A stretch of 28,659 nucleotides of DNA from a virus. This document shows, in pieces, positions 1-28,659 of the stretch. The DNA is taken from positions 1 to 28,659 of IMG/VR virus record IMGVR_UViG_3300042946_000895. One strand, written 5' to 3'. The translations under genes and the position numbers were made by a program. The notes below the pieces were generated by a model. It saw only the letters and a list, made by a program, of their open reading frames with translations. It was not told where the DNA came from and searched no databases. The stretch's first letter is position 1, and the number at the start of each line of letters is the position of its first letter.

Positions 1-2
1 GG

Positions 3-50
3 GAAAAAGTGAGGGTGAAGGACTATGATGTACCCCCGCTAATTTTTTGA
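3..50 (+). CDS. possible 3' end of an upstream gene (partial)
   Basis: One frame is open from the window edge and ends at a TGA at 48-50, giving 15 residues that finish DYDVPPLIF. Only the tail would be visible, so nothing can be said about function. It lies just upstream of the terminase promoter and could equally be a chance open frame. Confidence 0.25.
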   Translation, partial: EKVRVKDYDVPPLIF

Positions 51-116
51 AATTTGACTTTGAGGTTTTGGTTCGGAATTTTATGCAACCGAAGGGAAGG
101 TTCTGCGTATTTGAAT

Positions 117-124
117 TATCTTTG
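117..124 (+). promoter_or_regulatory. Bacteroidetes -7 promoter element before terminase
   Basis: TATCTTTG matches the TAnnTTTG -7 consensus of Bacteroidetes sigma factors and sits inside the AATTATCTTTG string seen again at 13595. The start codon of the small terminase is 13 bases downstream, so the leader would be very short. No clear TTTG -33 box lies 17-23 bases upstream. Confidence 0.6.
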
Positions 125-137
125 ATTAATAAATAAA

Positions 138-644
138 ATGGCTATGAAAGAAAACGGTAAAATAGATAAGGAGGAGCAGAAGAAGCTGGAGAGTATTGAT
201 TGGGTTGCTCGTATCTGTGAGCATTACGCTACGGGTAATTACACCATTGTTAGTTGCTGTGGCAAGGAAGGTTTGAGTGAACGAGCCTTCCATAAGTACT
301 GTTCAAAGTACGCGGAGTGTGCAGAGCTATATAAAAACGCCAAGAAAGAGGCAACAAACGCATTTAAAACAGAACTGGTACATAAGGCTCAGTCGGCCTT
401 AGAAAAGGCCATAGAGGGCTATTATATTGAAGAAACAGAGAGTGTTGAGAGGTTCAATAAGATTGGTGATTCTGTTGGTCGGTCTGAGAGCAAGAAGAGG
501 AGCTTTGTTAAGCCTAATGTGACTGCTATCATCTTTGCGTTAAAGAACTGTGACCCAATGAGTTGGAACAATGAAGGCTTGCATGAAGCTGTTGCTGATG
601 AGCAGGTGTTTAAGATTGGCGACCAGGTGATTAAGTTTACTTAA
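138..644 (+). CDS. terS: terminase small subunit
   Basis: Predicted DNA-recognition subunit of the packaging motor, 168 residues. Residues about 20-70 look like a helix-turn-helix (ARICEHYATGNYTIVSCC then GLSERAFHKYCSKY). The C-terminal third holds PNVTAIIFALKNCDPMSW, a typical small-terminase signature (PNxTAIIFALxNrdPxxW). It is the first gene after a TAnnTTTG promoter and lies two small genes upstream of the large subunit, as expected. A second ATG two codons in could also be used. The length is normal for the family. Identification rests on the C-terminal signature and position. Confidence 0.8.
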   Translation: MAMKENGKIDKEEQKKLESIDWVARICEHYATGNYTIVSCCGKEGLSERAFHKYCSKYAECAELYKNAKKEATNAFKTELVHKAQSALEKAIEGYYIEETESVERFNKIGDSVGRSESKKRSFVKPNVTAIIFALKNCDPMSWNNEGLHEAVADEQVFKIGDQVIKFT

Positions 645-656
645 AACTAATTGCTT

Positions 657-872
657 ATGACTAAAGCGGAGTATACTGTTATTAAGCGTTATGCGAGTAA
701 TGTTATTGCCGAGCATGGTGGTTTGTTACAAGCATACGCTTATATAGAATATGTTTTGATGAAGATAGAAATGAGCATATTCCAAAATCATATAGTAGAT
801 AAGTTGATGGATGAGTATGAGTTCTTCTGTACTATTTTGGATGAGCTTGAGAGTAGGATTTATATGAATTGA
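657..872 (+). CDS. small hypothetical protein between terminase subunits
   Basis: I do not recognise this 71-residue protein. It is mostly helical and acidic, with MTKAEYTVIKRY at the start and DELESRIYMN at the end. An upstream TTG at 651 would add only two residues, so the ATG at 657 is the better start. It follows the small terminase by 12 bases and is separated from the next ATG by one base, so it is co-transcribed with the packaging genes. Confidence 0.6.
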   Translation: MTKAEYTVIKRYASNVIAEHGGLLQAYAYIEYVLMKIEMSIFQNHIVDKLMDEYEFFCTILDELESRIYMN

Positions 873-873
873 T

Positions 874-1149
874 ATGTGGGAGTTGCCAAAGTACATTAGG
901 GGTAGATTGAGTCTTAGTATACCTGAGATAGAGATGCTGATTGGTTCTCTTTGTAAGAGTCAGGATAATATTAGGATGGTTGATAGGTATATCCAAACCA
1001 GGCTTACTGATTACGAGATTAAGATGCGTGAAAATAGCGCACTTGACTCTGAGGTTGAGGATTATAGGGATTGGAAGGATGTTGAGGCGTACTTTGGCCT
1101 TCATAAATACTCATTTGAGAGGCAATACTTTAAAAAGCGTATATGGTAG
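874..1149 (+). CDS. hypothetical protein upstream of TerL
   Basis: A 91-residue protein with no family I recognise. It begins MWELPKYIRGRLSLSIPEIE and is rich in charged residues and aromatic pairs in its second half (DYRDWKDVEAYFGLHKYSF). The last seven bases overlap the start of the large terminase, implying translational coupling. Its place between terminase subunits suggests a packaging accessory or merely a small conserved spacer gene; the sequence does not decide this. Confidence 0.6.
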   Translation: MWELPKYIRGRLSLSIPEIEMLIGSLCKSQDNIRMVDRYIQTRLTDYEIKMRENSALDSEVEDYRDWKDVEAYFGLHKYSFERQYFKKRIW

Positions 1150-2417
1150 CATTTGAACCTTTTCCTAAGCAGAAGGAGTTTATTGAGGCGGCACTAAGTG
1201 GTGATTATAGCTACTTGATGTACGGAGGAGCAGCAGGCGGTGGAAAGACCTATGTTACAATGGCTATTGCTATTATGCTTGCTAAGTTTTATCCAGGCTC
1301 ACGTTCATTTGTGGTCAGGGAAAGTTTGCCTCGCCTTAAAAAGACATCTATTAAGAGCTTTTTTAAGCTGTGTCCAAAGAACTTTGTCAAGAAATACAAT
1401 CAGCAAGACAAGCTGGTGATATTTAAGAACGGAAGTGAACTGCAATTTATATCAGAGAACTTTCAAAATGACAAGGATTTGACGCAGTTCGATGGATTGG
1501 AAGGTAACTTTTTTTTCCTTGAAGAGGGTCAAGAGCTGCAAGAAAGAACATTTAACAAGGCTATTCTGCGCTGTGGTCGTAACATCATCACGCCAATGCC
1601 TCCAAAACTAATCTTTATTACTTGCAACCCAAGCCAAAATTGGACTAAGCAAAAGTTTTACAAGCCATATATAGAGAAGAATATGCCAGAAAAGCATTTT
1701 TATCTACCTGCTACGATGGCTGATAATACCTTGCTTCCTGAGGATTACATTGAGAGCTTGAATAACCTTGATGAAATCACACGGGCAATCTTTGTGGATG
1801 GCAATTGGGATGCGGTTGACGTGGATAGACCATTTGCCTATGCCTTTGATAAGAATAAAACAGTTAAGCCAAATATCAAGTACAATCCAAATGAAGACTT
1901 GTATTTGTCCTTTGACTTTAACGTAGACCCTATCACTTGCATATCTGCTCAGCACTATGGCGGCAAGATTAGGATTTTAAAGGAGTTCAGATTACGCAAC
2001 TCAGACATCTTTGCTCTTTGTGATGCTATCCAGGCGGAATATGGTAGCGTTCCATTTATTGTAACGGGTGATGCCTCAGGTGCAAATCGCTCAGCAATGA
2101 CAAAAGGAGCGATGAACTACTACATGATTATCAAAGAGCAGTTGCAAATCACACGCAGTTCTTTCCGTGTTCCATCTTTCAACCCATCTATCAAAAACTC
2201 ACGTGTTCTTTTAAACTCGCTCTTAGAAAAACACCCTGACTTTCAAATTGATGCAAGCTGTCAATTCTTGATTGCCGACCTTATGGCTGTGGAAAGTAAC
2301 GAAAGTGGCGCGATTGATAAGGCAAGAGATGCAACAAAAACTCACTTGCTTGACTGTTTCCGCTATTATTTGTGGTCATTTCATAGTAACTTTGTTAGAT
2401 ATTTAAAACAAGCATAA
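1143..2417 (+). CDS. terL: terminase large subunit (packaging ATPase/nuclease)
   Basis: The motor protein that cuts concatemeric DNA and pumps it into the prohead; 424 residues, normal for the family. The N-terminal ATPase carries a Walker A motif GGAAGGGKT at residues 28-36, a Walker B-like FFFLEE at 123-128 with the catalytic Glu, and a coupling-type ITCNPS motif near 159-164. The C-terminal RNase H-like nuclease shows acidic residues at D258/D262 (LSFDFNVDP), D310 (VTGDASG) and a late Asp in HLLDCFRYYLW near 404. It overlaps the previous gene by seven bases and is followed at once by a small basic ORF. Confidence 0.95.
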   Translation: MVAFEPFPKQKEFIEAALSGDYSYLMYGGAAGGGKTYVTMAIAIMLAKFYPGSRSFVVRESLPRLKKTSIKSFFKLCPKNFVKKYNQQDKLVIFKNGSELQFISENFQNDKDLTQFDGLEGNFFFLEEGQELQERTFNKAILRCGRNIITPMPPKLIFITCNPSQNWTKQKFYKPYIEKNMPEKHFYLPATMADNTLLPEDYIESLNNLDEITRAIFVDGNWDAVDVDRPFAYAFDKNKTVKPNIKYNPNEDLYLSFDFNVDPITCISAQHYGGKIRILKEFRLRNSDIFALCDAIQAEYGSVPFIVTGDASGANRSAMTKGAMNYYMIIKEQLQITRSSFRVPSFNPSIKNSRVLLNSLLEKHPDFQIDASCQFLIADLMAVESNESGAIDKARDATKTHLLDCFRYYLWSFHSNFVRYLKQA

Positions 2418-2418
2418 A

Positions 2419-2538
2419 ATGCCAAAGAAATTAGAGCGATGTGTTACAGATATCATCAAAACTGGCAAGAGTAAGTCATCAGCTTACGCTATTTGCACAG
2501 CATCACTAAATAAATCAAAGAAAAAAGGCAAAAAATGA
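2419..2538 (+). CDS. 39-residue basic small protein (KSSAYAICTASL motif)
   Basis: A short ORF starting one base after the TerL stop and ending in an ATGA overlap with the next gene, so it sits in a tight operon. It begins MPKKLERCVTDIIKTGKSK and contains SSAYAICTASL, then a Lys-rich tail. The pattern Cys, Val, Gly/Lys, then AYAICxASL recurs in short phage proteins as far as I recall, with no known function. Two cysteines at 8 and 26 could bind a metal only as part of an oligomer. Length and coupling support a real gene. Confidence 0.7.
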   Translation: MPKKLERCVTDIIKTGKSKSSAYAICTASLNKSKKKGKK

Positions 2539-3119
2539 AGTGGTTTAAGAGAAAACAACAACAAACAGAGAGCTTAAAGGTAGAATCTGTGGTAAAAACA
2601 GGTTCACAAATTCCTTTACGACCAGTTTTTACAGATTCAATCGGAAGAAATTGGTATGAGTTTCAGAGCGCAGTCACTATTCCTGCAAAAAGAGCGATTG
2701 CAGCAGAAGTTGCAACCAAATTTCAGGAAATGAATCTCACCAAGCAGAATTTGCTTGATTTGATGAAGAAGATGAAGGAACACGCAAACAGCGGAAAAAT
2801 CGTTGATTTGTTTGCTGTTCTAAATGAAATTGAATTTAGATTAAATTTTATTGGTGAAGAGGAGACTCTAATCAACCTTGCAGCTGCTTATTTTGTTTTA
2901 GAAGGCGAGGACGAGACTGACTTTAGTGAAGTAGATAGAGTTAAGAAAGTTGAGTATATCAAGCAGAACAGGGAGGCTTTCAATTTTTTTGTCCAAAGGG
3001 CGTTCGAGTTCACAATGAATTATTCACAAATGTCAGAGGTAGATATCCAAGAGTATTTGATGCAGAACGCCCAAAACGCGGAAAGAATAAAGAAATATTT
3101 GCTCACCAAGAGATATTGA
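2535..3119 (+). CDS. tail assembly chaperone (gpG-like)
   Basis: Predicted chaperone that coats the tape measure before tail-tube polymerisation. It is 194 residues, mostly helical and acidic, with MKWFKRKQQQ at the start. I do not recognise the fold from sequence alone. The call rests on position: it sits two genes before the tape measure and overlaps a short -1 frame ORF (3116-3334) that could be the T-type extension. A run of seven T in the correct register (2984-2990) lies in its 3' part, and the -1 frame is open from 2954 onward. It starts inside an ATGA overlap with the previous gene. Confidence 0.6.
   Translation: MKWFKRKQQQTESLKVESVVKTGSQIPLRPVFTDSIGRNWYEFQSAVTIPAKRAIAAEVATKFQEMNLTKQNLLDLMKKMKEHANSGKIVDLFAVLNEIEFRLNFIGEEETLINLAAAYFVLEGEDETDFSEVDRVKKVEYIKQNREAFNFFVQRAFEFTMNYSQMSEVDIQEYLMQNAQNAERIKKYLLTKRY
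2984..2990 (+). promoter_or_regulatory. candidate -1 ribosomal slippery heptamer (T7)
   Basis: Seven T residues read as T TTT TTT in the chaperone frame (codons for Phe-Phe), a formal X XXY YYZ heptamer. The -1 frame has its last upstream stop at 2951 and then stays open to 3332. A slip here would give a fusion of about 267 residues. A weaker alternative is the single A AAG codon step at 3089-3092, nearer the end of the first ORF. No stimulatory structure was identified. Confidence 0.4.
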
Positions 3120-3334
3120 ACTACATAGACGACATCAATCACATGAATCAGTTGATTTGTGATAACAAGGTGTCGGAGATGAAAGTGTTGGAATCTTTAA
3201 GCGTGGATGAGTACTATATGACTTTAAGTACTTATATTCGGATTGCAGAAGAAAGGGCTGAGGCGTATGAAAAAGGAGCATCAAGTGATAAGGGCGGCAA
3301 CAACAACGAAAAACGCAAATCACTAAGAAGTTAA
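3116..3334 (+). CDS. tail chaperone extension (gpT-like, -1 frame)
   Basis: Seventy-two codons counted from a TTG that overlaps the preceding TGA; the frame is open upstream as far as 2954. The conserved-looking part is acidic and helical (NYIDDINHMNQ, MKVLESLSVDEYYMTLSTY), ending in a basic Asn-rich tail. It lies four bases before the tape measure. In lambda-like phages this slot is filled by the frameshifted half of a G-GT chaperone pair, which is how I interpret it. Independent translation from the TTG by termination-reinitiation remains possible. Confidence 0.6.
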   Translation: MNYIDDINHMNQLICDNKVSEMKVLESLSVDEYYMTLSTYIRIAEERAEAYEKGASSDKGGNNNEKRKSLRS

Positions 3335-3338
3335 AAGC

Positions 3339-6300
3339 ATGGCAGTTAAGAATGTAGTCTTTGAAGTAACCGCAGATACCACGAGTGCCCAACAATCGTT
3401 GACTAAACTTATTGAGCAACTCGATAAGATAAAGCAATCTTCCAAACTCAGCATTACTGCGGGTATAACAAACTTAGATAAAGAAATTCAAACTTTATCC
3501 AATAAACTTGACAAAGTATCTAAAGACAATGCCAAAAGAAAGGATGATGAAGTAAAGAAAGTTACTGATACAGAGAATCAAAAAACAAAAGCTGTATCAA
3601 ATGCTTTAGATGAACAAAAAAAAGCATACGAAGCATTTGCTAAGTATAATGCTGATATTTTAAAGAAAGAAATAGCTGCTTTTAATGATGCTGAAAAGAA
3701 AAAACAGCAATTAGCCAAAGAAAGTCAAGCGGCATTAAATAAAAGCACAAAAGACGCAAAAGCCGCTGAAAAAGCACAAAAAACAGAAGCATTTAATCAA
3801 AGTCCATTTGGACAACTTAGTCAACAAGCTCAAGTAGCAACTGAAAAGGCAAGACAGCTTGGCGCACAACTTATTCTTTTAGAGCAAGCTGGCAAAAAGA
3901 ACACCGTTGAATACAATGCTTTAGCAAAAGAGTTTAAAAAAGTATCAGCAGATGCGCTTAAAGCAAGTGAGGCTTTAAATAAATTAAAGTTTAGCTCAAC
4001 TGTTCCTGGAGCAAGACAATCGCTAACGGGTCTTGCAGGTGCTATTAACTTCATATCGCAGTCGGTAGCTAACTCTTCAGGAAACTTTGTGCGTTTACGT
4101 AACATCATTGCACGTACTGGTGTTGCTCTTGGCGCAGTATCAATCGGTGCTTCACTACTTTCATTTGGACGAGCTGCAATCAATGCTGCTAAGGACTACG
4201 AAACATTGAGTGTTTCATTCGGTACATTGATAGGAAATGCTGTCCTTGCAGACCAAAAAATTAAAGAGCTTCGAAGATTTGCAGCTGAAACCCCATTCAC
4301 AGTTGATGATGTATTCCAAGCATCAAGAACACTTCTTGGATATGGAGTAACCGTTGGTGAACTTATCCCAACTATTAAAACACTTGGTGATGTTGCGGGT
4401 GGTGTTGGTGTTCCTCTTGAACGTATTGCGCTTGTCTTTGGTCAGGTACGCGCAGCAGGTCGTTTATATGGACAAGATTTGCTTCAGCTTGTTACAGCTG
4501 GTTTTAATCCGCTTAGTGAAATATCACGTACAACGGGAGAGTCTTTTGATTCGCTCAAGGAGAAGATGCGTAAGGGATTGATTACCTTTGAGGATGTACA
4601 AAACGCATTTAAGACAGCTACAAGCGAGGGTGGTAAGTTCTTTGGATTGACTAATGCTCTTGCTAATACCACTACTGGACAAGTTGCCCGTTTGAATGAA
4701 GAGTGGACTGAACTTTTGCGTCAAATCGGAGAAGGTTTGCTTCCTGCATTTAATGGACTCGTTAATTTTGGAAGAGCTTTACTTGAGTTCTTCAGAGAAC
4801 TTCCAAAGACAATCAAAGATAATGCAACTGTATTTACACTTTTAGCAACAGCAACTACCGCTTTAACAGCTGCTTATTTTGCTAACTCATTGAATTTAGT
4901 TAAAAATACGGGTGCTACTGTATTGAATACAGCGTCAAAAGTTGCAAATAGAATTGCAACCGCCTTACAAGCTGGACAAAATGTTATTGCAACACAAGGA
5001 ATTTCTGCTCAAACAATTGCACAAGCAGGTCTTACTACTGCAACAAGACTTGGAACATCAGCAGTTAATGCTTTTAAAGCGGCTTGGGCATCTAATCCTC
5101 TCGGATTGATTATCACAGCGTTAGCTACTGCTGCGGCTGCTTGGTATGCCTTTAGTGATGCGGTTGATACAACTACTGATAATTTTATTGATGCTGACGA
5201 GGCTTTTACCGAATTTGAGGTTAAAGCAAAAAAGGCGATTGATGAAGAGACTGCGGCAACAAAGAAGTTGTTTGATACAGCCAAAGATGGTAGCAAGTCT
5301 TTAAATGAAAGACAAAAAGCACTTGACCAAGTAAATGAAAAATACGAAACAAGTATCAAACTAATTGGTGACGAGAAGAAAGATTTAGTTGAGATTGAAA
5401 AAGGATGGTTAAATGTTCAAGATGCCATTAGAGCGGTTAATGAGGAAATTGTTTCAGGTGAAATAATGAGCAAGCTACGCACTCAAATTGCTGATGTGCA
5501 GATTGAACTCTTAAATTTAGCTGGTGAAGCTGGACTCAAAATACCAGTTTCATTAATAACATCAGATGAAGAGATTCAAAGTGGATATAAGCAAACAAGA
5601 GCGTTAATTGAAAAGCAATATGAAGAACTAAATAGATTAAAACCTGGTAATTTGGTTGTGGCTGAAGCGACTGCTTTAGGTGGTTTTGGCCCTGCTGCAA
5701 CAGCTGGTGTATTAGCTTTTAATCAAGCCATTACAAGTCAATTGAATGCAATTGAGCCTTTAAATGTTCAGCTTGATAAACTTATTGAATCACAAGGAAC
5801 TTTAGGTGCTTTTGCTCAACTTGCTTTGCCAAAAGGTGATGCTGTCGGAGTTCCTACTGTGGATGATGAAGAGGTTAAAAAAGCAGCAAGAAGACTGAAG
5901 GAGTATGAAGACCAGTATATTTCATTCCTTGACCGCATACGCAAGAACAACGAAGAACTTAGAAAGCAAGAGATTGAGTTTAACTTTGTTAATGCTGCGG
6001 ACTTTGAAGAGGAAGTTGTAAAACTAAAACAGCTTGATAGAATTAATGAAGAGACAGTAAATAGAGAGATTAATAGAGAGATTGATTCTGTGAGAAGACG
6101 AGAAATTTCAGAGCAGCAAAAGAATGTTTTAATACAGCAGCTTGAAATCATTCGTGGTCAAGAGCAAGAAAAGAGAGCCAAAGACTTAGAGAAAAGACTT
6201 TACGAGATTGAAAGAGAGGGTAATGTTGCAAGAAGAAAACTTGCTTATGAGCTTGGTGATGTGTATCAGTCATTAACCAATCAAAGACTTGATACTGAAC

Positions 6301-7955
6301 TTGCAGCTCTCGATAATCTAAGAGACCAAATTGATGAGTTCTATCAGGACATCTTTGATGATAATCCATTCTCTAAAGGCAGATTTATTACTGCACCAAG
6401 GATTGAGTTTGGTGGTACTGAGTTTCAGTTTGAGGATGCCCAAGCAGACTTGGATGATTTAAGAAAGACATTAAATGAGCTTAATGCGTTTAACATATCA
6501 GGGCAACTTGCTGACGATGATTTGCAACAAAGCAAGTTAGAGGCTATTGATGCTTTTAATGAAAAGTACAAAACATCTATTAAGCTAACCGCTAATGAAA
6601 CCGACCAGGTAGATGAACTTAGCAAGGCTTATGATGATTTGAGAAAATCAATACAAAGCGCAAACTCTGAGAGAAAAAAGCAAAACATCTTCCAATTTTC
6701 TCGCGGTGTGCAAGAGCGGGGTCAAGAAGACCCTTTTGTTACCGCAATTGAAGATGCACAGCGTAAATATTTATCTATTTTGAGCGAAAGAGAAAAACAA
6801 GAGATTAAAAAAAGAGAAGATAAAAGAAATGCTGATATTTCATTGTTAGACGAGGACTATGCTTTAAATGTAAAGGCTGTAAATGACGCAAAGAAACTAA
6901 GAGAAGATGCTTACTTTAAAGAAATAGGTTTGATAAAAAAATCTTCTGATTCTGAAGATGAAAAGTCAAGAAAAACAAGATTAGCAAATATTCAATATCA
7001 AATAGATATTGGCAATATTGAACAAGGATATGCTGATTTGCGTCTTGAGATTGAAAAAAATATTTCTGCCGAATCTGATAAAGGTATTAAGATTGCCAAA
7101 ATCAATGCAGAGGCAGAAAAAGACATCAATGATATACAAGAAGATTATTCTAACAAAAGACGTGATAGAAATAAAAAAGATGCCGATGCAATAGATGAAA
7201 ACAATAAGGCTCAACTTGCTGTAATCAAAGAAGAACGAGACGCGAGAATACAAGCTATTCAGGATATCACGTTAGCGTTCTTAGACTTTCAAAAAACATT
7301 TATTGATGGACAAGTTCAGCAAACAGAAGCTGCAATCTCTGCTCAGGAAAAAAGGGTTGAAGAAGCTCAGAGAATTGCGGATAAGGGAAATGTTGTTTTA
7401 TTGAAGGCAGAACAAGAAAGGCTTGATAGGCTTAATCGTCAAAGAGCAAACTTTGTTCGTCAGCAACAATCTCTTGCCGCTGTTGAGATTGCGGTAAATA
7501 GTGCTATTGCTATTTCTAAAGCGGCAGGTCAGCCAGGTACTCCGTTTACGATATTTGCAATACTTGCTGCAATGGCAGTTGGATTTGCACAAGCAAGAGC
7601 GCAAGCTAATGCAGCTGCTACATTCGCCAAGGGTGGTTACACGGGAGATGGTGGTAAATTCGAAGAGGCGGGTACAGTTCACAAAGGCGAGTTCGTTATC
7701 AATGCTGAAAAGACAAGACAATACAGACCACTTCTTGAGGCAATCCACACAGGAAGAAAGCCTGAGCTGGCAACAATGCTAAACGAAAGAGCTGTAATAA
7801 TAAACAACAAGTCTACTGACGAAAGACTTGAAAGAATCGAAAGAGCTATTGTTGGTCAGAAGGGATTAGAGCTTTCAATTGATGAGAATGGAATCAATGG
7901 TATTGTTTCCCGCATCAGCTACAAACAACAACGCATAAAAAATAGAACAAAATGA
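3339..7955 (+). CDS. tail tape measure protein
   Basis: Sets tail length and occupies the tail lumen; 1538 residues. By the usual 1.5 angstrom per residue this predicts a tail up to about 230 nm. Residues 290-470 form the conserved tape-measure domain (PFTVDDVFQASRTLLGYG, LYGQDLLQLVTAGFNPL). Hydrophobic segments lie near 490-520, 577-610 and 1395-1420, and a long Glu/Lys/Arg coiled coil covers about 860-1370. The C-terminus has the common FAKGGYTGDG and HKGEFVINAEKTRQ signature. It is the longest gene in the window, follows the chaperone pair, and overlaps the next gene as ATGA. Confidence 0.95.
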   Translation: MAVKNVVFEVTADTTSAQQSLTKLIEQLDKIKQSSKLSITAGITNLDKEIQTLSNKLDKVSKDNAKRKDDEVKKVTDTENQKTKAVSNALDEQKKAYEAFAKYNADILKKEIAAFNDAEKKKQQLAKESQAALNKSTKDAKAAEKAQKTEAFNQSPFGQLSQQAQVATEKARQLGAQLILLEQAGKKNTVEYNALAKEFKKVSADALKASEALNKLKFSSTVPGARQSLTGLAGAINFISQSVANSSGNFVRLRNIIARTGVALGAVSIGASLLSFGRAAINAAKDYETLSVSFGTLIGNAVLADQKIKELRRFAAETPFTVDDVFQASRTLLGYGVTVGELIPTIKTLGDVAGGVGVPLERIALVFGQVRAAGRLYGQDLLQLVTAGFNPLSEISRTTGESFDSLKEKMRKGLITFEDVQNAFKTATSEGGKFFGLTNALANTTTGQVARLNEEWTELLRQIGEGLLPAFNGLVNFGRALLEFFRELPKTIKDNATVFTLLATATTALTAAYFANSLNLVKNTGATVLNTASKVANRIATALQAGQNVIATQGISAQTIAQAGLTTATRLGTSAVNAFKAAWASNPLGLIITALATAAAAWYAFSDAVDTTTDNFIDADEAFTEFEVKAKKAIDEETAATKKLFDTAKDGSKSLNERQKALDQVNEKYETSIKLIGDEKKDLVEIEKGWLNVQDAIRAVNEEIVSGEIMSKLRTQIADVQIELLNLAGEAGLKIPVSLITSDEEIQSGYKQTRALIEKQYEELNRLKPGNLVVAEATALGGFGPAATAGVLAFNQAITSQLNAIEPLNVQLDKLIESQGTLGAFAQLALPKGDAVGVPTVDDEEVKKAARRLKEYEDQYISFLDRIRKNNEELRKQEIEFNFVNAADFEEEVVKLKQLDRINEETVNREINREIDSVRRREISEQQKNVLIQQLEIIRGQEQEKRAKDLEKRLYEIEREGNVARRKLAYELGDVYQSLTNQRLDTELAALDNLRDQIDEFYQDIFDDNPFSKGRFITAPRIEFGGTEFQFEDAQADLDDLRKTLNELNAFNISGQLADDDLQQSKLEAIDAFNEKYKTSIKLTANETDQVDELSKAYDDLRKSIQSANSERKKQNIFQFSRGVQERGQEDPFVTAIEDAQRKYLSILSEREKQEIKKREDKRNADISLLDEDYALNVKAVNDAKKLREDAYFKEIGLIKKSSDSEDEKSRKTRLANIQYQIDIGNIEQGYADLRLEIEKNISAESDKGIKIAKINAEAEKDINDIQEDYSNKRRDRNKKDADAIDENNKAQLAVIKEERDARIQAIQDITLAFLDFQKTFIDGQVQQTEAAISAQEKRVEEAQRIADKGNVVLLKAEQERLDRLNRQRANFVRQQQSLAAVEIAVNSAIAISKAAGQPGTPFTIFAILAAMAVGFAQARAQANAAATFAKGGYTGDGGKFEEAGTVHKGEFVINAEKTRQYRPLLEAIHTGRKPELATMLNERAVIINNKSTDERLERIERAIVGQKGLELSIDENGINGIVSRISYKQQRIKNRTK

Positions 7956-9733
7956 AGTCATCTGTAATAATTAAGCTAAATGGTGTACAGATTACAGGTC
8001 AAATCAATGGAATTGACAAATTTGACATCACTTATCGCCAAAGTGATGAAGAAGGTATTTTAGTTAAGTCTTACAGTAATGAGCTTACTTTTTATGGAGA
8101 TGGCTATAACATTTTAAAGACAGAGCTTATTGATGATTCTACTGGATATATCAAGGAAGTTAATGCTGAAGTTTATGACGAGTGTTGTGGCACACTTGTT
8201 TTTCAAGGAGTCGTTAGAGGTGATTCTTTAGATTGGTGTGAACCTGAGTGTTGGGTTACTTGTCAAATAGTTGAGAAAATGCCTGAGCTTGATTGCGTAA
8301 AGAGCACCCTTCTTTATGACAATCACGATGGATTTTTAAATCGTCAACAAAAGAAGGTGAGGTATTGCGTTGAGATGCGACCTGACTTTGTAATGCAAGT
8401 AGTTTTACTTCTTTATAGCATTTTAAATCTTGCAATTTATACTGTTTTATTTCCTTTATCACTTGTTGTTGTTGCTATTCAAGCTGCCGCTTATATTGTT
8501 TGTCAAATTGTTTGTGCAATACCTTTTACGGCTTGCAATTCAACGACTTGTCGAGAAGGAGAATGGACAAATCCACAAGGTGCTTTTAGTGAAATAAGTG
8601 GTTGGTTTACCGATTTGCAAAATAGGATGATTCAATGTCAATGGTATCATCCAACGGCATTGGTGCGCGATTACATTCAAAATGTTTGTGATAAATGTGG
8701 GCTTGAATTTGAAAGCTCAATATTAAATGACCCTGCTTCTCCGTATTACAATCTATTGCTTTTCTCAGCACCAGTTCGCAAAGGATATAAGCCAAGTGAA
8801 ACAAATGGTCTTTTGATAAGTGAAAACTTACCAATTGATACTTTGGACACATTGATGCAAAGACACCTCAAGCCTTTATTCAACGCACAGTATTGGATTG
8901 TGGATGGTGTTTTAATTTTTGAGAGAAGAGACTTTTTCCAAAACACAAATACCTGGATTGATGCAGAAGACCTTCTAAATAATGGAAGGATTATCGACAA
9001 TAGAATATGCCTTTCTTGGATTGATGAAAAGAAATATGCCTATGGAAAATATACTTATTTGCAAGATGGTTCTGATTTAATAGGAAATGAGTCTGCTCAA
9101 AATTATAACACTATTGTAGAATGGAATAATCCACCATCACCTGCTCAAGAAGGTGTTATGGAAAACCAATTCCAATCAGGCACTTCTCGCTTTAGAAATG
9201 ACAAAGTAAATTTCGAGTTTTATTACGAAACAAATAGCTGGGTGAATATAGCTATGGGCAATGCAGTATTAAACTCAAGAAATCTTCTTTTGATGTCTCA
9301 GCACACTTCTTTTACTTACAAATTTTTGATTTGGGATTCTTTTTCAGACGATGACAACGCCTTGATTAAGAGAGATTATCCAACATCTTTTACGGGAGGA
9401 AATGTAATTGGAGATGTAGTTCAAGACAATTTTTTTTACATTAACGATACTCCTCTTGACCCAACTAAACTTTTCAATTATCCAATGTGGTTTAACGAGG
9501 ATAATGCAAATAATCTTTACACTTTATTTCATTATATCAATAATCCAAGAGTTCCAGGCAACAAGCTCTATGACTTTAGCTTCACTTTTGATTTTGATTG
9601 TGGTGAATTTTCGTCAATAGATTTTACCAAAAATGTGCGTCTAAAAGTTGGAAACAATATTAAATTTGGTCAGATTAAAGAATTGACAGTAGATTTTGTA
9701 AAACGCACTATCGCAGTAAGGGGTATAGTTTAA
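7952..9733 (+). CDS. tail hub / tail-associated protein (putative)
   Basis: A 593-residue protein directly after the tape measure, where distal tail and hub proteins lie. The N-terminus is beta-rich (KLNGVQITGQINGIDKFDIT). Residues about 285-315 (LDTLMQRHLKPLFNAQYWI then VDGVLIFERRDFF) resemble the hub fold of gp27/Tal proteins, in which a short helix precedes a WxIdg-x-LxF strand pair. Residues 148-195 form an almost uninterrupted hydrophobic stretch containing two possible membrane spans, unusual for a hub. Cys pairs flank it (CCGTL, WCEPECW, NSTTC). Tail location is fairly secure; the hub assignment is an inference. Confidence 0.55.
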   Translation: MKSSVIIKLNGVQITGQINGIDKFDITYRQSDEEGILVKSYSNELTFYGDGYNILKTELIDDSTGYIKEVNAEVYDECCGTLVFQGVVRGDSLDWCEPECWVTCQIVEKMPELDCVKSTLLYDNHDGFLNRQQKKVRYCVEMRPDFVMQVVLLLYSILNLAIYTVLFPLSLVVVAIQAAAYIVCQIVCAIPFTACNSTTCREGEWTNPQGAFSEISGWFTDLQNRMIQCQWYHPTALVRDYIQNVCDKCGLEFESSILNDPASPYYNLLLFSAPVRKGYKPSETNGLLISENLPIDTLDTLMQRHLKPLFNAQYWIVDGVLIFERRDFFQNTNTWIDAEDLLNNGRIIDNRICLSWIDEKKYAYGKYTYLQDGSDLIGNESAQNYNTIVEWNNPPSPAQEGVMENQFQSGTSRFRNDKVNFEFYYETNSWVNIAMGNAVLNSRNLLLMSQHTSFTYKFLIWDSFSDDDNALIKRDYPTSFTGGNVIGDVVQDNFFYINDTPLDPTKLFNYPMWFNEDNANNLYTLFHYINNPRVPGNKLYDFSFTFDFDCGEFSSIDFTKNVRLKVGNNIKFGQIKELTVDFVKRTIAVRGIV

Positions 9734-9745
9734 AAAAGCAAACAG

Positions 9746-12700
9746 ATGAGCATACATAGATTAGTATTAACAGGCGGTTTAAACCCTGAAGAATCAGGTT
9801 TGACCAATGGATTATTATGTGATTGCGAACCTTGTCAATACCCAGTTTTAACTTTTCAGAATCAGCACAATGGTGCGCTAACATTAACAAACATCTTACT
9901 GAATACATCTGCGTATGGTGATGGCATTTATGTTGGTGTAATGGATTTAAACGGCAATCCTATTTCATACCCATATACAGTTTTTGAAGGCCAAACGATA
10001 CAGGTTACACTTGAGGTATGCTTTAATTATAATCCAACGTCTGCCTTTAGAATGACTATGGTTACGGCAGAGCATAATAATGACCTATTTTATAAATTCA
10101 ATACTGAGTGTGTAGAGATAAACGACTTTTTTAGCGCACCTTCAACAAGTTTTGGTGATGTTCCTGCTGATAGCACAGGAAGTGCAACGGTTGGTTTCAC
10201 CAATAACTCAATGGGTGCGTTTAATGTAAATCCAAATTTTCCGACTTGCCCAAGTGGAACTGTTGTAATGAATCCGACAACACTACTTGTTCAGCCAGGT
10301 GATAGTGTTGATTTAGAGTTTTTATGGACACCGCAAAACGTAGGGGATATACTTAATTGCGCTGCTTCTATTTGTAATGGTTCTGTCGGTTTAACAGGAA
10401 CTGCAATAGCAGGAGGTGCAATACACCGCATTGAAATTATTGATGGTGGATTAGACCCAAATACAACAAACTATCTTGCATGTTGTCAACCTTGCCAAAG
10501 CACATTTGTAACATTTCAGAACACCCATAATACACCTCTAACTCTTAATGACTTTTTCATAACGGATGCAGGAAGTGGTGTCAATGTTTCGTTTGTTAAT
10601 TTCTTCTCACCGCCACCATCATGGCCTACAATGAATCCTGGTGAAACTGTCATTTTTAAGTTTGATGTTTGTTGGGATGGGGTTACAGACCCATTGTCAT
10701 CGTGGACTTTCATGTTAAACACGCTTGAGCATGGAGATGAGCTGCCATACACATTCAATATGGAATGTGCTGATTTGCAATCAATGTTCAGCTCTACGAT
10801 ATTTGATTTTACAGATTCTTTAATAAACACAACCAACACAAGGACAATCACGTTCAATAATCAAACGATTGGAACTCTTGCTATTGACTTGGGTGTTACA
10901 AGTTGTGGAAGTATTGACCCCATTCAAGTACCTAATCCAAAATTTATATTATATGGTACGGTAGGCAGTATTGATGTAACATGGACTCCGACAGACCCAG
11001 CAGATTTTATTTCTTGTGGTTCTTCTTGGTGTGATGTGAATTTTGATTTTACAGGAACTGTTGTAGAAGAGCCTTGTGATTGTCTTTGTTGCTTGGATAT
11101 TGAAATTCAAACTGAAAACAATTATCTCCCGCCTGTAAGCGGATTTTGTGCAAGTGACATTCTATACAGCTCAGCGAGTTTCTTAGAACAAAAAACTGTT
11201 GTATTTAAACTGAAGTATCAAGCGGGATTAATTACTGGTTGGAACATTCAGTTCAACCCTGCTCTTTACACCTTTGATTGTGTAGCTCCTTTTGATGGAA
11301 CAGCTAATTTCCCTGTTAGATATTATTTCCAATACCTATCAGGACAACATGCCGATGGAGTAGCTCAGCCAATGACTTTGCTTGGAGTTACATCCAATGC
11401 TATGAGTTTAAAAAATTGGGAAGTAAATTTTAGGCCTATCAATGCGGCTAATGGAACTTTCAATATTGAATTTACTTTTTATGTGATTGAAGATTATGAA
11501 AATTTTATTGAAAACATTATTTGGCCTAACTCAAACAAACTAAAGCGTACTACTCTTTCAGAAACGACAGACTGGACAAATAGTCTTCCTTCTGTTTACA
11601 ATAGCAATAAAAAGTTCATACAGGGAGCGTTTTTGATGACTGACCCAGGCACTATTGTAAATGATTCTCCTTTTAAGTGCCTTACTTATACGTGCTCAAA
11701 CTTTGCTGCAAGATTTTACAATAAAGGAATTAATAACGGAACAGCTGAGTTCTTGAACCCTTCATTTACTCTTTCAAGACAAGGAAATACTGTTACTGAT
11801 TTTTCTGTGTTCCAAAACACAAAGGTTCAGTTTGAAATTAATGTTCCATCAACTTACGGAACATCTACTCCTACTGTTATCTTCCATTTATTTAATACAA
11901 GTAATGAGGACAACACGGTTGACTTCTTTACTTCATCAGATTCTTCGAGATATAGAGTTTTAACATACCCAGGAACAGGTGTTTTGAATAATCACTTCGT
12001 TCGACCTGGAGCAACAGGGGTTTCAAGTGGTGGATGGATATTCTATTTGCATGTTGACACCAACTTAAACCCAGCTTCTTCTTATAGAGTTGCGGCTATC
12101 GTTTATGGCTCTAACGGAACTATGGTTAATACTTTTATTTCTGATGAAATAAGGGTTACTCGTTATCCCGATATGGATTGTGATTGCTATCCTGAAATCA
12201 ATTCTACTTTCTCTCAATATTGGAGAAATCACGATGTTGATTGCTTCCATCCTGTTGGCAAGGAGAGAATTGGACATTCGGTTAGTATTACATCAGGTGA
12301 TTTCCCTGCGTGTATGGCTGATTTAGGGTTATTCCTAACCGATTGGAGAAGTCAACTGCAATCTGTTCGTTTGAACATTTACAAGCGAAAGGAAAACTTT
12401 CCAGCAAACAATAAGACTACGTTCTTCCAATATCAAACGCATTATTCTATCAGAAACAATGCTTTTGCAGGAAACTTTGAAAATCTCAATAACTTAATTG
12501 TTGCTGATACGGGTGCTAATGAGGTTATAGCTTCTATAACAAATATCCGTGTACCTTGGGAATTGATTCCTTTTAGCGGTGGACAAGTATTGGTTGCGCC
12601 AACAGATGAGTACATGAACAGGTCTCCTGTTGGATTCTTAGCAAGTGGTTACATTGCAACTAACAATGTTGTTCAGAGTTGGGTTGGACAAGATGTTTAT

Positions 12701-13588
12701 TTTGAATACATCTTTACTTTTAATCTAAGACCTCAAGTAGCAGAAACATTCCTTTGGAATTTAGTAAAATCTTATAAGGTAAACGCCATTGATTTTGAGC
12801 CAGCTAACTCAGGCTTTGACCAAGTAATAACGGATGTTACTATTGAAGGCCTTGATAAGGTAACAGGATTATATGTTGCTATTGAAGCACCAATTTGCTT
12901 CTCCGATTGGGATGCTATTAGACTAACTTATCAAGCCGACAGAGAAGGTAACTTTATCTTCTTCATGGAAAAAGAGCCTTTTGGAATAGGCACTCTTGTT
13001 GAGAATAACGAAGCATTGAGCCAAACTGGAATGACAGAGCTTTCAAATCCGCTTGTACTTTCAATGGACACATCCTTTGACCCTGTTACGTTTACAGCTT
13101 CAGTTATTTTGGATGCTCCAAACTTTGAAAATGCTGTTTATCGTTTTTGCGGATATATTAGTTCGCCTGATGCGGCTGCTATATGTGAGTATTTCTTAGA
13201 CCATCGCTATCAATCAGGTAGTACTGGAATTTCAATGCCAGCAATTACAACTGGTGACACATTCCAACTCACATTCAATGCCGCAACAACTAACCGATAC
13301 CTATACGCATATACAAGAATAGGAGAAACCCCATATCCCGTGGTTGGTGAAACGTATGTTTTTGAATACTCATTTAGCGTTGCAACTACGCGAATAGTAG
13401 AGATTTGGTTTGGTCAATTTGGATATTCAGGCACACCACAAGTCACATTACCAATAGGCTCAACATCAGGAAGTGTAACTTTTGTTTGGGGTAGCGGAAC
13501 TCAAGGGCAATGGACAATAAGAGTTACATCGGGAACTAACATGACTACCGTTGGTAGCTTTAAAATTGGAAACGCATTATGCCCATAA
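9746..13588 (+). CDS. large tail fibre / receptor-binding protein with ASH-like modules
   Basis: A 1280-residue beta-rich protein after the hub. Residues 3-225 and 226-450 are a tandem duplication: each copy opens with IHR, a GGL-P turn and a CxC/CC-x2-C knot, followed by an Ig-like sandwich, and closes with W-T-P and a short Cys pair before a TGT strand, as in ASPM-SPD2-Hydin-like domains. A Cys cluster (CDCLCC) ends the second copy. Residues 450-1180 are novel beta structure. The last 110 residues (VGETYVFEYSF ... VGSFKIGNALCP) resemble a jelly-roll carbohydrate-binding domain. Size, position and domain make-up suggest a host-binding fibre. Confidence 0.7.
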   Translation: MSIHRLVLTGGLNPEESGLTNGLLCDCEPCQYPVLTFQNQHNGALTLTNILLNTSAYGDGIYVGVMDLNGNPISYPYTVFEGQTIQVTLEVCFNYNPTSAFRMTMVTAEHNNDLFYKFNTECVEINDFFSAPSTSFGDVPADSTGSATVGFTNNSMGAFNVNPNFPTCPSGTVVMNPTTLLVQPGDSVDLEFLWTPQNVGDILNCAASICNGSVGLTGTAIAGGAIHRIEIIDGGLDPNTTNYLACCQPCQSTFVTFQNTHNTPLTLNDFFITDAGSGVNVSFVNFFSPPPSWPTMNPGETVIFKFDVCWDGVTDPLSSWTFMLNTLEHGDELPYTFNMECADLQSMFSSTIFDFTDSLINTTNTRTITFNNQTIGTLAIDLGVTSCGSIDPIQVPNPKFILYGTVGSIDVTWTPTDPADFISCGSSWCDVNFDFTGTVVEEPCDCLCCLDIEIQTENNYLPPVSGFCASDILYSSASFLEQKTVVFKLKYQAGLITGWNIQFNPALYTFDCVAPFDGTANFPVRYYFQYLSGQHADGVAQPMTLLGVTSNAMSLKNWEVNFRPINAANGTFNIEFTFYVIEDYENFIENIIWPNSNKLKRTTLSETTDWTNSLPSVYNSNKKFIQGAFLMTDPGTIVNDSPFKCLTYTCSNFAARFYNKGINNGTAEFLNPSFTLSRQGNTVTDFSVFQNTKVQFEINVPSTYGTSTPTVIFHLFNTSNEDNTVDFFTSSDSSRYRVLTYPGTGVLNNHFVRPGATGVSSGGWIFYLHVDTNLNPASSYRVAAIVYGSNGTMVNTFISDEIRVTRYPDMDCDCYPEINSTFSQYWRNHDVDCFHPVGKERIGHSVSITSGDFPACMADLGLFLTDWRSQLQSVRLNIYKRKENFPANNKTTFFQYQTHYSIRNNAFAGNFENLNNLIVADTGANEVIASITNIRVPWELIPFSGGQVLVAPTDEYMNRSPVGFLASGYIATNNVVQSWVGQDVYFEYIFTFNLRPQVAETFLWNLVKSYKVNAIDFEPANSGFDQVITDVTIEGLDKVTGLYVAIEAPICFSDWDAIRLTYQADREGNFIFFMEKEPFGIGTLVENNEALSQTGMTELSNPLVLSMDTSFDPVTFTASVILDAPNFENAVYRFCGYISSPDAAAICEYFLDHRYQSGSTGISMPAITTGDTFQLTFNAATTNRYLYAYTRIGETPYPVVGETYVFEYSFSVATTRIVEIWFGQFGYSGTPQVTLPIGSTSGSVTFVWGSGTQGQWTIRVTSGTNMTTVGSFKIGNALCP
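9752..11089 (+). repeat. tandem duplication inside the fibre gene (two modules)
   Basis: Codons 3-225 and 226 to about 448 encode two diverged copies of one module. Paired landmarks include IHRLVL/IHRIEI, EPCQ/QPCQ, FQNQHN/FQNTHN, LTNILL/LNDFFI, ECVEINDFF/ECADLQSMF and WTPQNVGD/WTPTDPAD. The DNA has diverged well beyond simple repeat length, so this is an old duplication. Confidence 0.8.
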
Positions 13589-13594
13589 AACAAT

Positions 13595-13602
13595 TATCTT
13601 TG
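13595..13602 (+). promoter_or_regulatory. Bacteroidetes -7 promoter element, near-leaderless
   Basis: TATCTTTG within AATTATCTTTG, the same 11 bases as at 114-124. It lies between the fibre stop at 13588 and the ATG at 13607, leaving four bases before the start codon. Since transcription starts several bases after this box, the transcript would be leaderless or begin at the ATG. Confidence 0.6.
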
Positions 13603-13606
13603 AAAT

Positions 13607-14662
13607 ATGGAATTATTCGATAGTTATTCAAAAGAAAATGCGTTTTATTGCGATATAACAGGTATCTGTTATTTTAACGACCCAAATTCTCGTATCTATT
13701 GCCATGAACTTACAAATATTTGTGGTGTATGCGGAAATTTGATTGCAACAAACGGCCTTGTTCTTTGTAATTGTGACGATAGTTGGAACTGCAATCTTTG
13801 CGGTAACGACTTGCCGTTTTGGATTCCATACGAAGATAATGACACATTTGATTTTCAGTTTCATCAACCTGATGAGATTACTGGAGTTGAGTGCATGAAT
13901 AATTGGCTTCCATATAATCTTTTAAGCCCAACAAATACAGCTTTTGCCACTTTTGAGATATTGACTTGCTGTGATGACACTCCTCTGACAATAACAGAAG
14001 AGATGTTGGATATAATAGCCCCAAAGAGATATGTTGGAAGCTATACAATCACAGACTATTCAGGCAATGAGAAGCAAAATCCAATTCAGATGATTCGCTT
14101 CAATCTTGAGGCAATCAGATTGTTCTTGGAAGCTGAAGGTCTTGAAAACTGTTTTTATTTCAGATTTGTATTTACAAATACAAGAGTTTGCTTGCCGCTT
14201 ACTGAATCAAGTTCGTCTTTCTGCTCAGAGCCTTTCAGATACTACGATTGTAATAAAAAAGCAACCGTTTTAATTGAATCAATCTACCCAAAACAAGATT
14301 GCTTCGATATGTATTTTGGAAATAACTTTAGCGGATTAGATTATTTTGAATATTCAAATAGAATCAGAGTTCCAGGTTACTTTGAGCAAGCAAGTTTTAA
14401 CATAACAAAAGAGGTAATTAATACAACTCTAAAGACTGTAATGAGTCAACAGAGTGAGATTTGGCAATTGAAAACAACTCACTTGCCTCAATCTTTTGTT
14501 AAAAACTTAGTAAATATTTTGTCAGGAAGGAATGTTTATGTCAATGGAGAAGAATATCAAGTGCAAGGCGACATAAACAGAAACAACGAAACTGGCTTGC
14601 AATGGTATTTGGAAGTTAATTTTGAAAAAATTGATTGTAGTAAATCACTTACTTGCGAATGA
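13607..14662 (+). CDS. zinc-ribbon-like virion protein (unknown role)
   Basis: A 351-residue protein I cannot place in a named family. The first 70 residues contain nine cysteines (15, 21, 32, 39, 42, 54, 56, 62, 65), including two CxxCGN knuckles (CGVCGN and CNLCGN), which looks like one or two zinc ribbons. The rest is mixed alpha/beta with scattered cysteines, ending VNFEKIDCSKSLTCE. It is followed by the portal with an ATGA overlap and has its own promoter. Lying between fibre and portal it is most likely a baseplate or tail protein, but nothing decides this. Confidence 0.55.
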   Translation: MELFDSYSKENAFYCDITGICYFNDPNSRIYCHELTNICGVCGNLIATNGLVLCNCDDSWNCNLCGNDLPFWIPYEDNDTFDFQFHQPDEITGVECMNNWLPYNLLSPTNTAFATFEILTCCDDTPLTITEEMLDIIAPKRYVGSYTITDYSGNEKQNPIQMIRFNLEAIRLFLEAEGLENCFYFRFVFTNTRVCLPLTESSSSFCSEPFRYYDCNKKATVLIESIYPKQDCFDMYFGNNFSGLDYFEYSNRIRVPGYFEQASFNITKEVINTTLKTVMSQQSEIWQLKTTHLPQSFVKNLVNILSGRNVYVNGEEYQVQGDINRNNETGLQWYLEVNFEKIDCSKSLTCE

Positions 14663-16407
14663 TAACAATTGAAGATATAAATGTAATCTTGACTGATAGG
14701 AAATATCGTCCTGATTACTACCCTGAGTGGGAGCATGTTCGTGAAACAATGTTCGTCCATACAAGAGGAAAAAAGCCTGGTAAAATCCTTACCGAGCGCA
14801 GACCAAATGAAGACCCTGAAATAAAGAGATACCGCGAGATGATATATGAGCCAATTACCAAAGGCTCAATTCAGAAGGCGATAGACAAACTTTATCGGAT
14901 ATTCCAAAATGCAAACTTCTCAATTCAGGTTAGCGATGAACTGAATGCTTATTTGAGTACAGTAAAGTTCCACGAGAATTTCTTTTACTCATACATTCAG
15001 AAGTTTGTCGTTCCACGAATGATTGAAGACCCTAACGGATGGATTGTTTGGATTCCAACTGGTGAGGGCTTGACAAATCCATCTATAAAGGTAGATGTTG
15101 AACCATTGATTGTCGGAACAGACCAAATAAAGTACATTGACCGCTATTCTATCACTTGGATTGACTACAAAGAGAAAAGCAGAATCAAGAAGTCAAACAA
15201 GATGGTCGATGAGGGATTGGTGTATTACACGATGACCACAGATACTTTCTATAAGCACGTTCAATATGGTGATGATAGAAAGTTGCAGTTTGAGATTATC
15301 CCTATTTACGTTCACAATATTGGCAAAGTTCCAGGTTGTGTACTTGGTGGTGACTTGACTCCTGAGAAATACTTTGAGTCTTATTTTAGTGCGTTTGTGC
15401 CTTTTGCAAATGAGGCAATTCGCCAATACTCTGATTGGCAAGGAGTTATGACTACATCCGCGTTCCCATATCGGGAAGAAGTGGGTGAAACTTGTGACGC
15501 GAAGGGATGCCGTGACGGTATTATCTACGATTCAGAGAATGAAGAACACGACCTTTGCAGACGATGTAACGGAACGGGCAAGATTGTTTCTCGCTCACCT
15601 TTTGGTGTGTTCATCAGAGAAAGAGGCAATGCTGCATTCTCAGGAGAATCATCAAGCGAACCTTTGATAAGATTTGTCACTCCGCCAGTTGATATTATTC
15701 AGTATTCAGGTGATGCCTGGCAAACTTTGCTCAAGAAAGCTGAAGACGCTTTGCACTTGAATGTAATTGACGAGGCACAGAGCGGTGTGGCTAAGATTAT
15801 TGACAGAGAAGATTCATTTGCTCAGCTGACCAAGATTAGCAACAACATCTTTGATGAAATAATCTATAAGTCACTTGTTTATATTGAGGCTTATCGCAAT
15901 GTAACAAATCCTCAAGCACCAAATATCATCAAGCCTATTTCCTTCTCAATGAAGACAGAATGGGATTTGATGCAAGAGATTATCAATCTTACTGACCGCA
16001 ATGCACCCGTTTCTTTCCTTATTGAGACTACAAAAGACTTGGCAAGAAAGCGTTTCAGCGGTAATAAGGCTGTATCTCGTTTGGTAGAGGTGCTTGTAAG
16101 CTATGACCCTATTTATACCATCAGCGCAAAGGATAAGATTTCTATGATGCAGAGTGGTATAATTGAGAAGGAAGATGTGCTTAAATCACTTCACGCTTAC
16201 AAGGCTTTGACAACAATAGTTGCTCAAAATGGAACTACTATCCTGGAAGAGCCTTTGAGTGACATCTTCGCAATGATTGATGCTTTCTTAGCACCTATGA
16301 TTTCTGAAGAAACAAGCGGTGATTCTGATGATGATATGAGTTCAAACGGTCAGTCAAACATGGATTCAGATAGCTCGGAAGACGATTTGCCATCAAACAA
16401 CAATTAA
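14659..16407 (+). CDS. portal protein with zinc-ribbon insertion
   Basis: Dodecameric DNA gate at the capsid vertex; 582 residues from the ATG that overlaps the previous stop as ATGA (a TTG six bases upstream is less likely). Portal-like features include an N-terminal helical region (ITKGSIQKAIDKLYRIFQN), a mixed core and a late helical segment, followed by an acidic Ser/Asp-rich tail (SGDSDDDMSSN). The unusual part is at 279-303: C-x4-C-x15-C-x2-C ending CNGTG, a DnaJ-like zinc-binding knuckle set into the middle of the protein. The scaffold and capsid genes follow at once, supporting the call. Confidence 0.75.
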   Translation: MITIEDINVILTDRKYRPDYYPEWEHVRETMFVHTRGKKPGKILTERRPNEDPEIKRYREMIYEPITKGSIQKAIDKLYRIFQNANFSIQVSDELNAYLSTVKFHENFFYSYIQKFVVPRMIEDPNGWIVWIPTGEGLTNPSIKVDVEPLIVGTDQIKYIDRYSITWIDYKEKSRIKKSNKMVDEGLVYYTMTTDTFYKHVQYGDDRKLQFEIIPIYVHNIGKVPGCVLGGDLTPEKYFESYFSAFVPFANEAIRQYSDWQGVMTTSAFPYREEVGETCDAKGCRDGIIYDSENEEHDLCRRCNGTGKIVSRSPFGVFIRERGNAAFSGESSSEPLIRFVTPPVDIIQYSGDAWQTLLKKAEDALHLNVIDEAQSGVAKIIDREDSFAQLTKISNNIFDEIIYKSLVYIEAYRNVTNPQAPNIIKPISFSMKTEWDLMQEIINLTDRNAPVSFLIETTKDLARKRFSGNKAVSRLVEVLVSYDPIYTISAKDKISMMQSGIIEKEDVLKSLHAYKALTTIVAQNGTTILEEPLSDIFAMIDAFLAPMISEETSGDSDDDMSSNGQSNMDSDSSEDDLPSNNN

Positions 16408-16416
16408 TTATATTTG
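16386..16416 (+). promoter_or_regulatory. complete Bacteroidetes promoter (TTTG-N19-TATATTTG)
   Basis: TTTG at 16386-16389 and TATATTTG at 16409-16416 are spaced by exactly 19 bases, a full match to the Bacteroidetes -33/-7 consensus. It begins inside the 3' end of the portal gene and drives the small linker gene at 16431, scaffold and possibly the capsid gene. Fourteen bases separate the -7 box from the ATG. Confidence 0.75.
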
Positions 16417-16430
16417 TAAAAAATTAAACA

Positions 16431-16673
16431 ATGAACAAGATTAAAGTTTTAAATGTCAAGACGGGCAAGGTCGCTGTGATGACCAAATTTGCCGTTGACC
16501 AGCTAAAGAAGGGTGGTCTGTTTAAGAATTTTGAGATTCTAACCGACAAGCCTGCCCCTGCCCAACCTAAGCCCGTCATTAATGATGAAGTAGTTGAAGA
16601 TACCTACGTGGATATTGATGAGACTGTTTCTGAAGAAGGCGAAACCAAGCGCACATATCGTAAACGTAAATAA
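16431..16673 (+). CDS. small protein between portal and scaffold
   Basis: An 80-residue protein with a compact N-terminal half (MNKIKVLNVKTGKVAVMTKF ... QLKKGGLFKNFEIL) and a disordered Pro/Glu-rich tail ending TKRTYRKRK. I do not recognise it by name. It sits between portal and scaffold behind the best promoter of the window, and is followed nine bases later by the scaffold. The basic end could contact DNA or the portal. Its role is unknown. Confidence 0.65.
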   Translation: MNKIKVLNVKTGKVAVMTKFAVDQLKKGGLFKNFEILTDKPAPAQPKPVINDEVVEDTYVDIDETVSEEGETKRTYRKRK

Positions 16674-16681
16674 ACAACAAC

Positions 16682-17491
16682 ATGAAGAACATTGAATCAT
16701 TTTTAAAGAAAATCGGAGTTCCATCGTCTACAATCGCCAAACTTTCGGCAGATGAAGAGGTGGATATTGAACCGTTTGTGAATAGCTACAAATCATCAAT
16801 GCAAGATGTTTTTTCTAACGACCCTTCTTTTATTCAGCCAATCAAAGACGAAGTTCGGGGTACTGAACTCTCAAAGATGGAGCACAAGATTAAAAAGACT
16901 TTTTCGCTTTCTAACGAAGAAGTAAAAGACAAAAGGTTTGACGAAATAATCAATCTTGCTTTTGAAAAGATGCGTAGCACACCTTCAGAGGGTGCTGAAG
17001 AGATGCAAAATAAACTGATTGAACTCACCAAAGAGAACAAGCGTCTTTTGGAAGAGGTTATTCCCGCAAAGGAGAATGAATCACAATCAGCTATTAAGCA
17101 ATTTAAAAAGTCAAATGTTTTGCGTTCAACACTTGCAAAGCGTGATTTGATTGTGAAGCCTGAGGCTATTTTGCCAGCTATTGAGAGTTATTTATCGTCA
17201 AAATACGATTATGATGTGCTTGATAGTGGTGAAATTGAGGTAAAAACTAAAAATGGTTTAAAACCTTTGAACCAAGATGGCACAAAATCTATTACCTTTG
17301 ATGAATTGATTGATAATCACTTGTCTGAACTGCAAGTGGTAAAACAATCAAACGCAGGAACTGCTGCTCCACAAGGTCAAGCACCAAAGCCAGCAAGTCC
17401 TGAAGCACCAAAATTCAACCTGCCTCACTTACAGAAGGCGCAAGCTAATGCAGAGCGTCTTCAGTCAATGAAGGTATTTGGTAAAGAATAA
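16682..17491 (+). CDS. capsid scaffolding protein
   Basis: Predicted internal scaffold that guides prohead assembly and is removed before packaging. It is 269 residues, highly charged and helical, with a coiled-coil-like centre (MQNKLIELTKENKRLLEEV), a small mixed region, and a Pro/Ala/Gln linker near 225-242 (APQGQAPKPASPEAPK) before a basic C-terminal helix that could bind capsid protein. No protease motif is visible here or elsewhere in the window. Its place directly before the capsid gene supports the call. Confidence 0.75.
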   Translation: MKNIESFLKKIGVPSSTIAKLSADEEVDIEPFVNSYKSSMQDVFSNDPSFIQPIKDEVRGTELSKMEHKIKKTFSLSNEEVKDKRFDEIINLAFEKMRSTPSEGAEEMQNKLIELTKENKRLLEEVIPAKENESQSAIKQFKKSNVLRSTLAKRDLIVKPEAILPAIESYLSSKYDYDVLDSGEIEVKTKNGLKPLNQDGTKSITFDELIDNHLSELQVVKQSNAGTAAPQGQAPKPASPEAPKFNLPHLQKAQANAERLQSMKVFGKE

Positions 17492-17493
17492 AA

Positions 17494-17557
17494 CGGAGCG
17501 GAGGCTCATTCACTCACCTGGGTTCGCACACCATAGTGCAATTCGGGGCTAAGATTC
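17494..17557 (+). promoter_or_regulatory. GC-rich structured leader upstream of the capsid gene
   Basis: The 153-base gap between scaffold and capsid opens with a stretch that is visibly GC-richer than its AT-rich surroundings (roughly 58% by hand count over 17494-17562). Possible helices are GAGC/GCTC (17496-17499 with 17504-17507), GCAC/GTGC (17526-17529 with 17536-17539, extendable past a bulge) and GGGCT/AGCCC (17546-17550 with 17558-17562). The last shares its 3' arm with the terminator that follows. It matches no RNA family I can name. Confidence 0.5.
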
Positions 17558-17601
17558 AGCCCATTCAATTGAATTAATATTCTTTTGGATGGGCTTTTTT
17601 T
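17558..17601 (+). terminator. intrinsic terminator between scaffold and capsid genes
   Basis: AGCCCAT at 17558-17564 pairs with ATGGGCT at 17589-17595, extendable by two pairs including one G-U, and is followed by a run of seven T to 17601. The loop is about 20 bases and contains a self-complementary ATTCAATTGAAT. This lies 44 bases upstream of the capsid start codon, so it could attenuate or process transcripts entering that gene. Confidence 0.7.
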
Positions 17602-17644
17602 ATAACCCCAAAAAAACAAATTCTAATTTTTAAAAAACAAAAAA

Positions 17645-18667
17645 ATGGCTTTTACAGAAGGTTTATGTCAAAACCTGCAAGTCAATTTGAATGATGTTGC
17701 AGGTAGCAATGCGCCACAGCTAAAGCGTGACCGCGTTGGTTATTTGGATGCTGTTGTATCTCAAGAGAACACAGCTGGAGTTGAGCTTTTGCCAATTCCT
17801 ACAAACGGAAAGAAGCGTATGGTTCAAGTAAACTACGCTCAGCGTGGTATTGAAGATACAGTTTCTCTTACTTGTACTAACAACTGTACTGCTACTAACG
17901 AAGTTTCTCCAAAAGAGACTATCGTTGATGTAGACAATTGCATTGAGTCAGCTCTTCTTTTCAATGAAGATGAGATGCGTAAATTGTGCGAAGCAGATTC
18001 ACTTTGGGTTTCTCAAACCATCATGGGTCAGATGAACGCTTTGAGTGTTGCTTTGGACAAGCAAATGCTTGCTCTTCAAGCTACAAACTTCGGAAACTTT
18101 GCCGATGGCACTACTCTGAAGAGTGTAAAGTTGTTTGAAGACACTTCAAATGCTTCTCGTGCTATTGCAACTGCTCAGATTCGTCACCAGTACGATATGA
18201 CAGGTGCAAGTGGTGCTCCAATGATGATTGGTGGTGGTAACTTGGATTTGTTTGCTAAAGTGAATCAAATCGCTTGTTGCAACTCAACCACAGGTACTGA
18301 CCTCGCTCGTTGGACTGACTACATGTACTATCACGACCGTTTCGCTGAGTCTGTACTTGGAACTGGCAACTTCGCTGTTCTTGCTCCTGGTGCTGTTCAG
18401 TTGATTACTTGGAATCGTTATGCAGGTGATTACGCTAAGCGTAATGATGTGTTTGAACACGGTACTATCACCGACCCATTCACAGGTTTGACTTACGATT
18501 TGAAAGTACACTACGATGATTGCGCTGACCGTTGGACTATTAAGTTGCAGTTGCATTGGGCTATGTTCTTCTTGCCAACAAATGCGTTTGCAACAGGAGA
18601 TACCAATGAGGGTGTTAACTACACATTCAACTTTGAAGATTGCTCAACAATCGTAGGTTGCGACTAA
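17645..18667 (+). CDS. major capsid protein
   Basis: Predicted shell protein, 340 residues, of likely HK97 fold. It follows the scaffold, has an A-rich leader ending in aaaaaATG, and its codons look optimised compared with neighbours (many CGT, CTT, AAG), as expected for the most abundant protein. It has ten cysteines, including SLTCTNNCTAT, QIACCNST and a terminal TIVGCD, many for a cytoplasmically assembled shell. No sequence signature alone proves the family; the call rests on order (portal, scaffold, this gene), size and expression features. Confidence 0.75.
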   Translation: MAFTEGLCQNLQVNLNDVAGSNAPQLKRDRVGYLDAVVSQENTAGVELLPIPTNGKKRMVQVNYAQRGIEDTVSLTCTNNCTATNEVSPKETIVDVDNCIESALLFNEDEMRKLCEADSLWVSQTIMGQMNALSVALDKQMLALQATNFGNFADGTTLKSVKLFEDTSNASRAIATAQIRHQYDMTGASGAPMMIGGGNLDLFAKVNQIACCNSTTGTDLARWTDYMYYHDRFAESVLGTGNFAVLAPGAVQLITWNRYAGDYAKRNDVFEHGTITDPFTGLTYDLKVHYDDCADRWTIKLQLHWAMFFLPTNAFATGDTNEGVNYTFNFEDCSTIVGCD

Positions 18668-18703
18668 TAAAACCTTGTTAAACTCTAAAATAAATTAAAT
18701 AAA

Positions 18704-19249
18704 ATGGCACTTTGTCCTTCTACTTGCTCCGTTGCACTTCCCCAATCAATCACGGGTGGTTGCGGTATTACCATCCGTAATGGTGGTATATCTAAATTTG
18801 CTTTTATTAAGTGTGATTACATCTTTGCTGACCTTTCAAGCCGTGCTGAATGGGAAGCAGCTGTTGCCTCAGGTGACGTTGTTTTCTCAGGATTGCTTCT
18901 TGCTCAAAAGCCAAAGGGTAGCTTCACTAAGAAGCGTATCTCTTCTTGCGCTCCTGAGCAACTCGTTGGTAAAGAGAATCAGGTGACTTTCCAGGATTAT
19001 AATAGCGACCCTGAAGATTGTAAGGATGTAGACTTTTGGAACACAATCGTTACAAACTCTTCTTCTTACCGTTGGGGCTACTACACTTGTGATGGTTACT
19101 TCTATGGTATCGTTGATGAGTTCTCAATTGAAGTTGACCACGTAATTGAAGACAACTCAACTGGTAACATTTTCTTCGATGGAACTATCTCTTGGTTGGA
19201 TTTGAACATGCTTTGCGGTGTTGAAGTTGACCTTAATGGAGTTGGTTAA
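18704..19249 (+). CDS. putative major tail (tube) protein
   Basis: A 181-residue protein immediately after the capsid gene, with similar highly expressed codon use. It is beta-rich; the C-terminal part reads YRWGYYTCDGYFYGIVDEFS then an acidic loop and NIFFDGTISWLDL, which fits a tail-tube subunit fold. Eight cysteines are present, starting with CPSTC. An alternative is a capsid decoration protein. It is followed by an intrinsic terminator, so capsid plus this gene form one strongly expressed unit. Confidence 0.5.
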   Translation: MALCPSTCSVALPQSITGGCGITIRNGGISKFAFIKCDYIFADLSSRAEWEAAVASGDVVFSGLLLAQKPKGSFTKKRISSCAPEQLVGKENQVTFQDYNSDPEDCKDVDFWNTIVTNSSSYRWGYYTCDGYFYGIVDEFSIEVDHVIEDNSTGNIFFDGTISWLDLNMLCGVEVDLNGVG

Positions 19250-19273
19250 TAGTTATTGTTATTGGTTATGGTT

Positions 19274-19302
19274 AAAAGGGGAGTGTAACAGCTCCCTTTT
19301 TT
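19274..19302 (+). terminator. intrinsic terminator after the tail-tube-like gene
   Basis: AAAAGGGGAG pairs with CTCCCTTTTT around an eight-base loop (TGTAACAG); the core GGGAG/CTCCC is at 19279-19283 and 19292-19296. The run of T after the stem completes a typical rho-independent terminator. The next promoter element starts four bases later. Confidence 0.8.
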
Positions 19303-19305
19303 ATT

Positions 19306-19313
19306 TATCTTTG
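19306..19313 (+). promoter_or_regulatory. Bacteroidetes -7 promoter element
   Basis: TATCTTTG within ATTTATCTTTG, directly after the terminator and 17 bases before the ATG at 19331. The back-to-back terminator and promoter separate the highly expressed capsid unit from the following genes. No clear -33 TTTG is present. Confidence 0.6.
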
Positions 19314-19330
19314 AAGTAAAATAAATTGAG

Positions 19331-20143
19331 ATGGCTTTAACAATTCAAAACTGTTTTATTCCACAAGGTAGCGGAACAAACCAAACTTATGGCTTATCTT
19401 GTTGTAGTGCGAGTTGTTTAATTACAAATGATGGAAGTACACCTATTTTAATTGAAGATTTCATTGCGGTTTTCAATGGTAATTTTTCCATTCAAAACAT
19501 GGTTTTAAACTACCAGGGTTCTGAAGTTTTTGCTCCATTTCTTGTTTTGCCAAACACCTCATTTCAAGTTTCGTTTGATTATTGTGCAGGAGATGTTGGT
19601 TTGAGTGATACATTGACGATAGAAATATTGTCTGATGGAGTGGATATAACTGTATTCAACTTTGATTTTGAAGCAATTGATTTGACTACAAGTATTGATG
19701 TTACTTCAATTGATTTTGGAACGGTGAATGTAAATAGTGTAAATCAATTTCAAATAGGGATAAATAATCCAACAACTTGTTGTTACAACTATTTATTTAC
19801 TACTGATTGTTCTGACACAATTATTTCTCCTGAAGAAACACGAAAAATGTGTATTGGAGATACTGAAGTGATTACATTTACTTGGATTCCAACCACAGTA
19901 GGCACTTTAGAGTGTAGTCTCACTTTTATTGTTCCTATGGGTCAAGAATTAATTCTACCCGTAACGGGAACTGCCGTTGAACCGCCTCCATCAAGTGGTG
20001 GTCGCAATGAACAAAAGAATAAGGTAGACCAAACCACACGAGTTGAGGCTTGCTCTCCAAGAACTGCAAACAACAGATGTCAAACAGCACAATCAATGCA
20101 AAATGCCATCAGAACGAACGCAAGAAGATTTGGTAAACGATAA
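19331..20143 (+). CDS. Cys-rich ASH-like module protein, paralogous to fibre repeats
   Basis: A 270-residue protein whose first 215 residues repeat the module of the fibre: a CC-x3-C knot near residue 24, a sandwich ending in SFQVSFDYC, then a second sandwich with DFGTVNVNS and CIGDTEVITFTWIPTTVG, closing with PVTGTAVEPP. The last 45 residues are basic and Asn/Gln-rich, ending NARRFGKR, and may anchor it to the virion. Lying after capsid and tube genes it may be a decoration or tail-tube surface protein. Homology to the fibre module is seen directly; function is inferred. Confidence 0.6.
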   Translation: MALTIQNCFIPQGSGTNQTYGLSCCSASCLITNDGSTPILIEDFIAVFNGNFSIQNMVLNYQGSEVFAPFLVLPNTSFQVSFDYCAGDVGLSDTLTIEILSDGVDITVFNFDFEAIDLTTSIDVTSIDFGTVNVNSVNQFQIGINNPTTCCYNYLFTTDCSDTIISPEETRKMCIGDTEVITFTWIPTTVGTLECSLTFIVPMGQELILPVTGTAVEPPPSSGGRNEQKNKVDQTTRVEACSPRTANNRCQTAQSMQNAIRTNARRFGKR

Positions 20144-20154
20144 AAAACAACAAT

Positions 20155-20637
20155 ATGATTGACTTTGAAGAAAAATTAGACGGAGTAAATAGCGACATCA
20201 GCTTAGCCATCAAAAAACTTTGGCGCAATGTGTCTCCGCACACAATTCAGATACTTGCGGGTAAAAGCACAGAAGAACAAGTTAAACACTTGGTTTTGCA
20301 GGGCGGTAAATTGGATGAAGTAAACCAAGCAAGAGCATTGGCTAATCTTTTTCCACTTGACGCAAAAAGCAATCGCAAAATAGCCAAGCCAAAGTTCGCG
20401 GATTACCTAAAAAAGGGTGAAGGTGCTTTGTTTGTCATCCGTTCTGATGGATTCAGACGTAAAAATGAAAAGAAATTTCAAGTTGTTTTAGACTGGGTGC
20501 TTGAAGAAGTGCCAAGCGTATCTCTTGAAATAGTTGAAAATGAAAAATACGCTACTTTCTTTTTCTACATCAAAAAGAAGAAGGAGAAAGAAGAGGTGAT
20601 TCAAGAAATGCCTAAAGAAGAAACGCCAAATGAATGA
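20155..20637 (+). CDS. hypothetical protein upstream of endolysin
   Basis: A 160-residue protein I do not recognise. It has a helical N-terminal half (SLAIKKLWRNVSPHTIQILA, EEQVKHLVLQGGKLDEVNQA), a beta-containing centre, and a Lys/Glu-rich disordered tail ending PKEETPNE. It starts after an aaaaaacaacaat leader and overlaps the endolysin by eight bases, so it belongs to the same transcript. Its place after structural genes hints at a minor virion or assembly role. Confidence 0.55.
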   Translation: MIDFEEKLDGVNSDISLAIKKLWRNVSPHTIQILAGKSTEEQVKHLVLQGGKLDEVNQARALANLFPLDAKSNRKIAKPKFADYLKKGEGALFVIRSDGFRRKNEKKFQVVLDWVLEEVPSVSLEIVENEKYATFFFYIKKKKEKEEVIQEMPKEETPNE

Positions 20638-21139
20638 GCTTAAATACTTAATCATTCATTGCACGGCTACTCGTGAAGGGCAGAACATAACTGCCGACCA
20701 CATCAAGGCTTGGCATACAGCACCACCACCAGCTGGTCGTGGATGGAGTAAGGTTGGATATTCCGACCTTATTTTGCTTGATGGAGATAGGCATCAATTT
20801 GTGAAACATGATGGCGACAAGTTCGTAGATGCAAATGAGATAACCAACGGGGTAAAAGGCATGAACAAAGTTTCACGCCACGTTTGCTACGTTGGAGGAC
20901 TCGATTCAAGTGGTAAAAAAGCTAAAAACACGTTGTCAAACGAGCAGAGCCAAACACTTGAGTCAATTATTAGAGAAGTTATTGCATATAAACCTGATAT
21001 TTTGATTGGAGGACACAATCAATTTGATAATAAGGCTTGCCCATCTTTCTTTGTTCCTACCTATCTTAGAATGATAGGAATACCTGAAAAAAACATTTAC
21101 ACTAAAGACCCTTTCGGATATGCTACCAAGTTGTCTTGA
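20630..21139 (+). CDS. endolysin, N-acetylmuramoyl-L-alanine amidase (T7 lysozyme type)
   Basis: Cuts the amide bond between muramic acid and the stem peptide to break the cell wall at lysis; 169 residues. The family residues are all in place: zinc ligands H10 (LIIHCTAT), H129 and C137 (GGHNQFDNKACPSF), and the catalytic pair Y44 and K135, matching T7 lysozyme H17, Y46, H122, K128, C130 with identical C-terminal spacing. No signal peptide is present, so export depends on the holin encoded downstream. It overlaps the previous gene by eight bases and the next by twenty. Confidence 0.93.
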   Translation: MNELKYLIIHCTATREGQNITADHIKAWHTAPPPAGRGWSKVGYSDLILLDGDRHQFVKHDGDKFVDANEITNGVKGMNKVSRHVCYVGGLDSSGKKAKNTLSNEQSQTLESIIREVIAYKPDILIGGHNQFDNKACPSFFVPTYLRMIGIPEKNIYTKDPFGYATKLS

Positions 21140-22061
21140 TAATTTAATTGGCGTAAAATGCCTTTCCGTAAATCCCAAGAGTGGACTATGGATAAACGAC
21201 CTTGAAGGAATAAATATCCGCATGGCAGCAGATATTGCCGATAGCGGGTACATGAGTGGACTTCAACTGCTTGAAAAGAAGATTAATTTTGCCTCTGAAC
21301 TTGTTATGCAAGAACTTAGCGGCTTTTTACTTCCATATTTTAGAGTAAATAGTGCAATTGACGAGCTTTTAGTTGGTGATTTCAACTCAAACTACCTTGC
21401 TCCATATTCAGCTGACAGAGGCATTAAGGCTACGGTTAAGAATACACGTATGATGCGAATCTTTGTTGGTGAGGTTAAAATCCGCATCCAACAAGCCAAT
21501 ACAAGTTATTCTTTTCAGATTGTAGATGGATTTAACTCTACTTCCTTTCCTTTTACAACGGATGCAAATGGCGAGGCAAGTGTTTTCGCTAATTACATCT
21601 CATCTAATCGCGATATTTACATTCTGATGGATAACACATCCATCAATCCAGCTGATACAGATGTAAAATCAGGATGCAGCTGTTCTTCAAAGTCTTCTCA
21701 GTTTATGCTTGTAAACGGATGGAGCGGTTCAGGAGTTGGCAATAATTCTTATGGAATTAAAGCGCAATTGACTGCTGAATGTAAGATTGATGAGCTGATA
21801 TGTATCATATCTCAGCACTTACGCTTCCCGATTCTTTACAAGTCAGGACTTGAGATTGTAAAAGAAGCAAAGGCAACAGATAGACTTAATTCTGTTACTT
21901 TACTTGACAATGATAAAATAAACTTCCTCTACGAGGAGTTTAGTATGCAGTATGATAGACACATGAAGATTGTTGTAAATCAACTACCTGAGTTATTCAA
22001 GCGTATTGATGACATTTGTGTGATTTGCAACCAATCAAGATATATTTACGGAAACCCATAA
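21120..22061 (+). CDS. conserved-looking phage protein of unknown function
   Basis: A 313-residue protein overlapping the endolysin by 20 bases. It begins MLPSCLDNLIGVKCLS and continues SGLWINDLEGINI, IADSGYMSGLQLLEKKI; a beta-rich centre (IRIQQANTSYSFQIVDGFNS) and a Cys-rich turn (KSGCSCSSKS) follow, then a mixed C-terminal part with paired cysteines (CKIDELIC, CVICN). I recall similar proteins in Bacteroidetes phages but no function. It may be a connector or minor tail protein given the neck genes downstream. Confidence 0.6.
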   Translation: MLPSCLDNLIGVKCLSVNPKSGLWINDLEGINIRMAADIADSGYMSGLQLLEKKINFASELVMQELSGFLLPYFRVNSAIDELLVGDFNSNYLAPYSADRGIKATVKNTRMMRIFVGEVKIRIQQANTSYSFQIVDGFNSTSFPFTTDANGEASVFANYISSNRDIYILMDNTSINPADTDVKSGCSCSSKSSQFMLVNGWSGSGVGNNSYGIKAQLTAECKIDELICIISQHLRFPILYKSGLEIVKEAKATDRLNSVTLLDNDKINFLYEEFSMQYDRHMKIVVNQLPELFKRIDDICVICNQSRYIYGNP

Positions 22062-22072
22062 AAAATAAAAAT

Positions 22073-22171
22073 ATGAATAATACTAAAGCATGTGGTGCTT
22101 GTGGCAAGCCATCAAGACCAGCAACTCGACCATCATCAGCACGACCACGACCAACATCACGACCGAAATAG
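22073..22171 (+). CDS. 32-residue Pro/Arg-rich microprotein with CxxC
   Basis: A short ORF in the gap before the holin: a CGACGK half zinc knuckle (residues 7-12) followed by a tail of repeated S/T-R-P or A-R-P triplets, ending TSRPK. It starts 11 bases after the previous stop with an AT-rich leader (aaaaataaaaat). Such short CxxC plus basic-tail proteins are plausible nucleic-acid or ribosome binders, but no function is known to me. The DNA itself is a run of cga/cca triplets unlike its neighbours. Confidence 0.5.
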   Translation: MNNTKACGACGKPSRPATRPSSARPRPTSRPK

Positions 22172-22177
22172 AACTTT

Positions 22178-22717
22178 TTGAAACTCAAGTCGTATATTAA
22201 CTCCACGTTGCAGGGCGATATGAAATCCATTGCAATAGAAGTTTTATGCTTGAATTTCAAAAAACATGTTCTATTGATAACCGTTGTAGGTGGATTCTCA
22301 ATTGGTGCTTTCACAGGTTTTGTAGAAGACTGGATTTTCTCACCTGCGGCATCATTGTTTGCCTTGCTTGCGCTGATTGCCGCTGACCACGTTACAAGCC
22401 TTGTTGTGGCTTGGAAAAGGGATTCGGTTGACACAAGGAAGGCACTATCTATCTTTTGGAAGCTGTTATCACATATAGGATTGTTGATGTTTGCTAATAA
22501 TCTTGCTAAGGGAAGCGTATTTCTTGGCTGGCTCAATGAAGGTATCTTTGTGCCGATTGTCCTTGTTAATATGCTTTCTCTTATCAAGAATCTTTCATTG
22601 CTTGGATATATTAAGAGGGATTTTGCTACTTGGATTAACAAAAAAGTTGACACATATAAAAATGAGGACATATCTTCTTCTTCAAACGCTACCGATAGCA
22701 ATAGCGGTCTTTCTTAA
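22178..22717 (+). CDS. holin
   Basis: Predicted inner-membrane pore former that releases the endolysin. Up to 179 residues from the TTG at 22178, or 165 from the ATG at 22220; the segment between (KLKSYINSTLQGD) looks like natural protein, so the TTG start is credible. Membrane spans are near residues 31-50 (VLLITVVGGFSIGAFTGF), 56-76 (SPAASLFALLALIAADHV) and 115-140 (LGWLNEGIFVPIVLVNMLSLI). The AADHVTSLVVAWKRD segment resembles the DxxTG/AxxAxK region of Cph1-type holins. The tail is Ser/Asn-rich, and its last 56 bases overlap the spanin gene. Confidence 0.75.
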   Translation: MKLKSYINSTLQGDMKSIAIEVLCLNFKKHVLLITVVGGFSIGAFTGFVEDWIFSPAASLFALLALIAADHVTSLVVAWKRDSVDTRKALSIFWKLLSHIGLLMFANNLAKGSVFLGWLNEGIFVPIVLVNMLSLIKNLSLLGYIKRDFATWINKKVDTYKNEDISSSSNATDSNSGLS

Positions 22718-23108
22718 TTCTTGCATTACTGCTGAGAAATGTGCTGAACGCTATCCAGCACAAACAGAAATCAAGACATATTACAAAGACACTGTAATTG
22801 TTACACAAAGCCGAACCTTTGACACACTTGTTCAGTATAAGAGGCTCGACACCTTAATCATACACGACCATCAGACAGACATCAGGACTGAACTCATGTT
22901 CCTTCCTGGTGATTCTGTTTTTGTGGAAACCACTTGTCCTCCTGATACAGTCAGGGTTGAAAAAGTCCTTGAAATCATTAAGGAAAAAGCTATTGAGCAA
23001 GTTGATGAAACTAAAAATGCTATTCGTTGGATAGCAATCTTCTGTTTTGCCTTATTTTTAGCAATAGGTTCTATTGCATATCTAATCAAAACAATTAGAA
23101 AGAAATGA
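22662..23108 (+). CDS. unimolecular spanin (u-spanin)
   Basis: Predicted outer-membrane disruption protein for the last lysis step, 148 residues. The N-terminus is a lipoprotein signal (MRTYLLLQTLPIAIAVF then LNSC, lipidated Cys at 21) and the C-terminus is one membrane span (WIAIFCFALFLAIGSIAYLI) followed by IKTIRKK. The periplasmic middle is beta-like, then helical near the membrane. Lipobox plus C-terminal anchor is the topology of T1 gp11-type u-spanins. The start lies inside the holin gene, 56 bases before its stop, in another frame. A longer reading from 22491 lacks any signal peptide and was not used. Confidence 0.75.
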   Translation: MRTYLLLQTLPIAIAVFLNSCITAEKCAERYPAQTEIKTYYKDTVIVTQSRTFDTLVQYKRLDTLIIHDHQTDIRTELMFLPGDSVFVETTCPPDTVRVEKVLEIIKEKAIEQVDETKNAIRWIAIFCFALFLAIGSIAYLIKTIRKK

Positions 23109-23554
23109 CCATTCAACAAGCCATTGGGAAAATACAAAAGTTAGATAATTTGCTTTCAAAAGAAGCAAATAAAATTCTTTTTAGTCCAACAAAAGGTCTT
23201 GAAGGAATAATGAAGGAGCGTATTTTCTTAGAAGGTTTAAATTCAGACGAAAATCCTATTGGAATTGGATATTCTAAAAGATGGGGAAACGTTCGTACTA
23301 AAAAAGGTCTTCAAACTGATTTTGTTGACATGAAATTTAGTGGAAGACTTAGAAAAAGTATGACTACTAAAAGAGCTGATGAAAATACAAGTGTAATTGT
23401 TATTGATAACGATTTCGATTACAAGGAAAAGGCTTTAAAGCAAGAGGATTTGCGTGAATTTTATATTTTCAGACCAACTAATGATGAAGTAGATATTCTT
23501 GAAGTCTTTGTTGGTAAAGCATTAGCTATTCAAATTGAAAAAATATTTGTCTGA
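23105..23554 (+). CDS. head-tail joining / tail completion protein (gp10-like)
   Basis: A 149-residue neck protein candidate. The segment NPIGIGYSKRWGNVRTKKG followed by QTDFVDMKFSGRLRKSM matches the pattern G-x-P-I-G-x-Y-S ... R-x-x-x-G-x-Q-T-x-x-V-D-L-x-x-T-G-x-L-x-x-S-M that I associate with phage virion-morphogenesis or HK97 gp10-like proteins. It starts in an ATGA overlap with the spanin and shares one base with the next gene. Its position after lysis genes is unusual, since such genes normally follow the capsid. Confidence 0.6.
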   Translation: MTIQQAIGKIQKLDNLLSKEANKILFSPTKGLEGIMKERIFLEGLNSDENPIGIGYSKRWGNVRTKKGLQTDFVDMKFSGRLRKSMTTKRADENTSVIVIDNDFDYKEKALKQEDLREFYIFRPTNDEVDILEVFVGKALAIQIEKIFV

Positions 23555-24108
23555 TGAAAGAAGTAATACATTGTTTGGCAAAAGACCTTTTGTCGAAAAT
23601 TGACTTTAAAAAGGGCGTTGCCATTGCTCGTTTGGATGAAGAAGGACGAGTTCTTATCCAAGACGCAGGTGTAAACGAATATCGTTTTGCTGGACTGAAT
23701 GATTATGATGATAGTTACTTCTACATTCGCCACAGAACAACGGGGGAAATAACTTATGGTGATTCTTCTCAGAAAAAGTTTACGGGGATGCAAAACTTCT
23801 TCCGCGTAGAGTATCAAATGCGTATCGTTGCTTGCATGAAGAGCGTAGATGCTTATGAGCTTGAAAGCAGAATACGATTTGTGCTTATGAATGCTAATTT
23901 GCCTTCTTCATCTTCTTTTGCCAATGCAAGTGTAACGCCTGTTTCATCTCAGATAGATTCCATACAAGTATTGAGCGAGGAGTCAAAAGCCCCCAAGATT
24001 TTTGACAAAAACCTTATTTTTGTTGCTCACGACTTCAATGTAACGGCTGATGTGGATATGGCTCTTGATTTTTATTGCCAAAATCCGTGTTTCAATGCTG
24101 GTTGCTAA
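23554..24108 (+). CDS. putative tail terminator / neck protein
   Basis: A 184-residue protein starting in a TGATG overlap. An N-terminal helix (EVIHCLAKDLLSKI) and a beta-rich remainder with YQMRIVACMKSVDAYELE and a late KNLIFVAHDFNVTADVDM strand pair fit small tail-terminator proteins that cap the tube. The order completion protein then terminator is the common one in siphoviruses. It ends CQNPCFNAGC, continuing the Cys-rich trend. The fold cannot be proved by eye. Confidence 0.45.
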   Translation: MKEVIHCLAKDLLSKIDFKKGVAIARLDEEGRVLIQDAGVNEYRFAGLNDYDDSYFYIRHRTTGEITYGDSSQKKFTGMQNFFRVEYQMRIVACMKSVDAYELESRIRFVLMNANLPSSSSFANASVTPVSSQIDSIQVLSEESKAPKIFDKNLIFVAHDFNVTADVDMALDFYCQNPCFNAGC

Positions 24109-24109
24109 T

Positions 24110-24117
24110 TATATTTG
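24110..24117 (+). promoter_or_regulatory. Bacteroidetes -7 promoter element
   Basis: TATATTTG within AATTATATTTG, the same 11 bases as at the 16409 promoter. It lies right after the stop at 24108 and 17 bases before the ATG at 24135. No strict TTTG -33 box is found at the expected distance. Confidence 0.55.
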
Positions 24118-24134
24118 TTTCAAATACTAAGGAA

Positions 24135-24449
24135 ATGAACTGCGGATGCTCTAAACATTTAGGTTGTTTTACTGCTAATCAAACTATTGATTTTGGCTTT
24201 CAAGCACCTTGTCCAGGTGATTATGTTTTTGAAATTTGGTCTGCAAACGGAACATATACAGAGATAGTAGTTGAATTTGAAGCTGATGACTACGTCACTT
24301 TGCCGATGACATTCAATGAGAATGCTACAACTACAATCAAAATCAGAACTCCCGAATGTGTGAAAGACAGCATGCCTACTTTTTATTATTTTATGACAAG
24401 TGATGGTGCTTGCTCTTGGACAGTAGAAGGAATCCCACCAATTTGCTAA
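24135..24449 (+). CDS. small Cys-rich beta protein (unknown)
   Basis: A 104-residue protein starting MNCGCSKHLGC. The frame is open upstream into the previous gene, but the promoter at 24110 and the drop in coding quality point to the ATG at 24135. The rest is a beta sandwich (YVFEIWSANGTYTEIVVEFE, DDYVTLPMTFNENATTTIKI) with more cysteines, ending EGIPPIC. It resembles a single small Ig-like or jelly-roll domain and could decorate head or tail. No family is recognised. Confidence 0.6.
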   Translation: MNCGCSKHLGCFTANQTIDFGFQAPCPGDYVFEIWSANGTYTEIVVEFEADDYVTLPMTFNENATTTIKIRTPECVKDSMPTFYYFMTSDGACSWTVEGIPPIC

Positions 24450-24450
24450 T

Positions 24451-24849
24451 ATGAAGAAGTTAGAAATACCTATCTCGATATTTTCAGGAATCTGCGTTGG
24501 GGCAATCCTAACCGCTTTCTTGTCTTCTACCGCCATGCTCCAAGAGGTTTACATAGTTACTTTTACCTCTATTGCCGCTGCCTTAGTAACAATCTTTGTA
24601 GATTATCTAATATCGCCAAATCAGATATTTGGCTTTTGGCAGAACGCACTCAAGGCAATTGAAAACAGTCCTTTTAAGCCCTTTGCAAAACCATTGGGGA
24701 ATTGCATATTCTGTATGAATGTCTACGTATATACGGCTTGCTTTGTTGTGCTATATATTTATACAGAAAGCTCCTGGTGGTATTATATCCCAGGAGCTTC
24801 CTTATCTCACGTTGCCTTAGCCTATATTGATAGAAAAATCAATTCTTAG
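24451..24849 (+). CDS. membrane protein with PLGxCxxC motif
   Basis: A 132-residue inner-membrane protein with spans near residues 8-28, 33-53 and 92-108. Between the last two is PFAKPLGNCIFCMNVYV, a PLGxCxFCMNxxV motif like that of DUF1360-type phage membrane proteins. Its role is unknown; membrane proteins at the end of late operons can serve in lysis or exclusion. Its stop codon overlaps the stop of the convergent gene on the other strand, and its 3' part contains a ten-base-pair inverted repeat (24768-24799). Confidence 0.6.
   Translation: MKKLEIPISIFSGICVGAILTAFLSSTAMLQEVYIVTFTSIAAALVTIFVDYLISPNQIFGFWQNALKAIENSPFKPFAKPLGNCIFCMNVYVYTACFVVLYIYTESSWWYYIPGASLSHVALAYIDRKINS
24768..24799. repeat. 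inverted repeat near convergent operon ends
   Basis: A ten-base arm (AAGCTCCTGG) at 24768-24777 is perfectly complementary to 24790-24799, with a 12-base loop. It lies inside the coding end of the membrane protein, 48 bases before the point where the two operons meet. It has no T-run on either strand, so it is not a classical terminator. Confidence 0.6.
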
Positions 24850-25241
24850 AACATCTGCATTTGCTTTCTTGCTTGTTTGGCAAATTGCATAATCTCTATT
24901 TGGCGTTCAGCTTTTTCACGAATAGTACGGATTGCAAGTTCTCTTTGCTTTAGACTAATCACCCACTCCTCAATTTCTTTTATATCTTCAGTATAGAAAT
25001 ATCCTTTTCCTGAGGCAATTAGATTTGGAAGACCATTTGTGCGTAATGCTTGGACAACTTTCCTTACTCTTGAGTCGTGTATTTTCTTATCAAACTTTTT
25101 CTCAATCATTTTTGCTATATCGGCATTTTTAACAGCATTCTTTTTGCCCGTATTTGCCATAAACCATTGACCAAGATATTCAACACATTCAAGCTCAAAT
25201 GGAGTTAGTTCGTGTGTAACAGATTCAAAGTTCTTTAGCAT
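24846..25241 (-). CDS. winged-helix-like protein
   Basis: A 131-residue protein, the last gene of the minus-strand block. Residues 12-85 look like a winged helix: ELTPFELECVEYLGQWF, then KNAVKNADIAKMIEKKF, a putative recognition helix DSRVRKVVQALRTNGL and a wing GKGYFYTED. The C-terminal 45 residues form a charged helix (WVISLKQRELAIRTIREKAE). This suggests DNA binding, either a late regulator or a replication accessory. It overlaps the previous gene by 17 bases and shares stop-codon bases with the convergent gene. Confidence 0.55.
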   Translation of the reverse strand: MLKNFESVTHELTPFELECVEYLGQWFMANTGKKNAVKNADIAKMIEKKFDKKIHDSRVRKVVQALRTNGLPNLIASGKGYFYTEDIKEIEEWVISLKQRELAIRTIREKAERQIEIMQFAKQARKQMQMF

Positions 25242-25488
25242 CTTCTTGTATTTTAAGTTTGTCGTAGTTGTAAACCGTGTTATAGTATTCAGTAGAAGTG
25301 ATATTCTTTTGTTTCATGTGGTGTTCTTTTCCTTCCACATAAGCAAGCCTTATCTGCTGGCTTTCCTGCTCAAGTAGAGCTTCTGCCTCCTGAATGGCTA
25401 CATTAAAGATGACCTTCATTGTTGGTGCTTGACAGGATTCTTGTGCATCCTTTAGTCTCGCAATAAACTGCTGCATTGCTGTTCTCAT
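25225..25488 (-). CDS. small paralogous family protein A
   Basis: An 87-residue member of a five-protein family in this window. The N-terminus MRTAMQQFIARL, the central EQESQQIRLAYVEG and the motif EYYNTVYN match the family outline (M-K-T-x-L-Q-x-L, then E-x-x-x-I-x-x-A-Y-x-x-G, then Y-Y-N-x-x-Y). It lies about 1.4 kb from the other four, separated by the repressor-like and nuclease genes. The start follows an aaacaacaactaaa leader. Function unknown. Confidence 0.65.
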   Translation of the reverse strand: MRTAMQQFIARLKDAQESCQAPTMKVIFNVAIQEAEALLEQESQQIRLAYVEGKEHHMKQKNITSTEYYNTVYNYDKLKIQEDAKEL

Positions 25489-25500
25489 TTTAGTTGTTGT

Positions 25501-25863
25501 TTATGATTCTAAATAATTGTGAACTGATTGAATAAACTCATCAAGTGAGCGGCATACTTTTACCTCGTATCCAGCATCTTTTAAAAGCTGATGGGTTTGT
25601 TTCTGATTCGGAGATAAAACACCTTTTGATGTTTTCATCTCAATGAATAGGGCATGATACTTTTCCGATGGAATGCAAATTATTAGGTCAGGCATTCCAA
25701 GCATTGCACCTTCTGCCTTGAGGATATTCCACCTTCTTGCTCTTTGAACGGGTGTTCCGCTGATAAATACACCGTTGGGGAAAGAGGCAATAACTTGCTT
25801 TGGGAAGTTGTATTTAAACCACTCCACGCAGCTCTTTTGTATATTGCTTTCCTCGTGCTTCAC
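25501..25863 (-). CDS. VRR-NUC domain nuclease
   Basis: A stand-alone PD-(D/E)xK nuclease of 120 residues. The landmarks are E5 and Q9 in the first helix (HEESNIQKSC), SFPNGV at 27-32, G56-M-P-D59 (LGMPDLIICI), E75-M-K77 (LFIEMKT) and Q87 in the following helix, matching the VRR-NUC family often found in phages. The family cuts branched or structured DNA, so roles in replication, recombination or packaging are plausible. It overlaps the upstream basic gene by four bases (ATGA). Confidence 0.85.
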   Translation of the reverse strand: MKHEESNIQKSCVEWFKYNFPKQVIASFPNGVFISGTPVQRARRWNILKAEGAMLGMPDLIICIPSEKYHALFIEMKTSKGVLSPNQKQTHQLLKDAGYEVKVCRSLDEFIQSVHNYLES

Positions 25864-26141
25864 TTCTTTTTAAAGAACTTGTTGGGTACGTTGATGGTCT
25901 TACCTATTTGGCTTCCCTTCTTCCAATTTATCTCGTTTATCTTTTGCTTAGCCGTTTTAGGCTCTCCATGACGCGCAAGAAACGACTTGACTTGGGTTGT
26001 TGTTTTACCACCTTGTGTTCCCCACTTGCCTCTTTGGGTGTCTTGTCCACCTTGGATGATTCGTTTTTTACCTTCGACTGAGCATTCAGCTTTCCAGGCT
26101 TTTCCTTTCGCTGTCGCCCTTGTGATTTTACATTTCGCCAT
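25860..26141 (-). CDS. basic hypothetical protein
   Basis: A 93-residue, strongly basic protein (about one residue in five is Lys) that I do not recognise. It begins MAKCKITRATAKGKAWKAEC, has a Gly/Gln-rich centre (IIQGGQDTQRGKWGTQGG), then SFLARHGEPKTAKQKIN, and ends NKFFKKK. It may bind nucleic acid. It is coupled to the VRR-NUC nuclease by an ATGA overlap and follows the XRE gene by six bases, so a nuclease partner is a reasonable guess. Confidence 0.6.
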   Translation of the reverse strand: MAKCKITRATAKGKAWKAECSVEGKKRIIQGGQDTQRGKWGTQGGKTTTQVKSFLARHGEPKTAKQKINEINWKKGSQIGKTINVPNKFFKKK

Positions 26142-26147
26142 TTTGAT

Positions 26148-26351
26148 TTATTTAAAAAATACATCTATGTCTATATTGTAAAGGTCGCTCAATTTTTTGA
26201 CTAATTCAACGCTTATCTTCTTTCTTTTTCCATTCTCCAGTTTTGAATACTCAGGCTGGCTGATGTTTAACTCTTTTGCAACGTACCATTGGTTAAGGTT
26301 TGCGTTCAGTCTTAGATTCTTTATCGTTTCGTGCGTGTTCATCTTTTTCAT
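26148..26351 (-). CDS. XRE-family transcriptional regulator (Cro/CI-like)
   Basis: A 67-residue single-domain regulator. It shows the full five-helix pattern: THETIKNLRLNANLNQWYVA, then KELNISQPEYSKLENGKRK (turn and recognition helix), then ISVELVKKLSDLYNIDIDVF. Length fits Cro-like proteins with no dimerisation or cleavage domain. The first ATG (26351) overlaps the stop of a 55-residue gene as ATGA, so that start is preferred over the Met three codons later. A palindrome upstream of the pair (26519-26537) is a possible operator. Confidence 0.85.
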   Translation of the reverse strand: MKKMNTHETIKNLRLNANLNQWYVAKELNISQPEYSKLENGKRKKISVELVKKLSDLYNIDIDVFFK

Positions 26352-26515
26352 AGATACCTCGTGTCGTTTGTTAGTGTAAATAATTGCTGGTTTACTACCT
26401 TCAGTTGCTTAGTGATTGTGTTTTTTAAGAAAAGAGTCTTTGCATCCACAAATCGGTTAAGCAAATCAAGTCTTTTGAATCTAAGCTCTTCAAGTGTTGG
26501 TGTTTTCTTACTCAT
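26348..26515 (-). CDS. 55-residue helical protein coupled to XRE regulator
   Basis: A short gene starting MSKKTPTLEELRFKRLDLL and ending TLTNDTRYL. It is charged and probably one long helical hairpin. The stop overlaps the regulator start as ATGA, so the two are translated together. A small partner of a repressor could be an antirepressor or co-regulator, but the sequence gives no proof. Confidence 0.6.
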   Translation of the reverse strand: MSKKTPTLEELRFKRLDLLNRFVDAKTLFLKNTITKQLKVVNQQLFTLTNDTRYL

Positions 26516-26518
26516 ATT

Positions 26519-26537
26519 CTAATTTCATATAAATTAG
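26519..26537. promoter_or_regulatory. palindrome upstream of the regulator pair, candidate operator
   Basis: CTAATTT and AAATTAG form a perfect 7-5-7 inverted repeat whose end is three bases before the start codon of the 55-residue gene. Its size suits a dimeric Cro-like repressor. It could instead form a weak hairpin in the leader. The 47-base gap here is the longest in this part of the minus operon. Confidence 0.4.
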
Positions 26538-26562
26538 GGCACAATAATATGCTATTTTGGAA

Positions 26563-26934
26563 TCATTGCAACAAAATCTTTTCAAGATTAGGCTTTTCAT
26601 AACTCTGCGGCTTGAGAATCTTACCGTCATCACGCTTTTTGACTCTTCCAGCAACAACCTTGGTCATATTACTGCGGTGAATCTCATCAAAAACATCTTC
26701 AATCTTATCGGCAAGCCCGTGTTCTACGATAGTTCCTACAAGAACATAAAGCATATCTCCAAGAGCATCCGCAAGCTCTAAATGATTGTCTGCGAGAATG
26801 TATTCCGAGTTTTCTTCATCCAGCAGGTCATAACGAAGTCGCATTCTATCTTTATGAATCGCAATAAAGTGTGGAGGTGTATTAATTCCACAAGCCCGAT
26901 TCCATTCTTTTAGTTGTTCGATTTGCTTTCTCAT
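26563..26934 (-). CDS. MazG-like nucleotide pyrophosphohydrolase
   Basis: A 123-residue helical pyrophosphohydrolase predicted to hydrolyse nucleoside triphosphates or related pyrophosphates to monophosphates. The metal-binding pattern is seen as E40-E41-x-x-E44 (DEENSEY) and E53-x-x-D56 with D60 (LELADALGDMLY), the EExxE/ExxD layout of all-alpha NTP pyrophosphatases. The later DEIHRSNMTKV and GKILKPQSYEKPNL segments are typical of the phage subgroup. Such enzymes clean nucleotide pools or adjust alarmone levels. It overlaps the upstream gene by four bases. Confidence 0.85.
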   Translation of the reverse strand: MRKQIEQLKEWNRACGINTPPHFIAIHKDRMRLRYDLLDEENSEYILADNHLELADALGDMLYVLVGTIVEHGLADKIEDVFDEIHRSNMTKVVAGRVKKRDDGKILKPQSYEKPNLEKILLQ

Positions 26935-27155
26935 TGGTTATCGAATGTGGTTTCGTAATACTGAAGTCCATCCATGCTAACGCCATTTGTAATGTTAGTC
27001 AATGCTTTTTCATACGCCTCAGCGATAACCCACTTTTCAAACTCAAGCATATCGTAAAGCATTTGCTCTACATGCTCAGTTTTAACTTGTGTTTTCATTG
27101 CAACGTTCAGCGAATCAATTAGTTCGCGAACGGGGGTTCTTTTTGTTGTTGTCAT
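26931..27155 (-). CDS. small paralogous family protein B
   Basis: A 74-residue family member with the family start shifted inward (MTTTKRTPVRELIDSL), then FEKWVIAEAYEKA and LQYYETTFDNQ. It keeps the A-Y and Y-Y-x-x-T-F pattern but has lost the Gly after A-Y-x-x. It is joined on both sides by ATGA overlaps, to paralogue C upstream and the MazG-like gene downstream. Function unknown. Confidence 0.65.
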   Translation of the reverse strand: MTTTKRTPVRELIDSLNVAMKTQVKTEHVEQMLYDMLEFEKWVIAEAYEKALTNITNGVSMDGLQYYETTFDNQ

Positions 27156-27406
27156 TTATACTTGTTATTGGGGTTTACAAAAGTTTTGTTGTAGTATATC
27201 GCTCCCGCATCCATCGGTATCATTCCATCAAACATTCCATGCCTTTGTCCTTCATTGAAAGCCTTGATGATTGTTTGCTTTTCATCACGCTGAAGGTCAA
27301 TAGCAAGGTCAATTAAAGAATCAAGAAATTCTTTTTCTTTTGCGTTTTTTGACTTGTCCTGTGTCGAAGCCAAGCTGCATATCAATTCTTGCATTGGAGT
27401 TTTCAT
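27152..27406 (-). CDS. small paralogous family protein C
   Basis: An 84-residue member starting MKTPMQELICSL, the clearest family N-terminus, followed by RDEKQTIIKAFNEGQRHG and AIYYNKTFVNP. The frame is open 14 codons further upstream, but that extension does not resemble the family and the MKTP start is preferred. Its first 86 bases overlap the 3' end of paralogue D in another frame, far more than the usual four bases. Confidence 0.7.
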   Translation of the reverse strand: MKTPMQELICSLASTQDKSKNAKEKEFLDSLIDLAIDLQRDEKQTIIKAFNEGQRHGMFDGMIPMDAGAIYYNKTFVNPNNKYK

Positions 27407-27611
27407 TCGGGTCTGAGTAAAATCTTTTAAAATAATCCATAGCATCAATTTTCAAATCGTTTGAAGCAGCAAGCATTCCTGCTTCGTAAGCACCCACTAC
27501 ACATTCTTTCTCAAGTTGCAGTAAGTCCTTTATTTTTTCAAGTACTTGACAATCAAGCTGTTTGATGTTATCTCCAGCATTGTCTAAAAAAGTTTGCAAA
27601 GCGGTTTTCAT
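27321..27611 (-). CDS. small paralogous family protein D (extended C-terminus)
   Basis: A 96-residue member with MKTALQTFLDNA, then LEKECVVGAYEAG and DYFKRFYSDP. The family normally ends near this point; here about 25 more residues follow, rich in Lys/Arg at the end (KKRKRKRIS), all encoded within paralogue C in a different frame. The extension may have arisen by a frameshift that bypassed an ancestral ATGA stop. It overlaps paralogue E by four bases. Confidence 0.65.
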   Translation of the reverse strand: MKTALQTFLDNAGDNIKQLDCQVLEKIKDLLQLEKECVVGAYEAGMLAASNDLKIDAMDYFKRFYSDPNENSNARIDMQLGFDTGQVKKRKRKRIS

Positions 27612-27823
27612 TGATTATATCTTGAATTAAAAAAACTTTCAGGTTTTTGATGTACGTTCAATAATCCATCTCTCTTGCCGTGCAAAAAAGCATCTTCGAT
27701 TTGTTTCCTTTCTTCAACCAGCAATTCTTCAATTGCATTCTTTATCGCTCTTAACTGAAAAAGACAACCATTCTCTTTATTATCTTCAATCTCTGCAAGT
27801 AAGAGCTTTAAAGGTGTCTTCAT
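27608..27823 (-). CDS. small paralogous family protein E
   Basis: A 71-residue member and the first of the four tandem copies. It reads MKTPLKLLLAEIE, then VEERKQIEDAFLHGKRDG and ESFFNSRYNQ, with Phe in place of the usual Tyr pairs. It starts two bases after the stop of the membrane-protein gene and ends in an ATGA overlap with paralogue D. A possible -7 promoter box lies 23 bases upstream. Function unknown. Confidence 0.7.
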   Translation of the reverse strand: MKTPLKLLLAEIEDNKENGCLFQLRAIKNAIEELLVEERKQIEDAFLHGKRDGLLNVHQKPESFFNSRYNQ

Positions 27824-27825
27824 TT

Positions 27826-28083
27826 TTATTCAGTTTTATCTGAACCAAATTTATACATTTCTTCGTCTTTTTTAACAAGTTTATTTAATCTTCTTCCGAT
27901 TATCATCAGCTTGGTTTGTTCAAAGAGATAAAGAGCCGCCCCAATAGTTCCTGAAAGATTCAAAAAAGAAGCAAGAAGAAATAAGAAGATTGCCATAACT
28001 GATAGGAAAGCAAACGCAATAAGCGTGAGAGGAAAAGTCCAAGTCATTGCTACTTTCTCAATAATACTTAATTTTTTTTTCAT
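27826..28083 (-). CDS. small membrane protein
   Basis: An 85-residue protein with a basic N-terminus (MKKKLSIIEK), one long or two short membrane spans (TFPLTLIAFAFLSVMAIFLF then LLASFLNLSGTIGAALYLF), and a charged tail ending EEMYKFGSDKTE. No family is recognised. In an early operon next to a lipoprotein gene, a role in membrane-level exclusion is possible but unproven. It starts 13 bases after the tRNA-like element. Confidence 0.6.
   Translation of the reverse strand: MKKKLSIIEKVAMTWTFPLTLIAFAFLSVMAIFLFLLASFLNLSGTIGAALYLFEQTKLMIIGRRLNKLVKKDEEMYKFGSDKTE
27846..27853 (-). promoter_or_regulatory. possible -7 promoter box before the paralogue array
   Basis: Read on the minus strand this is TAAATTTG, matching TAnnTTTG. 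It lies inside the end of the upstream membrane-protein gene, 22 bases before the start of paralogue E. It lacks the TTAT(A/C)TTTG extension of the late promoters and a clear -33 box, so it may be chance. Confidence 0.3.
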
Positions 28084-28096
28084 AATTCTAATTTAG

Positions 28097-28163
28097 AAGG
28101 GTGTATAGGATTCGAACCCATAGCAGCTACATCGAGCCGTTTTTCCATTTAAACTAACACCCT
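28097..28163 (-). tRNA. tRNA-like element, shortened, anticodon unresolved
   Basis: On the minus strand AGGGTGT (5' end) pairs perfectly over seven bases with ACACCCT; TA follows, then a D arm GTTT/AAAC with GG in its loop, and a T arm ATGGG-TTCGAAT-CCTAT with the invariant TTCGA loop. Only 17 bases separate D and T arms instead of about 23, so a normal anticodon arm plus variable loop does not fit. The best helix is CGGCT/AGCTG with a six-base loop CGATGT. No CCA is encoded. It is either a degenerate tRNA or an odd tRNA-like RNA. Confidence 0.5.
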
Positions 28164-28184
28164 TTTCGATGAAAGGCTAACTCT

Positions 28185-28571
28185 TTAGTTTTGATAAACG
28201 TAATTAACTGCTTCACGGGCATCTATAACAACCCCGTCCTGCTTTACTTGCCAATCAGTTGCAAGTGGGTTTTGTATTTCAACACCACCTGGTTGATACA
28301 TAGATATTCCAGCTTGTGCCTCTACTTTAAATGGTCGTGACATATCTACATTTTCAACTGTTCTATCGGTCTCGTTACGACCTGAGTAATAATTTCCACT
28401 TACATCGTAATATGTGAATCTGCAATAGTAAAGCTGATATGGAAAGCTATCATAGCTCACTACAATTGTATATGGTGTTGGATTATTAGAACCTGAATTG
28501 TTATCATTCAAGTCTTCTTTTTCACATGAAATAAGGCTAATTGCCATAGCCATCAATAGTAACTTTTTCAT
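28185..28571 (-). CDS. surface-type lipoprotein
   Basis: A 128-residue predicted lipoprotein: signal MKKLLLMAMAISLISC with lipidated Cys 16, directly followed by EKED and then an Asn/Ser-rich linker (NDNNSGSNNPTP). Acidic residues around a Lys just after the Cys resemble the export signal that sends Bacteroidetes lipoproteins to the cell surface. The rest is a small beta domain (YTIVVSYDSFPYQLYYCRFT). It starts after a ctaaaaaacaacaaca leader, 18 bases after the ssDNA-binding gene. A role in blocking superinfection is plausible. Confidence 0.7.
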   Translation of the reverse strand: MKKLLLMAMAISLISCEKEDLNDNNSGSNNPTPYTIVVSYDSFPYQLYYCRFTYYDVSGNYYSGRNETDRTVENVDMSRPFKVEAQAGISMYQPGGVEIQNPLATDWQVKQDGVVIDAREAVNYVYQN

Positions 28572-28589
28572 TGTTGTTGTTTTTTAGGA

Positions 28590-28659
28590 TTAAAATGGTA
28601 AACTTTTATCTTCCTCAAGTCCGTTTGATTCAGCTGGCGCATCACTTTTGCCGCCAATC
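28590..28659 (-). CDS. ssb: single-stranded DNA-binding protein, C-terminal end (partial)
   Basis: Only the last 22 codons are inside the window. They encode a flexible acidic tail ending LEEDKSLPF, the hallmark of bacterial and phage SSB proteins, whose acidic LPF tip docks replication and repair partners. It is the most upstream visible gene of the minus block and indicates that replication genes continue beyond the window edge. The DNA-binding OB fold is not visible, so the call rests on the tail alone. Confidence 0.65.
   Translation of the reverse strand, partial: IGGKSDAPAESNGLEEDKSLPF

Follow-up and report, generated by a model that had tools for sequence, protein, structure and literature searches.

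Five tiny genes, A to E, lie on the minus strand of the virus record IMGVR_UViG_3300042946_000895, whose stretch of 28,659 nucleotides we call the window (Table 1). The locus raises the question of whether these genes form one family, and whether they change as rapidly as the initial annotation supposed when it read them as repeated duplicates diverging fast. We built profile HMMs from each set of four proteins and scored the protein held out. Each was recognised by the HMM of the remaining four at 27.4–42.9 bits (A, 42.9; B, 27.4; C, 34.1; D, 27.8; E, 28.7). For none of the five did any of 3,000 shuffled versions of the protein reach the held-out score; the best shuffles scored 7.8–15.4 bits (7.8 for E), and other proteins of the window scored at most 1.9 bits against the family HMMs. 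The shared outline described earlier was also present in a five-way alignment, with T3, the E of ExxxI and an A invariant. The initial annotation had named a failure of the five to find one another above background as grounds for abandoning the family; because they do find one another above both shuffled and unrelated controls, these grounds fall away. The data confirm that A–E are a single genuine paralogous family, and the direct tandem E-D-C-B has overlaps at all three of its junctions (4, 86 and 4 nt).

Table 1 Features of the family locus in the window.
Feature	Positions	Strand	Description
Gene E	27608–27823	minus	71 aa; first of tandem; ORF
Gene D	27321–27611	minus	96 aa; 4-nt overlap with E; polybasic C-terminal tail KKRKRKRIS; ORF
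D/C overlap	27321–27406	minus	86 nt; D tail overprinted on first 28 codons of C
Gene C	27152–27406	minus	84 aa counted from ATG
Gene B	26931–27155	minus	74 aa; 4-nt overlaps with C and downstream MazG-like gene
MazG-like nucleotide pyrophosphohydrolase	26563–26934	minus	directly 3' of B; PF01503 6e-12; phrog_671 1e-28
Probable deletion scar	26343–26351	minus	empty family slot; ATGAAAAAG now starts XRE gene
XRE/Cro-type repressor-like HTH protein	26148–26351	minus	PF01381 2.7e-13
VRR-NUC nuclease	25501–25863	minus	PF08774 2e-12
Gene A	25225–25488	minus	87 aa; outside tandem; flanked by VRR-NUC and winged-helix-like gene
Winged-helix-like protein	24846–25241	minus	overlaps end of A; phrog_2113 2.1e-11, unknown function

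The neighbouring genes support the earlier placement of the family in an early, DNA-metabolism region. In the window these neighbours are the MazG-like, XRE, VRR-NUC and winged-helix-like genes, and in other phages they include helicases, RecE-like exonucleases, NinG, HNH proteins and methyltransferases. Hundreds of contigs from uncultivated phages carry the family, and tandem arrangements of its copies recur in many other phages, as had been suggested for checking. No coherent match to it was found in Pfam, PHROGs, NCBIfam, PADLOC or the sequences of solved structures. Searching the INPHARED annotated phage genomes with DNA, members and the consensus gave no credible match; the hits obtained there had E values of 0.2 or worse, were mostly terminases and were judged to be chance. 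A literature search with the motif strings YYNETF and MEKEQI returned none.

The slots E-D-C-B-A are fixed across 6 to 10 sister phages. Among these, the orthologous slot of E is kept at 43–100% identity and that of B at 30–97%, A is 80–87% identical and orthologs of D were found; C has 36 relatives in viral contigs. In close relatives, orthologs of A–E are 80–100% identical. Pairwise comparisons among sister phages gave pooled dN/dS values of 0.12–0.35 (medians 0.11–0.23) and no sign of positive selection; the values for the neighbours were 0.10 (MazG), 0.11 (VRR-NUC) and 0.10 (winged-helix gene). A–E are under purifying selection similar to that on most neighbours. No exchange of halves was found inside them in sister phages, where the two halves of a given protein have diverged in step. 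These results show that A–E are stably inherited within the window lineage. With slots fixed, halves co-diverging and dN/dS at this level, recent repeated duplication with fast divergence does not describe them.

The role attached to that description, in which fast-diverging duplicates serve as anti-defence or host-takeover factors, agrees with the early location, small size and paralogy of A–E, and sister phages do gain and lose additional copies. However, both the dN/dS values and the identity of orthologs in close relatives argue against it, and PADLOC and anti-CRISPR searches returned isolated, weak matches with no coherent family signal, HEC-01B (2.8e-5) and AcrIIA4 (1.8e-3) each being matched by a single member out of 38. 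We therefore consider this role improbable for the five genes. That the copies are constant in number, order and tandem layout could alternatively be explained if A–E formed one complex, such as a mixed helical bundle. Consistent with a complex are the five conserved, ordered slots, the 4-nt ATGA overlaps, which suggest coupled translation, the purifying selection and the basic tail that sets D apart; most other phages, however, carry only one to four copies, and a single complex of all five appears possible but rather unlikely.

A further family slot is empty in the window. The sequence ATGAAAAAG corresponds to codons 1–3 of the family gene that is missing there. The junction in the window reads ...GGTATCTATGAAAAAG followed directly by ATGAACACGCACGA; L004 has ...GGTATCTATGAAAAAGCAAACAGCAGTAGAG in its family gene, and 5' of its XRE gene it has ...AAAAAAG followed directly by ATGAACACGCACGA. 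The same slot in sister phages holds one to four additional family genes, mostly of a class that swaps halves. Judging from these sequences, the window slot for a half-swapping gene was probably emptied by deletion.

In the family, three short conserved blocks (T-A/P-x-x-x-L at the start, ExxxI in mid-helix and YYNxTY/F at the end) surround two variable segments, and in the half-swapping class the central AKAMEKEQI block is the point at which N- and C-terminal halves are exchanged among sister family members. Genes with this block, its 26-nt core and unrelated partners occupy the window's empty slot in sister phages; A–E have different cores, and their halves diverge together. Since clustering at 70% splits some diverged orthologs (for example D and C) into false partners, we relied on strict counts over 265 proteins, with window-clade orthologs left out. 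In this set, 138 pairs had the same N-half and an unrelated C-half, 82 had the same C-half and an unrelated N-half, 42 had both halves the same and only 14 were intermediate. Among 42 N-halves that recur, 29 had at least two mutually unrelated partners, as did 28 among 45 such C-halves, and a half had up to nine of them. Nucleotide identity steps at the core from about 0.9 to 0.3, and shared halves have pN/pS of 0.16–0.18. A sample gathered by core DNA alone gave more than one partner for nine of ten recurrent N-halves and five of nine C-halves. Moreover, the cassettes of two sister phages with backbones 77–83% identical differ by one C-half and one N-half. These comparisons show that halves are exchanged independently at the mid-helix block in many phages, each half being under purifying selection. 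The rapid change predicted initially thus belongs not to A–E but to a second class that the window lacks; the change proceeds by exchange of halves rather than accelerated point mutation, and purifying selection within halves is contrary to the prediction of a direct point-mutation arms race.

Every sequence comes from metagenomic contigs and the core repeats exactly over as many as 26 nt, so that assemblers could have fused halves of different phages at the core. However, halves shared between contigs are mostly non-identical (median nucleotide identities of 0.88 and 0.92, only 4–5% identical), as for real diverged copies, and L006 and L007 rejoin the same backbone on either side. A repeat of 26 nt is also below the larger k-mers usual in assembly. 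We regard an assembly origin of the swaps as extremely improbable.

Real swaps could still be a by-product without adaptive value, the core being merely the best-conserved stretch picked by low-fidelity phage recombination and its DNA being conserved through gene conversion and a recent spread. Phage recombinases of the Rad52-like type reportedly build mosaics between short, diverged homologies (PMC3945230), and shared halves lie in unrelated flanks (median identity 0.53–0.55, the level of random pairs), as expected from general horizontal transfer. However, intragenic mosaics are nearly absent from other small genes at the same loci (2 of 831 pairs, versus 41 of 273 in the family; p 7e-24), and unrelated partners occur for two-thirds of the halves that recur. 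The codon choice of the core also runs against local and background usage, with GAG at 84% and CAG at 90% versus 22% and 7% in the variable segments (p about 1e-72). Such a neutral origin is a serious possibility, although we place it below even. It is likewise conceivable, and we propose it tentatively, that selection acts on the 26-nt core as DNA: it would be a built-in recombination handle that makes a tiny phage protein combinatorial, so that binding modules for the front and the back, drawn from a pool common to phages, give new two-sided inhibitors without mutation of the halves. Each of the six window-clade records examined encodes RecT; across 44 records, just 9 gave a RecT or Erf match, and therefore the recombinase either is limited to some phages or escapes recognition. 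The window contains no swapping copy, and the 26-nt sequence is not in its cores.

To describe the fold of the family, we used two models. That of gene C, the only window protein folded, has a mean pLDDT of 90.5 and a pTM of 0.76 (AlphaFold2) with helices at residues 4–18, 22–57 and 67–77, and that of a distant member (pLDDT 92.3) has helices at 6–17, 23–54 and 58–66 in the same order. The two models, on which the agreement rests, show a predicted family fold of short helix, long helix and short helix. Searches of the PDB and of viral models gave no significant match, the best viral hit (E 0.016) being an uncharacterised phage protein; ferritin-like, 14-3-3 and L27 entries obtained with the C model in the PDB search were taken as generic helix packing.

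The short-long-short layout in ~70 aa would also suit divergent histone-fold proteins that package DNA or pair by handshake, and the PDB list of the distant member consists almost entirely of histone-fold chains (Z 3.3–4.2, rmsd 3.5–5.1). However, such Z scores are in the range expected from a common helix arrangement, and histones are absent from the list of the C model. Sequence gave no support for the relationship: profile comparison with archaeal histones, using a target profile of four histones only, scored 9.3, the median of column-shuffled nulls, and PF00808 had no match. The median net charge of the family (−4) further speaks against DNA binding, and we consider a histone identity very improbable. 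In phage histones the third helix is truncated and is accompanied by a C-terminal tetramerisation helix, and candidate DNA-binding lysines are conserved (PMC11390915). The family resembles prokaryotic and phage histones (PMC11390915) in its three-helix, short-long-short layout and its occurrence in tailed-phage metagenomes, but differs in that no sequence relationship was found and in being acidic on average.

No family, fold or solved-structure match assigns a function to the A–E family. Based on the predicted helix boundaries, each half would form a hairpin of helices that offers a separate binding surface, and the two surfaces together would make a two-sided adaptor or inhibitor produced early in infection; an early two-sided binder is our best inference. 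In the swapping class, recombination at the 26-nt core (RecT-type where present) would link front and back halves in every combination, and new pairings would be tested as host factors change. A–E, the fixed copies, would then belong to this toolkit as its settled members and might cooperate. We give about even credence to this reading as a whole, namely that A–E are fixed members of an unnamed three-helix family whose halves are swapped in other phages, and that its members are early two-sided binding proteins reshuffled by recombination.

Similar to the half-swapping class, the specificity subunits (HsdS) of Type I restriction-modification, considered together with DOMO, have two variable modules bounded by conserved sequences; recombination at conserved repeats swaps modules between genes, and arrays and duplications occur (PMC3077401). 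Two exchangeable modules between conserved blocks, which we took as the working mark of an HsdS-like arrangement, are found in the half-swapping class. HsdS, however, is large, recognises DNA and contains two target recognition domains (PMC3077401), whereas the proteins here are ~70 aa, helical and acidic on average, and the matches listed in Pfam tallies for 38 and 100 family members included no HsdS specificity domain. Lambdoid mosaicism by Rad52-like recombinases is likewise homology-driven exchange between diverged phage genomes, and window-clade phages encode a RecT homologue; there, genome segments are exchanged (PMC3945230), whereas here the exchange occurs inside a tiny gene, at one DNA-conserved block, in many unrelated phages. 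Short-gene arrays are also known in phages of Bacteroidota, where those of crAss-like phages are proposed to include anti-CRISPR proteins (PMC7886860). These arrays have no family or domain match to the A–E family, and anti-CRISPRs are described as having homologs only in close relatives (PMC7886860), whereas the present family occurs widely and many phages have its halves in common.

Large specificity proteins are already known to exchange modules at conserved repeats. Half exchange in a phage protein of ~70 residues, across hundreds of phage contigs and at a DNA-conserved block, would be a simple, testable case of combinatorial protein evolution in viruses, since the halves lend themselves to separate expression, swapping and assay, and it may allow viruses to remix small binding proteins quickly. 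Databases built on whole-protein similarity miss or split half-swapping families, as seen here with PHROGs and Pfam. For the window, fixed and varying copies can now be told apart, providing starting points for functional tests.

Among the fixed copies, D may have acquired its extra basic tail through overprinting. The D/C overlap is exactly 86 nt, with the basic end retained, in all 10 relatives compared; synonymous resampling of C put the same stop position by chance at 0.7–4.4% per sequence.

The window is a virus record of 28,659 bases. Its structural genes, including terminase and tape-measure, lie on the plus strand, and a block of small genes occupies the minus strand at the right end. 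The initial annotation had proposed five genes of this block (A–E) as paralogs, and all five were found exactly where it placed them. E, D, C and B follow one another directly in tandem, overlapping by 4, 86 and 4 nt, and A lies 1.4 kb beyond them. A profile HMM built from any four of the proteins scored the fifth at 27–43 bits, above the maxima for 3,000 shuffled versions of that protein (7.8–15.4) and for unrelated window proteins (1.9), confirming that A–E are one real family.

Coordinates of the features described
Feature	Locus	Position	Strand	Remark
E	window	27608-27823	-	
D	window	27321-27611	-	
C	window	27152-27406	-	start ATG at 27406
B	window	26931-27155	-	
A	window	25225-25488	-	
XRE	window	26148-26351	-	repressor-like
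Basic protein	window	25860-26141	-	93 aa
tRNA-like element	window	28097-28163	-	upstream of 85-aa gene
Fused family copies	L071	8001-8375	+	single ORF, 124 aa
Duplicated start	L063	7920-8213	+	
Duplicated start	L066	7799-8092		same sequence as in L063
Altered back half	L009	7580-7846		
tRNA match	L009	7851-7921	+	just 3' of family gene
tRNA-Leu (TAA)	L007	6258-6353	+	

No curated family covering A–E was found. Scans of viral contigs recovered about nine close relatives of the whole operon plus many distant ones, and a sister-phage member as sole query gave at least 554 matches in viral contigs. Genome contigs yielded only three matches, all in metagenome-assembled genomes (two of the three Bacteroidota), and the search of annotated cultured phages returned no family member. 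From a 139-sequence alignment, AlphaFold2 confidently predicted three helices for gene C (4–18, 22–57 and 67–77; pLDDT 90.5), and the same helix order was predicted for a distant member (pLDDT 92.3). One conserved block lies where helix 1 starts, another midway along helix 2 and the third in helix 3. From the helix lengths, we infer a pair of helical hairpins that have the long central helix in common. A histone fold was hinted at by one structural comparison, but it lacks sequence support and the charge is wrong for it.

In the wider family, the halves on either side of a central AKAMEKEQI block (the core) are exchanged. Among 265 proteins, a set leaving out window-clade orthologs, 138 pairs had the same N-half (≥75%) and an unrelated C-half (<40%), 82 showed the reverse, 42 had both halves the same and only 14 were intermediate. 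Of the halves that recurred, 29 of 42 N-halves and 28 of 45 C-halves had at least two mutually unrelated partners, and one half had nine. In core-aligned genes, nucleotide identity was about 0.9 on the shared side of the block and 0.3 on the other, whichever half was shared, and the flanks of half-sharing pairs were no more alike than those of random pairs. L006 and L007 are two sister phages with backbones 77–83% identical. Their gene 1 copies agree fully in the N-half but not in the C-half, near-identity returns at the junction between gene 1 and gene 2, and the gene 2 copies differ in the N-half and share the C-half. Shared halves had a pN/pS of 0.16–0.18: protein-level constraint acts on each half regardless of the half it is joined to. 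Together, these data show modular exchange at the core with constraint on each half.

When proteins were simply divided at the midpoint, 41 of 273 close pairs in the family were mosaic, versus 2 of 831 among the remaining small genes of the same loci (p 7e-24), the family figure being open to inflation because short-peptide locus searches can favour one-half matches; part of the locus searches used two particular proteins as queries. Two samples are free of this bias. The window-clade loci, for which C and E were the queries, contained swaps. Among halves that recurred in loci fetched only by core DNA, 9 of 10 N-halves and 5 of 9 C-halves had more than one partner. Copies of a shared half mostly differ from each other (median identity 0.88 and 0.92; 4–5% identical), which makes assembly chimeras unlikely.

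The core is also conserved as DNA. An identical 26-mer, GCCAAAGCAATGGAGAAGGAGCAGAT, occurs in 42 of 134 swapping genes. Glutamate is encoded by GAG in 84% of core codons versus 22% in variable segments (background 41%), and glutamine by CAG in 90% versus 7% (background 40%; core versus variable segments, p about 1e-72). Because the 134 genes were collected with degenerate peptide patterns, the sampling should not itself have dictated which codons were seen. At least 119 stretches matched a near-exact core pattern; in newly fetched loci, inspection of translations placed 119 of 119 occurrences in frame in a family-like gene, 83 of them with both flanking motifs in a strict test. Selection on the DNA or recent homogenisation could account for this conservation.

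Family genes sit in an early/DNA-metabolism neighbourhood. A RecT-family recombinase was present in all six window-clade records tested and in 8 of 44 records overall, and Erf in one further record of the 44; in published work, phage recombinases of the Rad52-like type were shown to favour exchange where homologies are short and diverged (PMC3945230). Each half may carry its own contact surface, and the protein would therefore be a bivalent binder or inhibitor for which half exchange would supply new pairings. The closest working parallel is HsdS, whose recognition domains are exchanged (PMC3077401); it serves as an analogy and does not imply membership. Anti-defence would be the most natural purpose of the family.

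Several relative loci carry unusual members. The L071 ORF is a natural tandem fusion of two consecutive copies in frame. The start duplicated in L063 and L066 (MSKQTAVEWLAE-MNTDMKKQTAVEWL) seems to be a scar left by recombination at that block. L346, L359 and L009 combine a normal front half and core with a back half lacking the YYNETY ending (for example, ...ENAMAHAITFGWELSHYHRD...), which may therefore have been replaced by unrelated sequence.

The five window copies behave as a stable set. The order of slots E, D, C, B and A is unchanged across sister phages, and the N- and C-halves of each protein diverge in step. Pooled dN/dS, a pairwise average compatible with a few positively selected sites, was 0.15 for E, 0.29 for D (influenced by the D/C overlap), 0.12 for C, 0.35 for B (median 0.11) and 0.13 for A; the neighbours gave 0.10 (MazG), 0.11 (VRR-NUC), 0.10 (winged helix) and 0.51 (XRE). 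These results contradict the fast divergence initially proposed for A–E. The five fixed copies may form one complex. The XRE value, about 0.5, is the operon maximum, and this gene differs strongly between the window and sister phages L004 and L005. For the basic protein, comparison of the sister phages gave a very low dN/dS of 0.03.

Between a 55-aa gene and XRE, the sister phages have one to four extra members, a second and variable class that is mostly of the TAVEWL...AKAMEKEQI...YYNETY type, and the window has none there. In the window slot, GGTATCTATGAAAAAG, which is identical to the start of the L004 family gene missing from the window, is joined directly to ATGAACACGCACGA, and AAAAAG likewise precedes the XRE start in L004. 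The simplest reading is that a deletion between copies of a short repeat removed the variable cassette from the window and left three codons behind; insertion in the sister phages could also have produced the difference.

D extends beyond the usual family end into gene C in a different frame, which gives it an overprinted tail. In all ten relatives compared, some only about 60–70% identical in C, D and C overlap by exactly 86 nt and the tail end is rich in lysine and arginine. With the C protein held fixed and synonymous codons resampled, the D-frame stop fell at the same position in 0.7–4.4% of resamplings, and did so with a similarly basic end in <1%, chances that are not independent probabilities because the lineages are related. 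Synonymous divergence is high, however, and maintenance is the simplest explanation for the overlap.

Finally, tRNA-like elements lie near family genes. The window element, just upstream of the family tandem, matches Rfam tRNA at 41.1 bits (cut-off 29) with an apparent anticodon loop of 6 nt, and was not called by ARAGORN. Five sister loci have it in the equivalent position, where its acceptor and T stems show compensatory changes, and the L004 element lacks 7 nt of the anticodon arm. The tRNA-Leu of L007 lies immediately 3' of a variable family cassette.
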